A stretch of 64,000 nucleotides of DNA from Gemmatimonadota bacterium (GTDB lineage: Bacteria; Gemmatimonadota; Gemmatimonadetes; Gemmatimonadales; GWC2-71-9), in assembly GCA_029862925.1 (NCBI GenBank), contig JAOTWJ010000004.1:1-64000 (forward strand). The letters run 5' to 3'. Of the stretch, positions 1 to 64,000 are shown piece by piece; within the stretch, counting starts at the first letter, position 1; each line of letters opens with the position of its first letter. The notes under the pieces are model-generated. The model did not search any database, was not told where the DNA came from, and worked only from the letters and a program-made list of their open reading frames with translations. The translations under genes and the position numbers were made by a program.

Positions 1-1
1 C

Positions 2-484
2 CTGCACGACCGCGCGCTGTTCGCCACCCGCGCCGCCTGGCGGGAGCTGCAGCACCTGGTGGACAGCGGCATGACGGACACCACGCTCGCGGCGACCCAG
101 CAGTTCCTGCGTAATTTCTCGGTGAATTACGGTTCCACCGTGTCCCGCCGGTTGGCGTACGCTGTAGACGACGCGTACTACGGCCTGAAAGGCGATGGCT
201 TCTTGGCGGCGATCCGCCCCGGGCTCGCGGCACTCACCACGCGGGCCGTGAATGCCGCCATCCGGCGGCACCTGCAGTACCGCAACATGTACGTGGTCTT
301 CATCACGCAGGACGCCGAGGGCCTGAAGCGGAAACTGCTGGGCGGCGAACCGACCAACATCCGCTACACGGGGGAGAAGCCGCCCGCGCTGCTCGCGGAG
401 GACGCGGAGATCGCCCGGTACCCCATCCCCGTGCGCCCCGAAGACATCACGGTCATGAACGTCAACGAGGTGTTCGAACGCTGA
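2..484 (+). CDS. C-terminal fragment of a peptidase M16 (insulinase-like) protein, 5' truncated by window edge
   Basis: Frame is open from base 2 to the TGA at 482-484; C-terminal M16-like sequence; no start needed within the window. Confidence 0.55.
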   Translation: MHDRALFATRAAWRELQHLVDSGMTDTTLAATQQFLRNFSVNYGSTVSRRLAYAVDDAYYGLKGDGFLAAIRPGLAALTTRAVNAAIRRHLQYRNMYVVFITQDAEGLKRKLLGGEPTNIRYTGEKPPALLAEDAEIARYPIPVRPEDITVMNVNEVFER

Positions 485-503
485 CGGGGCGAGGCAACCG
501 GCC

Positions 504-2792
504 ATGACGCTCGCCGTCCTGCTCGTGGCCCTCGCCCAGGGGCCGGCCCCGCCGGCCCCGTCCATCGTGCCGGCGCCGGCCACCCTCACGCGGCGGGCGG
601 GGGCGCTGACCTTCGCCGCCATCACGGCCGTCACGGTGCCGGATACGGGCCACGCCGAACTCCGGGCCCTGGCCCGGATGCTGGCCGACGAGCTGTCCGC
701 GCCCGCAGCCCGCACGGTCCCCGTCCGGGCGGCCGACGCACTGGCTGGCGGGACCGTGACGATCGCGCTCATGCTCGACACGGCGCTCGCACTCGACCCC
801 GAAGGCTATCGCCTGACCGTGGGACCGGAGGGAGCGCGGCTCGTCGCGCCGTCCCCGGCCGGGCTGTTCTACGGCATCCAGACCGTGCGTCAACTGCTGC
901 CGCCCGGCGAACCCGGGGCGGCCCTTCCCGCGCTCGAGATCGAGGACTGGCCGCGCTTCCGCTACCGGGGGATGCACCTCGACGTCGGGCGCCACCTGTT
1001 TCCCGTCGCGTTCATCAAGAAGTACATCGACCTGATGGCGATGTACAAGATGAACACCTTCCACTGGCATCTCACCGAAGATCAGGGCTGGCGGATCGAG
1101 ATCCGGAAGTACCCCAGACTCACGACCGTCGGCGCGTGGCGGCAGGAGACGATCCGCGAGAAGAACTTCAGTCCCTACGTCGGCGACGGCACGCCCTACG
1201 GGGGATTCTACACGCAGGCACAGGTCCGCGAGATCGTGACGTACGCGCGCGCGCGGTACATCACGATCGTGCCGGAGATCGAGATGCCGGGACACTCGAA
1301 AGCGGCGCTCGCGGCGTACCCGGAGCTCGCGTGCACCCCGGGGCCGTTCAGGGTGGCAACCGTCTGGGGCGTGCACGAGGACATCTACTGTCCTAGCGAC
1401 GCGACGTTTGCCTTTCTGGAAGACGTGCTCACCGAAGTGATGGACCTGTTCCCCGGCCAGTACATCCACATCGGCGGCGATGAAGCCCCCAAGACGCGCT
1501 GGGAGCGGAGTCCGGTGGCGCAGGCCGTGATCCGCCGTGAAGGACTGGCCAACGCCCACGAGCTGCAGAGTTGGTTCATCCGACGCATCGAGCGGTTTCT
1601 CACGGCCCACGGTCGCCGCCTGATCGGGTGGGACGAGATTCTCGAGGGCGGCCTGGCACCGGACGCGACGGTCATGTCCTGGCGCGGCATGGTGGGCGGG
1701 ATCGCAGCGGCGCGGCAGGGACATGACGTGATCATGACCCCGTCCAGCCACGTGTACTTCGACCACTACCAGGGCTCGCCGGCGTTCGAGCCGCTCGCCA
1801 TCGGCGGCTACGCTCCCCTCGAGAAGGTGTACGCGTTCGAGCCCATGCCGGCGGAGCTGACGCCCGAGGAGGCGCGGCACGTCCTGGGCGCGCAGGGAAA
1901 CGTCTGGACCGAATACATCGCGACGCCCGAACACGTGGAATACATGGCCGTCCCCCGCATGTTGGCGCTGGCCGAGGTCGTCTGGTCCCCCCGCGAGCGG
2001 CGCGAGTGGAGCGGGTTTGTGGCACGGCTCCCAGCGCAACTGCGCCGGCTCGACGCTCTGGACGTGCGGTACCGAATCCCGGGCGTGCGGGGACTCGAGG
2101 CCGATCGCCTCACGCTCGCGGACAGCATCACGATTCGCCTCGAGAGTCTCCTGCCCGAGGCGCAGATCGTGTACACGCTCGCAGGCGCCGACGGGTCACC
2201 CGCCCGCACGCAGATCTACGACGGCCCCGTCCGGGTGTCCGTGCGACCCGGGCCCGTGCGCGTCACCGCGCGGGTCGTGCTGCCCGGCGACCGTACGAGC
2301 CCCGCCCGCAGCGCCACGTTCGCCCACACGACGCTGCGGCGGGCGGAGCCGGTCGACGCCGACGCCCTCGCGCCGGGTCTGCGCGTGGCGTACTACGAGG
2401 GCCGCATGAGCCGCGCCGCGCGACTCGTGACGCTGCGCCCCGCGCGCCGTGCGATCGCGCCCGGCGTGGCCCTGCCGGGCGACGCGCGGCAGGAGCAGTT
2501 CGGGTTACGCTTCACCGGCTACCTCCTCGCGCCCGAGGACGGGATCTACGAGTTCGCGCTCACGTCCGATGATGGCAGTCTCCTCCGGATCGCCGGCCAC
2601 ACCGTCATCGACCACGACGGGTTCCACTCGTCGGCCGACAAGCCGGGCGTGATCGCGCTCGCCGCCGGCGCGCATGGCTTCGAACTGCTCTATTTCCAGG
2701 CGGGCGGGGACCGGGAACTGCGCCTCCAGACCCGGCGTGACGGCGAGCCGCTGCGCGACCTGCCCGCCGAGTGGCTCGCCCACGCGCGCTGA
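504..2792 (+). CDS. Beta-N-acetylhexosaminidase (GH20) with C-terminal PA14-like domain
   Basis: Motifs FHWHLTEDQGWRIEIRKYPRLTTVGAWR, IGGDEAPK, GNVWTEY typical of GH20; C-term GYLLAPEDGIYEFALTSDDGSLLRIAG is PA14-like. Confidence 0.93.
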   Translation: MTLAVLLVALAQGPAPPAPSIVPAPATLTRRAGALTFAAITAVTVPDTGHAELRALARMLADELSAPAARTVPVRAADALAGGTVTIALMLDTALALDPEGYRLTVGPEGARLVAPSPAGLFYGIQTVRQLLPPGEPGAALPALEIEDWPRFRYRGMHLDVGRHLFPVAFIKKYIDLMAMYKMNTFHWHLTEDQGWRIEIRKYPRLTTVGAWRQETIREKNFSPYVGDGTPYGGFYTQAQVREIVTYARARYITIVPEIEMPGHSKAALAAYPELACTPGPFRVATVWGVHEDIYCPSDATFAFLEDVLTEVMDLFPGQYIHIGGDEAPKTRWERSPVAQAVIRREGLANAHELQSWFIRRIERFLTAHGRRLIGWDEILEGGLAPDATVMSWRGMVGGIAAARQGHDVIMTPSSHVYFDHYQGSPAFEPLAIGGYAPLEKVYAFEPMPAELTPEEARHVLGAQGNVWTEYIATPEHVEYMAVPRMLALAEVVWSPRERREWSGFVARLPAQLRRLDALDVRYRIPGVRGLEADRLTLADSITIRLESLLPEAQIVYTLAGADGSPARTQIYDGPVRVSVRPGPVRVTARVVLPGDRTSPARSATFAHTTLRRAEPVDADALAPGLRVAYYEGRMSRAARLVTLRPARRAIAPGVALPGDARQEQFGLRFTGYLLAPEDGIYEFALTSDDGSLLRIAGHTVIDHDGFHSSADKPGVIALAAGAHGFELLYFQAGGDRELRLQTRRDGEPLRDLPAEWLAHAR

Positions 2793-2863
2793 CCATCTGG
2801 CGCCGCCGCGCTTCCTGCCCTACGCTACCGTCGGTGCGCTCGCACCGTCACGGGAGGAACTCC

Positions 2864-4615
2864 ATGCTCCGCCGCATTGGCACCGTCGCCGGCACCAGCG
2901 TCGTCGCGCTCCTGCTGCTCGTTCCATCGCCCGGCCGCCCCAGCGATCAGGCCGCGGTCGGTCCCCGGTTCCTCATCTCGTTCTCCCGCGCCCGCAGCGC
3001 CGAGCCGCAGGACGGCCGGCTGCTGCTGATGCTCGCCGCGGACTCCACGAGCGAGCCACGGTTCCAGATCTCGGACGGACCCACCACGCAGCTGATCTTC
3101 GGGATCGATGTGGACGGCCTGCCGCCGGGCCGGGAAGCGGTCATCGATGCCACCGTCTTCGGCTACCCGGTCGCGAGTCTCGCCGACCTGCCACCTGGTC
3201 GGTACTGGGTCCAGGCACTGCTCAACCGCTACGAGACGTTTCGCCGCGCGGACGGACACGTGGTGAAGCTGCCGCCGGACCGGGGCGAAGGGCAGCAGTG
3301 GAACCGCAAGCCCGGTAACTTCTACAGCACACCACGCTGGGTGACCGTGGACGGGCGGCGCGACGCGGTCGTGCGACTCGCGCTCGATGGGGAGATTCCG
3401 CCGATTCCCGATCCTCCGGACACGAAGTACATCAAGCATGTGAAGCTCCGGAGCGAGCGGCTCAGCGCCTTCTGGGGCCGGCCCATGGAACTCGGCGCGC
3501 ACGTGCTGCTGCCGGAGGGCTTCGACATACATCCGGAGGCCCGTTACCCGCTCGTCGTGAATCACGGGCACTTCCCGTACACGTTCGACGGCTTCCGGGA
3601 GATCCCTCCCGATCCGGACCTGCCGTGCACCTACAGCGCGCGCTTCGGCCTCGAGTGCTACAACCGGATCCAGCAGCAGGCCGCGCACCAGTTCTACCGC
3701 GACTGGACGAGTCCGGCGTTCCCGCGTGTGCTCCTCGTCGAGATCCAGCACCCGACGCCCTATTACGACGACTCCTACGCCGTAAATTCGGCCAACAACG
3801 GCCCCTACGGCGATGCGATCATGTACGAGCTCCTTCCGGAGATCGAGCGGCGGTTCCGCGGCCTCGGCGCGGGCTGGGCGCGGTTCACGTATGGCGGCTC
3901 CACGGGCGGCTGGGAGGCGATGGCGGTCCAGCTGTTCTACCCGGACGAGTTCAACGGCGCGTGGGTGGCCTGCCCCGACCCCATCGACTTCCGCGCCTAC
4001 ACCGCGGTCAACCTCTACGAAGACACGAACGCGTACTACGCGGCGAGCCGGTGGAAGCGCACCCCGCGTCCCGGCATGCGAAACAGGCTGGGACACGTCT
4101 CCGCCACGCTCGAAGAGATGAACCACCGGGAGTTGGTGCTCGGCAGCCGGGGGCGGTCGGGCGACCAGTGGGACATCTGGCAGGCCGTGTATTCACCGGT
4201 CGGCGCCGACGGCTACCCGAAGCCGATCTGGGACAAGCGCACGGGGACGATCGACCGGTCGGTCGCGGAGTACTGGCGGGAGCACTACGATCTGTCGCAC
4301 ATCCTGCGGCGCGATTGGCCGACACTCGGCCCCAAGGTCGCCGGCAAGCTGTTCATCTACGTGGGCGACATGGACAACTACTACCTGAACAACGCGGTCT
4401 ACCTCGTCGAGGAGTTCCTCACGAACACGTGGGCGCCGCATTACGGCGGCGAGGTGGACTACGGCGACCGGGCGGAACACTGCTGGAACGGCGACCACAC
4501 ACGATCGAACGGCTACTCGCGCCTGCGCTACCACCAGATGTTCATTCCCCGGATCATGGACCAGATCCGCAAGCGCCATCCGGTGGGAGCCGACACCCTG
4601 ACCTGGAGGTACTGA
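2864..4615 (+). CDS. Secreted alpha/beta-hydrolase-like esterase
   Basis: ATG at 2864 after GGAGG, signal peptide, nucleophile-elbow-like GGSTGG; the upstream part of the tracked ORF (2771-2863) is probably not translated. Confidence 0.7.
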   Translation: MLRRIGTVAGTSVVALLLLVPSPGRPSDQAAVGPRFLISFSRARSAEPQDGRLLLMLAADSTSEPRFQISDGPTTQLIFGIDVDGLPPGREAVIDATVFGYPVASLADLPPGRYWVQALLNRYETFRRADGHVVKLPPDRGEGQQWNRKPGNFYSTPRWVTVDGRRDAVVRLALDGEIPPIPDPPDTKYIKHVKLRSERLSAFWGRPMELGAHVLLPEGFDIHPEARYPLVVNHGHFPYTFDGFREIPPDPDLPCTYSARFGLECYNRIQQQAAHQFYRDWTSPAFPRVLLVEIQHPTPYYDDSYAVNSANNGPYGDAIMYELLPEIERRFRGLGAGWARFTYGGSTGGWEAMAVQLFYPDEFNGAWVACPDPIDFRAYTAVNLYEDTNAYYAASRWKRTPRPGMRNRLGHVSATLEEMNHRELVLGSRGRSGDQWDIWQAVYSPVGADGYPKPIWDKRTGTIDRSVAEYWREHYDLSHILRRDWPTLGPKVAGKLFIYVGDMDNYYLNNAVYLVEEFLTNTWAPHYGGEVDYGDRAEHCWNGDHTRSNGYSRLRYHQMFIPRIMDQIRKRHPVGADTLTWRY

Positions 4616-4618
4616 CCC

Positions 4619-5074
4619 GTGTGGGATCAGCGTTCCGACTACTCGGCGCCGTCCGGATACCCGGCGCCGCCAACAGCGGCACCGCCGGCCCGGTCGGTCT
4701 CCGAGCGGTCTCGGCTGACGACGACCCTGCTCGCCGTGTTCACCGGGGTGTTCGGCGGGCACCGCTTCTACGTGGGCAAGACCGGGACCGGCATCCTGAT
4801 GCTGTGCACGCTCGGCGGGCTGGGAATCTGGTATCTGGTCGACTGCGTGATGGTCGCCACCGGGGAGTTCCGCGACGCCCGGGGTCGTCGCGTGCTCCGC
4901 TGGGCGACCGACGAGGAGTTGTACGGCACGGCCGCCGATCCCCACGTGCGGGGGGATCTCGAGTCGCTGCGGTCGAACGTGCAGGAACTCGAGGAGCGCG
5001 TGGACTTCCTGGAGCGCCTGCTGGCCCAGGTCCGCGAGGCCCGCGGCTCGGTTCCTCCGGCGGGATCGCCCTGA
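4619..5074 (+). CDS. TM2 domain-containing membrane protein
   Basis: TTLLAVFTGVFGGHRFYVGKTGTGILMLCTLGGLGIWYLVDCVMV is TM2-like. Confidence 0.85.
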   Translation: MWDQRSDYSAPSGYPAPPTAAPPARSVSERSRLTTTLLAVFTGVFGGHRFYVGKTGTGILMLCTLGGLGIWYLVDCVMVATGEFRDARGRRVLRWATDEELYGTAADPHVRGDLESLRSNVQELEERVDFLERLLAQVREARGSVPPAGSP

Positions 5075-5084
5075 GCCGCCGGCG

Positions 5085-5486
5085 TCAGTTTGGCCGGCGG
5101 ACGTCGTAGCGCATCAGCCGCCACGCGCACCCCAACCCGCCCTCGCCACGTTCGAACCCAAAGCCGAGGACGCGCGGGTCGTCCCTCCCCAGCTCGATCG
5201 TGAACCGTGGCCCCATCGGACTCGCGCACAGAATGCTGATGGGGCGCCAGGCACGCCGCACATCCACCTCCCACACGAGCAGCGCCAGCAACACCGAATC
5301 CGCCTGCACGGTGGGGAAGCGATAGCGGAAGGTCCGCAGCGAGTCGAACACGTCGGGCAGCGCGGCGTTGTCGACCTCGAGCGAGTCGATCACCGGCCGC
5401 GGCCGCGGAGCGGCATCGTCGCGGCAGGCGCTCGCGGAAAGAACGAGTGCGACGCTCACCAAGACGGATCCGGCATGGCGTGGCAT
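5085..5486 (-). CDS. Hypothetical lipoprotein
   Basis: Signal with lipobox-like LSASAC; ATG at 5486. Confidence 0.65.
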   Translation of the reverse strand: MPRHAGSVLVSVALVLSASACRDDAAPRPRPVIDSLEVDNAALPDVFDSLRTFRYRFPTVQADSVLLALLVWEVDVRRAWRPISILCASPMGPRFTIELGRDDPRVLGFGFERGEGGLGCAWRLMRYDVRRPN

Positions 5487-5597
5487 GGTCAGAGGGCCTC
5501 CTCGTCGGATACCCGCCCCCACCCGCGGCGGTCACACGGCTCCTAGTGTCGCACTTGGTCCGACCCGCGCCCGCGATGGCAGGCAACAACATGGCGG

Positions 5598-6566
5598 TTG
5601 TCGGTCCCGGCCCGCACATTTCCCGGAGATCGTTCACCTTCCTGGCGGCGACCCTTGACCGCACCCACGCTCCGGCGCTACGCCGTGTTGTCGATCTCCA
5701 CGGCCGTTCTCACGATCGGCCTCAAGGCCACTGCCTACGCGCTCACCGGCTCGGTGGGACTCCTGTCAGACGCGCTCGAGAGCGGGGTCAACCTGCTCGC
5801 CGCCGTCGTGGCCCTGCTCGCCCTCTGGGTGGCGGCGCAGCCGGAAGACGAGGAACATGCATACGGCCATAACAAGGCCGAGTACTTCTCCAGCGGGTTC
5901 GAGGGCGGTCTGATCCTGGTCGCGGCGGTGAGCATCGCCTACGCGGCCACGCGTCGGCTGCTCGATCCCCATCCGATCGACCAGGCCGGCCCCGCCCTGG
6001 CCCTCGCCGCGGTCGCCGCCGGCGTGAACTTGGCCGTCGCCCGCGTGCTCGCCACGGCGGGCCGGCGCCATGAGTCCATCGCGCTCGAAGCGGACGCGCA
6101 CCACCTGATGGCCGACGTGTGGACGTCGGTCGCCGTGATCGCGGGCGTCGGCCTCGCGGCCGCTACCGGCTGGACCATGCTCGATCCGCTAGTGGCCTTC
6201 ATCGTGGCGGCCAACATCGTGCGGATCGGACTGGATCTGCTGCGTCGCTCCGCCCTGGGACTGCTGGACACGGCGCTCCCGGAGCCGCTGCGCCAGGAGA
6301 TCGTCGCCACGCTCGAGGCCCACCGCGGCGCGGGCCTGCAGTATCACGCCCTGCGCACGCGCCAAGCCGGTCGCTGGCGGTTCATCTCCTTCCACGTGCT
6401 GGTGCCGGGCGACTGGTCCGTCCAGCGGGGGCACGACGTGCTCGAGCAGATCGAGGAAGAGGTGCGCACCCGGGTACCCCACAGCACCGTGTTCACACAC
6501 CTGGAGCCGATCGAGGATCCGTTGTCCTTCGAGGACCAGCGTCTCGAGCGGGAGCGCGACGCCTAG
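5598..6566 (+). CDS. Cation diffusion facilitator family transporter
   Basis: Multi-TM protein with CDF motifs ([45 protein letters not shown]); start uncertain, TTG at 5655 possible. Confidence 0.92.
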
Positions 6567-6567
6567 C

Positions 6568-7404
6568 ATGAGCCCGTCACACTACGGATGGGCGACGCTC
6601 GCCATCGCGTTCCTCGCGGGGTGCGGCGAGTCCGTGGCCCCGTTCGACGGAGTCCACGACTTCGAGCTGCGGTTTGACGTCGGGCAGACCGTGCGGTCGG
6701 CCGTCGTGCACGTGCCGCCGAGTTACGACGGCTCCCGTGCCGTGCCCCTCGTGCTCGCCTTCCACGGTGCCGGCATGACGGGCGCCCAGATGCAGGACTT
6801 CTCGGGGCTCGACGACCCGGCCGATCGCCTGGGCTTCGTCGTGGTGTATCCCAATGGGGCCCCCGACTGGGAGGCGGCGGAAGCGGACGACCTCCCGTTC
6901 GCCCGTGCGCTGATCGAGCGCCTTGGGGATCGGCTGCGCATCGGGCGAACCTACGCGACCGGGTTCTCGCGCGGCGGTTTCTTCACGATGCGCCTGGCCT
7001 GCGAGGAGTCGCGCCGCTTCGCGGCCGTCGGGATCGTCGCCGCCACGATGCCGGCCGACCTGGCGGCGACCTGCAATCCGGCGACCCGTATCCCCACGCT
7101 CCTCATGGTCGGCACGCTGGATCTCCTCGTTCCCATTGACGGCGACAGCGCGAGCGGGCGGCTCTCGGCCGATTCGACGATCCGGCTGTTCGCGCGCCGC
7201 AACGGATGCAACCTGCAAACGCCGTCCGTGGGTTACCTGCCCGATACCGCCGCCGACAACCGCCGCATTCGCTTCGAGCGCTACCTCGACTGCGGCGCGG
7301 AGACGATTCTGTACGTGGTGGAAGGGGGAAACCACACCTGGTTCGGCGGCGACGCTGATGCAGGTTGGTTGATCGGGGCGTTTTTCCTGAGCGGAGGGCG
7401 GTGA
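6568..7404 (+). CDS. Polyhydroxybutyrate-depolymerase/LpqC-like esterase lipoprotein
   Basis: Lipobox FLAGC; LVLAFHGAGMTG, GFSRGGFFTMRLAC, GGNHTWFGG. Confidence 0.85.
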   Translation: MSPSHYGWATLAIAFLAGCGESVAPFDGVHDFELRFDVGQTVRSAVVHVPPSYDGSRAVPLVLAFHGAGMTGAQMQDFSGLDDPADRLGFVVVYPNGAPDWEAAEADDLPFARALIERLGDRLRIGRTYATGFSRGGFFTMRLACEESRRFAAVGIVAATMPADLAATCNPATRIPTLLMVGTLDLLVPIDGDSASGRLSADSTIRLFARRNGCNLQTPSVGYLPDTAADNRRIRFERYLDCGAETILYVVEGGNHTWFGGDADAGWLIGAFFLSGGR

Positions 7405-7438
7405 CCGCGGCACGTGCCTGTGGCGCCGGCTGACCTTC

Positions 7439-8353
7439 TCAGGGCGCCGTTTTCTCCCCGGCAATCACCTGGAGTGCCGCCGGCATCACGGTGATCGTCA
7501 CCGTGGCTGCCGGGAACACCTCGCCATCGAGATCGAACGCCGGGAATCCCGGTGCCGGCTCCAGCGTCACGGTTCGGCCGCGACTCGCCCGGACGAACGA
7601 CAGCCGCACATGGGAGCCGCGATAGATCTGTGGGAGTCGGAAGGGCAGCGCCCATCGCGCTACGGGTTGTACCAGCACGACGTCGGCGAGGCCATCGTCC
7701 ACGCGCGCGTCCGGCGCCACCCGCATGCCGCGCCCGAAACACGGCCCGTTGGCCACGGCGACGAGCAGCACCGGTCCGTTGTGCCAGGGCTCGCCGTCCA
7801 CGCTGACCCGACACGGGGCCGGCCGATAGCGGAACACGGCACCCAGCGTCGCCCCGAGGTAGGACAGGGTGGTGCGACGAGGGAGCGCGTTGACCGCCTC
7901 ATCTACCAGCCCCGAGATCCCGGCGGACGCCACGTTCAGCACATGCCGCCGACGGCCGTCCACCGTTTCGAGTCGGAGCACGTCCAGGGGGCGCGCCGCT
8001 CCGTCACAGGCCAGCCGGGCGGCGCGATCGGCGTGCGTCGGGATCCGCAGGGTGCGCGCCAGATCCGAGCCGGTGCCCGCCGGCAGCACCGCGAGGGCCG
8101 GCCGCCGGGCGGCTGGCTGCTCGAGCACGACGTTCGCCACGAGATGCATCGTCCCGTCACCGCCCACGACGAGCACGCGATCGACCGGCTGACGCAGCGC
8201 GTCGGCCAGGGCCGCCGCTGCTCGGTCGCGGTCGGCCACACAGATGACGACGGCGTCGCGCAGCCGCGCCTGCCCGCCCCGCACGGCCTCCCAGACCTCC
8301 GCCGTGCGGCCGCGCCCGGAGCGCGGATTCACGAACACCACTATGCCGCTCAC
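7439..8353 (-). CDS. Diacylglycerol/lipid kinase (DagK/YegS family)
   Basis: VFVNPRSGRGR, VLVVGGDGTMH, LPAGTGSDLARTL; GTG start 8353 overlaps the stop of the upstream glpD-like gene. Confidence 0.88.
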   Translation of the reverse strand: MSGIVVFVNPRSGRGRTAEVWEAVRGGQARLRDAVVICVADRDRAAAALADALRQPVDRVLVVGGDGTMHLVANVVLEQPAARRPALAVLPAGTGSDLARTLRIPTHADRAARLACDGAARPLDVLRLETVDGRRRHVLNVASAGISGLVDEAVNALPRRTTLSYLGATLGAVFRYRPAPCRVSVDGEPWHNGPVLLVAVANGPCFGRGMRVAPDARVDDGLADVVLVQPVARWALPFRLPQIYRGSHVRLSFVRASRGRTVTLEPAPGFPAFDLDGEVFPAATVTITVMPAALQVIAGEKTAP

Positions 8354-9966
8354 CGCACGCCCTCCGGCGTCCACGCCGCCAGCGCCCAGTGGAACGCCTC
8401 CTCCTCGGTATCCCACCGGCCACTCGTCCATCCCAGCTCCTCGGCAAACAGCGGCCGCAGGGTCGGGACGAGTGCCCGCGCCACCTGCGGATTCCACAGT
8501 CCCACCCGCACGCGGCGCAGCAGGAAATCTTCCAGCCGCAGCACGGCACCGAAGCGCAGGTGCACTCGTACCTCCGCCGCCGTGAGGTCGACGTCCTCGG
8601 CGATCGGCTCGAGCTCGCGGGCGTCCCGCGCGAGGCGCGGCACCCACCAAACCAGGGCACGGAGCCGACGGGCCATCGCCGCCGCGATCGGACCCGCCAC
8701 GGCCGTTTCCGCCCGGAGTCGATCGGCGAGGTCGGGCGGCGCCGTGCCCGCGAGCGGCGTACCCTCGGTGTGGCACTGGGCCGCGATCGTGGCCCGGTCT
8801 TCCGGCAGGTGGCGCACCGCCTCGTCCACGACCTCCGCAGCGGTCACCCGCCACGTCGTGAGCTTGCCCCCCGCCACCGACAGCAACCCCCGCTCTTCCC
8901 AGATGTCCTCTTCACGGCTCGCTTCCGAAGGGTTTTCCGCATGCGTGTCGAGGATCGGGCGCAGTCCGGCGAAGGCCCCGACCACGTCCCGCTCCGTCAC
9001 GTCCCGCCCCGGGAACCGTTCGCGTACCGCGCGCAGCAGGTAGGCGACTTCGCCGCGGGTAGCTCGCGGGTCGTCGAGCGGCCCCTCGTGGTAGAGATCC
9101 GTCGTCCCAATCAGGACCCCCTCGGGATGCGGGACCAGAAACACCGGGCGGCCATCGTCGGGCGACGGCAGGGTGACCGCCGCGGCCAGCGGCAGCGTGC
9201 GCCGTGACACGATGACATGCGACCCGCGGGACGGGCGCACGTGGCGTCCGGCCAGTCCGAACGCGTCGCGCACCTTATCGACCCATACGCCCGCGGCGTT
9301 GACCACGACGTGGGCCCGAACCCGGTGCGTGCGCCCGCTCTCCACATCCCGCACCACGACCCCGGCAATGCGCTCGCCGTCGATCAGCGGCTCGAGCGCC
9401 TCGGCCCGGGTCAGCATGAGCCCGCCGAACGCGAACCCCGTGGCCGCCACCGCCAGGGTCAGCGCGGCGTCGTCCGCGACCGCGTCCGTGTACACCATCG
9501 CGCGCTCGAGACCGTCCAGAGAGATCCCCGGTGCCAGCGCGGCCAGTTCATCGGGCGTGATGTGCGTGTGCCGCTGCGGCTGCGTCGTCAGCCGATCGTA
9601 CATCCACAGCCCGAGATCCACGGTCCAGCCCGGCACGCGGTCCGCTTCCAACGCCGGATAGAGAAACCGGATCGGACGGACCAGATGCCGATCAAGCGTC
9701 AGCATGCGGTCGCGCTCGCGACAGGCGAGGCGCGTGATCCGAAACTGCATCTGCTTGAGATAGCGAAGCCCCCCGTGAATCAACTTGGAGGAGCGCGACG
9801 ACGTCCCTGACGCGATATCGTGCCGCTCGAGCAGCAGCACGCGCAGGCCCCGTTGCGCCGCATCCAGCAGAATACCGGCACCGGTGATGCCGCCACCGAT
9901 CACCACCAGGTCGAATAGATCGGTGAGGGACGCCACGGCGCGGGGGCGCCATCCGGCATGGAACAT
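8350..9966 (-). CDS. glpD: FAD-dependent glycerol-3-phosphate dehydrogenase
   Basis: DLVVIGGGITGAGILLDAAQRGLRVLLLERHDIASGTSSRSSKLIHGGLRYL; TTDLYHEGPLDDPRAT. Confidence 0.92.
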   Translation of the reverse strand: MFHAGWRPRAVASLTDLFDLVVIGGGITGAGILLDAAQRGLRVLLLERHDIASGTSSRSSKLIHGGLRYLKQMQFRITRLACRERDRMLTLDRHLVRPIRFLYPALEADRVPGWTVDLGLWMYDRLTTQPQRHTHITPDELAALAPGISLDGLERAMVYTDAVADDAALTLAVAATGFAFGGLMLTRAEALEPLIDGERIAGVVVRDVESGRTHRVRAHVVVNAAGVWVDKVRDAFGLAGRHVRPSRGSHVIVSRRTLPLAAAVTLPSPDDGRPVFLVPHPEGVLIGTTDLYHEGPLDDPRATRGEVAYLLRAVRERFPGRDVTERDVVGAFAGLRPILDTHAENPSEASREEDIWEERGLLSVAGGKLTTWRVTAAEVVDEAVRHLPEDRATIAAQCHTEGTPLAGTAPPDLADRLRAETAVAGPIAAAMARRLRALVWWVPRLARDARELEPIAEDVDLTAAEVRVHLRFGAVLRLEDFLLRRVRVGLWNPQVARALVPTLRPLFAEELGWTSGRWDTEEEAFHWALAAWTPEGVR

Positions 9967-9969
9967 CGG

Positions 9970-11601
9970 TCACGACTCCAGGCGGTCCGTGGGATCGAGC
10001 AGCACGTGCGGGTTGAGGATGCCGGTCGGGTCCAGGCGGCGGGCGGCATCCCCGAGCAGTGCGGCGCCCGCCGGCCCAATCTCGCGCTCGAGCCAGGGCG
10101 CGTGCCAGCTGCCGACGCCGTGATGATGGCTGAGGGTTGCGCCAGCGGCAACAATCGCCTCCGTCGCGGCCCGCTTGAGCGTCGCCCACCGCGCGATCGC
10201 CTGGGCCGGATCCGGCGGACAGCGGAAAAACAGCGTGAAGTAGAGGGAGGCGCCGTCGCGGTACGGGTGCGACACGTGCGCGAGCACCACCACCTGTTCG
10301 TCCTCATGGACCAGCGTGCTCGTGAGCGCCGTTCCCACCGCCTCCCGCACCCGCTCGAGGCGCGCCCACGGCGCGGCCGTCTCAAGCGTGTCGGTCGCGA
10401 CCCCCGCATCGAGCAGCGCATCCCGCAGATACGGGTGGCGGAACCGGTCGCTCAGCCAGCGTCGACCCGGGGTCCGGCCGAGGCCCACGCCGCCGTGCGA
10501 GCGGAGGATCGCCCGCGCGTCCCCGAGCGTCCGCCGCACGGTCGACGGGTCGCCGGCCGCCCCGAGCAGCATCAGGCACCCCCCCTCCCACGCGCCGCGC
10601 GCGGCCAGCCAGCGCCGCACGAGGGTGCCCACGATCCCGCGCCGCGCCAGCCCGAGCGCCATGCCGACGGTCGTCTCGCACTCGTCCGAGAGACGGAGCA
10701 GGGTCAGCGGCACGCCTTCCTGCACCACGTCACGGGCGGCGCTGAGACCCGCGCGCCAAGAGGGCAGCACGGTGCCGGTCACGACGAGCACCGGCGGCCG
10801 ACGTCGCACGCGCACGGTCGCCCGCGTCACGATGCCCAGCCGGCCCTCGCTCCCCGCCACGAGGTGCCGCAGATCGGGTCCCGCGGCGCTCGCGGGCCGC
10901 GCGCCCAACTCCAGCCGCCCGGCGGGCGCGACCAGCGTGAGACCCGCCACCAGCGCGTCGATCGAGCCGTAGCCGAGCGACTCCTGACCGGAGGACCGGG
11001 TGACGATCCAGCCGCCCAGGGTGGACAGCTCCCACGATTGGGGAAAATGGCCGAGCGTGAGGCCGTAGCGCGCGAGGGCCGCTTCGAGCGCGGGACCGCG
11101 GATCCCGGCACCGAACGTGGCGAGCCCCGACTCGCCGTCCACGTCGCCGAGCCCGTCGAGACGCTCGAGGTCCAGCGCGACCACCGGAGTGTCACCGGCG
11201 ACGCTGTTCACACCACCCGTGACCGACGTGCCACCCCCGAACGGGATCGCGCGCACGCCCGCCGCCGCGCAGGCCCGAAGGATCGCCTCCACCTGCGCGT
11301 CGTCGGTTGGGCGCACGACGCCGTCGGGTGCGCTGGTCACGGTGCCGGTACGGAACCGCAGCAGATCCGGGAGTCCCTGCCCGCGGGCGTGCGCGAGCCG
11401 GTCGTGTGGCTCCCGCCCGATTTCGAGGGGGAAGGCCGGCAGCGCGCGAGGGCCCGGGAGACGGACGTCCGGGGGCGTGTCGGCGACGCGGCCGTCGCAG
11501 GGACCGAGCCGATGCTGCAACCACTGCAGCAGGTCCGGGGGCAGCGGATATCGCTCGCCCTCGAATCCCCACCCCCCCACTCGACGCCTGCGATCGGACA
11601 T
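9970..11601 (-). CDS. FAD-binding alkylglycerone-phosphate (alkyl-DHAP) synthase-like oxidoreductase
   Basis: N-term GGWGFEGERYPLP, FAD-binding IPFGGGTSVTGGVN, C-term LSHHHGVGSWHAPWL...LDPTGILNPHVLL resembling ADPS/AGPS; ATG at 11601. Confidence 0.8.
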   Translation of the reverse strand: MSDRRRRVGGWGFEGERYPLPPDLLQWLQHRLGPCDGRVADTPPDVRLPGPRALPAFPLEIGREPHDRLAHARGQGLPDLLRFRTGTVTSAPDGVVRPTDDAQVEAILRACAAAGVRAIPFGGGTSVTGGVNSVAGDTPVVALDLERLDGLGDVDGESGLATFGAGIRGPALEAALARYGLTLGHFPQSWELSTLGGWIVTRSSGQESLGYGSIDALVAGLTLVAPAGRLELGARPASAAGPDLRHLVAGSEGRLGIVTRATVRVRRRPPVLVVTGTVLPSWRAGLSAARDVVQEGVPLTLLRLSDECETTVGMALGLARRGIVGTLVRRWLAARGAWEGGCLMLLGAAGDPSTVRRTLGDARAILRSHGGVGLGRTPGRRWLSDRFRHPYLRDALLDAGVATDTLETAAPWARLERVREAVGTALTSTLVHEDEQVVVLAHVSHPYRDGASLYFTLFFRCPPDPAQAIARWATLKRAATEAIVAAGATLSHHHGVGSWHAPWLEREIGPAGAALLGDAARRLDPTGILNPHVLLDPTDRLES

Positions 11602-11677
11602 CGCCACTCGCAATGGACGATGTTCGAAAGCTACTGCCGGCCTCCGACCGCGGCGACCGGCCGCGGCAGTGCGCGCG

Positions 11678-13156
11678 TCAGCGGATGGGCACCGCCACCG
11701 ACAGTTGATGGGTCCAGACGTGCACCTCCTGCAAGGTGAGCGGGCCGCCTGGCGGCACCACGATGTCGTTCGCAAACCCGGCATCCGCCGCCCGCTCGGC
11801 GACGATGCCCGTCCAGGCGATGCCCGGGCGCCCGGTACCCGTGGTCACGCGCCCAACGTACCGCACCTCGAACCCCGGGAACCGAACGCGCGCCCCCCAC
11901 GTCGGCGTCCACTCCATCCACTGCTCGTCCTGGCGACGGAATTCGTCGGTCACGTTGTCCCACTGGTCCAGATGATAGTCGTACGCGCGCAGTTCGAGGC
12001 CGGCCTGGAAGGCCGCCGGCCCGACCTGCTGCTGGACGCCCATGCGTACCTGCGCGTTGGAGAAGCGGAACTCGTTCTCCACCGTGCGTCCCCCGCTGGG
12101 GATCGTGTCCCCACCCACCGTCGGCACCGGACCCGCCGCTTCGGCCCACGTGCTGCTCCACGCCGGCTCGTAGACGATGTCCATCCCGAAGGTCGTCGCG
12201 CCCTGCTGTTTCGCCACGCCGAGGCCGATGTCGAGCGCCGTGCTGTGCCCCGGGTCGCGCGGGATGTTGACGATCTCGTAGTTCGGGATCTTCGGATGGG
12301 ACTTGTAGTTGCCGGTGAGGGTACCGCCCACCCGCCAGCCGTGCGCCCCGACCGGCCGCCGGAACCCGAGGTGCAGGCCCCACGTGTTGGTCTTGTCCGC
12401 GTTGGTCTCGACGCGTGCCTGTTCCTCCCACTGCCAGGTCACCGAGTCCACCAGCACCCAGTCGACGTAGGTGACGACGTGGGTCGCGTCGAATCGGTTG
12501 TACAGCGCGGTCGCCTCGAGCACGCTCCCGTCGCCGAGCGCCTTGGTCATGCCCAGGCGCACATCCTGCGAGCTGCCCGACTCGTCGATGTCCCGGCTCA
12601 GCGCATAGAGATGCTCGACCCCGTCAATGCCATTAAGGTCGGAGAAGAACGCGCTCACCCCGACGGTGAACCCGGGACCGACCTCCGACCCGAGCATCAG
12701 GAACGCGTACTTGTTCGTGGCCGACTGCTGACTCAGGGCGTTCGGCGGCAGGATGGCGATGTCACGGAGCGGGACCGGACCGAAGAACTGCTCGCCGGAC
12801 TTGAGCTGCTGCAGCGCCACCATGCCACCGCCAAAGGCCTTGCCGCCAAACAGCCCCCCGGCCGTGAGCGTGGTGGCGCTTCCCGCGTTCTGCGACATCG
12901 AGTAGTGCGTCGGCAGCGCGAAGAAACGGGACTCGCCGATCCGGGAGCCTTTGGCGGGGTTCACGAACGGATCGAGCCAGTCGTCGTCGAGTGCGATGGA
13001 CACGCCGCCCATGCCGAGGTTCTGCGACGGGAACACCAGGAACTGATCGCCGGCCGCAACGGGGACGGTCTTCAAGCTGATGTACTGCGCGGCTGCCGGG
13101 GTGGCGGGCAGGAGCGCCACCAGGAGCGCGACCGAGCTAACGAGGGTGCGGGCCAT
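11678..13156 (-). CDS. Outer-membrane beta-barrel-like secreted protein
   Basis: Signal peptide LLPATPAAAQ, alternating beta-barrel-like pattern, aromatic-rich segments. Confidence 0.65.
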   Translation of the reverse strand: MARTLVSSVALLVALLPATPAAAQYISLKTVPVAAGDQFLVFPSQNLGMGGVSIALDDDWLDPFVNPAKGSRIGESRFFALPTHYSMSQNAGSATTLTAGGLFGGKAFGGGMVALQQLKSGEQFFGPVPLRDIAILPPNALSQQSATNKYAFLMLGSEVGPGFTVGVSAFFSDLNGIDGVEHLYALSRDIDESGSSQDVRLGMTKALGDGSVLEATALYNRFDATHVVTYVDWVLVDSVTWQWEEQARVETNADKTNTWGLHLGFRRPVGAHGWRVGGTLTGNYKSHPKIPNYEIVNIPRDPGHSTALDIGLGVAKQQGATTFGMDIVYEPAWSSTWAEAAGPVPTVGGDTIPSGGRTVENEFRFSNAQVRMGVQQQVGPAAFQAGLELRAYDYHLDQWDNVTDEFRRQDEQWMEWTPTWGARVRFPGFEVRYVGRVTTGTGRPGIAWTGIVAERAADAGFANDIVVPPGGPLTLQEVHVWTHQLSVAVPIR

Positions 13157-14060
13157 GAGGGGGTCCTTGCGTCAAAGTGAAAGTCGGGGGAGCACCATTG
13201 GCGCCGACGAGCCGTGGCAGAATGACTTGCAGCCGACTCTCGGCACCCGCGGCGATCAGCACGTCCGGGACGGTGATCGGCCCCAGGCCGGCGCCGGGGG
13301 GCGCGGCGATCTCGACGGTGTAGACGCCGCTCGGGAGAAAGCCAACGAGGTATCCACCCGTCGCGTCCGTCCTCCCTGTCACCCGGAGCGCTCCCGGGTC
13401 GGGCGCGCGGCCGCGAAGCGCGCGAATCGTCGCGAACGCCACCGGACGGGGCGCACCCCCTGCGGTGGCGCCGAACACGCTTCCGGCGAGCCCGCCGGTG
13501 ACCGCCGCGTCAACAGCGCGCAGCTGTGGGATAAACGTGAGATCGAACAGCGGCTCGAAGGCCGCGGTGAAGCTCCGGGTCACGTCCAGATCGAGCACGA
13601 TCACGCTGCCGGCTGGCGGAATCGCCACCGGAGCGGCGACACTCGCCCGGATCGTAAAGGGGTCTGGCGCCGGCCATCGGACCCGGGCCTGGCTCCCGTC
13701 CGCGTAGACGACCGTCGAGGAATCCCCGCGCACTGTCATGCGGACCGCGCGGTACGTACCGGCGGGGAGCACGCCGCTGCCGGCGAGCGCCGTCCGCCCC
13801 TGCTGCAACGCGGCGAAATCGAAGCGGCGCTCGGGCGTGGCGATCGTGATCCAGTCGCCGGCCGTCCCGTCCTCGGTCGTGGACGCCGCCACCGCCGCTA
13901 CGTAGACTTCGACCCGTTCGATGGACCCGGACGAGAGCGGCGCGTCCGTCAGCACGACGCGCGTGAGGCCGGCGCCGGATACGGGTCCCGCCACTTCCCG
14001 GTAGCAGCCCGGAAGCGGGACCGCCACCACCAACACCAAGCTCAGCCAGCGACGCGCCAT
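13137..14060 (-). CDS. DUF4382-like lipoprotein with carboxypeptidase-regulatory-like C-terminal domain
   Basis: Lipobox VPLPGC; VVLTDAPLSSGSIERVEVYVAAV resembles DUF4382; TDATGGYLVGFLPSGVYTVEI; ATG at 14060. Confidence 0.65.
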   Translation of the reverse strand: MARRWLSLVLVVAVPLPGCYREVAGPVSGAGLTRVVLTDAPLSSGSIERVEVYVAAVAASTTEDGTAGDWITIATPERRFDFAALQQGRTALAGSGVLPAGTYRAVRMTVRGDSSTVVYADGSQARVRWPAPDPFTIRASVAAPVAIPPAGSVIVLDLDVTRSFTAAFEPLFDLTFIPQLRAVDAAVTGGLAGSVFGATAGGAPRPVAFATIRALRGRAPDPGALRVTGRTDATGGYLVGFLPSGVYTVEIAAPPGAGLGPITVPDVLIAAGAESRLQVILPRLVGANGAPPTFTLTQGPPHGPHPR

Positions 14061-14161
14061 GCCCTCTCGCCATTTCGTCCACCCGGGATACCCGAGCCGC
14101 CCACCGCGCGTCACAGGTTGGGGCCGGGGGATGGGTGTGACCCGCCGGGGTCGGGACGGGT

Positions 14162-14713
14162 ATGGTTGACGTGGAGCACGCCGGCGATGCCGAGCTGGTG
14201 CAGCGGGTGCTGGACGGCGACGCCGGAGCCTATGCGGGCCTGGTGACGCGGTATCGGGACCGCCTCGGCCGCTACGCGGTCCGGATGCTCGGCAACCAGG
14301 CGGATGCGGAAGAAGCGCTCCAGGATACCTTCGTTCGGGCGTACCGCTCGCTGGGCCGATGCACCGACCCCGCGCGGTTTGGCGCCTGGATCTTTGGGAT
14401 CCTGGTGAATCGGTGCCGCACGGTGGGGGCGCAGCGGGCGCGGCGCGAGCGCACCGTCATCCCCGATGAAGGGGCGCTGAGCCGGGCCGCCGTGGGCGAC
14501 ACCGCCGATCGGCACGCGTGGCGCGAAGCCATTGCCTGGGCGATGGCCCGCCTGGCGCCCGCACAACGCGAGGCGTTCGTGCTGAAGCACGTGGAGGACC
14601 TGAGTTACGAGGAGATGGTCGAGGTGACCGGCGCGAGCGTTCCCGCGCTCAAGATGCGCGTCGCACGGGCGCGCGAGGAACTGCGACGGCTCCTGACGGA
14701 GGCGGACCGATGA
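14162..14713 (+). CDS. ECF-type RNA polymerase sigma factor
   Basis: Sigma2 YRDRLGRYAVRMLGNQADAEEALQDTFVRAYRSL and sigma4 LAPAQREAFVLKHVEDLSYEEMVEVTGASVPALKMRVARAREEL. Confidence 0.93.
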   Translation: MVDVEHAGDAELVQRVLDGDAGAYAGLVTRYRDRLGRYAVRMLGNQADAEEALQDTFVRAYRSLGRCTDPARFGAWIFGILVNRCRTVGAQRARRERTVIPDEGALSRAAVGDTADRHAWREAIAWAMARLAPAQREAFVLKHVEDLSYEEMVEVTGASVPALKMRVARAREELRRLLTEADR

Positions 14714-15279
14714 GGCAGCAGCGGAACGACCCGATCGAGCGGGCCATCGACACCCTGCGCGAGCCGGTGGAATTGCGTCCGGATTTCGAGCGCCGCGTGA
14801 TGGCCGCGGTGGCCTCGCTGCCCGTGCCGCGTCGCGCCGGTCCGCTCCGACTCGTGGCCGCCTGGATGGTCACCGCCCGCACCGTTCGCCTCAGTCCGCT
14901 CGGCGGGCTCGCCGCGGCCGCCGTGGTCCTTACCGCCCTGCTCGGCGGGCGGGCGCTCCTCGGCCCCGGCGCGGAGTCGGCGCCCCTGGGAGCGCCGCTG
15001 GCCGCCGACGGGCGCGCCGTGCAGTTCGTCGTTGCCGTCCCCACGGCGTCGACCGTTGCCCTTGTGGGCGATTTCAACGACTGGAACGCCGAGGCCACAC
15101 CGATGCGGCCGGTGCCGGGAGACGGGATCTGGACCGTCCTGGTTCCGCTCGGGCCGGGCCGGTACCGCTACTCGTTCCTGGTGAACGGCACCGAGTGGTT
15201 GACGGATCCGACGGCGCCGCGCACGATGGAAGACGATTTTGGGCGACCCAACTCGGTCGTGACGGTGGGAGGCACGTGA
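14710..15279 (+). CDS. Putative anti-sigma-like single-TM protein with C-terminal glycogen-binding (CBM48/AMPK-like) domain
   Basis: ATGA overlap with sigma stop (14710-14713); one hydrophobic segment; VALVGDFNDWNAEATPMRPVPGDGIWTVLVPLGPGRYRYSFLVNGTEW. Confidence 0.85.
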   Translation: MRQQRNDPIERAIDTLREPVELRPDFERRVMAAVASLPVPRRAGPLRLVAAWMVTARTVRLSPLGGLAAAAVVLTALLGGRALLGPGAESAPLGAPLAADGRAVQFVVAVPTASTVALVGDFNDWNAEATPMRPVPGDGIWTVLVPLGPGRYRYSFLVNGTEWLTDPTAPRTMEDDFGRPNSVVTVGGT

Positions 15280-15911
15280 TGCGTCACCGACTGCTGGCGG
15301 CTGTCCTCGCGACCACGGCGCTCGCCGCCTGGCACGCGCCGGCGCAGGCACAGGACCCGCGGCTCGCGCGCCGCCTGCCGGACGAGGTGCGCATCCCGAT
15401 CGAGGCGTTGATCGACTCCGCGCGGGCCCGAGCACTCCCCGCAGAACCGCTGGTCGACCGGGCGCTCGAAGGGGCGGCCAAGGGCGCCGGTGGCGAGCGG
15501 ATCGTGGCCGCCGTGCGGCGGCTCGCCGGCGAGCTCGGCGTAGCGCGCGACGCGCTGGGATCCGGTTCGACAAGTGCCGAGCTGGTCGCCGGTGCCGCCG
15601 CCCTGCGGGCGGGCGCGCGATCGGACGATCTGCGCCACCTCCGCCAGCGGCGGCCCGACCGGCCCGTCACCGTGGCCGCGGGCGTGTTGGCCGACCTCGT
15701 GGCGGTGGGCGTGCCGCCGGACACCGCCGCCGCAGCCGTGCTGGCCCTCGCCGGGCGGGGGGAAGATGCGGACTACATCGCGTTCCGCCGCAACGTCGAG
15801 CGAGACGTAGCGCTCGGCGCCACCCCCACCGCGGCCCTCACGGTCCGGCTCACGGGCGAAACCCTGAGCAGCGGTGACGCTCCGGGCCCCACGCGAGCGC
15901 GAAAACCGTAA
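15279..15911 (+). CDS. Hypothetical secreted protein of ECF operon
   Basis: Signal peptide; TGATG junction with the preceding gene. Confidence 0.75.
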   Translation: MRHRLLAAVLATTALAAWHAPAQAQDPRLARRLPDEVRIPIEALIDSARARALPAEPLVDRALEGAAKGAGGERIVAAVRRLAGELGVARDALGSGSTSAELVAGAAALRAGARSDDLRHLRQRRPDRPVTVAAGVLADLVAVGVPPDTAAAAVLALAGRGEDADYIAFRRNVERDVALGATPTAALTVRLTGETLSSGDAPGPTRARKP

Positions 15912-17064
15912 CGCTGCCTCGATCGTGGCGGGTGCGCGGGGCGGGCGGTGGCTGACGGGGATTGTCTGGTCCCTGGCCGCCGCCCCACCGCTCGTGGCCC
16001 AGGGCAGCGGCACCATCGACGCCGGGCTCTCCGCGGTGCGCTACGATGGCTTCCTCGGATCCGCCGCCGCCTTTCTCGCTCCCACGCTCCGCTTCGACAC
16101 GCCCAGTCTGAGCGCGCTCGCCCAGGGCAGCTACGTGCTGTTCGAGAGCGGCAACCGCATCGTGCAGGGAACGGCTGCCGCCGCGTGGCTGAGTCCGACC
16201 GTGCGCGGCGTCCGCGCCGAGATCGGTGCCACCGGTGGACTCAGCGCCTATGCCGACGAACCGCGCACGGGCTATGCGAGCGCTCGCGCGCGGGCCCACC
16301 TCATGGGCCGCGCGCGCGGTGCCTGGCTGGGCGGAGCGGTCGGGCACCTCGCGCTCGACACCACGGGACGGACGACGCGCGAATTCGCCGCGGGCGGATG
16401 GGTCATCGTGGATCGGGTCGCGCTCGCCGCCGCCGCCACGTGGAGCGCCGCGGCCGACAGCGCCTATCTGGATCTCACCGCGGGCGCGCATGCGGTCTGG
16501 CACGCGGTGGAGCTGGACGGTCTCGTGGGTGCGCGCACGTGGAGCGACGGTGCCGGCGAGGGTGTCTTCGGCGACGTCACGGTGCGTCTCCTGCTCACAC
16601 CCGCGCTCGCCGGTCAGGTCAGCGCCGGCCGCTACCCGTCGGATCCGGTGCGCGGGACGGTGGGGGGCCGCTACCTCAGCGCGGGAATCCGCCTCACTCC
16701 GTTCGGTCCGCGCCCGTCCGCCCACCTCGACATCGCAGACCTGCGCCGTCGGGCGCCGCGCACGCCCGACGACGCGACGCAACCGGATGCACCGCGCCTC
16801 ACGCTGAGGGCGGCCGGCCCCGGCCACCGCGTGGTCGTCCGTGCAACCGGCGCCCGCGCCGTCGAGCTGGCCGGTGACTTCACCGACTGGGAACCCCTCG
16901 CCCTCCTGCCGCTCGACGACGCCTGGTACATTGACCTCGCGCTGTCGCCGGGCGTCTACCGGGTGAACGTGCGCGTCGACGGAGGGCCATGGACCGTCCC
17001 GGTGGGCCTCGCCGTGCTGCGCGACGAGTTCGGAAGCACCGTCGGCATCCTGCTCATCCAGTAG
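15874..17064 (+). CDS. Beta-barrel-like protein with C-terminal glycogen-binding (CBM48-like) domain
   Basis: Long beta-rich region then RAVELAGDFTDWEPLALLPLDDAWYIDLALSPGVYRVNVRVDGG; 5' end overlaps the previous gene so start uncertain. Confidence 0.75.
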   Translation: MTLRAPRERENRNAASIVAGARGGRWLTGIVWSLAAAPPLVAQGSGTIDAGLSAVRYDGFLGSAAAFLAPTLRFDTPSLSALAQGSYVLFESGNRIVQGTAAAAWLSPTVRGVRAEIGATGGLSAYADEPRTGYASARARAHLMGRARGAWLGGAVGHLALDTTGRTTREFAAGGWVIVDRVALAAAATWSAAADSAYLDLTAGAHAVWHAVELDGLVGARTWSDGAGEGVFGDVTVRLLLTPALAGQVSAGRYPSDPVRGTVGGRYLSAGIRLTPFGPRPSAHLDIADLRRRAPRTPDDATQPDAPRLTLRAAGPGHRVVVRATGARAVELAGDFTDWEPLALLPLDDAWYIDLALSPGVYRVNVRVDGGPWTVPVGLAVLRDEFGSTVGILLIQ

Positions 17065-17068
17065 CGCA

Positions 17069-17104
17069 ACGACCCTCCACCGCACCTGCGCGGCGGAGGG
17101 TCGT
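17069..17104 (+). terminator. Hairpin terminator of ECF/CBM48 operon
   Basis: acgaccctccaccgc-acctgc-gcggcggagggtcgt, 15-bp stem with one mismatch, 5 nt after the stop. Confidence 0.6.
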
Positions 17105-17124
17105 ACGCGTCGGAACGACGTCCG

Positions 17125-17337
17125 TCAGGCCGGCTCGCGCACCACGCGCCGGACGAGACGCCACGCCGCCCAGAGGATCAAGGCGACCAGGATCAGCTTC
17201 AGCGCCAGCATCGCAAAGCCGAGCACGCCGGCAAGGAGGGGCAGCACCAGAAACCATAGCAGCTGCCAGATGGCGACGCCCGCCAACCCCACGGCGGCGA
17301 CGGCCAGAATCGGTCGCAGCATGAAACGCCTCGACAA
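17125..17337 (-). CDS. Small membrane protein
   Basis: Two hydrophobic segments; start TTG 17337 or ATG 17322. Confidence 0.55.
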   Translation of the reverse strand: MSRRFMLRPILAVAAVGLAGVAIWQLLWFLVLPLLAGVLGFAMLALKLILVALILWAAWRLVRRVVREPA

Positions 17338-17662
17338 GAGTGTGTGATATCCCTACGGACCGAGCCCCGTCCGGGTTTCCGATCCGGACCCCAGCCAGCG
17401 CCGGTCTGGTGCCGCTAGCGAGTTCCGAGGGCGAGTCGCTCCGCCAGTGCACGAAACCGGGCGGAGGCGCGCAACGCCCCGAACGTCGGACGAGCGATCA
17501 AGAACGTCAGAGCTCCCGCTCGATCGTATAGCGGTCATGAAGCGCAAGGCGCAGGTGCTCGAGAGTCACGCGACCATGAGGGGACTGGGACCCCTAAGAT
17601 CGTGCACACCCCGTCCCCACACCAGGGAGGCGGGGGCAAGCCGGTGGCTCGAAGAGCGGGAA

Positions 17663-18247
17663 CTAGAGGCGCGTGACGCTCAGGCCGAGATGCAACAAGG
17701 TGAGACGCACGTCGGCGAGCAGGGTCTGATCATCCCGGAGATTCGCGAAGAACGAGTTGGAGAACCCGGCGAACGGCGTCAGCGCGTACGCACGGCCGAT
17801 GCGCACTTCGTACCCCACGCCCAGCATCACGCCCAGCGACGAGGCGGACAGCGCGTCCGTCGAATCCGACGCCCGGAAGCGGGCCAGTCCCACCCCACCC
17901 ATCACGAAGTAGCGGGTGCGAGCGGGACTGGGATACCAGTACAAGGTCGGGGCAACGGCCAGGAACGTGGACCGGATCCCCTCGCTCCCATCGGTCCAGC
18001 CCTGCACCTCACCACCCAGCCGGAGATGATCGGAGAGGGTACCGCCGAGGGCGACGCGGGCCGCCCAGCCGCCGTTGTACTCGCCGCGGCAGACGTCACA
18101 GGAGAGTTGGTGCATGCCGGTACCGAGACCCGCCGAGGCCCAGAAGCCGGACGGCTCCTGCGCGCGGGCCGGCGCGGCGGCGAGGCAGAGGGCGAGCGCC
18201 GTGCACACGACGCGTCCGAGGCTGGGTCGAACGTGGTCGAGGGTCAT
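17663..18247 (-). CDS. Outer-membrane beta-barrel-like protein
   Basis: Signal peptide CLAAAPARAQ, barrel-like repeats. Confidence 0.7.
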   Translation of the reverse strand: MTLDHVRPSLGRVVCTALALCLAAAPARAQEPSGFWASAGLGTGMHQLSCDVCRGEYNGGWAARVALGGTLSDHLRLGGEVQGWTDGSEGIRSTFLAVAPTLYWYPSPARTRYFVMGGVGLARFRASDSTDALSASSLGVMLGVGYEVRIGRAYALTPFAGFSNSFFANLRDDQTLLADVRLTLLHLGLSVTRL

Positions 18248-18379
18248 GGGAAAGGTCTACAGCGGCGCGCGGCGCGGGGCCGTGACAGGCGTCACGCATC
18301 GCGAGGCCGGTCGGGAGGAGCGGGCTGCTCGCCGGGCCCCCGCCCCGGGGATATCTTCGGGCACAACCAGGAGGCTGAC

Positions 18380-19360
18380 ATGGGCGAGACTTTTCCGCGC
18401 GGGCGCATCGTTTGGCACGAGCTGATGACGACCAATCCGGATGCGGCCGTGCCGTTCTATCGCAGCGTGGTGGGCTGGGACGTCATGCCGTGGGAACAGG
18501 ACCGGTCCTACCGGCTGTGGACCATGCGGGGCGATCCCTGCGCCGGACTCATGGAGCTGCCGGAAGAGGCGCGTCTGGGGGGAGCACCGCCCAATTGGAT
18601 GATGTACGTCGCCGTGCCGGACATCGATCAGACGATGGGCCAGGCGACGGCGATGGGCGGCATGGTGCTCCACGGACCCCAGCAGATCGAAGGTGCCGGT
18701 CGCTTCGTGGTCCTCAGCGATCCGCAGGGGGCGGTGTTCGCCGTGATGCGGTCCCCGGGCGAGCAGGGCGGCCACGATGGACCCCCGAAGCCCGGGGAGT
18801 TCTCGTGGCACGAGCTCGCCACCACCGACTGGCGCGCCGGGTGGCGGTTCTATCAGGCGCTGTTCGGGTGGGAGAAGATGGAGGCCATGGAGATGGGCCC
18901 CATGGGCGTCTACCAGATGTTCGGCCGGAAGGGCCAGATGCTCGGCGGCGTGTACAACAAGCCGCCCGACATGCCCGCGCCACCGCACTGGCTGTGTTAC
19001 GCGATGGTCCCCAACGCAGACACCGCCGCCGCTAGCGTCACGCGCCTCGGCGGGAAGGTGTTGAACGGCCCCATGGACGTCCCCGGTCCCAGCGGGGACC
19101 GGATCGCGCAGTGCATGGATCCCCAGGGCGCCGCGTTTGCCGTTCACTCCACGCCACGAGTCGCCAAGGCGCGGCCACCGGCGAAGCCCAAGGCCGAGGG
19201 GCCGAAGGCCAAACCGGCTGCGGCACCGAAGGCCGGGAAACCGGCCCCCAAGAAGCCGGCTCCCAAGAAGAAGGCTCCGGGTGCCAAGAAGCGCCCTGTG
19301 AAGAAGGTGGCGCCCGCCAGGAAACGGCCGGTGAAGAAGGCGGCGGTGAAGAAACGCTAG
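18380..19360 (+). CDS. Tandem VOC-domain protein with basic Lys/Ala/Pro-rich (histone-H1-like) C-terminal tail
   Basis: Two VOC modules (GRIVWHELMTTNPDAAVPFYRSVVGWDV; GEFSWHELATTDWRAGWRFYQALFGWE); ATG at 18380 after aggagg; tail KKPAPKKKAPGAKKRPVKKVAPARKRPVKKAAVKKR. Confidence 0.9.
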   Translation: MGETFPRGRIVWHELMTTNPDAAVPFYRSVVGWDVMPWEQDRSYRLWTMRGDPCAGLMELPEEARLGGAPPNWMMYVAVPDIDQTMGQATAMGGMVLHGPQQIEGAGRFVVLSDPQGAVFAVMRSPGEQGGHDGPPKPGEFSWHELATTDWRAGWRFYQALFGWEKMEAMEMGPMGVYQMFGRKGQMLGGVYNKPPDMPAPPHWLCYAMVPNADTAAASVTRLGGKVLNGPMDVPGPSGDRIAQCMDPQGAAFAVHSTPRVAKARPPAKPKAEGPKAKPAAAPKAGKPAPKKPAPKKKAPGAKKRPVKKVAPARKRPVKKAAVKKR

Positions 19361-19376
19361 ATCAGTAGTTGTCCGT

Positions 19377-19397
19377 TGGTCAGTTATTAACTGACCA
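19377..19397. promoter_or_regulatory. 21-bp perfect palindrome just upstream of the cupin gene; candidate operator
   Basis: tggtcagttattaactgacca; 10-bp arms around a single central base, 23 nt before the GTG at 19421. Confidence 0.5.
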
Positions 19398-19420
19398 CGA
19401 GTCGGTTAACTGGAGGCCCC

Positions 19421-19804
19421 GTGAGTGCAGAACTCGGCGGTGTCGTGCGCCGCGCGGCTGACGTGCCCACCAAAGCGGTCGCCGCGGGCGTCGCGACCCA
19501 GGTACAGGTGCTCGTGGGCCCCGCGGAGGGGGCGCCGAACTTCGTTTTGCGCCGGTTCATCATGGGCCCCGGCGGCGGCATGCCGACCCACACAAACCAG
19601 GTCGAGCACGAACAGTACGTACTGCGAGGGCGAGCCCGGGTCAGCATCGGCGGGCAGGTGCACGAGGTCGGACCCGACGCCACGCTCTTCATCCCGGCCG
19701 GCGTGCCGCACGCCTACCAGGTCGTGGAGTCGCCCTTCGAGTTCCTGTGTGTGGTACCGAACGTGCCCGACGAAATCCGGCTGGCTGGTGCGGAGGGCTG
19801 CTAG
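19421..19804 (+). CDS. Cupin-domain protein
   Basis: PTHTNQVEHEQYVLRGRARVSIGGQVHEVGPDATLFIPAGVPHAYQVV. Confidence 0.88.
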   Translation: MSAELGGVVRRAADVPTKAVAAGVATQVQVLVGPAEGAPNFVLRRFIMGPGGGMPTHTNQVEHEQYVLRGRARVSIGGQVHEVGPDATLFIPAGVPHAYQVVESPFEFLCVVPNVPDEIRLAGAEGC

Positions 19805-19995
19805 CTCGCGTCGCCTGGATCGGTCAGCGCCCGCCGCACGGCGGCCGCCAGGTCCGCCGGGGTGAACGGCTTGCCCAGGAACGCGATCCGCGCGGCCAGC
19901 ACGCCGCGCCGGACGACGGCGTCCACGGTGAAGCCCGACGTGTAGAGCACCCGGAGGTCCGGCCGCTCCGCGATCAGCCGATCTATGCGGAGGGG
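19801..19995 (-). pseudogene. Truncated C-terminal half of a response-regulator receiver domain
   Basis: Minus strand reads ...RIDRLIAERPDLRVLYTSGFTVDAVVRRGVLAARIAFLGKPFTPADLAAAVRRALTDPGDAS*; in-frame TGA just upstream and no N-terminal half. Confidence 0.65.
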
Positions 19996-20025
19996 ATGTC
20001 AACCTCCCAGCGCACTCGGAAAGGA

Positions 20026-20054
20026 CGAGGGGGCGCGTGTTCCGCGCCCCCTCG
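20026..20054 (-). terminator. Hairpin terminator downstream of S9 peptidase
   Basis: cgagggggcgcg-tgttc-cgcgccccctcg, perfect 12-bp stem. Confidence 0.65.
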
Positions 20055-20079
20055 CACTCCGTCTCGCCCGAATTGCGGC

Positions 20080-22329
20080 TCAGCGACCGCCGGCCGGCAG
20101 ATTCTCCACGAGGTAGCGCGTGAGCAGCGAGAACACGTGCAGCGTGGTACCGCGGCCCTCACAGATGCAGTGACTCCGGTTGGGATACGCCACGTAGTCG
20201 AACCGCTTCCCCAGCTCGATCAGCCGGTTGACGAGACGTTCCGTCCCCTGCCAATGCACGTTGTCGTCCCCGGTGCCGTGGACCACCAGCAGCCGTCCCG
20301 CGAGGCCCTCGGCGTGATGGATGGCGGAGGCACGCTCGTAGTTCGCCGCATCGTCGGGCAGGAGCCCCATGTAACGCTCCTGGTAGATCGTGTCATAGAG
20401 CGTCTCGTCCGGTACCGGGGCGACGGACAGACCGACGTGATACACGTCGGGGTAGCGAAACATGGCCTGCAGGGTCGCCGAGCCACCGCCGCTCCATCCC
20501 CACACGGCCACGCGAGTCGAATCGAGATACGGACGCGTGCGCGTCAGCTGCCGCACCGCCGCCGCCTGATCCGCGCTCGTGATCACCCCGACTTGCCCGT
20601 ACGCCGCCTTGCGCCACGCCCGGCCCCGCGGGGCCGGGGTACCGCGGTTGTCCACGCTCGCCACCACGTAGCCCAGGTCCGCCAGCATCCGATGCCACAG
20701 GCCTTGCGGCCCGAACCATGCGTCGCGCACGGTCTGGCCCGCCGGCTCCGTGTAGACGTACATCAGCATGGGATAGCGCTTGGCCGGGTCGAAGTCCTTC
20801 GGCCGGATCATCCACCCATCCAGCTCCACTCCCTCCGCCACCGGCACGTGGAAGAACTCGGTGGGGCGGTGGATCAGGGCGGTCGTGGCCTGTTGGGTCT
20901 GCTCCCGCGAAGCCAGGACGCGGACGACCTCGTGGCCGGGCAGCCGCACGAGATCCGTCTGCGTGGGGAGATCGAACGCGGAGTGGCTGTGGATGGCGAA
21001 CCGTGCGTCCGGCGACAACGTGTACGAGTGCGAGCCCGGCTGGTCCGCCGGCGTGAGGCGCACGGGACGCCCCCCCGCCAGCGGCACGCGGAACAGATAC
21101 CGCTGCGTGGCGTTGTCGGGGGAGGCGCTGACGTACACCCATCCGCCGGGTTCGTCCACGGCGATCACGCTGACCACATCGTAGTTCCCGGGCGTGAGCA
21201 GCTTCGTCTGCCGCCCGTCGCGCGAGACCGTATACAGGTGACGCCAGCCGTCCCGCTCGCTGACCCACAGCAGCCGGCGTCCGTTGTCGAGCCACTGCCA
21301 GTCGTCCACGACGTCGAGCCAGGCCGCATCCCGTTCCACAAACAGCTCGCGGACCGCCCCGGTGGTCGCGTTGGCCAGCAGGACCTGATTGGTGTTCTGC
21401 CGCCGGTTCATCCGCTGGAGCACCAGCTCGCCCGCTCCCGCCCACTCCAACCGCGGCAGGTAGTTCTCGCGCGGATCGTCGGGCAGCTGGACCCACGTGA
21501 TCGGCCCGCCCGTCGCCGCCACGATCCCGGCGCCCACGGCGGAGTTGGTCGTGCCGACCTTGGGGTACTGGAAGGTGATCGTGTAGGGATACAGCGAGTC
21601 GGTGTTGTTGATCATCATGAAATTGCGTACACCCGACATGTCGAATCGCCAGAAGGCAATCCGCTGCCCGTCCGGCGACCAGCGGAACCCGTCGCGCAGG
21701 TCGAATTCCTCTTCGTAGACCCAGTCGCTGGTGCCGTTGACCACCGAGTCGGACCCGTCGCTGGTGAGCCGGGTGATGGCCCCGTCGCCCAAGTTCTCCA
21801 CGTACACGTCGCCCTGCCGAACGTAGGCGACCTTGTCGCCGGCCGGCGAGAACTTGGCGAACATCAGGGACGCCTCGGGCGCATCGGAGCCGCCGAGCTT
21901 GCGCAGCTGGCCGGTGCCGCGGTCGAGCACCCAGTAGTCCCCGCGTGTGTTGCGGCGCCACACACGCCGGGTGTTGGTGAAGAGCAGCATCTTGGCCCGG
22001 TCGGGCGTGAAGGCGAAATCCTGCGGGACCACCCCGACCGAGTCGCCGGCCGGCACGAGCTGGCGCGCGCTCACGAAGACCTGCGAGCTGCCGCTGACCG
22101 CGTCGACCCGCACGAGACGCACGCCACGCGGCTGGGTTGACCGCTCCGTCGTCACGTAGGACGTGGCATCCAGCCACTCCGCGGATCCAAAGCGTTCTCC
22201 GAAGAACTCGCCGGACGCGTAGATCCGCCGCAGCATATCCTCACCAGGCTGCTGCGCGGCGGCCTGCGCCACCATCACTGCCATACCGAGCGCCACGAGC
22301 GCGGCGCGCACGAACCGTCGAATCGTCAT
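20080..22329 (-). CDS. S9 family dipeptidyl-peptidase IV-like serine peptidase
   Basis: VAVWGWSGGGSATLQAMFRYPDVYHVG, VHGTGDDNVHW, N-terminal DPPIV beta-propeller-like region, signal peptide. Confidence 0.93.
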   Translation of the reverse strand: MTIRRFVRAALVALGMAVMVAQAAAQQPGEDMLRRIYASGEFFGERFGSAEWLDATSYVTTERSTQPRGVRLVRVDAVSGSSQVFVSARQLVPAGDSVGVVPQDFAFTPDRAKMLLFTNTRRVWRRNTRGDYWVLDRGTGQLRKLGGSDAPEASLMFAKFSPAGDKVAYVRQGDVYVENLGDGAITRLTSDGSDSVVNGTSDWVYEEEFDLRDGFRWSPDGQRIAFWRFDMSGVRNFMMINNTDSLYPYTITFQYPKVGTTNSAVGAGIVAATGGPITWVQLPDDPRENYLPRLEWAGAGELVLQRMNRRQNTNQVLLANATTGAVRELFVERDAAWLDVVDDWQWLDNGRRLLWVSERDGWRHLYTVSRDGRQTKLLTPGNYDVVSVIAVDEPGGWVYVSASPDNATQRYLFRVPLAGGRPVRLTPADQPGSHSYTLSPDARFAIHSHSAFDLPTQTDLVRLPGHEVVRVLASREQTQQATTALIHRPTEFFHVPVAEGVELDGWMIRPKDFDPAKRYPMLMYVYTEPAGQTVRDAWFGPQGLWHRMLADLGYVVASVDNRGTPAPRGRAWRKAAYGQVGVITSADQAAAVRQLTRTRPYLDSTRVAVWGWSGGGSATLQAMFRYPDVYHVGLSVAPVPDETLYDTIYQERYMGLLPDDAANYERASAIHHAEGLAGRLLVVHGTGDDNVHWQGTERLVNRLIELGKRFDYVAYPNRSHCICEGRGTTLHVFSLLTRYLVENLPAGGR

Positions 22330-22487
22330 TCCTCACCCCTTCCCCACGTTGTCGTCCAGCACGTCTCACGCCGCCTCCGGCGACGCCGGAAGATCGCTGG
22401 GAGGTGGGGGTGTGCACCAGCGGCCCCGCATCTTGTGCGGCGGGCCGCCGCGCGGCACTCTCCCATCACCCCCAGTGGAGCACGCCG

Positions 22488-23648
22488 ATGGCCAAAACCC
22501 CCGAAGCGCCGGAGATCCCGCCCGGCGAGCTGGCGCAGGCGCTGGAGACGGACGCGCCGATCCAGATCGTGGACGTGCGCGCGCCGCAGCGACTCGTGGC
22601 GGGTCGGATCGAGCCCGTGCCGGAGAGCCGCTTTCACAACATCGTCGGCTCGCAACTGATTCGTCACCGCCGGCTGGAGGACGCGGGCCTGGATCCGGCG
22701 CTCCCCATCGCGGTGGTCTGCGACCACGGAAACGACAGCCGGGCCCTGGCTCGGCATCTCAACCGTCTGGGGGGCCGCGCACGCTCGCTGCGCGGCGGCA
22801 TGGCGGCTTGGATGCAGCTCGTGCTCCCTCGGCCCGTGGCGGCCCCGCCATCGCTCGATCGGCTCGTCCAGCTCGACCGGGTCGGCAAGGGCGCGCTGGG
22901 ATACGCACTGCTGAGTGACGGCGAGGCGCTGCTCGTGGATCCGCCCCTCGCGGCCGACGCGTATCGCCGCGTCGTGGCGGAGCAGGGGGCCCGGCTCATC
23001 GGCGTGGCCGACACGCATGTCCACGCCGACTACGTGAGCGGCGCCCCGGCCCTCGCGCGCGAATTCCGCGTGCCGTATCACCTGCATCCCGCCGATACCG
23101 TGTACCCCTACGACAACCGCCCCGGCCGGCTCGACGTGCATCCGCTCGTGGACGGCGACCGGTTGGCCGTGGGTCGCTGCCGCGTGCGCGTGGTGCACAC
23201 ACCGGGACATACGGAGGGCAGCGTGACCTACGTGATCGACGACGCCGTGGCACTGACGGGCGACTTCCTGTTCATCGCATCGGTCGGCCGGCCGGACCTG
23301 GCGGGACGCACCGGCGACTGGACGCCGCAGCTCTGGTCGAGCGTCGTGCGCGCTCGGAACGAATTCCCGCCCGACCTCGCGATCCGCCCGGCCCACTACG
23401 CGAGCGACGCCGAGCGCGAGCGGGATCGGTCGGTTGGACGGCCCTTTGCGCGACTCCTGGCGGAAAACGCCGCGTTCCAGTGCCGGGACGGCGCCGCGTT
23501 CGCCCGCTGGGTCGAACGGCAGGCGGGGAGCTTTCCGGAGTCGTACCGCACCATCAAGGCGATCAACGTGGGGCTCCATCCCGCCGATTCCGCCGAGGTC
23601 GAGGCACTCGAGTTCGGAAAGAACGAATGCGCGCTGGGCGGCCGGTGA
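22488..23648 (+). CDS. Rhodanese-metallo-beta-lactamase fusion (persulfide dioxygenase/ETHE1-like)
   Basis: Rhodanese loop VVCDHGNDSR; THVHADYVSGAPAL, HTPGHTEGSVTYV, ALTGDFLFI; ATG at 22488. Confidence 0.87.
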   Translation: MAKTPEAPEIPPGELAQALETDAPIQIVDVRAPQRLVAGRIEPVPESRFHNIVGSQLIRHRRLEDAGLDPALPIAVVCDHGNDSRALARHLNRLGGRARSLRGGMAAWMQLVLPRPVAAPPSLDRLVQLDRVGKGALGYALLSDGEALLVDPPLAADAYRRVVAEQGARLIGVADTHVHADYVSGAPALAREFRVPYHLHPADTVYPYDNRPGRLDVHPLVDGDRLAVGRCRVRVVHTPGHTEGSVTYVIDDAVALTGDFLFIASVGRPDLAGRTGDWTPQLWSSVVRARNEFPPDLAIRPAHYASDAERERDRSVGRPFARLLAENAAFQCRDGAAFARWVERQAGSFPESYRTIKAINVGLHPADSAEVEALEFGKNECALGGR

Positions 23649-23742
23649 CCACCTTCGGTGCGCTCGGCCTCCGCATCCCGAGGGTTGCGCTCCAACGGTG
23701 CTCCCTCTAGCGGACCGCCGTGCGAAAGCGTACATCGTCTAG

Positions 23743-24057
23743 GTGAGCATGAAATCCTCCGAGTCGGACCGCCCGCTGGCCCTCGATCGGCGCCGCACCG
23801 ACCGGCGCGCCCACACCGAGCGCCGGGTCGCGGTGCTGCCGTTCCCCGGCGAGCGACGCGGCGCACGTGACCGTCGCCTCGGCGTGGACCGCCGGGTCGC
23901 CGACCTCGACCCGCGCGACCAGCTCCACACCGCGCTCGAGCTGCTGTTCGAAGTCGTCGAACGCAGCGGACTCGACGACATCGCGCTGCAGCAGCTCGAC
24001 GGCGCCATTCTCCGCGTGCGCGTGGCGCTCGACCGACTGGAGACCCGGGTCCCCTGA
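23743..24057 (+). CDS. Hypothetical Arg-rich protein with repeated D/E-RR motifs
   Basis: ORF with acidic/basic repeats RRRTDRRAHTERRVAV...GERRGARDRRLGVDRRVADL; start uncertain (GTG 23743 or ATG 23749). Confidence 0.5.
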   Translation: MSMKSSESDRPLALDRRRTDRRAHTERRVAVLPFPGERRGARDRRLGVDRRVADLDPRDQLHTALELLFEVVERSGLDDIALQQLDGAILRVRVALDRLETRVP

Positions 24058-24138
24058 GTCGCGACGCCTCAACACCCGCGCGGAACCGGCCGTACACCTG
24101 AGCATGATGGCCCGCAGACCCGCGGCGAGGCGGGGCGG

Positions 24139-25443
24139 ATGCTGAGACCGCTCGTTGCACGGTTCGTGTCCGCCCGTGACGACGAGCTGACGCCGGTGCT
24201 GTGGGCCACGGCCTACGGCTTCTGCATCCTGTTTTCCTACTACATCCTGCGCGCGGTGCGGGACGAGATCAGCTCCGCCGACCGCGGCAACCTCCAGATT
24301 CTGTGGACCGCCGTCTTCGTCGTGATGCTGCTGGCGGTTCCGCTCTACTCCTGGGTGGCGTCCCGGTACCCGCGCGGCGTGTTCGTGCCGCTCGCCAACC
24401 GGTTCTTCATCGCCAATCTGGTGCTGTTCTACGTTGCGCTCACGCTGCTCCCCCCCGCGCTGCGCCCCTGGATCGATCGTGCCTTCTACGTGTGGGCGAG
24501 TGTCTTTGCCCTGTTCGTGGTGACGGTGTTCTGGGGGTTCATGGCCGACTGCTTTCGCAATGAGCAGGGCAAGCGACTGTTCGGGTTCATCGCCGTGGGA
24601 AGCTCGCTCGGCGGCATTGCCGGGTCCGCCGTAACGGCGTCGCTGGTCGAAGTGGCGCCGGCGTTCACCTTGCTCCTCGTGGCCTGCGTGCCGCTGGAAC
24701 TGGCCTCCTGGTGCGCGGCCGTCCTGCATCGCCGCTTCGGCGGCGGCGCCGACGCCACGCGCGTCGAGAACCAGCCACTGGGCGGGAGCGCATGGAGCGG
24801 TATCGGCGTGATCTTCCGCTCACCCTATCTGCTCGGCATCGCCGCGTACATTGCCTTGATGACCTTCGCCTCCACGGTGCTGTACTTCCAGCAGGCCCAT
24901 CTGGTCGGCGAGGCCGTCACCGACCGGGCCGCGCGCACCGCGTTGTTCGCGCGGATCGACCTGTGGGCCAACGCGCTCACGATTCTGCTGCAGACGTATC
25001 TCACGGCGCGCATCATCCGCGCCATCGGGATTGCCGCGAGCCTGCTCCTACTTCCGGCGGCCCTGAGCCTCGGCTTCCTGGGACTCGGCGCGTATCCGCT
25101 GCTCGTCGTCCTCATCGGGCTCCAGGTATTCTACCGATCGGTGCGGTATGGGCTGGCCAAACCGGCGCGCGAGGTCCTGTTCACCGTCGTCAGCCGGGAA
25201 GAGAAGTACAAATCGAAAGCGTTTCTCGATGCCGCCGTGTACCGCGGCGGCGACTTGGTGAGCGGCTGGCTCTACGCGGGCCTGGCCGCGCTCGGGCTCA
25301 GCGTGGGCGCCATCGCCTTTGTCGCGGCGCCGGTGGCGGTTGTGTGGGCCGTCGTGGGATTCCGGCTCGGCACCGCGCAGGAGCGGCGGGCCCGAGCCGG
25401 GACCCCCGGGACCCCGGAGAGCCCGACCCCGGCATCGTCCTGA
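24139..25443 (+). CDS. NTP/NDP exchange-like or MFS membrane transporter
   Basis: SYYILRAVRDEISS, VFALFVVTVFWGFMADCFRNEQGKRLFGFIAVGSSLGG; about 12 hydrophobic helices. Confidence 0.85.
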   Translation: MLRPLVARFVSARDDELTPVLWATAYGFCILFSYYILRAVRDEISSADRGNLQILWTAVFVVMLLAVPLYSWVASRYPRGVFVPLANRFFIANLVLFYVALTLLPPALRPWIDRAFYVWASVFALFVVTVFWGFMADCFRNEQGKRLFGFIAVGSSLGGIAGSAVTASLVEVAPAFTLLLVACVPLELASWCAAVLHRRFGGGADATRVENQPLGGSAWSGIGVIFRSPYLLGIAAYIALMTFASTVLYFQQAHLVGEAVTDRAARTALFARIDLWANALTILLQTYLTARIIRAIGIAASLLLLPAALSLGFLGLGAYPLLVVLIGLQVFYRSVRYGLAKPAREVLFTVVSREEKYKSKAFLDAAVYRGGDLVSGWLYAGLAALGLSVGAIAFVAAPVAVVWAVVGFRLGTAQERRARAGTPGTPESPTPASS

Positions 25444-25463
25444 ACCTGCGAAAGGAGTCCCAG

Positions 25464-26378
25464 ATGATTCTCTCGAGGCGCGCCGTGCTCGAACTGAGTG
25501 CAGGCGCGGGATTGGCTCTGACCCTCGGTGTCCGCCGACTGCGCGCGCAGGCCCGCGGGCTGATCACCCGGGCGATCCCGTCGAGCGGCGAACGGCTCCC
25601 GGTCGTCGGCATCGGCACCCGCGAGTACCGCACGGGCGCCGGAATCGACACGGCCCCGCTGCGGGCCACGCTCCAGGCGTTCGCGCAGGCCGGCGGCACG
25701 GTGGTGGACACCGCCCCTTCCTACGGCAACGCGGAGACGGCGCTGGGCGAGCTCGTCACCGACCTGGACCTGCGCGACCGGCTGTTCCTCGCGACGAAGG
25801 TGGACCGCGAAGGACGAGACGTGGGGGTGGAGCGCATGAACGCCTCGTTCGAGAAGCTCCGCACCGACCGCATCGACCTGATGCAGGTCCACAACCTCCG
25901 CGACACCGCCACGCAACTCGCGACCATGCGGGAGTGGAAGCAGGCCGGGCGGATTCGCTACGTCGGGATCACGACCTCGTCGGATCGGCAGTACGACGCG
26001 TTCGAGCGGGTGATGGCGGCCGAGCAACTCGACTTCATCCAGGTAGACTACTCGCTCAACAATCGAACGGCCGCCGAACGCATCCTGCCGCTCGCCCAGG
26101 ACCGCGGCGCCGCCGTGCTGGTCAATCTCCCGTTCGGCCGCGCGAGTCTGTTCCGGGCCGTGGGCGACCGTGCGGTTCCGGGCTGGGCCGCGGAGTTCGA
26201 CTGCACGAGCTGGGCGCAGTTCTTCCTCAAGTACATCATCGCCCACCCGGCTGTCACGTGCGCCATCCCTGGCACCACCAAGGACTACCACGCGGTGGAC
26301 AATATGGGGGCCGCCCAGGGGCGGCTGCCCGATGCCGCACTGCGGCGGCGGATGGAGGAGTTCTTCACGGGTCTGTAG
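25464..26378 (+). CDS. Aldo/keto reductase with export-like N-terminus
   Basis: MILSRRAVLELSAGAGLALTLG (twin-Arg-like); IGTREYRTG, VDTAPSYGNAETALGEL, IDLMQVHNL, AIPGTT. Confidence 0.9.
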   Translation: MILSRRAVLELSAGAGLALTLGVRRLRAQARGLITRAIPSSGERLPVVGIGTREYRTGAGIDTAPLRATLQAFAQAGGTVVDTAPSYGNAETALGELVTDLDLRDRLFLATKVDREGRDVGVERMNASFEKLRTDRIDLMQVHNLRDTATQLATMREWKQAGRIRYVGITTSSDRQYDAFERVMAAEQLDFIQVDYSLNNRTAAERILPLAQDRGAAVLVNLPFGRASLFRAVGDRAVPGWAAEFDCTSWAQFFLKYIIAHPAVTCAIPGTTKDYHAVDNMGAAQGRLPDAALRRRMEEFFTGL

Positions 26379-26578
26379 CCCGGCCGTGCCCTCGGCGGAC
26401 GTGGCGGCCGGCCCGCGGCCCGGCCGCCACACTGGCCCCACGCCGGCCGAACGCGTATTCTACACGCCCCGGTGATCCAGACACATCCCGCGTTTCCTGA
26501 AGCGCCGTGCCATCGGCGCCCGGTTGCGTCCGTCCTCGCGTGGGACAGACGGAGCGGCTCGCGCCGTTGGGTGGCACC

Positions 26579-29500
26579 GTGACCAACCACTCGGCACCGC
26601 AGCCCGACACCGCACGCACCGAGATCCCGGCGGACCTGCGCACGGCGCTGCTCACCATGAGTACGCGCATCGCTGAGGCCCCCGACGAGGACGCCGTGTG
26701 CCGCAGCGTGGTGCAGGCCCTGCATCACCAGGCGTTCGGGTTCGACGGCGTCGGCCTGTACCTTGCCGGCACCTCGACCTTCGAGCCGGCGCTGCGCGCC
26801 GCGGCCGGGACGTTCGCGGACGCCAAGGACGGCGGCTCCGAGCTGCGATTCCCGCTGCGCCTCGAGCAGAGCGCCATCGGCGAGCTGGTCGTGCGCCGGG
26901 GCCGCGAGCATTCCTTCAGCAAGGGCGACCTCGAGATTCTCGCCGCGGCGGCCAACCAGGCGAGCATCGCCATTGCCCGCGCCCGGCTGCTCGATGCCGA
27001 GCGCAAGCGGCTCGGCGAGCAGCGTGCCCTCCTCGACACCCTCGCCGATCTCTCCGGCCAGCTCGAGCTGGACAAGCTGCTGCACGCCGTGCTGGAGCGC
27101 GCGGTCGATCTGCTGAGCGTGACCGGGGGCGAGCTCGCGATCTACGACGAGCGCAGTCGTGAGCTCGTCATCGCCGCGAGCCACAACATGCCGACCAATG
27201 CCGTCGGAGCCCGCATGACGCTCGGCGAAGGCGCGATGGGCCGCGTGGCCGAGACGCACGAACCGCTCATCATTCCGCGGTACCAGGAATGGGCCGGCCG
27301 CTCCGCCCAGTACACTCAGAGCAGCGTCCAGTCGGTGATGGCGGCGCCGTTGCTCATCGGGGACCGTCTCGTCGGCGCGATCGCGAGCGTGCACGCCGAT
27401 CCGGCCCACACCTTCGGTGAGGGCGACCTGCGACTGCTCGGCCTGTTCGCCGCGCAGGCGGCCATCGCGATCGAGAACGCGCGTCTCTATACCGTGGAGC
27501 GCGAGCGGGCGACCGAACAAGAGGCGCTGCTCGACTCGCTCGCCGACCTCTCCGGCGAGCTCGAGCTGTCGAAGACCCTGCAGGCCGTGCTCGTCCGCGC
27601 AGTCGGCCTGCTCGACGTCACGGGCGGGGAGCTGGCCATCTACGAGGAGGGCACCGAGAGCCTCGTCGTGATGGCCAGTCACAACATGGAGACCAACGCG
27701 GTCGGGACGCGCATGGCGATCGGCGAAGGCGCCATGGGCCACGTGGCCAAGGCCCACGAGCCGCTCATCATTCCGCGCTATCAGGACTGGGAGGGGCGCT
27801 CGGCCCAGTACACGCAGAGCTCGGTCCAGTCCGTGATGGCGGTGCCGCTCATGATCGGGTCCCGGCTGGTGGGCGCGCTGGCGAGCGTCCACTCGGATCC
27901 CAAGCGTGAGTTCAGTGACGCGGACCTGCGCCGCCTCACGATGTTCGCGCCCCAAGCCGCCATTGCCATCGAAAACGCCCGGCTCTTCACGGCCGAGCGA
28001 CGGCGGGCGGGGGAACAACGGGCACTGCTCGACACGATGAAGGACCTCTCGGGCGAGCTGGAGTTGGGCAAGGTCTTGCAGGGCGTGTTGCAGCGCGCCG
28101 TGACCCTGCTCGGCGTCACCGGTGGCGAGCTCGCCACCTTCGACGAAACCCAGCAGACCCTGGTGGTCGCGGCGTCTCACAACCTCGAGACCGATGCGGT
28201 CGGCACGCGCATGCGCCTGGGTGAAGGCGCCATGGGCCACGTCGCCAAGACGCACGAGCCCCTCATCATCCCCCGCTACCAGGAGTGGCAGGGGCGCTCG
28301 CCCCAGTACACCCAGAGCAGCGTGCAGGCCGTCATGGCGGCACCGCTCCTGATCGGGAACCGGCTCGTGGGCGCCATCGCCAGCGTGCACTCGGATCCGC
28401 ATCGCGTCTTCGGCCCCGAAGACCTGCGGCTGCTGCAGCTGTTTGCCCCCCAGGCGGCGATCGCGATCGAGAATGCCCGCCTCTATGCCGCGCAGCAGCG
28501 CTACTTCGAGAGCCTCGTGCTCAACAACCCCGTGGCCATCGCCAACCTCGACCTCGACTTCAACATCGTGTCGTGCAATCCGGCCTTCGAGCGGTTGTTC
28601 GGCTACACCGAAACGGAGATCATCGGACAGAATCTCGACCGGCTCGTCACCACCGAGGCCACGCTGGCCGAAGCGCAGTCGTACACCGGCGAAGCGGTGG
28701 AGGGGCGCACCGCCGGCGGCACCGGGAAGCGACGCCGCAAGGATGGCAGCTTCGTGGATGTCGAGATCTTCGCCATTCCAGTGTTCGTCGGTGAGGCCCG
28801 GGTCGGGATGATGGGACTGTACCACGACATCACGGAGTTGTTGCAGGCGCGGCGCGAGGCGGAGGCGGCCAATTCCGCCAAGAGCCAGTTCCTGGCCAGC
28901 ATGAGCCACGAGCTGCGCACGCCCTTGAATGCCATCATCGGCTACAGCGAGATGCTGCAGGAAGACGCCACCGACGCCGGCCAGCCGGCGTTCGTGCCCG
29001 ATCTCGAGAAGATCCACGCCGCCGGCCAGCACCTGTTGGCCCTGATCAACGACGTGCTTGATCTCTCCAAGATCGAGGCCGGCAAGATGGAGCTCTTCGT
29101 CGAGGAGTTCGACGTGCCGGAGGCCGTCACGGGGGTGGCGACGACCGTGCGGCCGCTGATCCTGAAGAACGGCAACACGCTGGTGGTCGAGGGCGCCGCG
29201 GCGGCGGGCCGCATGCGGTCGGATGCCACGCGGCTGCGCCAGATCCTGCTCAATCTGCTCTCCAACGCGTCGAAGTTCACCGAGGGGGGGACGATCACGC
29301 TGGCGGTGGCGCGGGCGGCGGGGTGGGTGACGTTCCAGGTGCGGGACACCGGGATCGGGATGACGGCCGAGCAGCGCGACCGGCTGTTCGAGGCGTTCAC
29401 GCAGGCCGAGGCGTCGACGGCGGCGAAGTATGGCGGCACGGGGTTGGGGCTCACGATCAGCCGCCGGTTCTGTCAGATGATGGGTGGGGACATCACCGTT

Positions 29501-30394
29501 GCCAGCACGCCCGGCCAGGGGTCGACCTTCACGGTGCGCCTGCCCGTCACCGCGCCGGGGCCCCAGCCGGCGGGGGCCCCGGGGCCCGACCCGGCCGCGA
29601 CGCCCGCCGGCGACGGGTCCCCCTCGGCCACCGCCGGCACCGTCCTCGTCATCGACGACGACCCGGCGGTGCGCAATCTGATGGCGCGGTTTCTGCGCAA
29701 GGAGGGCTACCGGGTCCTGCTGGCCGCCGACGGCCGGACAGGCATCGAGCTGGCGCGCTCGCAACGCCCCAACGCGGTGACGCTCGACGTGCTCATGCCC
29801 GACCTCGACGGCTGGACCGTCCTGACGACCTTCAAGGAGGACCCGGCGCTCGCGGACATCCCCGTGATCATGGTGACCATCCTGGACGAGCAACGCCTCG
29901 GCTTTGCGCTCGGCGCGTCCGAGTACCTCACCAAGCCGATCGATCGCGCGCGGCTGCGGCGGGTGATCGGCACGTACGTGCCCGAGCGAGGGTCCGGTCG
30001 CGTGCTGATCGTGGATGACGACGCCGGCACGCGGACCCAGCTGCGCCGCGCGCTCGAGGCCGACGACTGGGCGGTCGCGGAGGCGGAGAACGGGCGCCGC
30101 GCGCTCGAACGGCTGGACGAGGGGCCGTTGGCGCTCGTGCTGCTCGACCTGATGATGCCCGAGATGGACGGCTTCGAGTTCCTCGAAGCGCTCCGGGCCC
30201 GCGAGACGGGACGCCGCACGCCCGTCGTCATCGTCACCGCCAAGGACCTGAGCGACGAAGACCATCGCCGCCTCACCGGCAGCGTCGAGCGCGTCGTCTC
30301 CAAGACGGATCGCGACCGTCAGACGCTGCTCGGCGAAGTCCGCGATCTCGTCGCCGCGTGCGTCGCCGCCCCGTCCCGACCGAACGGGCCATGA
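26579..30394 (+). CDS. Hybrid histidine kinase: GAF(x4)-PAS-HisKA-HATPase-REC-REC
   Basis: Four GAF-like modules, [20 protein letters not shown]-box, [20 protein letters not shown] ATPase motifs, two REC domains ([12 protein letters not shown]..., [12 protein letters not shown]...); GTG at 26579. Confidence 0.9.
27455..28480 (+). repeat. In-frame tandem GAF-module repeats, period 498 bp (166 codons)
   Basis: The segment encoding [11 protein letters not shown] recurs at 27455, 27953 and 28451 (spacing 498, 498); surrounding [40 protein letters not shown] is also repeated. Confidence 0.85.
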
Positions 30395-33300
30395 GCGTCA
30401 AGCGACGCGCACCGCGGTCGACCACGGGCGTCGTGGCCCGCCGGCAGGCGGCATTGCTGCGCCTCGGCACCGCGATCGCGGTGGCCGAGACAGAGCGGGA
30501 CGTCTGCCGGGCCGTCGTGGAGGGTCTGCACGACGCGGCCCTCGGATACGACTTCCTGGCGCTGCTGCTGGTCGACCGGGTCACCGGCGACCGGGTACTC
30601 GTCGCGAGTGCCGGCTGGGCGGAGGTGCCCGGCGACCTGCGCATCCGCCCTGGCCGGGGCCTGAGCGAGCGCCCGCTGCTCGACGGCCGGCTGCACTACA
30701 CGCCGCAGGTCACGCGCGACACCCGGTACCTGCCGACCCGCAATGAGGGGTCCGAAGTCGACGTCCCGCTGCAGGTCAACCGTGAACTCGTCGGCGTGCT
30801 CGTGGTGGAAAGCAATCGCCCCGACGCGTTCGGGCCGGACGATTTCGAGATTCTCACGGCCGCCGCCAATCAGGCGGGGATCGCGATCGGGCGGACGCGG
30901 CTGCTGCACGCCCTGCACCGGCGCGCGGCGGAGGAGGAGGCCCTCCGCGCGACCATGGCCGATCTCTCCGGCCACCTCGAGCTCTCCACGCTCCTCCAGA
31001 CCGTGCTCGATCGCGCCGTCACGCTGCTCGCCGTGAGTCACGGTGAGCTGGCCATCTACGACCCGCAGGCCGAGGAACTCGAGGTCGTCGCCAGCCGCAA
31101 CGTGGGCCGCAGCGACACCACCGGCACACGCATGAAGGTGGGCGAAGGGGCCATGGGCCACGTGGCCCGCACCCGCGAGCCGCTGATCATCCCGCGGTAC
31201 CAGGAATGGGTCGGCCGATCGCCGCAGTACGCGGAGGTGGAATTCTCCGGCGTCATGGTGGCACCGCTGCTGATGGCCGGTCAGCTCGTCGGGGCGATCG
31301 CGTTCATGGACAAGGACCCCGCGCGCCAGTTCGGCGAGGGCGACCTGCGGCTGCTCAACCTGTTCGCCGCCCAGGCGGCGGTGGCGATCGAGAACGCCCG
31401 GCTCTTTACCGCCGAACGGCGGCGGGCGGAAGAGCAGCAGGCCCTGCTCGACACGATGCAGGACCTGTCGGGGGAGCTCGAGCTCGGCAAGGTGCTCCAG
31501 GGGGTGCTCGAGCGGGCCGTCACGCTGCTGGATGTGACGGGCGGCGAGCTCGCGACCTTCGACGAGGTGCGGCAGGATCTCGTGATCGTCGCGAGCCACA
31601 ACATGGGCGTCGATGCCGTGGGCACCCGCATGGCGCTCGGCGAAGGCGCGATGGGCCGGGTCGCCGAAACGCACGAGTCGCTCATCATTCCCCACTACCA
31701 GGAGTGGGCCAGCCGCTCCGGCAAGTACACCCAGAGCACCGTGCAGACGGTGATGGCCGCGCCGCTGCTGATCGGCGGCCGCCTCGCCGGAGCCATCGCC
31801 AGCGTGCATTCCGACCCCGCGCGCGTCTTCGGGCCTGAAGACCTGCGGCTCCTCGAGATGTTCGCGCCACAGGCGGCGATCGCCATCGAGAACGCCCGCC
31901 TCTTCACGGCCGCCAGCCGGCAGAAGCAGTATTTCGAAGAACTCGTGCTCAACAGCCCGGTGGCCGTCGTCACGCTCGACGCCGATCACAACGCCGTCGC
32001 CTGCAACCCGGCGTTCGAGCGGCTGTTCGGCTACACCGAGGCGGAGGTGCGCGGACGAAACCTCGACGACCTCATCACGACCGACGCCACCCGCGCGCAA
32101 GCCGTCGCGTACACCCAGCAGGCCCTCTCCCGGCGCCCCGTGAAGGTCATCAGCCAACGCCGCCGCAAGGATCACACGCTCGTGGACGTGGAGGTTCTCG
32201 GCGTCCCGATCGTGGTGGACGGCGAGCGCGTCGGCCTGATGGCGTTGTACCACGACATCACCGAGCTGCTGCTGGCGCGGCGCGAGGCCGAAGCCGCCAA
32301 CTCCGCCAAGAGCCAGTTCCTGGCCAGCATGAGCCACGAGCTGCGCACGCCCTTGAACGCCATCATCGGCTACAGCGAGATGCTCGAGGAGGAACTGCAG
32401 GACCGGGGCGACGAGCAGCTGTTGCCCGACCTCCGGAAGATCCACGCCGCCGGGAAGCACCTGCTGTCTCTGATCAACGACGTGCTCGATCTCTCCAAGA
32501 TCGAGGCAGGCAAAATGGAGCTGTTTGCCGAGACTTTCGCCGTGCGGCCGATGCTGAATGACGTGATGACCACCGTGCAACCGCTCGTCGCCAAGAACGC
32601 GAACACGCTCGTGCTGGACTGTGCCCCCGATGTGGGGAGCATGCACACCGATCTGACCCGGGTGCGCCAGGTGTTGCTGAACCTGCTGTCCAACGCGAGC
32701 AAGTTCACCGAGGCCGGGACGATCACCCTGCGCGCGCGGCGGGCGGGCGACATCGTGGAACTGGCCGTGGCGGACAGCGGGATCGGAATGACGCCGGAGC
32801 AACTGCAACGCCTGTTCGAGGCCTTCACGCAGGCGGAGGCGTCCACCACGCGTCGGTTCGGTGGCACCGGCCTGGGGTTGACGATCAGCCGCCGGTTCTG
32901 TCAGATGATGGGCGGCGATATCGCGGTGACGAGCACCGCGGGCCAGGGGTCGACGTTCACGGTCCGCCTCCCCGCCACCTTGGCCGCCGACCAGCCGCCG
33001 GCGCCGGTCACCACGGACGTGGGTGCGGAGCCGGCGCCCGGCGACGGGACCGCCGGTACCGTGCTCGTGATCGACGACGATCCAGTCGCGCGGAACCTGG
33101 TGCGCCGGAACCTGGCCAAGGCCGGCTATCGCGTGGAGGAAGCCGGCGACGGGCCGACCGGACTCGCGCGGGCCCGCGCGCTCCGCCCGGACGTGATCAC
33201 GCTCGACGTCATGATGCCGGGCATGGACGGCTGGGCCGTGCTCACGGCGCTCAAGGGCGACGCCGACGTCGCCGACATCCCGGTGGTCATGCTGAGCATC

Positions 33301-33810
33301 CTCGACGAGAAGACCATGGGCTTCACGCTGGGCGCATCGGACTACCTCACCAAACCGATCGATCGGCCACGCCTGCTCGCGGCCCTCGAGCGCTGCGCCG
33401 CGCGCGGCACCGCGGACGCCGAGGGCGTGCTCCTCGTGGAAGATGATGCGGACACCCGCGCCATGCTCCGCCGCATGCTGGAACGTGCCGGCTGGTCCGT
33501 GGCCGAGGCCGCCAATGGCCGCATCGCGCTCGAACAGCTCGCCACCCACACACCCCAGATCGTGCTGCTCGACCTGATGATGCCCGAGGTGGATGGGTTC
33601 GAGTTCCTCGAGGCGGTCCGGCAGCGGCCCGAGCTGAAGACCCTCCCCGTGATCGTGATCACGGCCAAGGACCTGACCGATGAGGATCTGCGCCGGCTGA
33701 ACGGTGGGGTCCAGGAGATCGTCCGCAAACGCGCCCATGGGGAGGACGAGTTGCTCGCCGAGATCCGCGACCTGGTGGCCACGCGGACCGACGTGGGGCG
33801 GGGGGCATAA
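30391..33810 (+). CDS. Hybrid histidine kinase: GAF(x3)-PAS-HisKA-HATPase-REC-REC
   Basis: ATGA overlap with upstream kinase (30391-30394); same domain motifs; repeat-type GAFs 498 bp apart (QAA[IV]AIENARL at 31372 and 31870). Confidence 0.9.
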
Positions 33811-33815
33811 TCCCC

Positions 33816-35945
33816 GTGCCGCACCGGTCCCGCACCGGCCCGCGCACCACGAGCGCGCGCAGCGCGGCCGCCCATCGGCAGGCGGCCCTGCTCCGGCTGT
33901 CCACGGCCATCGCGGCGGCCCAGGACGAGGAGGCGATCTACCGCAGCGTGGTCAACGGTCTCCACGACGAGGCCCTGGGCTACAACTTCCTCGGCGTGTT
34001 CCTGCTCGATTCGGAAACGGGAGACCGCGTGCTCCAGGCCAGCGTGGGATGGCCGGACGTCCCGACCGAGTGGCGGGTGCACCGGGGGGAGGGGTTGAGT
34101 GAGCAAGCGGTGCAGGACGGCAAGCTCCATTACACCCCCGACGTCACGCGCGAGTCGAAATATCTCCCCAGTCTGGCCAGTGGATCGGAGCTGGACGTGC
34201 CGCTGCGGGTGAACGGCCGCACGATCGGCGTCCTGGTGGTGGAGAGCGCCGAGCCCAACGCGTTCGGAGACGAGGACTTCGAGATCCTCCAGGCGGCCAC
34301 CAATCAGGCCGGTATTGCCATTGCCCGGGCACGCCTCCTCGAAGCCGAGCGGCGGCGCGCGGACGAGCACAAAGCCCTGCTCGATACCATGGCCGACCTC
34401 TCCTCGGAACTGGAGCTGTCGCGGGTCCTGCAAGCGGTGATCGAACGCGCGGTCACGCTGCTCGGCGTGACGGGCGGCGAAGTGGCCATCTATGAGGAGG
34501 AAACGCGGGAACTCGTCGTCGTGGCGAGCGAGCGGATCGGCAAGGACTCCACCGGCACGCGGCTCAAGATGGGCGAGGGCGCCATGGGCACGGTCGCGCG
34601 CACGCTCGAGCCACTGATCATCCCGTCCTATCACGAGTGGCTGGGGCAATCAGCGAAGTACGCCGACGTCCTGGTCCACTCGGTCATGGCGGCGCCACTG
34701 CTCATCGGCCGCCGACTGGTGGGCGCCATTGCCACGGTCCACTCGGATCCGGCCCGCGTGTTCAACCAGGAGGACCTGCGGCTGCTGAACCTGTTCGCGC
34801 CCCAAGCCGCCGTCGCGATCGAGAACGCCCGCCTGTACACCGCAGCGCAACGGCAACGGCAGTATTTCCGCGAACTCGTACGCAACAGCCCCGTCGCGAT
34901 CGTCACGCTCAACCAGGTCTATCGCGTCGTCGAGTGCAACCCGGCCTTCGAGTCGCTGTTTGGGTATCCGCAGGCGGAGGCGGTCGGGCGCAATCTGGAC
35001 GAGCTGATTGCCACCGACGCCACGCGCGAAGAGGCCGAGCAGTACACGCGCGAAGCGCTCGACCGGCCGGTGCACGGCATCGGCCGGCGCAAGCGCAAGG
35101 ACGGTACGATGGTGGACGTGGAGATCCTCGGCGTGCCCGTAATCGTCGACGACGAGCGCGTCGGTCTCATGGGATTGTACCACGACATCAGCGAGTTGCT
35201 CCAGGCCCGGCGCGACGCCGAAGCCGCCAACTCGGCCAAGAGCCAGTTCCTGGCGAGCATGAGCCACGAACTGCGCACCCCGCTCAACGCCATCATCGGC
35301 TACAGCGAGATGCTCCAGGAAGAGGTCGAGGAGCTCCGGCAGCCGCAGCTGCAGGACGACCTCACGAAAATCAACACGGCCGGCCGGCACCTGCTGGAGC
35401 TCATCAACGATATCCTCGATCTCTCCAAGATCGAAGCGGGCAAGATGCAGCTCCACCTGGAGACGTTTCCCATCGAGCCCATGCTGGAGGACGTGATCAC
35501 GACGGTCCGGCCGCTGGTGATGAAGAACGCCAACCACCTGGAGGTGCGGCGGGCCGATCGCCTGGGCACGCTGCGGGCGGATCTGACCAAGGTGCGTCAG
35601 ATGCTGCTGAACCTGCTGTCCAACGCGTGCAAGTTCACCGACCACGGGACCATCACCCTCTCGGCCGACCGGGACGACCAGCACGTGGTGTTCACGGTGC
35701 GGGACTCGGGCATCGGGATGACGGCCGAGCAGATGGAGCGGCTGTTCGAGGCGTTCGCGCAGGCGGACGCCGCGACCACCAGCAAGTACGGCGGCACGGG
35801 GCTCGGCCTGGTCATCACGAAACGTTTTGCACACCTGATGGGCGGCGACGTCCAGGTCATGAGCACGCCGGGCAAGGGCAGTACCTTCACGATCGAGCTG
35901 CCGGCACGGGGCCCCGACGGCGACCGCGAGCCGGCGACGGACTGA
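33816..35945 (+). CDS. Histidine kinase: GAF(x2)-PAS-HisKA-HATPase, no receiver
   Basis: [54 protein letters not shown]; ends after ATPase. Confidence 0.9.
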
Positions 35946-35963
35946 CGAGGAGGGAGCGAGGCG

Positions 35964-36335
35964 ATGGCGAGAATCCTCTTGGTCGAGGACAACGAGATGA
36001 ACCGCGACATGCTGTCGCGCCGACTCCAGCGCAAGGGGTACGAGATCACCATGGCAGTGGACGGCCGGGAAGGCGTGGACAAGGCGCGCACGGGGGGATT
36101 CGACCTGATTCTGATGGACATGAGTCTCCCTGAAATCGACGGTTGGGAGGCCACCCGGCAGCTGCGCGCCGTTCCCGAGACTGAACACACCCCCATCATC
36201 GCGCTCACGGCCCACGCCATGGCGGGCGACCGCGAGAAGGCGCTGGAGGCAGGCTGCGATGACTACGACACCAAGCCGATCGAGCTGCCGCGGCTGCTCG
36301 AGAAGATCGAGACGCTCTTGAGGCGCGACGCGTGA
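35964..36335 (+). CDS. Stand-alone CheY/DivK-like response regulator receiver
   Basis: ILLVEDNEMNRDMLSRRLQRKGYE...DLILMDMSLPEIDGWEATRQLR...DDYDTKPIELPRLL. Confidence 0.93.
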   Translation: MARILLVEDNEMNRDMLSRRLQRKGYEITMAVDGREGVDKARTGGFDLILMDMSLPEIDGWEATRQLRAVPETEHTPIIALTAHAMAGDREKALEAGCDDYDTKPIELPRLLEKIETLLRRDA

Positions 36336-38254
36336 CCGACTTCGCCGCCTTCGCCGGGCCGCTCACGCCGGAGCTCGCCTCCGAGTTGCGGCACGAACTG
36401 CGCACGCCCGTGAATCACATCGTGGGCTACGCGGAGATGCTGATCGAGGACGCCGAAGACGCGGGCGCGACCGAGCGCAAGGGCATGCTGGACGAGACGC
36501 TGACCGCGGCGCGCGAGGTGTTGACGATCATCAATCAGATGCTTCCGCCTGGCGTCGCCACCATCGGTCGCGAAGCCGTCGATGGTCTGTTCGAGCGCCT
36601 GCGCACCCCGCAGGGCAAGATCGTCCACCTAGTCGACGGCCTGCTCGCAACGGTCACCGACGATTCCGCCGTCCAGGACCTCCACAAGATCCGCCGTGCA
36701 GCCCAACGCCTCGTCCCCGCACCCGCGGCGCCGGCACCGGCCGGCACGCCGCAGCCGGCGGCAGGACTCCCCAGTACTGCGGACGGCTCCACGCCGGCGC
36801 GGTTGCTCGTGGTCGACGACGACACCGGCAACCGCGATGTCCTCCGCCGTCGGCTCGAGCGCGAAGGGTATCAGGCCGAGTGCGCGGAGAACGGCCGCCA
36901 AGCCCTCGACCGCATCGCCGCGGAGCGGTTCGATCTCGTGCTGCTGGACGTCCTGATGCCGGAGCTCGACGGCTACGAGGTGCTCACGCGGCTCAAGGAG
37001 GCACCGGCCACGCGCGACATCCCCGTCATCGTCATCTCGGCCCTCGACGACATGCCGAGCATCGTCCGCTGCATCGAGCGGGGCGCCGAAGACTATCTCA
37101 CGAAGCCGTTCGACCCGATTCTGCTGCGCGCTCGGATCAGTGCGTCGCTCGAGAAGAAGCGCCTGCACGATCTGGAGCTGGAGTTCATCCGCCAGGTCGG
37201 GCGGGTGACCGAGGCCGCGACCGCGGTCGAGGACGGGACGTACCGGTCCGGGACGCTCGACGACGTCGCCGCCCGGGGCGATGCCCTCGGCCGCCTCGCC
37301 CGGGTCTTTGACGGGATGGCCGCGGAGGTACAGGCGCGGGAGCGGCGGCTGAAGGACCGGTTACGCGAGCTGCGGGCCGACATCGGCATTGCCCGCACGT
37401 CGCACGAGATGCCGGCGGTGCTCGATGGGGGGGCCCTCGAGCTCGGCCATCACTTCGCCGAACGCTACGAGATCGTGGCCATGATCGGCACCGGTGGCAT
37501 GGGAACGGTGTACCGCGCCCGCGACCTGGAGCTCGACGAGGAAGTCGCCATCAAGACGCTCCGGCCGGAGCTGATGATGGACGAAACCCTGCTCGAGCGC
37601 TTCAAGAGCGAGATCCGGCTGGCCCGCCGCATCTCCCACCGCAACGTCGTGCGCACCCACGACTTCGGCGAGTGGCGCGGGGTGTCGTACTTGACGATGG
37701 AGTACGTCGAGGGACTCACCGTGCGCGACCTGATCCAGGCCCGCGGGCCGCTCCAGGCGCCGTCGGCCCTGGCCATCGCCACCCAGCTCGCGGAGTCGCT
37801 CACCGTTGCCCACGAACAGGGAGTCGTCCATCGGGACATCAAGCCACAGAATCTGCTGCTCGACGCCAACGGCGTGCTGAAGGTGATGGACTTCGGGATC
37901 GCCCGGCTGGCCGAGAGCACGAGCGCGCTCACGGTTGCCGGACTCATCATTGGGACACCGGCCTACATGGCGCCCGAACAGCTGCTCGCAGAAACGGCGG
38001 ACGCCCGGAGCGACCTTTACGCCATGGGCGTGGTCCTGTACGAGTGCCTGACCGGCCAGCTGCCGTTCGACGCCCCGACCCCAGTCTCCCTCGTGGCCAA
38101 GGTGCTCAGCGAGGACCCGACCCCTCCGACCTCGCTCACCCCCGACATTCCCCCCGCCCTGTCCGCGCTCGTCCTCCGCCTGCTGGCCAAACGGCCCGAA
38201 GATCGGGTCCAGTCGGCGAGCGAGCTCGCGGGCTTGCTCCGGCAGATCGGCTAG
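36332..38254 (+). CDS. Chimeric HisKA-like(H-box only)-REC-HAMP-like-Ser/Thr protein kinase
   Basis: HELRTPVNHIVGYAEML (His codon 36392), REC LLVVDDDTGNRDVL...LLDVLMPELDGYE, kinase IGTGGMGTVYRARD/HRDIKPQNLLLD/DFGIA; no HATPase domain; ATGA overlap with the preceding gene. Confidence 0.92.
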   Translation: MTDFAAFAGPLTPELASELRHELRTPVNHIVGYAEMLIEDAEDAGATERKGMLDETLTAAREVLTIINQMLPPGVATIGREAVDGLFERLRTPQGKIVHLVDGLLATVTDDSAVQDLHKIRRAAQRLVPAPAAPAPAGTPQPAAGLPSTADGSTPARLLVVDDDTGNRDVLRRRLEREGYQAECAENGRQALDRIAAERFDLVLLDVLMPELDGYEVLTRLKEAPATRDIPVIVISALDDMPSIVRCIERGAEDYLTKPFDPILLRARISASLEKKRLHDLELEFIRQVGRVTEAATAVEDGTYRSGTLDDVAARGDALGRLARVFDGMAAEVQARERRLKDRLRELRADIGIARTSHEMPAVLDGGALELGHHFAERYEIVAMIGTGGMGTVYRARDLELDEEVAIKTLRPELMMDETLLERFKSEIRLARRISHRNVVRTHDFGEWRGVSYLTMEYVEGLTVRDLIQARGPLQAPSALAIATQLAESLTVAHEQGVVHRDIKPQNLLLDANGVLKVMDFGIARLAESTSALTVAGLIIGTPAYMAPEQLLAETADARSDLYAMGVVLYECLTGQLPFDAPTPVSLVAKVLSEDPTPPTSLTPDIPPALSALVLRLLAKRPEDRVQSASELAGLLRQIG

Positions 38255-38907
38255 CGCCGTCCCCCCACCCCGGGCATCTCCATCGGGGTCTCCGTAATGG
38301 AGGACTTCGCGTCCTTCCCGTGCTTGACCAGCACCATCTCGCCGCGGCCCTCCCAGATCAGCTTCACGAGCCCGAACGGGATGTCCGTCGAGACCCACCC
38401 CTCGCCCTGCCCGCCCGCCGTCGTGCGGAAGTGCACGGTCGCCAGCTTGCCCGCCGGAACCTCGATGGTCTCGCGACCCACGATCTGCGCCTCCGTGCAC
38501 TGCTTGAGGGCGTCGCCCATGGACGACCCCGGGTTGCGCATCCGTTGCTGCATCATCGAGAGCATCGACTTGGGCATCTTCATCGCCGGCTGGTCGCCTG
38601 CCTTCATGACCATCGCCTCGATGTCCGCCTGCTCGTAGGGGAAGCCCGTCACGAGCACCTGGCTGATCACCGTCCCCTGCGGGGACGCCATCTTCATCTC
38701 GTGCCAGTAGTGGTCCTTCCCGTTGACGGCTTCCTTGCCCACGATGGCGAACCGCAGGTCCATCGTCCCCTCCGGCGCCGTCATGCGGTATTCGGCCCAC
38801 TGGCCCACGGTCACGTGACCGATCATCTCGCACAGCTCCGCCGCGGTCTGTGCGGGGAGCGACGTGGCGCCGGTCATGAAGGCGACGAGGATGAGTAACA
38901 TTCGCAT
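38251..38907 (-). CDS. Hypothetical secreted protein
   Basis: Signal peptide MRMLLILVAFMTGATSLPAQ; convergent with the STK gene, stop codons overlap. Confidence 0.7.
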   Translation of the reverse strand: MRMLLILVAFMTGATSLPAQTAAELCEMIGHVTVGQWAEYRMTAPEGTMDLRFAIVGKEAVNGKDHYWHEMKMASPQGTVISQVLVTGFPYEQADIEAMVMKAGDQPAMKMPKSMLSMMQQRMRNPGSSMGDALKQCTEAQIVGRETIEVPAGKLATVHFRTTAGGQGEGWVSTDIPFGLVKLIWEGRGEMVLVKHGKDAKSSITETPMEMPGVGGRR

Positions 38908-39043
38908 CGGAAGATCTCCTTCGACAAAAGCTGGGGTCGAATCGTGCCGGGCGGGCGTCCGGGTCAATGGTCCCGGCATCGCTGCCGGGAACCTATACCG
39001 CCGCTACCCGCGAACGCAAAGCCTCGCCGCCGCCTGCCTCCCG

Positions 39044-40024
39044 CTACGGCCGCGTGGCCAGCGGCAGAAACCGCTTGGGAAACTTCGCCACGACCGTGTA
39101 CGCGGGATCGACGACGTTGGCCACCGTGCTTTCCACCACCTGGCCGAGGACCGCGTAGGCGTCCCACCGGTCGAACCCGTAGTCCTGCTCCAGCCACTCG
39201 ACAAGCTCGACATGAGCGAGCCGGAACGCGTCGATCAGGGGACGGGCACTCCCCGCCACCATGATGTAGCGGTCGTTCTCCAACCGGGGCCAGTCGATGG
39301 TCCGCCCCCGCAGGAGATCGATTCGCAGCACGACGTCCATGCTGGTCTCGAGACCGGTGCCGGCGACTTCACCGTGTCCCTGGCGTGCGTGGCCGTCGCC
39401 GAAATAGAAGTACGCCCCGTCGTGAAAGATCGGCAGATAGACCGTCGTCCCCTCACGAATCTCGGGCGCATCCATGTTTCCGCCAAAGTCGCCGGGCCAG
39501 AGACCGCCAAACGCTTCCGCGCCGCGCGGGGCCACCGCCACCCGTCCCAGCATGGGCTGGAGATCGATCTCGATCCGCCGTGCCCGGCTGTTCGGCAGCT
39601 CGGTGGTGGCGGTCATGCGGTCCCGATCCAGCCGCCACACATACCGCCGGGTCGGGATCGGGTCGTTGAGCAAGCGGACGCGCGCGTCAGCGGACAGGCC
39701 GCCGAATTCCGGACGGACCCGCGACGCCGCGAGAGGGTAGTTGGGACGAATCCGCAGAATCTCGACGACCAGGACGTCGCTCGTCGTTGCGCCCTCGACG
39801 AGGATCGGCCCCACCTCCCCGGGGAAAGCCCCGCCTTCCTCGGTGTAGTAAGCACCGAAGTTCGTCTGGGAGATGAGCACGGTGTTGGGACGGATTCGGA
39901 GCACCGGCTCGCGGACAGCAAACGTCGGCTGCTGGATCGTGGGTGTGAATCGCACCGTGTCCTGGGCGTGAAGCGGCACGAACGGGCAGGTCGTGGCGAG
40001 CAGCGTGGCGCCGAGTAGTCGCAT
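39044..40024 (-). CDS. Acetamidase/formamidase family protein, secreted
   Basis: GGNMDAPEIREGTTVYLPIFHDGAYFYFGDGHARQGHGEVAGTGLETSMDV. Confidence 0.88.
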   Translation of the reverse strand: MRLLGATLLATTCPFVPLHAQDTVRFTPTIQQPTFAVREPVLRIRPNTVLISQTNFGAYYTEEGGAFPGEVGPILVEGATTSDVLVVEILRIRPNYPLAASRVRPEFGGLSADARVRLLNDPIPTRRYVWRLDRDRMTATTELPNSRARRIEIDLQPMLGRVAVAPRGAEAFGGLWPGDFGGNMDAPEIREGTTVYLPIFHDGAYFYFGDGHARQGHGEVAGTGLETSMDVVLRIDLLRGRTIDWPRLENDRYIMVAGSARPLIDAFRLAHVELVEWLEQDYGFDRWDAYAVLGQVVESTVANVVDPAYTVVAKFPKRFLPLATRP

Positions 40025-40177
40025 CGAGACCTCTGGAAAGGCGGCGTGGCAAATATGCGGAACCGTCTCGGCCCTGTCACGTACAGCGTGGACCTGCGCG
40101 TGCGGTCCGGGCCCGCGTTCGTTACCTTTCAAGGGTGCGGGTTCACATCGGACCCCTACCCACTTCCCGAGGTTCCC

Positions 40178-41212
40178 GTGGACACGTCGTCGATTCCGGA
40201 CGCGCGCACGTTGGCCGCGATCCTCAGTCAGTACCGCACGCCTTCCTTCGGGCGCAGCCTGACCCAGCTGCTGACCTCCGCGATCCCGTTTGCCCTCGTC
40301 TGGATCGCCGCCTTGCTCGCGCTGCGGGTCGGCTTCTGGCTCACGCTGCTGCTCGCCGTGCTCGCGGCGGGCTTCATGCTGCGGCTGTTCATGATCCAGC
40401 ATGATTGCGGACATGGGGCGTTCTTCCGCTCGCAGCGACTGAACGACCTCGTGGGCGGGGTGCTCGGTGTGCTCACGCTCGTGCCCTACCGCTACTGGCG
40501 GAAGACGCACGCCATCCATCACAAGACCTCAGGCGATCTCGATTACCGCACGTTCGGCGACATCAGTACCCTGACCGTCGCCGAGTACCGGGCGCTCCCA
40601 CCGCTCAAGCGGATAGGCTATCGGCTGTACCGCCACCCGTTCGTGCTGCTCGTGATCGGCCCGATCTGGCAGTTCATGCTCAAGCACCGCCTGCCGCTGG
40701 ATCTGCCGTGGTCGTGGAAGCGGGAATGGACCAGTGTGCTGCTGACCAACCTCGGGATTCTCGCGCTCGTGGTGGTGGCCTGGCAGGCCGTCGGGCTCAC
40801 GAACTTCCTGCTCGTGCAGCTGCCCATTTCGCTCATCGCGGGCTCGATGGGCGTGTTTCTCTTCTACGTCCAGCACCAGTTCGAGGATACGTACTGGCGC
40901 GAGCACCCCGAGTGGGACTTCCACGCGGCGGGACTCGCCGGCAGCTCCTATCTGGTCCTGCCCAAGGTGCTGCAGTGGTTCACGGCGAACATCGGGCTCC
41001 ATCACATCCATCACGTCAACAGCCGGATTCCCAATTACCGGCTGCCCGAGTGCTATGCCGAGCAACCCGTGTTTCGGCATGTCACGCGCATCACGCTCTG
41101 GGACGGGATCAAGACCTTGCGGCTCGGCCTCTGGGACCAGGAAGCCGGGAAGCTGGTGAGTTTCCGCGAGGCACGGGCGCGGCGCGGGTTGGACGAACGC
41201 GTGCGGGCCTAG
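40178..41212 (+). CDS. Fatty acid desaturase
   Basis: Histidine boxes HDCGHGAFF, HAIHHKTSGDLD, LHHIHHVN; TM segments; GTG 40178 preferred over the tracked start. Confidence 0.92.
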   Translation: MDTSSIPDARTLAAILSQYRTPSFGRSLTQLLTSAIPFALVWIAALLALRVGFWLTLLLAVLAAGFMLRLFMIQHDCGHGAFFRSQRLNDLVGGVLGVLTLVPYRYWRKTHAIHHKTSGDLDYRTFGDISTLTVAEYRALPPLKRIGYRLYRHPFVLLVIGPIWQFMLKHRLPLDLPWSWKREWTSVLLTNLGILALVVVAWQAVGLTNFLLVQLPISLIAGSMGVFLFYVQHQFEDTYWREHPEWDFHAAGLAGSSYLVLPKVLQWFTANIGLHHIHHVNSRIPNYRLPECYAEQPVFRHVTRITLWDGIKTLRLGLWDQEAGKLVSFREARARRGLDERVRA

Positions 41213-41387
41213 CGGCCACGCGAGTCGTGCCGGGTCCTAGAAAACCCCTCCCGGACCGGGTACCTTTCATGCAGCGGTGCGCCATCGTGGCGCGCCCGAC
41301 ACGTGCGACGCGAGGGCGGGACCCGGCGCCTGGTGCGCGAGTTCCGCCCTTCTCGCTCCGGCTTGCCGAATCAAAGGAGGATCGCAC

Positions 41388-42083
41388 GTGACCGCGAAGC
41401 GTTCCAACCCGCCGCCCGCCACTGTTGCCGACCTGCTCCAGCGTCGTCTCAAGGAGCTCAAACGCTCCCCGACCGAGCTGGCGGCGGCGGCGCAGGTACC
41501 CGAGCCCTACATCCTGGATCTCCTGGCCGGCCGCCGTCAGCCGCCCCTGCCGGGCCGCACCGATCTCTACGACCGGATGACGCGGTTTCTCCGGCTTGCC
41601 CGCAACCAGCTGGCGAACTGCGCCTCGGCCGAACGGGCGACCACGGCGGCGGCGGACGCGCGGGGCCCCCGCGCACCTGTCGCCCGCGCCCTGCTCGCCC
41701 TCTGCGAACCGGCGACGGCGCAGGAGCTCGAGCGCCGCCGTGCCAAGGACGGTAACGCGGAGTTGGCCGACCTCACGCAGCGTCTGCTCGACATCTCCCA
41801 GGGAGCGGTGCGACGCGTGCTCGAGGACCCGGTGGGCCTCCGGATCGCGGCGTCACAGCAGCGCAAGACGTACGAGGCGATGCGCCTCAAGGTGCTGGAG
41901 TTCCTGGACGTCACGCCCGCGACCCTCACGGCCGGCGATCTCGCCGAGTTCATTCAGCCCCGCGTCGCGCTGTGGGACGTGGATCTGCAGTCGGGGGTTC
42001 TGCGCGTCGTCTTGCAGGGACAGGAACCGCGCGGACGCAACCGCCGCTCGGCAAACACGCGGTCGGCGTTTCCCACACACTAG
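41388..42083 (+). CDS. XRE-type helix-turn-helix-like regulator
   Basis: N-term DLLQRRLKELKRSPTELAAAAQVPEPYILDLLAGRRQPP; GTG after aaaggagg. Confidence 0.7.
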   Translation: MTAKRSNPPPATVADLLQRRLKELKRSPTELAAAAQVPEPYILDLLAGRRQPPLPGRTDLYDRMTRFLRLARNQLANCASAERATTAAADARGPRAPVARALLALCEPATAQELERRRAKDGNAELADLTQRLLDISQGAVRRVLEDPVGLRIAASQQRKTYEAMRLKVLEFLDVTPATLTAGDLAEFIQPRVALWDVDLQSGVLRVVLQGQEPRGRNRRSANTRSAFPTH

Positions 42084-42130
42084 CACCCTACGCGCTGGCG
42101 ATCACGACGGAGCGGCACGATCTTCCTCGC

Positions 42131-43654
42131 GTGACGACTCCGTCCCTCCCACTCACCATTGGACCCGCGGGCACGTTCGCCCGCGTGGTCGATCATCTCC
42201 GGGCCCGCGGCTACGACGAGCTGACGGTCAGCAAGGCGCTCGGGATCCCGTCGATCTTCGCGTTCGGGTCCGTGCGGCCGGAGACGCTCACCTTGCCCAC
42301 GGCCGCCGACGACCCGCTGGCCTTCCTGATTCGGACGTTCCTCTTGGTCGAGCGCATCTCGGGCGACGCCGTGCGCGCGCAGCTCGACGTGCCCGTCCGG
42401 GCGGCATTCGAACAGCTCGGTCTGCTGCGGCCCGATGCGACCGGCGATTCCTTTACGGCTCCGGTTCTCCTCTATCCGGTGAGCGAGTTCTGGATCGCGT
42501 CCGATGTCCACCACAACCCGGACGACTCCCCGTACACGCCCCCCCCGGACGCGGTGTTCCCCGCCATCTTCCCCGGGAACTTGCGGTTTCTCCGGCTGCT
42601 GCCGCAGGGCACCTACGAGGCAGCGCTCGACCTCGGAGGGGGAACGGGGATCGGGGCGCTCGTGCTGAGTCGGCGGGTGCGGCATGCCGTCTCCGCCGAC
42701 ATCACGGCGCGCGCGACGCATTTCGCACAGTTCAATCGGATGCTCAACGCGTGTGCCAACCTCGAAATCGCCCGGGGCGATCTGTACGACGCGGTCCCCG
42801 GGCGCACGTTCGACTGCATCGTGACTCATCCACCGTACATGCCGTCCCCCGACGACACCTGGATCTTCCGCGACGGCGGACCCACCGGTGAGCGCCTCGC
42901 GCAGCGGATCATCGCGGACTTGCCGGCGGCCCTTCGCCCGGGAGGCATCTTCTGCGCGGTCTGCGCCGCCTGGGACACCGATGAGGCCCCACTGGAAGAC
43001 CGGGTGCGCGGCTGGCTGGGCGAACGGGCCGACGAATTCGAGCTGCTCCTGGGGGTGGAAACCGAGATGGCGCCAGCCGAGCTGGCGCGCATGCTCGCGA
43101 AGCCGGAGCACGGGCCGGGCCGGGGCACGGTCGCCGAGTGGGAAACGCGATTCCGGGAATGGAAGCTCGAGCGGCACGTGTACGGCGCCCTGGTACTGGC
43201 ACGTCGCGACGGGCCGGGGGACCCTGTGACCCTGCGGACCTGGCTGGGGACGAGCACGACGGGCGCGGACCTCGAGCGGGAGATCGCCGCGCTCCGCTGG
43301 CGGGCGGCCCGCCGGGCCGCCGGCACCTTGAGCAGCATTCTCGACGCGCTGCAGCCGCGTCTCGCCGACGCACTCGAAGTGCACGTCACGTACGTGAAGG
43401 GCGAGAGCGGCTTGGCACCGTCGGAGGCGATCCTCGCGACATCGGAACCGTTCCGCAGCCGCACGCGCATCGAGCCATGGATGCTGTCATTGCTGTCGGC
43501 GATCGACGGCGACCGCACTCCGGCCGCCATTCACGCCGACCTGCATGCCAAAGGGGTGCTCCCCGACGGCTTCAGCCCCGCCGACCTGCGGACGTTCGTC
43601 GAGTTGATGCTGGAACGCGGCTACCTCGAGACGATCGCGCCGCCGACTCCGTAG
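42131..43654 (+). CDS. SAM-dependent methyltransferase (PrmC/MTS-like fold) with extra domains
   Basis: ALDLGGGTGIGALVLSRRV, DCIVTHPPYMPSPDDTW; GTG start at 42131 likely. Confidence 0.83.
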   Translation: MTTPSLPLTIGPAGTFARVVDHLRARGYDELTVSKALGIPSIFAFGSVRPETLTLPTAADDPLAFLIRTFLLVERISGDAVRAQLDVPVRAAFEQLGLLRPDATGDSFTAPVLLYPVSEFWIASDVHHNPDDSPYTPPPDAVFPAIFPGNLRFLRLLPQGTYEAALDLGGGTGIGALVLSRRVRHAVSADITARATHFAQFNRMLNACANLEIARGDLYDAVPGRTFDCIVTHPPYMPSPDDTWIFRDGGPTGERLAQRIIADLPAALRPGGIFCAVCAAWDTDEAPLEDRVRGWLGERADEFELLLGVETEMAPAELARMLAKPEHGPGRGTVAEWETRFREWKLERHVYGALVLARRDGPGDPVTLRTWLGTSTTGADLEREIAALRWRAARRAAGTLSSILDALQPRLADALEVHVTYVKGESGLAPSEAILATSEPFRSRTRIEPWMLSLLSAIDGDRTPAAIHADLHAKGVLPDGFSPADLRTFVELMLERGYLETIAPPTP

Positions 43655-43670
43655 CGAACCCCCGCCGGCG

Positions 43671-44093
43671 TCACGCGTCCCCGCGTCCCGGCGCTCCGAA
43701 CAGGAGCTTGGCCAACCAGGCCCCCACCACCACCCCGGCCGCGCCAGCGGCGAGATCCGCCGCGTCGCCGGATCGGTACGGCAGCAGGCTCTGCACCAGC
43801 TCGATCAGCGCCGCGAGCACCACCCCCGCCGCCACCACTGGCAGCAGCCCCGGCCGCCCGGCAGCTCGCAGATCCCAGTACGTGAGAAAGCCCAGCCCGA
43901 GAAAAAGCGCCACGTGCACCAGCTTGTCGAACCCGCCCGGGACGTAGGTCGGCGTGTCCGGCACCGGAACGAACATCACGGCCAGCAGGCCGAGCGTGTA
44001 CACGGCGAGGACCAGGTGCCCGATGCGGCGCGGAATCGTCGGCCTCACCCCACGAGCGGCAAACGGCAGCCGAGCAGTCGTCTCGTCATGCAC
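43671..44093 (-). CDS. VanZ-like membrane protein
   Basis: Four hydrophobic segments, DKLVHVALFLGLGFLTYWD, ALIELVQSLLPYRSGDAADLAAGAAGVVVG. Confidence 0.85.
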   Translation of the reverse strand: MHDETTARLPFAARGVRPTIPRRIGHLVLAVYTLGLLAVMFVPVPDTPTYVPGGFDKLVHVALFLGLGFLTYWDLRAAGRPGLLPVVAAGVVLAALIELVQSLLPYRSGDAADLAAGAAGVVVGAWLAKLLFGAPGRGDA

Positions 44094-44218
44094 CCAAGTT
44101 GCCCGGTCCGTCGCCCGTTCACCACCGTTCCGCGGCTTGTGTGCCCGGTCACGGTGGACGCCGGGGGCCCCACGCATTCTTCTTTGGTCGTCACCCCAGG
44201 GTGTGGCACATGTCGCAC

Positions 44219-44587
44219 ATGACGAGGTCGTTTGAGCTGGGCACCGCGCTGCTCGTGCTGGTCGCGCTCGGAAGCACCCCAGTCTGGGCGCAGGGCCGCG
44301 GGGATAAAGGGAAGGGACACGAGGACGGCAAGTCCAAGGTCACCGTCGAGGTCGCGGTGACGGCGGCGAAGGACGTGCTGCTGAAGCAGGGGTTCGAGGT
44401 CGTCCGCGTCGAAGCGAACCCCGATCACCACATTATCTACTACCGCGCCGGCAACCAGGGGCGCGGCAAGGGCCACGGTCCGCCGGTTCGCATGATCGTG
44501 CGGCGCGTGGACGATCGAGTCGTGCTCGAGGAAGCGCCCGACGGGCTGCGCCTCGAAATCGGCGTGAAGCTCGGCATCAAGCTGTAG
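44219..44587 (+). CDS. Small secreted hypothetical protein
   Basis: Signal peptide MTRSFELGTALLVLVALGSTPVWAQ. Confidence 0.65.
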   Translation: MTRSFELGTALLVLVALGSTPVWAQGRGDKGKGHEDGKSKVTVEVAVTAAKDVLLKQGFEVVRVEANPDHHIIYYRAGNQGRGKGHGPPVRMIVRRVDDRVVLEEAPDGLRLEIGVKLGIKL

Positions 44588-44605
44588 GGCTCGCTCACCG
44601 TTCCG

Positions 44606-44657
44606 GATCACGCCAGCGGACGGCCGCACCAGTGTGCGGCCGTCCGCTGTTGTGATC
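44606..44657 (+). terminator. Strong nested hairpin
   Basis: gatcac-(3)-agcggacggccgca-ccagtg-tgcggccgtccgct-(3)-gtgatc: perfect 14-bp inner and 6-bp outer arms. Confidence 0.65.
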
Positions 44658-44778
44658 ATGCCGCACTCGGGTCCAACCGCACCATCTCACCGACCGCGGG
44701 TCTGCCCCGGAAGCGCCGAGGGCGTCGGAACGGAACCTGCGGCGTTCCGGGCAGCTTGCCATCGTCCGGAGACCGAAC

Positions 44779-45060
44779 ATGGCCGACAAGGACCCCCCCG
44801 TTCGCACCACTGCGCGCGTGGGCCGCGCGCCGATGCTGACGCTCACCCTCCAGCGCGTCGAGCGCACGACGGGCAGATTCGTGGACGATGCCGGCGGTGA
44901 GATCGCCGTGCCGCTCGCCCGCCTGCCCGGCGATCGCGCGTGGGGTGCCGGTGACGTCATTCGGGTCCCGCTCGACGAGGCCCAGCGGCCGCGTTGGACG
45001 GCGGCGGCGCTGGACGAAGCGGAGACTGCGCGACGGCGACCGACTCCCCCTCCCCCCTAG
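44779..45060 (+). CDS. Small hypothetical protein, possibly DUF3006-like
   Basis: LQRVERTTGRFVDDAGGEIAVPLARLPGDRAWGAGDVIRV. Confidence 0.5.
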   Translation: MADKDPPVRTTARVGRAPMLTLTLQRVERTTGRFVDDAGGEIAVPLARLPGDRAWGAGDVIRVPLDEAQRPRWTAAALDEAETARRRPTPPPP

Positions 45061-45064
45061 GGGA

Positions 45065-45601
45065 CTACGTCCCGGCCGGGCGCGCCTGCGCCGACGCGCG
45101 ATACTCGCTCTCCGACAGCGGCTCGTGCCCGACGAACTGGTCGATCGTGACCGAGCCCGTGGGGAGCGGATCGCCCTGCGGCCAGAGATGGAAGATGATC
45201 CCGTCGGTCGTCGCGACAAGGTCGGCCACCTTCTTCGCTTCGACTTCCGGCATGTCCAGAACTTTCACCCGTCCGGTGGCGATCTCCACCAAGTGATCGT
45301 GGAAATCGGCGTTCCAGAGCCGGCGCGACACCTGCGGCCGGGTGAGGGACTTGGCCTCGACGTACTCGATGCCGTGCAGGTGCGCGTTCGGCTCCATGGT
45401 GTCGTACAACAGGCACATGATGATGGGATCCTCGGCGATCGGCTTGCAGAAACGGTGCACCCGTCCGATCTCCCGACCCTGATACATGTGCGGGGCGGTG
45501 ACGTGGATCGAGTAGCCGTCCGCGGGGGTGGGCTTCGACCCCATCTGCTGGGCGACCGCCGGCCCGGCGGCGAGCGGCATGGCCACGAGCGCCGCGGCCA
45601 A
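45065..45601 (-). CDS. DUF1264 / oil-body-associated-protein-like secreted protein
   Basis: HRFCKPIAEDPIIMCLLYDTMEPNAHLHGIEYVEAKSL, WNADFHDHLVEIATGRV typical of DUF1264. Confidence 0.75.
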   Translation of the reverse strand: MAAALVAMPLAAGPAVAQQMGSKPTPADGYSIHVTAPHMYQGREIGRVHRFCKPIAEDPIIMCLLYDTMEPNAHLHGIEYVEAKSLTRPQVSRRLWNADFHDHLVEIATGRVKVLDMPEVEAKKVADLVATTDGIIFHLWPQGDPLPTGSVTIDQFVGHEPLSESEYRASAQARPAGT

Positions 45602-45655
45602 GTGCGGGATCGAGCGCAGGTTCGCACTTTCGTGTTAGACGCCTCGGCGAGCGAC

Positions 45656-46258
45656 CTAGTGGTGCCCGACGATCTTCGGCGGCTTCTCACGCATCGTGTA
45701 GCCGCCGGGCGGGCACGTCACCCGCGGGTTGGTCGGGCTGAACAGCCCTTCCGGATTGTCCCTCCAGAGCCAGACATGCAGGTCGTAGTGCGTCATACTA
45801 GCCGGCATCAGGGGGTGGTGCCCTTCCATCGGTCCCCCGAACGCCTGTCCAAACAGGACGGGGCGCTCTTTGACCCCCGTGGCGAGCGGCACGAACCACT
45901 CGGCCGCGACGAGCTCGAGCTTGTCCCCCTTTGGTGCGTAGATCAGTACCTGGGGCTTCGTGGGATCGAGCGTCGGTCCCACCAGTGCGGGGTTGAGGAA
46001 GTGGACGCCCATGCCACCCTTGGGATACTGCATCTGCCCGTCCGTGCCCGCCTCCGGGAACTCCATGCAACCGACCGTCGAGAAGTAGCCGTCGTGGACC
46101 GCGACGACGGGATCGCGATACTTCTCCAGCGCCGCACGTACCGGAACGAGCTCCGCGGGGAGCGGGCTCTGCGCGGCTGCGGGACTTGCCACGAGGATGG
46201 CGACCGCCAGCGCAGCGAGCGACGTGCCCGCAGCGTGGTTCCTGCGATCTCGACTCAT
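45656..46258 (-). CDS. Hypothetical secreted protein
   Basis: Signal peptide AILVASPAAAQ; same strand as the DUF1264 gene. Confidence 0.7.
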   Translation of the reverse strand: MSRDRRNHAAGTSLAALAVAILVASPAAAQSPLPAELVPVRAALEKYRDPVVAVHDGYFSTVGCMEFPEAGTDGQMQYPKGGMGVHFLNPALVGPTLDPTKPQVLIYAPKGDKLELVAAEWFVPLATGVKERPVLFGQAFGGPMEGHHPLMPASMTHYDLHVWLWRDNPEGLFSPTNPRVTCPPGGYTMREKPPKIVGHH

Positions 46259-46457
46259 AGACTCCCTCCATCAGTTTAGTGGACGAGTCCTGCCTGCCGG
46301 CGCAGCCAGACGCGGGACTCGATGAAAGGCGAGTAGATCTATCCCCTAAGTTCCGTTTCGGCAAGACCTCCGCCAAGCCCGTCACCGGATGCACGGAGTC
46401 ACTCCCGACCCCGACTGGCGGGGCGGCGTCCGACTGTGTAGATCGGTTCCTGCCCGC

Positions 46458-47654
46458 ATGACCCTCGTGCTCAAGACCACCCCATTCCACCCGCGCACGG
46501 CGCCACTCGTGCGCGCGCAGACGTGGCGCCGCTGGGCCGGCTACCAGGTCGCCAGCGCGTACGATCCGCACCCCGACCGCGAGTACGCCGCGATCCGCAA
46601 TGCGGCCGCGCTGCTCGACGTCTCGCCGCTGCGCAAATACCGGATTGCGGGACCCGACGCCGTTCGGCTGCTGGATCGTCTCGTGACGCGCGACGTCACA
46701 CGCTGTGCGGTCGGGCAGGTGCTGTACACGCCGTGGTGTGACGCCCGCGGCAAGGTGCTCGACGACGGCACGCTCAGTCGTTTGGACGAGCGCACGTTTC
46801 GACTCACCAGCGCCGAACCCAATCTTCGGTGGCTCACGATGAGCGCCGCCGGTATGGACGTGACCATCGAGGACGTCTCCGAGCACACCGCGGCGCTGGC
46901 ACTCCAGGGACCGCTCGCCCGGGCGATCCTCGCAACGGTCTCGCCCGCCGACCTGGGAGCGCTGCGCTACTTCCGCCTCCTGCACAGCACCGTGCGCGGC
47001 ATTCCCGTCACGATTTCGCGCACGGGCTATACCGGCGACCTGGGCTACGAGCTGTGGGTGGACGCCGACGGGGCGCTCCCGCTCTGGGATGCGCTCGTCG
47101 AGGCCGGCGCACCGTACGGCATCACGCCGGCCGGCATCTGGGCCCTCGACCTCGCGCGGATCGAGGCGGGGCTGGTCATGATCGACGTAGACTATTTCTC
47201 GGCTCATCACGCCCTGATCCCCGACCAGCTGTCCTCGCCGTTCGAGCTGGGCCTCGGCTGGACCGTGAGTCCGGACAAGGGACCCTTCACGGGTCGCCGG
47301 GCGCTGCGCGACGAGCGGGCGCGGGGCCGTATGTGGGCATTCGTCGGTCTCGGGATCGACTGGGACTCCCTCGAGCGCCTCTACCGACAGCGTGGTCTGC
47401 CGCCGCAGCTGCCTCCGATTGCGTGGCGGGGCAGCGCCCCAGTGCTCGTGAACGGACGGCAGGTCGGGTACGCAACGAGCGGTTGCTGGTCGCCGCTGCT
47501 CAAGCGGTACCTCGCCCTCGCGCACGTGACCGCGGCGCACGCCGAGCGCGGCACGGGCGTCGAGTTGGAGCTCACCGTGGAGCACCGCCGGCAGCGAGCC
47601 GACGCGGTCGTCACCCCCCTCCCCTTCCTCGATCTCGAGCGGAAACGCGCATGA
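46458..47654 (+). CDS. GcvT-like aminomethyltransferase family protein
   Basis: AALLDVSPLRKYRIAGPDAVRLLDRLVTRDV, ISRTGYTGDLGYELWVDADGALPLWDALVEAG, ALDLARIEAGL. Confidence 0.9.
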   Translation: MTLVLKTTPFHPRTAPLVRAQTWRRWAGYQVASAYDPHPDREYAAIRNAAALLDVSPLRKYRIAGPDAVRLLDRLVTRDVTRCAVGQVLYTPWCDARGKVLDDGTLSRLDERTFRLTSAEPNLRWLTMSAAGMDVTIEDVSEHTAALALQGPLARAILATVSPADLGALRYFRLLHSTVRGIPVTISRTGYTGDLGYELWVDADGALPLWDALVEAGAPYGITPAGIWALDLARIEAGLVMIDVDYFSAHHALIPDQLSSPFELGLGWTVSPDKGPFTGRRALRDERARGRMWAFVGLGIDWDSLERLYRQRGLPPQLPPIAWRGSAPVLVNGRQVGYATSGCWSPLLKRYLALAHVTAAHAERGTGVELELTVEHRRQRADAVVTPLPFLDLERKRA

Positions 47655-49237
47655 CGGCGCGGCGTTACGACGTGATCGTCGTGGGCGGCGGCCACAATGG
47701 ACTCGTCGCCGCCGCCTATCTCGCCCGCGCGGGTCGCCGCGTGTTGGTGCTCGAGCGGCGTTCGATGGTAGGCGGCGCGGCCGTGACCGAGGAGATCTTC
47801 CCCGGCTTCAAGTTCTCGGTCTTCTCGTACGTGGTGAGCCTGCTGCGACCGGAAATCATTCGCGAGCTCGATCTCCCACGCCATGGACTCCAGATCCTGC
47901 CGCTGGAAAGCACGGTCACGCCGCTCGACAACGGGGACTACCTCGCGTCATGGGCCGATCCGGACGAAACGCGCCGCGAGTTGTGTCGCCATTCGCCGCG
48001 CGACGCCGAGGCGATGGCGGTGTTCGGCCGGCTGATGCAGCACATGGCGATGGCGGTGAAGCCGATCCTCGGCATGGTGCCGCCCGATCCCGGCTCGCTG
48101 GCCCCGTCCGACCTGGCCGGATTGCTGCGCTTCGGCCGCCACATGCGGGGGCTCGGCCCGGACCGATTCCACGCGCTGTTCAAGCTCATGACGATGAGCA
48201 GCGCCGATTACCTGGACGAGTGGTTCGAGTGCGGACCGCTCAAGGCGACCAAGTCGGCCAGCGGCATCATCGGGACCTTCCTGGGACCGCGGTCGCCTGG
48301 AACCGCGTACGTCCTGCTGCACCACTATATGGGCGAGATCGACGGCGCGTTTCGCGCCTGGGGATTCCAGAAGGGCGGTACCGGCGCCATCAGCGACGCG
48401 ATTGCGGGCGCGGCCCGGGCCCTCGGCGCGGAGATCCGGACCGACGCCGCGGTGGAGCGGGTGCTGGTGCGCAGCGGACGCGTCACCGGCGTCGCCCTCG
48501 TGTCCGGGGAGGAAGTCGCGGCCCCCGTGGTCATTTCCGGACTCGATCCCCGCCTCACGTTCACGCAGCTGGTGGACCCCGACGAGCTGCCCGCCGACCT
48601 GGTGGAGGGCGTGCGCCGTTTCAAGTTCCGCGGCTCGTCGGCCAAGGTGAACCTCGCGCTCGCGGGACTGCCGGAGTTCACGTGTCTCCCCGGCCCGGGA
48701 CCACATCTGCGGGGCGCGTTTTCGATCAGCCCGAGCGTCGAATACCTGGAACGGGCGTACGACGACGCCAAGTACGGTGACTTCTCCCGCCAGCCGTACA
48801 TGGACATCGTCATCCCCTCGATGATCGACCCGGGCATGGCACCGCCCGGCAGGCACGTCATGAGCATCTTCGTGCAGTACGCCCCGTACGCGCGGACCGG
48901 CGGATGGACGGACGCGGCCCGCGACGCCTTAGGTGACGCCGCGGTGCAGACCCTCGCCCGCTATGCGCCCAACCTCCCGTCCCTCGTCCTCCACCGACAA
49001 GTACTCACCCCGCTCGACATCGAGCGGATCACGGGACTCTCGGAAGGGAACATCTTCCAGGGGGAGTTGGCGCTGCATCAGCTCTTCTTCCTGCGGCCGG
49101 TGCCGGCCTGGGCCAAGTACCGCACCCCCATCGAGGGCTACTGGCAGTGTGGCGCGGGCACGCATCCCGGCGGCGGCATCATGGGCGCCTCGGGCCGGCT
49201 AGCGGCCTACGAGCTCCTGGGCAGCTCGGCCCGATGA
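47651..49237 (+). CDS. NAD(P)/FAD-dependent oxidoreductase (phytoene-desaturase/PYROXD2-like)
   Basis: YDVIVVGGGHNGLVAAAYLARAGRRVLVLERR; QCGAGTHPGGGIMGASGRLAA; ATGA overlap with GcvT-like gene. Confidence 0.9.
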   Translation: MTARRYDVIVVGGGHNGLVAAAYLARAGRRVLVLERRSMVGGAAVTEEIFPGFKFSVFSYVVSLLRPEIIRELDLPRHGLQILPLESTVTPLDNGDYLASWADPDETRRELCRHSPRDAEAMAVFGRLMQHMAMAVKPILGMVPPDPGSLAPSDLAGLLRFGRHMRGLGPDRFHALFKLMTMSSADYLDEWFECGPLKATKSASGIIGTFLGPRSPGTAYVLLHHYMGEIDGAFRAWGFQKGGTGAISDAIAGAARALGAEIRTDAAVERVLVRSGRVTGVALVSGEEVAAPVVISGLDPRLTFTQLVDPDELPADLVEGVRRFKFRGSSAKVNLALAGLPEFTCLPGPGPHLRGAFSISPSVEYLERAYDDAKYGDFSRQPYMDIVIPSMIDPGMAPPGRHVMSIFVQYAPYARTGGWTDAARDALGDAAVQTLARYAPNLPSLVLHRQVLTPLDIERITGLSEGNIFQGELALHQLFFLRPVPAWAKYRTPIEGYWQCGAGTHPGGGIMGASGRLAAYELLGSSAR

Positions 49238-50817
49238 ACGACCGACACGATGTGATCGTCATCGGCGCCGGGGCCAACGGTCTCGCGGCGGCCGCGACGC
49301 TCGGACGGGCGGGCCTCGCGGTCATCGTGTTGGAGCAAAGCGGGGCGGTTGGTGGCCTGCAGCGCACTGTCGAGTTCGCCCCAGGGTTCCACGCCACCCC
49401 TACGGCGGCAGACGACGGCTGGCTCCCGCCGGCCATGGCACGTGACCTCGGTCTCGGCGTTCCCGTCCGGACCATCCCCGACATCCCGCTCACGGTTGCC
49501 TTGGCACCAGGCGACGTTCTTCCCCTCGCGCGCGAATCCCGCGCGGCCGCCGAGGCGATCCGCCGCCATTCGGCACGGGATGCGGCGACCTGGCCGGCAT
49601 TCACGGCGCAGCTGCACAAGCTCGCGGGATTTCTCGCGGTCCTCTACCAGCGGCCCGCCCCCGACATCGCGACCACGGGCCTGCGCGACCTGGCGAGCCT
49701 GCTCCGCGTTGCCCTAGGACTCCGCGCCCTTGGCCGCGCCGACATGGCCGAGTTCCTCCGCATCGTTCCCATGTCGGTCCGGGAGCTGCTCGACGACCGG
49801 TTCGAGTGCGAGGCGCTCAAGGCAGCGGTGGCGGCGGGAGCTGTGCGTGACCTCCGGCAGGGACCGCGGTCCGGCGGCACGGGCTTCGTGCTCCTGCACT
49901 ACCTCGTCGGCGCCGCTCCCGGGTCCGTGCGGGATCGGGGCTATTGCCGCGACGGACCGGAGACGTGTGTCGCCGCACTCGACGCGCTCGCCCGCCGGAA
50001 TGGCGTGACGATTCGCACGGACACCGCCGTCAGCCGCATCCTCGTGCGCGACGATGCCGTGACGGGAGTCGCCCTCGCGAGCGGCGCGGAGGTCTCCGCT
50101 CCGCGTGTGCTCTCCACGGCCGACCCCGCGGCGACGTTCCTGGGCTTGGTCGATCCCGTGTGGCTCGACCCGGAGCTGCTCCACGCCGTGCGCAACATCA
50201 AGTTCCGCGGCGCAGCGGCGGTGGTGCTGTACGCACTCGACTCGCTGCCCCAGCGTGGCGGCCTTCCGGCCGCGAGCCTGGCCGGGGTCGTGACCCTGAC
50301 GCCGCAGCTCGATGCGCTCGAGCGGGCCGCCGACGCGGCCAAGTACGGCAACGTCTCGGAGCACCCGCACGTCGAAATCTCCGCACCGTCGATCCGCTGG
50401 CCGGCTGTCGCGCCGCCGGGGAAACACGTCGTCGTCGCGCGTGTGCAGTACGCGCCACACTGTCTCAAGGACGGGAATGGCTGGGACGGCGCGCGGCGCG
50501 AGGCGCTGGCCGACCGCGTGAGCCATTTGATCGACACGGCCGTCCCCGGCTTTCTCGACCGGGTCCTGCACCGGGCCATGTTCACCCCCGCGGACTTCGA
50601 GGCGCGCTACGGCGTCACCGAGGGGGCGCTGACGCACGGGGAGCTGACGCTGGATCAGGTGCTGTTCATGCGGCCGATTCCCGGTCTGGCCCACTACGCG
50701 ACGCCCCTCACGGGCCTCTACCTCGGCGGGGCCGGTACGCATCCCGGCCCCGGGGTGATGGGCGGCGGCGGCTGGCTGGCGGCGCGACGGCTGTTGCAGG
50801 ATGGGACGGGGCCGTAG
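49234..50817 (+). CDS. NAD(P)/FAD-dependent oxidoreductase, paralog of previous
   Basis: HDVIVIGAGANGLAAAATLGRAGLAVIVLEQ; LGGAGTHPGPGVMGGGGWLAARRLL; ATGA overlap. Confidence 0.9.
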   Translation: MNDRHDVIVIGAGANGLAAAATLGRAGLAVIVLEQSGAVGGLQRTVEFAPGFHATPTAADDGWLPPAMARDLGLGVPVRTIPDIPLTVALAPGDVLPLARESRAAAEAIRRHSARDAATWPAFTAQLHKLAGFLAVLYQRPAPDIATTGLRDLASLLRVALGLRALGRADMAEFLRIVPMSVRELLDDRFECEALKAAVAAGAVRDLRQGPRSGGTGFVLLHYLVGAAPGSVRDRGYCRDGPETCVAALDALARRNGVTIRTDTAVSRILVRDDAVTGVALASGAEVSAPRVLSTADPAATFLGLVDPVWLDPELLHAVRNIKFRGAAAVVLYALDSLPQRGGLPAASLAGVVTLTPQLDALERAADAAKYGNVSEHPHVEISAPSIRWPAVAPPGKHVVVARVQYAPHCLKDGNGWDGARREALADRVSHLIDTAVPGFLDRVLHRAMFTPADFEARYGVTEGALTHGELTLDQVLFMRPIPGLAHYATPLTGLYLGGAGTHPGPGVMGGGGWLAARRLLQDGTGP

Positions 50818-50899
50818 GCGCGAATTGAGCAACGAGTGCGTGCCCGTCCGCGCGCGGCACGAGGCGATCCGAACCACGACGGAGATCATCAGACCGGAG

Positions 50900-52057
50900 A
50901 TGCCCCTTCGCATGCCTTTCGACATGACGCTCGTCCAACGCGGCGCTCGCCTGCGCCGCAGTCCCTTCTTCGCCGCGACGCAGCGGTACGGCGCCAAGGG
51001 ATACACGGTCTACAACCACATGCTCTTCCCGATCAACTTCGCGGACTTCGAGGAGGAGTACTGGCACCTGGTGCGGCACGTGACCCTGTGGGATGTATGC
51101 GTCGAGCGCCAAGTCGAGATCACCGGTCCGGACGCCTTCGCGTTCACCGACCTGCTCACGCCACGCGATTTGTCCAAATGCGCCGTCGGTCAGGGCAAGT
51201 ACGTCGTTATCACCGCCGAGGACGGTGGGGTGATCAACGACCCGGTGCTGCTGCGGCTGGGCAAGAACCACTTCTGGCTCGCGCTCGCCGACAGCGACGT
51301 CCTGCTCTGGGCGCGCGGTGTGGCTCTGCGGTCGGGACTCGACGTCTCGATCACCGAGCCCGACGTCTCGCCGCTCCAGCTGCAGGGACCCAAGGCCAAA
51401 GACGTCGTCCACGCCCTGTTCGGCGATCCGGTGCTGGCTCTGCGGTACTACTACTTCCTCGAGACCACACTCGACGGCATCCCGGTGGTGGTCACGCGCA
51501 CGGGATGGTCGGGGGAGGTCGGCTACGAGATCTACCTGCGCGACGGCAGCCGCGGCGACGACCTCTGGGAGCGGATCATGGCGGCCGGCAAGCCGCACGA
51601 GATCCGGCCCACGGGGCCGTCAGACATCCGCCGCGTCGAAGCGGGAATCCTCAACTGGGGCGCCGACATGACGCTCGACGACAACGTATACGAAGTGGGG
51701 CTCGACTGGCTGGTGGACGACGCCAAGCCGCGCGACTACATCGGGCGCGACGCGCTGCGCCGGATCAAGGCCACGGGGGTGGCCCGACAACTCGTAGGGG
51801 TGGAGATCGCCGGTGACCGGCTCCCGTTCAACACGGGCACGTGGCCGGTCATCACCGCCGCCACCACCGTTGGCCGCGTGACGTCGGCCCTCTGGTCACC
51901 GCGGCTCAAGAAGAACATCGGCTACGCCATGGTCCCCGTAACGCAGGCCACACTGGGAACGCGGCTCACGGTGCAGGTTCCCGACGCGGGCGAGCGGGGC
52001 GCGACCGTCGTCGCCAAGCCGTTCCTCGATCCCAAGAAGGAGATCCCGAAGGGCTAG
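50900..52057 (+). CDS. GcvT-fold/DmdA-like aminomethyltransferase or demethylase
   Basis: AKGYTVYNHMLFPINFADFEEEYWHLVRHVTLWDVCVERQVEITGPDAFAFTDLLTPRDL; VTRTGWSGEVGYEIYL. Confidence 0.85.
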   Translation: MPLRMPFDMTLVQRGARLRRSPFFAATQRYGAKGYTVYNHMLFPINFADFEEEYWHLVRHVTLWDVCVERQVEITGPDAFAFTDLLTPRDLSKCAVGQGKYVVITAEDGGVINDPVLLRLGKNHFWLALADSDVLLWARGVALRSGLDVSITEPDVSPLQLQGPKAKDVVHALFGDPVLALRYYYFLETTLDGIPVVVTRTGWSGEVGYEIYLRDGSRGDDLWERIMAAGKPHEIRPTGPSDIRRVEAGILNWGADMTLDDNVYEVGLDWLVDDAKPRDYIGRDALRRIKATGVARQLVGVEIAGDRLPFNTGTWPVITAATTVGRVTSALWSPRLKKNIGYAMVPVTQATLGTRLTVQVPDAGERGATVVAKPFLDPKKEIPKG

Positions 52058-52069
52058 ACCCGCCGCCGG

Positions 52070-53026
52070 CTAGCGTCGTTGATCCACGCTCCGCAGAAAC
52101 GCCCGCACCACGCGGAGGTTTTCCGCCGGGTTGTCCTGCATGGTGAGGTGCGCAGCGCCGGGGATGATCGCGACCTCGGCGCCGGGGATGAGCGACGCAT
52201 AGTAGCGCACCGTCGCGGGCAGCGCCTCGTCGTACTCGCCCGTCGTGAGCAGCGTCGGGGCGCGAAGCCGGCCCAGCGAGCTCGTCACATCATAGTCCTT
52301 CAACGTGCCCACGCCGGTGAACTCGCTCGGGCCCCACATGTACTCGTAGACCGCCGGGCCGAACTCGGCGAAGGTGCTGTCGATGTCGGGCGACCACGGG
52401 TCGAGCCGCGACAGGTACAGCCGGTAGAACGCCACCACGGCACCCTGGTATTCCGGCGAATCGAACGTCCCGGCGGCTTCATGCCGGGCAATCGCCCGCT
52501 GCAGCGTGTCCGGAAGGGTGCCGAGCAAACTGTCCGCGTCCGCGAGCCAGCGCGGGATGCTGAGGGCGGGGCTCGCGAGAATCAGGCTCGTGACCTGTTC
52601 CGGGTGGGCGAGCGCGTACTCCACGCCCAGAATCGTGCCCCACGAGTGGCCGAGCACGTGGAATCGCTCCAGCCCCAACGCGCGACGCAGGCTGTCCAGC
52701 TCCGCCACGTAGCTGGCGATGGTCATGCGCGTGGTATCGGTGATCCGGTCCGACCGGCCCGCGCCGAGCTGGTCGTAGATGATCACCGGCCGCTCGTCTC
52801 TCAACGCCACCAGCGGGTTGAGATAGTAACTCGGAGCACCGGGACCGCCGTGCAGCAGCACCACGGGCGTGGCGGAGCCCGTCCCCGTCACGCGGTACCA
52901 GATCTGGCCACCGGGTACGGGCAGGGAGCCTTCGCCCGGCGTAAGCCGCGACTGCCGGTCGGCGCAGGCGGTTACGAGTGCGAGCGACCACAGCGTGGCG
53001 ATGGCGGTACGGCGGCGGATAGTCAT
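52070..53026 (-). CDS. Alpha/beta hydrolase, proline iminopeptidase family
   Basis: LLHGGPGAPSYY, YDQLGAGRSD, VLGHSWGTILGVEYAL. Confidence 0.92.
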   Translation of the reverse strand: MTIRRRTAIATLWSLALVTACADRQSRLTPGEGSLPVPGGQIWYRVTGTGSATPVVLLHGGPGAPSYYLNPLVALRDERPVIIYDQLGAGRSDRITDTTRMTIASYVAELDSLRRALGLERFHVLGHSWGTILGVEYALAHPEQVTSLILASPALSIPRWLADADSLLGTLPDTLQRAIARHEAAGTFDSPEYQGAVVAFYRLYLSRLDPWSPDIDSTFAEFGPAVYEYMWGPSEFTGVGTLKDYDVTSSLGRLRAPTLLTTGEYDEALPATVRYYASLIPGAEVAIIPGAAHLTMQDNPAENLRVVRAFLRSVDQRR

Positions 53027-53170
53027 GGAGAACTCGGCACCGGGTCAGCGAGGCTGGAAGATGCGCGCGGGACTCGGGGTCCGCCACAGCCCCCTCATCC
53101 CGCCGGTGCTCTTGCCGCGAGTGGCACACCGCCACTTGTATTCCCCTGACTGGGCTGGGACGGCCGACCG

Positions 53171-53512
53171 ATGAGCACGAAGGGAAGACGCGGGCGACGA
53201 CACTATCACGTGTACGTCGTCGAGCTGGATCCCGCGATCCTCGACCGCCGGAAGTTTCGCGAGGTCAATCCGGCCTACGTCGCCGGCAAGGACTGCCTCT
53301 ACATCGGCATGACCGGCCTCACGCCGGAGCGGCGCTTCCACAACCACAAGCAGGGATACAAGGCCAACCCGTTCGTGCGTGACTACGGGTGGAGCCTGCG
53401 GCCGGATCTCTATCCAGACGGCAGCCCGTTCACGTATCGCGAGGCGCTGGCACTGGAGGAGGAGGTCGCCCGGGAGCTACGCAAGCTGGGGTATGGAGTC
53501 TGGCAGCACTGA
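53171..53512 (+). CDS. GIY-YIG-like nuclease domain protein
   Basis: YHVYVVELDPAI...DCLYIGMTGLTPERRFHNHKQGYKANPFVRDYG...ALALEEEVARELRKLGYGVWQ. Confidence 0.7.
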   Translation: MSTKGRRGRRHYHVYVVELDPAILDRRKFREVNPAYVAGKDCLYIGMTGLTPERRFHNHKQGYKANPFVRDYGWSLRPDLYPDGSPFTYREALALEEEVARELRKLGYGVWQH

Positions 53513-53554
53513 GGGCCGGAAACGGCGGACGGGGGGAACCGCAGGTGAGGCGCC

Positions 53555-53755
53555 TCAGCGATCGCCGGACCCTCGATACTCGGCGTCGAACGTTATCTGC
53601 CACGTGGTCCCGCCATCGGTGGAGGTCTCGATCACCTGGCGCAGTCCACCGCCGGGCAGCCGGGTCAGCGTCGTGCGATCCAGACAGCTCGGTCCGTCGG
53701 TCCGCGGGGTCTCCCCCTGGAAGCGCAATCCGCCGTCAGTCGCCCGCTCCGGCAT
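53555..53755 (-). pseudogene. Probable C-terminal remnant of a DUF1579-like protein
   Basis: TTLTRLPGGGLRQVIETSTDGGTTWQITFDAEYRG resembles the C-terminal end of a larger family; only 66 aa remain. Confidence 0.45.
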
Positions 53756-53815
53756 CGGCCCTCCCGACTCGTCCCGCGGCGACGCCGTGGCGTGCTCCGG
53801 CGTACGATCTCCGAT

Positions 53816-54808
53816 TCAGCAGGCGGCGAGTAATGCGTCCAGCGGCTTGAGCTCGGCTTCCGCACCGAGTTCCTGGAACCGCGCGCGCGCGGTCTGCGCC
53901 ACGTCCCGCGCCTCGTTCGCGCGTCCCAGCTTGCGAAGCAGATGGGCCAGATCGCGACCGGCCTGCGCGGCCAGTAACGGACGCTCGAGCACTTCGGCAC
54001 GTTCGAGCACCTTGCGCAACGTCGTCTCCGCCGCGCGCGGGTCACCGAGCGCGGCGAGCGCGCCGGCGAGGACCCGGAGATCCTCGGCCTCGCGCACCAC
54101 ATCCCCCAGGCGGCGGTGCGCTTCGAGCACGGCCTCGATCTCCCGCCGCGCCACCTGCGCCTCGCCGTCGAGCAACCGATACTCCGCCCGACCCGCGCGG
54201 GCCTGCGCGGCGAGCGTCAGATCGCCCGCCGCCTCCGCCTCCTGCACCGCGTTGTCGGCCGTTTCGCATGCCGCCTGCAGATCGCCCTGATCCGCGTAGA
54301 CCTTGGCGAGGTTGTGCAACGCCTCCGCCACGCCCTGCCGGCTCCCGACCTGCTGGAACGCCGCCACCGCCATCGTATAGGCTCCCAACGCCTCCGCGTA
54401 CCGGCCCTGCATCGCATGGACGATGCCGATGTTGTTCGAGCACCGGCCCAAGGTGGCGTCGTCCCCTTCCCGTTCCGCCAATGCCCGGGCACGCGCGAAG
54501 TGCAGCTCCGCCTCCTGCACCCGTCCCGCCTCCAGCGCGATGGCCCCCCGCGCATTGGCGGCACGCGTTTCGATGGCGCTGTCACTGCGCTGCCGGGCGC
54601 GATCGAGCGCGATGCCGACCCAGTGCTTGGCCGTCGTGTGCGCCCCCAAACGCCCGTGGGCGATGCCGCACAGCAGGGCGAGCGTGGGCGACTCCGCCAG
54701 CTCGGTCTCCTCTCGAGCGGCGAGATACTCGAGCAGAGCGGCGTACTGCCCCGACTCGGCGAGCTGATTCGCGTGGGTGAGCATCCGCAGCGACCTCCGG
54801 GCGCTCAT
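53816..54808 (-). CDS. TPR-repeat protein
   Basis: NNIGIVHAMQGRYAEALGAYTMAVAAFQQVG, EALHNLAKVYADQGDLQAACETADNAVQEAEAAGD; ATG at 54808. Confidence 0.85.
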   Translation of the reverse strand: MSARRSLRMLTHANQLAESGQYAALLEYLAAREETELAESPTLALLCGIAHGRLGAHTTAKHWVGIALDRARQRSDSAIETRAANARGAIALEAGRVQEAELHFARARALAEREGDDATLGRCSNNIGIVHAMQGRYAEALGAYTMAVAAFQQVGSRQGVAEALHNLAKVYADQGDLQAACETADNAVQEAEAAGDLTLAAQARAGRAEYRLLDGEAQVARREIEAVLEAHRRLGDVVREAEDLRVLAGALAALGDPRAAETTLRKVLERAEVLERPLLAAQAGRDLAHLLRKLGRANEARDVAQTARARFQELGAEAELKPLDALLAAC

Positions 54809-54813
54809 CGGGT

Positions 54814-55485
54814 TCACCACGAAACGGCGTATCCCGAGAAACTGGTGAGCGACGCGAGGAAGTAGCGATTCTCCCACGAGTGGAGCGCTGGCTGCCGATC
54901 CCACGCGGCGCCTGCCTGGCTCTGATGCCAGAGGGCGAGTCTGGTCGCCCCGATCAGGTTGTCCGCCGCGTCCACGTCCCCGTCTCCATCGAGATCCAGG
55001 ATGGCTCCACTGTACCAGACCTCGAGCGTGACCGGACTCGACGGGTTGAAGACCAGTCCGGTGGGGGCGAACCGCGCCACGACGTAGTCGCGGTCAAGGG
55101 TGACGGTGATGAGCACCGAATCCCCGACCGCGATTGCCGTCCCGTTGGGGAGCGTGGACAGACCGTCGGCCGGCACGAAGACGCGCAGGAACCGCGCCGC
55201 CCGTGACCTCCGATCGGCGTCATCCTCGTCACCCCGGCTCGGCGTCGTCTGATACTCGCGGTAGTAGACCAGCGCCGAACGTGACTGCCCGCGTACCGCC
55301 CAGAAGCTGATCTGATACGTGTCCAGACCCGCCCCGTGACGCAGCGGCGTGAGGGACTGCCCCGTCGTGCTGCTCAAGTGCAGTGGCGAGTCCCGCGGGG
55401 CCAAGGGCGGTCCGGTGGGCTCCGAGCACCCTGCGAGTAGCAGGACTCCGGTGACCGCGCTGGCCAGGAATCTCCGATACGACAT
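54814..55485 (-). CDS. Lipoprotein with dockerin-like Ca-binding segment
   Basis: Lipobox VLLLAGC; AILDLDGDGDVDAADNLIGATRLALW. Confidence 0.7.
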   Translation of the reverse strand: MSYRRFLASAVTGVLLLAGCSEPTGPPLAPRDSPLHLSSTTGQSLTPLRHGAGLDTYQISFWAVRGQSRSALVYYREYQTTPSRGDEDDADRRSRAARFLRVFVPADGLSTLPNGTAIAVGDSVLITVTLDRDYVVARFAPTGLVFNPSSPVTLEVWYSGAILDLDGDGDVDAADNLIGATRLALWHQSQAGAAWDRQPALHSWENRYFLASLTSFSGYAVSW

Positions 55486-55767
55486 GGTCTCCTCCGTGCC
55501 GGCAATCGGCATCTGTGCTCGGCTCCTTCGCTCGACGTCGTTCGCCACGTTGTCCGTGGCCGTGGCGCGCATCCCCAACCGGAGGCGCCAGGGCGGAAAC
55601 GGTCAGATCCGTTCACCGGTCGTGAATTGCATCTCCCGTACCCGGGCCGGAACGCGGTGTCCAACTGTCAGGGTGGCTTGGAGTTGGGGGTGTTTGAGGA
55701 CGCACCGCGCTGGCGCGGAGTCACCGCGCGGGCTGGGACGACTCGTACCAGTTCGGTGCAGATCGAC

Positions 55768-57180
55768 TCAGGCGTCCTGGGGATCCGGTTCCGCCAGGAG
55801 CCGGCGCAGGCGACGCCGGGAGATCCGCAGCCGGCGGGCCGCCTCACTGCGGTTGCCGCGGCAGAATTCCACGGTGGCGCGCGCGGCCGCGCCCGCGATG
55901 TCGTCGAGGGGCGCCGGGAACGGGAGCGGACCGTTGGCCGTCGGCGGCACGGGCTGCTCCGGCACGAGTTCCGAAAGGCTCAGCTCACCTGGCGGCGAGA
56001 GCAGCAACGCCCGCTCAACGGCGTTCCGCAGCTCGCGAACGTTGCCCGGCCAGGCACTGCGGAGCAGCGCCCGTTTGGCGTCGCTCGTGAGCGGCGGGAC
56101 CGGCAAGCCACGTTCCCGCGCGAGCCGTTCCAGCAGCGTCTCCGCGATCACCACCACGTCATCCCCGCGTTCACGCAATGGGGGTAGGCGAAGCACCACG
56201 ACGCCCAGTCGGTAATACAGGTCGTGTCGGAAGGCCCCACGCTTGATGGCGTCCTCCAAGTTTTCGTTCGTCGCGGCCAGGATGCGCACGTCGACGCGCC
56301 GCGCCTTGGTACCACCGACGCGCCGGATTTCGTGGTCTTCGAGCACCCGCAGCAGCTTGCTCTGCAGATCCGGGGCGAGCGTGCCGATCTCGTCCAGAAA
56401 CAGAGTCCCCCCATCCGCCACTTCGAAGAGACCCGGCTTGGCGACGTGGGCGTCCGTGAAGGCTCCGCGCTCGTGGCCGAACAACTCCGACTCGATGAGG
56501 TGCGAGGGCAGCGCGGAGCAGTTGACGGGAACAAAGGGCCCGACGCGCCGCATGCCGCCTTCGTGGATGGCCCGGGCCAGCAGCTCTTTGCCAGTCCCGG
56601 TCTCGCCGACCAGCAGAGCCGTCGCGTCGGCATGGGGCAGCAGCCGCGCCGCGCGGTTCAACAAGCTCTTGAACGCGGGGCTCCCTCCGACGAGCCGTTC
56701 GAAGGCCGCAGCGGCGATACCCGCCAAGGCCGCAGACTCCCGACTGACGGCCTGTCGCGAGCGAGCAACGGCCGCGCCCACCGCGTTGCGGAGCAGTTCC
56801 ACGTCCTCGGGCACGGCGAAGTAGTCGCGCGCACCCGAATGCACGATCTGCGCGGTGATCCGCCGTCCGGGATCCGCGCCGACGACGAACACCGGCAGGC
56901 CGAGCGGCACCTCGTGCCGATCGAGCCAGTCCAGCGCTTCACGCTCCATTCCCCCGGCCGCGACGACGACCGCGCTGAGTTCCGGCGGAAAGCCATGAGC
57001 GTTGTCGGGTCCGCTCAGGCGCAAGGTAACGCCCAAGTCGCTCGCGAGATCCTTCCACAGATCCGCGAACGAGTCGGACAACTCGACGACCAGCAGGGCA
57101 GCGTCAGCCAACGGCACCTCTCCAAGGCAACTGGTCCCTTTTGTACCATCTAGCACGGACCGTACCACGGTCCAACCCAC
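55768..57180 (-). CDS. Sigma54-dependent Fis-family transcriptional activator with degenerate receiver
   Basis: AAA+ motifs [44 protein letters not shown]-term HTH; true start possibly TTG 57111 after GGAGAGG. Confidence 0.92.
57157..57173. promoter_or_regulatory. Perfect inverted repeat near 5' end of the sigma54 activator
   Basis: ggaccgt-acc-acggtcc. Confidence 0.35.
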
Positions 57181-57234
57181 TCCGCGCTGCGCGCAAAGTC
57201 AACTGGTTCAATCTGTTAACCAAGCTCGCGCAGA

Positions 57235-57249
57235 TGGTACCGGGGTTGC
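57235..57249 (+). promoter_or_regulatory. Candidate sigma54 (-24/-12) promoter for HD-GYP gene
   Basis: TGGTAC-cgggg-TTGC matches TGGCAC-N5-TTGC with one substitution, about 63 nt before ATG/GTG 57312. Confidence 0.5.
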
Positions 57250-57311
57250 GCTCCTTCCCAACGGCGAACGTAGTCGCGGCAACGCCACAGCGATAGGACG
57301 AAGGAGCCACC

Positions 57312-58253
57312 GTGTCCAACGTAAGTTGTTTTCCCGCAAGCGCTGTCACGAAGGTCACCGGCGGGCCGAGCGACCCGATCGGGAGCGCTGATGGGGTAAG
57401 CAACCTGGGCCGATTCGACCCAACCGCGCCAGCGGCGGCGAGAACGTTCGCCGCTGTCATGCGCGCGCTCGTGGGTGCGTTGGACGCCAAGGATGCCGAC
57501 ACCTGGCAGCATTCGTCCCGCGTGTCGGCGGTGTCGGTCGCGATGGCGCGTGTCCTCGGATTGGACGACCGGATGCAGTCGGAACTACGGATTGCGGGCG
57601 AGCTGCATGACGTGGGGAAGATCGGGGTACCGGTGGAGTTGCTCCGCCGCCCGGGCCGCCTCACGGCGGCCGAGTACCGGGCTGTGTTGCTCCACACGGT
57701 GATCGGGGAACGAATGCTCCGGCCGCTGATGCGCCGCCATCCGCAGGTGCTCCAGGCGGTGCGTTCCCATCACGAGCGCTTCGCAGGCGGGGGATTCCCG
57801 GACGGCCTCCACGGTTACGCGATCCCGCTCGCCGCGCGCATCGTTGCCGTCGCCGACGCCTTCGACGCGATGACGTCGTCGCGCCCGTATCGAGCCGCGT
57901 TAGGCGTGACCGCCGCCGTCCGCGAACTGCGCGCCAGCGCGGGCACGCAGTTCGACCCCGCCTGCGTGCGCGCGCTGCTGATCGTGCTTCGGGTGCAAGG
58001 CCGCGTCGGGCGGCCACGCGCAGTCCCGACGCGGCGCGCGACGCGCTGCGGAGAGCCTCGCCCACGGCGCGGGATGATGAGCGTGGCGGCTAGGGGACGG
58101 AGGGCACGGTGGCTGTCCGGGCCCGCCCGCGCGGACCCCGACTGGCGGCGCCCGCGCTGGCTGGCGTCGGACCACCGGCGCCCAAGCGCGGCCACGCCCT
58201 GCATTGCCGCACCTGCACGGGCGGGTCCACATTGCAGGCGTGGCGCCTCCTGA
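57312..58253 (+). CDS. HD-GYP-type phosphohydrolase (GFP variant)
   Basis: AGELHDVGKIGVP, HTVIGERML, SHHERFAGGGFPDGLHGYAIPLAARIVAVADAFDAMTSSRPYR; C-terminal ~90 aa low-complexity Arg-rich. Confidence 0.85.
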   Translation: MSNVSCFPASAVTKVTGGPSDPIGSADGVSNLGRFDPTAPAAARTFAAVMRALVGALDAKDADTWQHSSRVSAVSVAMARVLGLDDRMQSELRIAGELHDVGKIGVPVELLRRPGRLTAAEYRAVLLHTVIGERMLRPLMRRHPQVLQAVRSHHERFAGGGFPDGLHGYAIPLAARIVAVADAFDAMTSSRPYRAALGVTAAVRELRASAGTQFDPACVRALLIVLRVQGRVGRPRAVPTRRATRCGEPRPRRGMMSVAARGRRARWLSGPARADPDWRRPRWLASDHRRPSAATPCIAAPARAGPHCRRGAS

Positions 58254-59064
58254 CCTAATCGCGATCGTCCGCCCCCCCAGCGAGGCCCTCGCCCGTTGCG
58301 AGGTGACCCATGTCGCGCGGGAACCGATCGACATCCCCCGCGCCCGATCCCAGCATGCGACCTATGTCGCGACCCTCGGTGACCTCGGGGCCGCGGTAAC
58401 CGTCCTGCCACCGGAGCCGGACCTGCCCGACGCCGCGTTCGTGGAAGACGTCGCGGTGGTGTTCGACGAGGTGGCCATGATCACGAATCCCGGGGCGGCG
58501 TCCCGCCGTGCCGAAGTGGAATCGGTGGCAGCGGCACTGGTGGGACACCGGTCCCTCGAGCGGATGCAGGCGCCGGCGACGCTCGACGGCGGAGACGTGC
58601 TGGTGATCGGGCGCTCGGTGTACGTGGGGCGCTCCACCCGGACGAACGCCGAGGGGATTGCATGGCTTCGGACGCGGCTCACGCCCCTCGGCTATGCAGT
58701 TTCCGCCGTGGAGGTGCATCACTGCCTCCACCTCAAGTCCGCGTGCTCCTACCTCGGGCGCGGCCTCGTGCTGGCCAACCCCCGCTGGGTGGACGTCGGC
58801 GTCTTTCAGGACTGCGAGGTGATCGAGGTGGCGGCCACGGAACTGCGGGCCGCCAACACGTTCCGCGTGGGTGACACGCTCGTCATGGCCGACGGGTTTC
58901 CCGCCACCCGCGCGGTGATCGAGGCCCGGGGGTTCGCGGTTCGCACCGTTGACCTCTCCGAGCTGCAGAAGGCCGAAGCGGGCGGGAGCTGCCTGAGCCT
59001 GGTGTTCTGGAGCGGCTGCGCGAACGGGACGCTCGGCCAGTGCCCGCCCCGCACTCCTGCGTAG
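58240..59064 (+). CDS. Dimethylarginine dimethylaminohydrolase (DDAH)-like amidinohydrolase
   Basis: DAAFVEDVAVVFDEVAMITNPG, DGGDVLVIGRSVYVGRSTRTNAEGI, HHCLHLKSACSYL, AGGSCLSLVF. Confidence 0.88.
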   Translation: MAPPDLIAIVRPPSEALARCEVTHVAREPIDIPRARSQHATYVATLGDLGAAVTVLPPEPDLPDAAFVEDVAVVFDEVAMITNPGAASRRAEVESVAAALVGHRSLERMQAPATLDGGDVLVIGRSVYVGRSTRTNAEGIAWLRTRLTPLGYAVSAVEVHHCLHLKSACSYLGRGLVLANPRWVDVGVFQDCEVIEVAATELRAANTFRVGDTLVMADGFPATRAVIEARGFAVRTVDLSELQKAEAGGSCLSLVFWSGCANGTLGQCPPRTPA

Positions 59065-59072
59065 ACTCGATC

Positions 59073-59975
59073 ATGTCCGCCACAGGCTTCTGCATCGGCA
59101 TCGACCGCCGTAACACCAACCGAGTCCGGCGGTGGTTCCGGACCCACCCCCAGCTTCCTCCGAACAACCTGACGGTTGATTCGATGACCGTGCCGTCGGG
59201 GCCGGCCAGCCTCAAGACCCTCCTCCAGGCCATGCTGGCGTCCGCTTCGCGGAGCTTCGCGGTCGTATCGCATGGCGAGACACGCGGGTTCTTCTGGCCC
59301 CTGGTGCCCGGAGGCGCGGTATCGTCGCTGGCTTCGTCGCTCGACCGCCTCATGCAGATCGCCGACGGCGCCGGCACCCGGGCACCGGGCCAGATCCAAG
59401 ACCGCGACCGGACGTACCTCCAGCTCAACGATGCGCGGATCGGTGAGCTGCTCCAGCTCATGCGCCGGATCCGCGCCAAGCACATCGACCAACTGGAATT
59501 CCGGTCATGTATCATCGGGCGCGAACTCGCGGTGGCACGGACCATCCGACAGTTCTTTGGCGCGCGGCGCCTCGGTGCCCCTCAGCTGTTCAACCAGTTC
59601 GGCGCAGGGTCGTTCACGATCGCCACCACTCCCGCGGCGCGACACCGCTCGAGTTCCTGGCGGGTCTACCAATACGATGTGCATCCAGGGGTGGTCCACG
59701 CGTGCGTGAAGCCGCAGGCCGCGTCGACCCCCGGCCTGGTGAAGATCGACGAGATGGCGGTGTACGCGGACAGCCTGCGGACCGCCGGCCTGTGGGTGCG
59801 GGAGTATCTCGCGCCGAACGCCTCGTACCCGTCGGGCGGCGGGATCCCCCTGCACATGATGTTCGGCCGGCCGCCGGTCGGCGGCGACCCCCTCTTCGCT
59901 GCCACGCCGGAGCCGGAGCTCGCCTGGCCGATGACGAATCTCTACAAGGACCGGATCCGGTACGTCTTCGGCTAA
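59073..59975 (+). CDS. Uncharacterised protein with possible caspase-like (clan CD) His/Cys motifs
   Basis: FAVVSHGETRG (His codon 59271) and QLEFRSCIIGRELAVARTIRQFFGARRLGAPQLF (Cys codon 59508); 8 nt after the DDAH stop. Confidence 0.6.
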   Translation: MSATGFCIGIDRRNTNRVRRWFRTHPQLPPNNLTVDSMTVPSGPASLKTLLQAMLASASRSFAVVSHGETRGFFWPLVPGGAVSSLASSLDRLMQIADGAGTRAPGQIQDRDRTYLQLNDARIGELLQLMRRIRAKHIDQLEFRSCIIGRELAVARTIRQFFGARRLGAPQLFNQFGAGSFTIATTPAARHRSSSWRVYQYDVHPGVVHACVKPQAASTPGLVKIDEMAVYADSLRTAGLWVREYLAPNASYPSGGGIPLHMMFGRPPVGGDPLFAATPEPELAWPMTNLYKDRIRYVFG

Positions 59976-60089
59976 TCGCGCACTGATTCCACCGCGTCAC
60001 CCTGGCCCTGACCCCGGCCCCGGCTCGCGCCCTGGCCGACTCTCCCCTCCGACCGCTATCGTCAGGTTTCGCTCCTCTCGGAGCGGCCC

Positions 60090-62294
60090 ATGGCCGACCA
60101 GCTGCCTTGCCCCAACGGACGCGCGCACGACAACGCTCGCACACCAGGAATCGGGCATCGCCACGTCACGTGGCGCGCGGCCGGGCTGATCGCTCTCGCG
60201 ATGTTGGCGCTGCCGCCAACCGCCGCCGCGCAGACCGACACCACCGTGGACCTCGAGCGGCTGCGCGCCGACGCGCGGGCGTACCCCGACAGTTTCCCCG
60301 TCGTATTCGCCCTCGGCCGTGCCCTGGCCCGGCGGGCCACGGAACTGGAAAAGGACTGGCCGCAGCGGCAGGAAGCCCGGAAGGTGCTCGATGAAGCCTT
60401 CCGCCTCCGACCAAACGACCCGCGTCCGTTTCTCGAGATCGGCCTGCTCTTGCGGAAGCAGGGGCTGCGCCAGGACGCCACCCGCGTCTTGCAGCGCGCC
60501 GAGGAGCGCGCCGCGGCCGCTGACGCCACGCTCGATCCGCGCGACGCGGCCGAGATCCACCATCAGCTGGCCCTGATCCATGAGGTCTGGTGGGAGGACG
60601 CTGAACACTTGGGCCTCCTCTCCGCCGATTTCACGCGCAGCAGCTGTCCCGGACTCGTGTGGCTCAACGAGGCCTCCGAGCCCGCGCCACCCACGTCGCC
60701 GCGGGCCAACCTCCTGGCGTACAACGTCATCTGTCCCACGGTGTTCGATGAGGTGATGCAGTATTGGGTTCCGTTGGACGCCGGCGAGGCCGACTACGTG
60801 ACCATGGTGGAGCATTTCCGCGCGGCGGTCCGGCTCGACCCCACCCGGACCGATGCCGCGGTCCGGCTGCTGCGCCACCTTGCGTCCGCCGGCAGGTGGG
60901 AGGAGTACCTCGCGGTGGCCGAGCCCCTTGCCCGCCGACTGCCGACCGATCCGTACGTCCTGCTCTTCCTGGGACTCGCCTACCACGCGATGGGGCTGGC
61001 TGAGCGGGCGGACTCCGTCCTCTCGCTCGCGCTGGAGCGCGCGGACTCCGTCACCCGCGACCACTGGCTCGCCCCCGCACAGCTCCTCCGCACCAACGAC
61101 TCTGTGACGTTCGGCCGGCTGAGCGAAGACCGGCGCGTGGTCCTTGGGGATCTGTTCTGGCGGTCGCGGGACCCCCTGTTCCTGACCGCTCAGAACGAGC
61201 GTCTCGCGGAGCACTTGGCGCGCATCGCGTACGTGGAGGTGGCGTACGGCACGCCGCAGTCGGGCGTGCGGGGCCGCTGGACCGACCGCGGGGCCGCCTG
61301 GCTGCGGTACGGCCGCCCGTTGCAGATCCGCGTCATCAGGGGCGGTACCGAGCTGATTGAGTTCTGGGACTACGGCGCGGGCACGCCCGATCTCGTGTTC
61401 GTGCGGCAGCGCACGTATCGCTACGCTCGGTACGAGGAGTACGCCGAGCAGTACGCCCGGCATGCGCGCGAACGGGTACCGGAGCTCTATGCGCCGGCGC
61501 ATCCGCGCATCATCGCGCGCATCCCCTTCCAGGCCGCGGCGTTTCGCGCGGAGGACGGAGAATCCGTCCTCGAGGTGTACGCGGCGCTCCCCGGCACGGC
61601 CTTGCGAGAGGCCGCGCACCTCGCCGACTTCGACGCCGCCGTGTTTGTCGTCACGGCCGACCTCTGGGAGCCGCGCGGCGCGCGGCGGGAGCGGCGGGCG
61701 ATGGGGAGCGCGGACACGCTGCTCGATGCCGCGTTTCCGCTCGCCCCGGGTCGCTACATCGTGAGCGTCGAGGCCGCGGCGGGAGATGTCGCCGCGCAAC
61801 GCCGCTACCAGGTAGACGTGCCGCGGTTCGGGGACTCGCTCATGCTCTCCGACCTGTTGCTGGTCGACCGGTTCGGCGCGGAGCAGGAGCAGGTCGACTC
61901 TCGCGCCGATCTCGCGCCCGTCGTCTCGCGGACGCGGGTGTTCCCGGGCGCGCAGCCGATTGGCGTGCTGTGGGAGATCTACGGCCTGCGGACCGATTCC
62001 AGCGGCGTGGCGCGCTACGCCGTCCGGGCGGAGGTGGCGGATACGAGCCAGGCCAACACCGTCGTCCAGCTGCTGCGCGAGCGGGCCGGCCGGATCGACC
62101 GGCCGACGCGCGTGGAGTGGGAAACGAGCCGGGTACCGCGGGCCGACGGCGCGGTCGTCGAGCACGTCACGCTCGATCTGCCGGACGCCAAGCCCGAGGC
62201 ATACCGGATCTTCATCACCGTCACCGACCGCCTGACGGGGCGATCGTACACGGTCCACGCGCCGTTTGCGATCTCTGAATCGAGACCGAAGTAG
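60090..62294 (+). CDS. GWxTD-domain protein, TPR-like N-terminus, secreted
   Basis: RIAYVEVAYGTPQSGVRGRWTDRGAAWLRYGRPLQIR; signal segment ALPPTAAAQ. Confidence 0.8.
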   Translation: MADQLPCPNGRAHDNARTPGIGHRHVTWRAAGLIALAMLALPPTAAAQTDTTVDLERLRADARAYPDSFPVVFALGRALARRATELEKDWPQRQEARKVLDEAFRLRPNDPRPFLEIGLLLRKQGLRQDATRVLQRAEERAAAADATLDPRDAAEIHHQLALIHEVWWEDAEHLGLLSADFTRSSCPGLVWLNEASEPAPPTSPRANLLAYNVICPTVFDEVMQYWVPLDAGEADYVTMVEHFRAAVRLDPTRTDAAVRLLRHLASAGRWEEYLAVAEPLARRLPTDPYVLLFLGLAYHAMGLAERADSVLSLALERADSVTRDHWLAPAQLLRTNDSVTFGRLSEDRRVVLGDLFWRSRDPLFLTAQNERLAEHLARIAYVEVAYGTPQSGVRGRWTDRGAAWLRYGRPLQIRVIRGGTELIEFWDYGAGTPDLVFVRQRTYRYARYEEYAEQYARHARERVPELYAPAHPRIIARIPFQAAAFRAEDGESVLEVYAALPGTALREAAHLADFDAAVFVVTADLWEPRGARRERRAMGSADTLLDAAFPLAPGRYIVSVEAAAGDVAAQRRYQVDVPRFGDSLMLSDLLLVDRFGAEQEQVDSRADLAPVVSRTRVFPGAQPIGVLWEIYGLRTDSSGVARYAVRAEVADTSQANTVVQLLRERAGRIDRPTRVEWETSRVPRADGAVVEHVTLDLPDAKPEAYRIFITVTDRLTGRSYTVHAPFAISESRPK

Positions 62295-62316
62295 TCACCG
62301 TGGCTCGAGACGCAGC

Positions 62317-62347
62317 GCCCCTGCCGGCCAGCCTGGCCGACAGGGGC
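62317..62347. terminator. Hairpin terminator between convergent genes
   Basis: gcccctgccggcca-gcc-tggccgacaggggc, 14-bp stem with one wobble. Confidence 0.65.
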
Positions 62348-62369
62348 ATTGGACCGGGCTCGACTCGGT

Positions 62370-63860
62370 CTACTGCAGCTTGCTGCGGGCCTCGTTGCGG
62401 GTCAACGCAGCCGCGGCGTTGTTGAAGTTGTACTCGGCGACCTCGCGATAGAGCGCCTGGGCGTCGGCCGCGTGCCCCAGCCCCTCGTGCGCCCGCGCTT
62501 TGAGGTACGTGACGTAGATGAAGTTGGGGTTCGCCTGATCGAGATGGGTCAGCGCCTCGGCGTGATTCCCCGCCTCCAGCTCGGCGAGCCCCAGGAGCAT
62601 GTGCGCGCCCTCCATCTTGCGCGGGTTGTCCATCGGCGCGAGCAACTCGCCGATCCGGTCCGCGCTGGCCTTGGCGCCCTGCACGTCACCGTGATACGCG
62701 GCCCGCAGCCCCTCCCAGAACGCGATGTTGGACTGCTCCTGGCGCCGGAAGTCATCGGTACCGACCTGCTCCATGCGGGCGTTGAACAGCGCCGTAATCC
62801 GCGCCAGCGACTCGTCGTACACCTGCCACTTCCCAGTATGCCCGGCGATCCAAAGGATCTGTGCTTCGGTGCCGATCTTGAGACCGCGCGGCTCTTCCAC
62901 GCCCATCGTGTCGATGGCCGCCGCCAGCTGGCGCAGCTCCGCGATGGCGGCGTCGGGGTTGCCGGCATACAGGGGCACGAATGCCCGCCACTGCGCGAAG
63001 GCAGCGCGCTGATTCCGCTTGCCCAGTGCGATCGCGGCATCGTAGTCGGCGCGGGCGGCGTCGAAGTCGCCGAGGAACGAGTTCACGTGCCCGCGCTGCT
63101 GGAGGTAGTTCCCGTTCGTCGGGTCCAACGCGGCCGCGCGCGTGTAGGCGTCCCGGGCGCCGGCCAGGTCCCCCTGCCGTCGCAGGGCATCACCGAGCAT
63201 ATCATGGGCGTACGGCTCGTCGGGCTCGATCTCCACCGCCCGGCGCGCGTACTCGGCACCCCGCGCGAAGTCCTTCGGGTCGTTGAAGAGGTACGAGTTG
63301 CTGAGATCAATGACGGCGGGTAGGAAAGCGGGTGCGACGCCGAGCGCCTGTTCGAGTGACGCCCGCTCACCCGCGTAGTCCTTCACCGAGGCCTGCCAGC
63401 CCGCGAGGTTGGTGAGCGCCCGCGGACTCCCGGGCGAGATCTCTGCCAGCTGCTTCGCGTACGACAGTCCGGTTGCCCAATCGTTCTGGAAGCCTGCACG
63501 GTCCATCTTGATCAGGAGCTGCTCCGACTGGGACGCGCTGTCGGCCAGGGCTTCCGCATGCGCGAGATGTGTGGTGTACCCCTCGAGTGATGGCGCCGTG
63601 TTGGCGGCCCGCAGATGCGCGAGCGCAAAGTCGGGATCCGCCGCCACCGCCTGAAGGAAATGCTCGTGCGCCACCGGACCGTTGGCGAGGTCCATCGCGC
63701 GTTGCCCCTGCTCGAAATGCGTGCGCGCGACGTCCGACGTGGTCGTCATTGGCAGGGTGGGCGACCCGGCGCGTGCATCGGCGTACCCAGTTTCGCCTTG
63801 TGCACAGGCGGCCAGGAACGCCAGCGTCAGGAGTCCGAGACTTCGGGAGGGAAGCTGCAT
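62370..63860 (-). CDS. TPR-repeat lipoprotein
   Basis: Lipobox LAFLAAC; ARGAEYARRAVEIEPDEPYAHDMLGDALRRQGDLAGARDAYTRAAALDPTNGNYLQQRG; ATG at 63860. Confidence 0.88.
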   Translation of the reverse strand: MQLPSRSLGLLTLAFLAACAQGETGYADARAGSPTLPMTTTSDVARTHFEQGQRAMDLANGPVAHEHFLQAVAADPDFALAHLRAANTAPSLEGYTTHLAHAEALADSASQSEQLLIKMDRAGFQNDWATGLSYAKQLAEISPGSPRALTNLAGWQASVKDYAGERASLEQALGVAPAFLPAVIDLSNSYLFNDPKDFARGAEYARRAVEIEPDEPYAHDMLGDALRRQGDLAGARDAYTRAAALDPTNGNYLQQRGHVNSFLGDFDAARADYDAAIALGKRNQRAAFAQWRAFVPLYAGNPDAAIAELRQLAAAIDTMGVEEPRGLKIGTEAQILWIAGHTGKWQVYDESLARITALFNARMEQVGTDDFRRQEQSNIAFWEGLRAAYHGDVQGAKASADRIGELLAPMDNPRKMEGAHMLLGLAELEAGNHAEALTHLDQANPNFIYVTYLKARAHEGLGHAADAQALYREVAEYNFNNAAAALTRNEARSKLQ

Positions 63861-64000
63861 GGTGCCTCCACCGACTGAGGAAACTGCACTCTGGCGGGTG
63901 TTCGGGGTGGGCGGAAGTGAGTCCGCCCGGAAACCGGTTGGAAACGAAGTCGACATCAGCCGGCGGATCCGGTGGGAGCGCCGACGGCACGGCCGATCAT

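Follow-up and report, generated by a model that had tools for sequence, protein, structure and literature searches.

An operon joining an AGPS-like flavoprotein, a GlpD-like dehydrogenase and a lipid kinase suggests a bacterial route of ether-lipid breakdown

Does a bacterial relative of the peroxisomal ether-lipid synthase AGPS (ADPS), encoded beside a glycerol-3-phosphate (G3P) dehydrogenase and a lipid kinase, build ether lipids or take them apart? The question is raised by an operon in the window, that is, the 64,000 nucleotides of a Gemmatimonadota genome analysed here. The genes concerned are:

9970..11601, minus strand: AGPS-superfamily flavoprotein P0001, 543 aa (ORF, domains, structure relatives, fold)
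8350..9966, minus strand: GlpD-like FAD-dependent glycerol-3-phosphate dehydrogenase P0002, 538 aa (ORF, domains, tree)
7439..8353, minus strand: YegS/DagK-type lipid kinase P0003, 304 aa, GTG start (ORF, domains, motifs)
11678..13156, minus strand: secreted protein (492 aa) of no known family; its gene lies 76 bp upstream of that for P0001

An earlier note described three tightly packed minus-strand genes, and the ORF coordinates agree: a 3-bp gap separates the P0001 and P0002 genes, and the GTG start of P0003 overlaps the GlpD-like stop by 4 bp. The ADPS-like C-terminal and N-terminal motifs that it named (GGWGFEGERYPLP, LSHHHGVGSWHAPW and LDPTGILNPHVLL) are all found at the locus. A scan of the 76-bp gap upstream of P0001 found no promoter- or terminator-like site above chance, and the secreted-protein gene, on the same strand, may share a transcript with the operon. 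The proposed GlpD-like and DagK-like partners are likewise borne out. P0002 carries DAO and DAO_C domains, its nearest solved relative being GlpD 3da1 (1e-72). P0003 carries DAGK_cat and YegS_C domains with the NPRSG, GGDGT, PAGTGSD and DLDGE motifs intact and scores 116.5 against TIGR00147, just below the cut-off of 118.7; by domains and motifs it is a predicted lipid kinase of the YegS/Rv2252/BmrU type.

A GlpD-linked branch of the AGPS superfamily

P0001 is a member of the AGPS/ADPS superfamily, closer to AGPS than to LDHD or GlcD. It has a VAO-type FAD domain (FAD_binding_4, 5.9e-32; FAD-oxidase_C, 1.6e-31), and its best solved relatives are Dictyostelium ADPS (2uuu, 8e-78) and guinea-pig AGPS (4bby, 8e-60), the match to D-lactate dehydrogenase being far weaker (8e-29). 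When its predicted structure was used as a query, 37 AGPS chains ranked ahead of the first non-AGPS enzyme. Grouping P0001 with the two GlcD paralogues of its genome is disfavoured (AU test, p = 0.012), so that tree, AU test and fold all speak against a glycolate or lactate oxidase, and the phylogeny that the earlier note proposed as a check upholds its AGPS-like assignment. Residues R352, R447 and Y508 are important for catalysis in Dictyostelium ADPS (PMC3509576); these and the histidine triplet are matched in P0001 by R303, R393, Y454 and H492-494. Because all known AGPS catalytic residues are conserved, the direction of the reaction cannot be read from the sequence. Nor does the replaced lysine of the HHHGVGK motif, once offered as a hint of altered specificity, serve as a clue: this position (621) varies, and Dictyostelium ADPS, a bona fide synthase, has Tyr in its place.

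P0001 thus shares with the eukaryotic enzymes (EC 2.5.1.26; 4bby, 2uuu) a common fold (TM ~0.85 to the mammalian enzyme) and the catalytic Arg/Arg/Tyr/His-His-His set, but differs in its low identity (27-28%), its separate clade and its Gln188 in place of Asp303. We defined a GHxPDS loop with Asp303 as a synthase feature from nine rows of the alignment; Gln occupies the Asp303 position in 94/94 other relatives, including every GlpD-linked member. The histidine triplet is HHH in P0001 and HQH in 63/64 rows of the gammaproteobacterial/Chloroflexota group. The synthase clade (99/98), which comprises eukaryotic AGPS and bacterial copies, several of them adjoining a fatty-acyl-reductase/acyltransferase gene, leaves out P0001, and joining P0001's clade to it is rejected (AU p 0.003).

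The two branches also keep different company, the window pairing its AGPS-like gene with GlpD and a kinase, the synthases theirs with FAR/GNPAT. A GlpD gene lies within 1.5 kb of the AGPS-like gene in 79 of the 85 loci of the GlpD-linked group: 14/18 and 62/64 in the two parts of P0001's clade, where contig ends account for four of the six exceptions, and 3/3 among actinobacterial relatives. The count in the synthase clade (eukaryotic/FAR-type AGPS) is 0/7. Since dozens of genomes from several phyla share the pairing, a chance neighbourhood can be set aside. Four synthase-type AGPS loci of the window's own phylum adjoin a FAR-GNPAT fusion, and such loci (L096-L098, L100) have no GlpD and group with eukaryotic AGPS in a tree built without MXAN_1676. 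In the window's own genome (~90% complete) a search for FAR-GNPAT found no FAR half and only weak matches to the acyltransferase half.

Partner genes and known systems

P0002 retains the G3P/DHAP site, with R68, Y69, H250, R336, R351 and K368 aligned to R54, Y55, H233, R317, R332 and K354 of E. coli GlpD, taken as the residues of that site. In the tree the operon GlpDs make up a clade (92/94) separate from the canonical GlpD of the phylum, and its two well-supported subclades (100/100 and 100/99) mirror those of the AGPS-like partner; the pair is therefore co-inherited. A second, canonical GlpD is present in the window's own genome, as in three others (G038, G123 and G063), which makes P0002 an extra copy; the own genome also encodes a true GlpK. 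Two possible signs that P0002 is atypical were dropped: it scores 300 bits against the NCBIfam GlpD equivalog cut-off of 360, but the canonical copy (335) falls below too, and the clade differences in the substrate pocket (E. coli positions 255 V to P, 256 M to V, 313 W to F) are too subtle to prove use of alkyl-G3P.

A kinase recurs in related operons with its family swapped: an FGGY kinase in 53 loci (the one tested scored 166 bits, where the cut-off for GlpK is 590), and the YegS type in Thermoanaerobaculia, Actinobacteria and the window. Kinase adjacency is low in the Acidobacteriota clade (only 3/18 loci), a counterpoint to a catabolic reading. Upstream of the Chloroflexota operons lies a GntR regulator with an acyl-CoA-sensing FadR_C domain (E 1e-29 to 1e-39; weaker in L099); fatty-acid synthesis genes are likewise under FadR control. 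Six Alcanivorax-type loci have an acyltransferase gene upstream of AGPS, which also fits synthesis.

The closest described counterpart is PA3026-PA3025-PA3024 (with PA3023) of Pseudomonas aeruginosa, which like the window encodes an AGPS-like FAD oxidase, a GlpD homologue and kinases including a YegS lipid kinase; this PA3026-PA3023 gene order is shown by the Pseudomonas loci among L047-L093. The AraC regulator GliR co-activates PA3026-PA3024, the YegS kinase PA3023 and the phospholipase C PA3464, and deletion of the operon gave no phenotype, ethers not being among the conditions tried (PMC8151288). Neither that system's FGGY kinase nor its AraC regulator has a counterpart in the window operon. 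In Myxococcus xanthus, MXAN_1676-1674 is likewise a small lipid operon with an AGPS-superfamily gene (PMC9131029), but there the companions are FAR1-GNPAT and epimerase genes. An actinobacterial cluster (L116, L117), presumably of the M. tuberculosis Rv2249c-Rv2252 type, holds the same three kinds of gene as the window but in a divergent arrangement (glpD-TetR / AGPS-like-YegS), and its AGPS-like proteins form a separate clade (100/99).

The superfamily probably already includes an ether cleaver. A distant PEG-type relative with the same Gln (L113) adjoins a GST gene in the PEG cluster of Sphingopyxis macrogoltabida, and the arrangement is similar in Aminobacter. The PEG-carboxylate dehydrogenase of S. 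macrogoltabida is known to cleave ethers and was reported alongside a GST (PMC7299911); by this synteny L113 is probably that enzyme. L113 differs from P0001 in carrying Met at the position of the substrate Arg and in its neighbours, which are GST, ligase, MFS, TonB and GMC oxidase genes of the ether-degradation cluster; PEG carboxylates also differ from the substrate proposed below for P0001. The Arg393 position is lost in two PEG-type rows and conserved in the P0001 clade.

Direction of the pathway

Ether-lipid metabolism is the likeliest theme of the operon, so that part of the alkyl-glycerolipid route first envisaged stands; its biosynthetic direction is not supported. We read the operon, with about an even chance of being right, as a catabolic cassette for the degradation of 1-O-alkyl glycerol ethers, from alkylglycerol through alkyl-G3P and alkyl-DHAP to fatty alcohol and DHAP. 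What we observed directly is which genes are present and conserved, the clades they belong to, the residue pattern and the redundancy of GlpD; substrates, direction and order of steps are inferred. The 1-O-alkylglycerol remaining after phospholipase C and lipase act on ether lipids would be phosphorylated by P0003 to 1-O-alkyl-sn-glycerol-3-phosphate, whose C2 hydroxyl P0002 would oxidise to yield 1-O-alkyl-DHAP, passing electrons to quinone. P0001 would then run AGPS chemistry in the cleaving direction: the Tyr base would take the activated C1 proton, flavin N5 would hold the DHAP unit as the fatty alcohol departs, and water (or a carboxylate) would free DHAP (or acyl-DHAP). The alcohol would enter beta-oxidation and DHAP glycolysis, with every step independent of O2.

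Breakdown is favoured by the kinase, which alkylglycerol degradation needs and alkyl-DHAP synthesis does not; by GlpD linkage in P0001's clade and its actinobacterial relatives but not in the synthase clade; by the co-inherited, redundant GlpD; by the lack of a detectable FAR-GNPAT where same-phylum synthase loci adjoin one; by the FadR_C regulators; by the GliR regulon, a plausible (alkyl)glyceride supply line; and by the probable ether cleavage of the PEG-cluster relative. Synthesis, the direction favoured in the earlier note, would have the GlpD-like enzyme supply DHAP, an unlinked acyltransferase make acyl-DHAP, P0001 swap the acyl group for a fatty alcohol, and the kinase phosphorylate a lipid intermediate. 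The conserved catalytic residues, the AGPS-like predicted fold, the Alcanivorax acyltransferase and the in-silico biosynthetic proposal for P. aeruginosa (Kotecka et al. 2021, PMC8151288) speak for it. We nevertheless consider it unlikely, given the exclusion of P0001 from the synthase clade, the Asp303-to-Gln change, the failure to find FAR/GNPAT in a genome ~90% complete, and the presence of canonical GlpD and GlpK, which already provide for DHAP. Quinone-linked GlpD, moreover, favours oxidation.

It is equally improbable that the operon serves the degradation or synthesis of some other 1-substituted glycerol(-phosphate) or glycol ether (a glycoside, a surfactant, a short-chain ether or a compound resembling PEG), with P0001 acting as a plain dehydrogenase on the carbon that adjoins the ether oxygen and requiring an external electron acceptor. 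PEG-type relatives do share the Gln and HHH motifs, and small polyols are the usual FGGY kinase substrates; against this, retained Arg393 and the G3P pocket of the partner GlpD indicate a phosphorylated glycerol unit, and long chains are indicated by the lipid kinase and the FadR_C regulators. That a D-lactate/glycolate-like oxidase came by chance to sit among genes of ordinary glycerol catabolism is very improbable: GlpD and the kinase belong to glycerol-pathway families, but the linkage and the tree, with the fold, largely refute it, and deletion of the P. aeruginosa operon leaves growth on glycerol unaffected (PMC8151288).

Implications for bacterial ether lipids

The genomic surroundings of this branch, together with a diagnostic residue, suggest that these relatives of the peroxisomal ether-lipid builder degrade ether lipids, perhaps with no need of oxygen, by a pathway not described before. 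In the papers searched we found neither biochemistry nor a phenotype for the GlpD-linked clade, whichever member was considered, and no relevant match on bacterial alkylglycerol degradation. Alkylglycerol monooxygenase (AGMO), called the only known enzyme for alkylglycerol ether cleavage (PMC7911779), would serve the same end but is unrelated to P0001 and requires O2 and tetrahydrobiopterin. More broadly, and with confidence a little short of even, we propose that O2-independent cleavage of alkylglycerol ethers through phosphorylation by a kinase, dehydrogenation linked to quinone and AGPS flavin chemistry run in reverse is widespread in Acidobacteriota, the window's phylum, Chloroflexota and Pseudomonadota, with a sister version in Actinomycetota.

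Bacterial AGPS homologues serve as markers of ether-lipid synthesis in metagenomics; one study used M. xanthus Agps (30% identity, E < 1e-30; PMC11868695). P0001 is 31-33% identical to FAR-linked bacterial AGPS, in a comparison made without MXAN_1676, and could be retained by a screen of this kind. Should the GlpD-linked branch prove catabolic, many metagenomic ether-lipid "producers" would be consumers, the enzymes so far missing from the bacterial degradation of alkylglycerols would have a name, and a simple rule, Gln or Asp in the GHxP[DQ]S loop together with GlpD or FAR as neighbour, would sort the two.

The operon and the identity of its flavoprotein

The operon comprises three genes separated by a 3-bp gap and then a 4-bp overlap; ORF positions bear out the coordinates, strand and spacing that an earlier note had read from the sequence.

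9970-11601, minus strand: P0001, AGPS-superfamily flavoprotein (FAD_binding_4 and FAD-oxidase_C domains)
8350-9966, minus strand: P0002, GlpD-like dehydrogenase (DAO and DAO_C domains)
7439-8353, minus strand: P0003, YegS-type lipid kinase (DAGK_cat and YegS_C domains)

The NPRSG, GGDGT, PAGTGSD and DLDGE motifs of P0003 are all intact. On the same strand, 76 bp upstream of the operon, a gene (11678-13156, minus) overlapping that of a DUF4382 protein (13137-14114) encodes a 492-aa protein, a possible outer-membrane partner, whose N-terminus resembles a signal peptide and which matches no Pfam family.

P0001 does not group with the lactate/glycolate oxidases, the outcome named earlier as fatal to an ether-lipid assignment, because its solved relatives, phylogeny, modelled fold and conserved residues all point to AGPS. 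Among solved structures it is closest to Dictyostelium ADPS (8e-78) and guinea-pig AGPS (8e-60), followed by D-lactate dehydrogenase (8e-29). A maximum-likelihood tree of 48 rows splits every AGPS-like protein from the window genome's two GlcD-like paralogues (100/100), and grouping P0001 with these paralogues was rejected (AU p 0.012). The first 37 matches of its AlphaFold2 model (pLDDT 82, pTM 0.83) are AGPS chains, with TM-scores of about 0.85 for mammalian AGPS and no more than about 0.8 for Dictyostelium ADPS, ahead of LDHD (0.69). R303, R393 and Y454 are the equivalents of R352, R447 and Y508, which a mutagenesis study reported to be important in Dictyostelium ADPS (PMC3509576), and the His triplet is H492-494. 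The lysine replacement once taken as a clue to altered specificity fails, since Dictyostelium ADPS reads HHHGVGYEH and the position varies freely.

Two kinds of AGPS-type protein

Scanning 84,980 species genomes yielded 80 relatives, to which plasmid records added more. In the AGPS tree, whose deepest branches are without support, eukaryotic AGPS, Dictyostelium ADPS and some bacterial proteins form one clade (99/98). Four synthase-type loci of Gemmatimonadota (L096, L097, L098 and L100) have a fatty-acyl-reductase/acyltransferase fusion gene nearby, the arrangement of Myxococcus xanthus MXAN_1676-1675 (PMC9131029). The AGPS-like genes of L096 and L097 (genomes G118 and G116) adjoin theirs, L096 being of the synthase, Asp303, type; these genomes are candidate true ether-lipid producers of the phylum. 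P0001 lies in another clade (100/100), partnered (99/97) by one from Pseudomonadota, Chloroflexota, Bacillota and Gemmatimonadota; joining the window clade to the synthase clade was rejected (AU p 0.003). The FAD-loop Asp (guinea-pig 303, GHxPDS) is present in 9/9 synthase-type rows, and the other 94/94 have Gln, nearly all reading GHFPQS.

The other members of the P0001 clade are mostly Thermoanaerobaculia/Holophagae proteins (56-65% identity). Because these nearest relatives are mostly from Acidobacteriota (L014-L031), the closest in its own phylum reach 45-50%, and 10 of 150 sampled Gemmatimonadota genomes, the window's own included, have an AGPS-like match, the data suggest horizontal transfer of the operon.

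GlpD, kinase and regulator partners

A GlpD gene lies within 1.5 kb of the AGPS-like gene in 14/18 loci of the P0001 clade, 62/64 of its partner clade (four of the six misses in the two are contig ends) and 3/3 actinobacterial loci; the count is 0/7 for synthase-type and 0/6 for PEG-type or other loci. The operon GlpDs form a separate clade (92/94), apart from the canonical GlpD of the phylum, with two subclades matching those of the AGPS-like proteins. They are extra copies: the window genome also encodes a canonical GlpD (C8), along with C227, a GlpK that scores above the equivalog cut-off, and a second GlpD is present also in genomes G038, G123 and G063. As G3P-site residues are retained, operon GlpDs should still bind a glycerol-3-phosphate unit.

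The third gene varies in family, a non-orthologous swap that fits one shared reaction. An FGGY kinase occurs in 53 loci, the one tested scoring 166 bits against a GlpK cut-off of 590, far below it; YegS kinases occur in Thermoanaerobaculia, actinobacteria and the window, and many Pseudomonas have both. The actinobacterial layout (GlpD-like, AGPS-like and YegS genes) was observed in L116 and L117, a cluster presumably linked to M. tuberculosis Rv2249c-Rv2252. All Chloroflexota operons tested have an upstream GntR regulator whose FadR_C domain suggests that it senses long-chain acyl-CoA. The very divergent, long-branched Gemmatimonadota locus L099 (7790-13670, G063) also has a FadR_C/GntR regulator together with GlpD, AGPS-like and FGGY kinase genes, in a differing order that begins with GlpD, and a sulfatase gene next.

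Proposed breakdown or synthesis of ether lipids

The printed proposal for P. aeruginosa is that the operon serves ether-lipid synthesis (PMC8151288). That proposal, an acyltransferase gene adjoining the operon in Alcanivorax, the lack of an adjacent kinase gene in most Acidobacteriota loci and the retention of every catalytic residue speak against a breakdown role. Alkyl-DHAP synthesis, however, takes acyl-DHAP and fatty alcohol and requires no kinase or additional GlpD. A search of the window genome (about 90% complete) for a FAR-GNPAT protein found none. We prefer breakdown, whose direction, substrate and step order we infer, because alkylglycerol cleavage by AGPS chemistry requires exactly this enzyme set. 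The kinase would put phosphate at sn-3 of 1-O-alkylglycerol, the GlpD-like enzyme would create a ketone at C2, and the AGPS-type flavin step would then break the ether. Breakdown is favored further by the P. aeruginosa regulator GliR, which activates the same gene set along with phospholipase C PA3464, by a PA3026-PA3024 deletion that left growth on glycerol unaffected (PMC8151288), and by a Gln-type relative in a putative PEG-degradation cluster. Our literature search found no enzyme assay for any member of the GlpD-linked clade.

The Gln-type relative adjoins a glutathione S-transferase gene in Sphingopyxis macrogoltabida, and Aminobacter has a similar layout. From gene content and synteny we infer that the cluster is PEG-degrading and the gene is the characterized PEG-carboxylate dehydrogenase. 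Near AGPS-like oxidases on two unrelated plasmids (L113, the Sphingopyxis locus, 14888-15832; L119, 2674-3609) lie fatty-acid-hydroxylase/sterol-desaturase genes, which belong to the superfamily of alkylglycerol monooxygenase. The PEG-carboxylate dehydrogenase of S. macrogoltabida is a recognized ether-cleaving enzyme (PMC7299911).

The window operon is real and widely conserved. It belongs to a known superfamily and represents a variant of the PA3026-PA3023 set already in print for P. aeruginosa. The genes and AGPS-type identity of the ether-lipid operon in the earlier note stand; its function is probably not the synthesis role suggested there.
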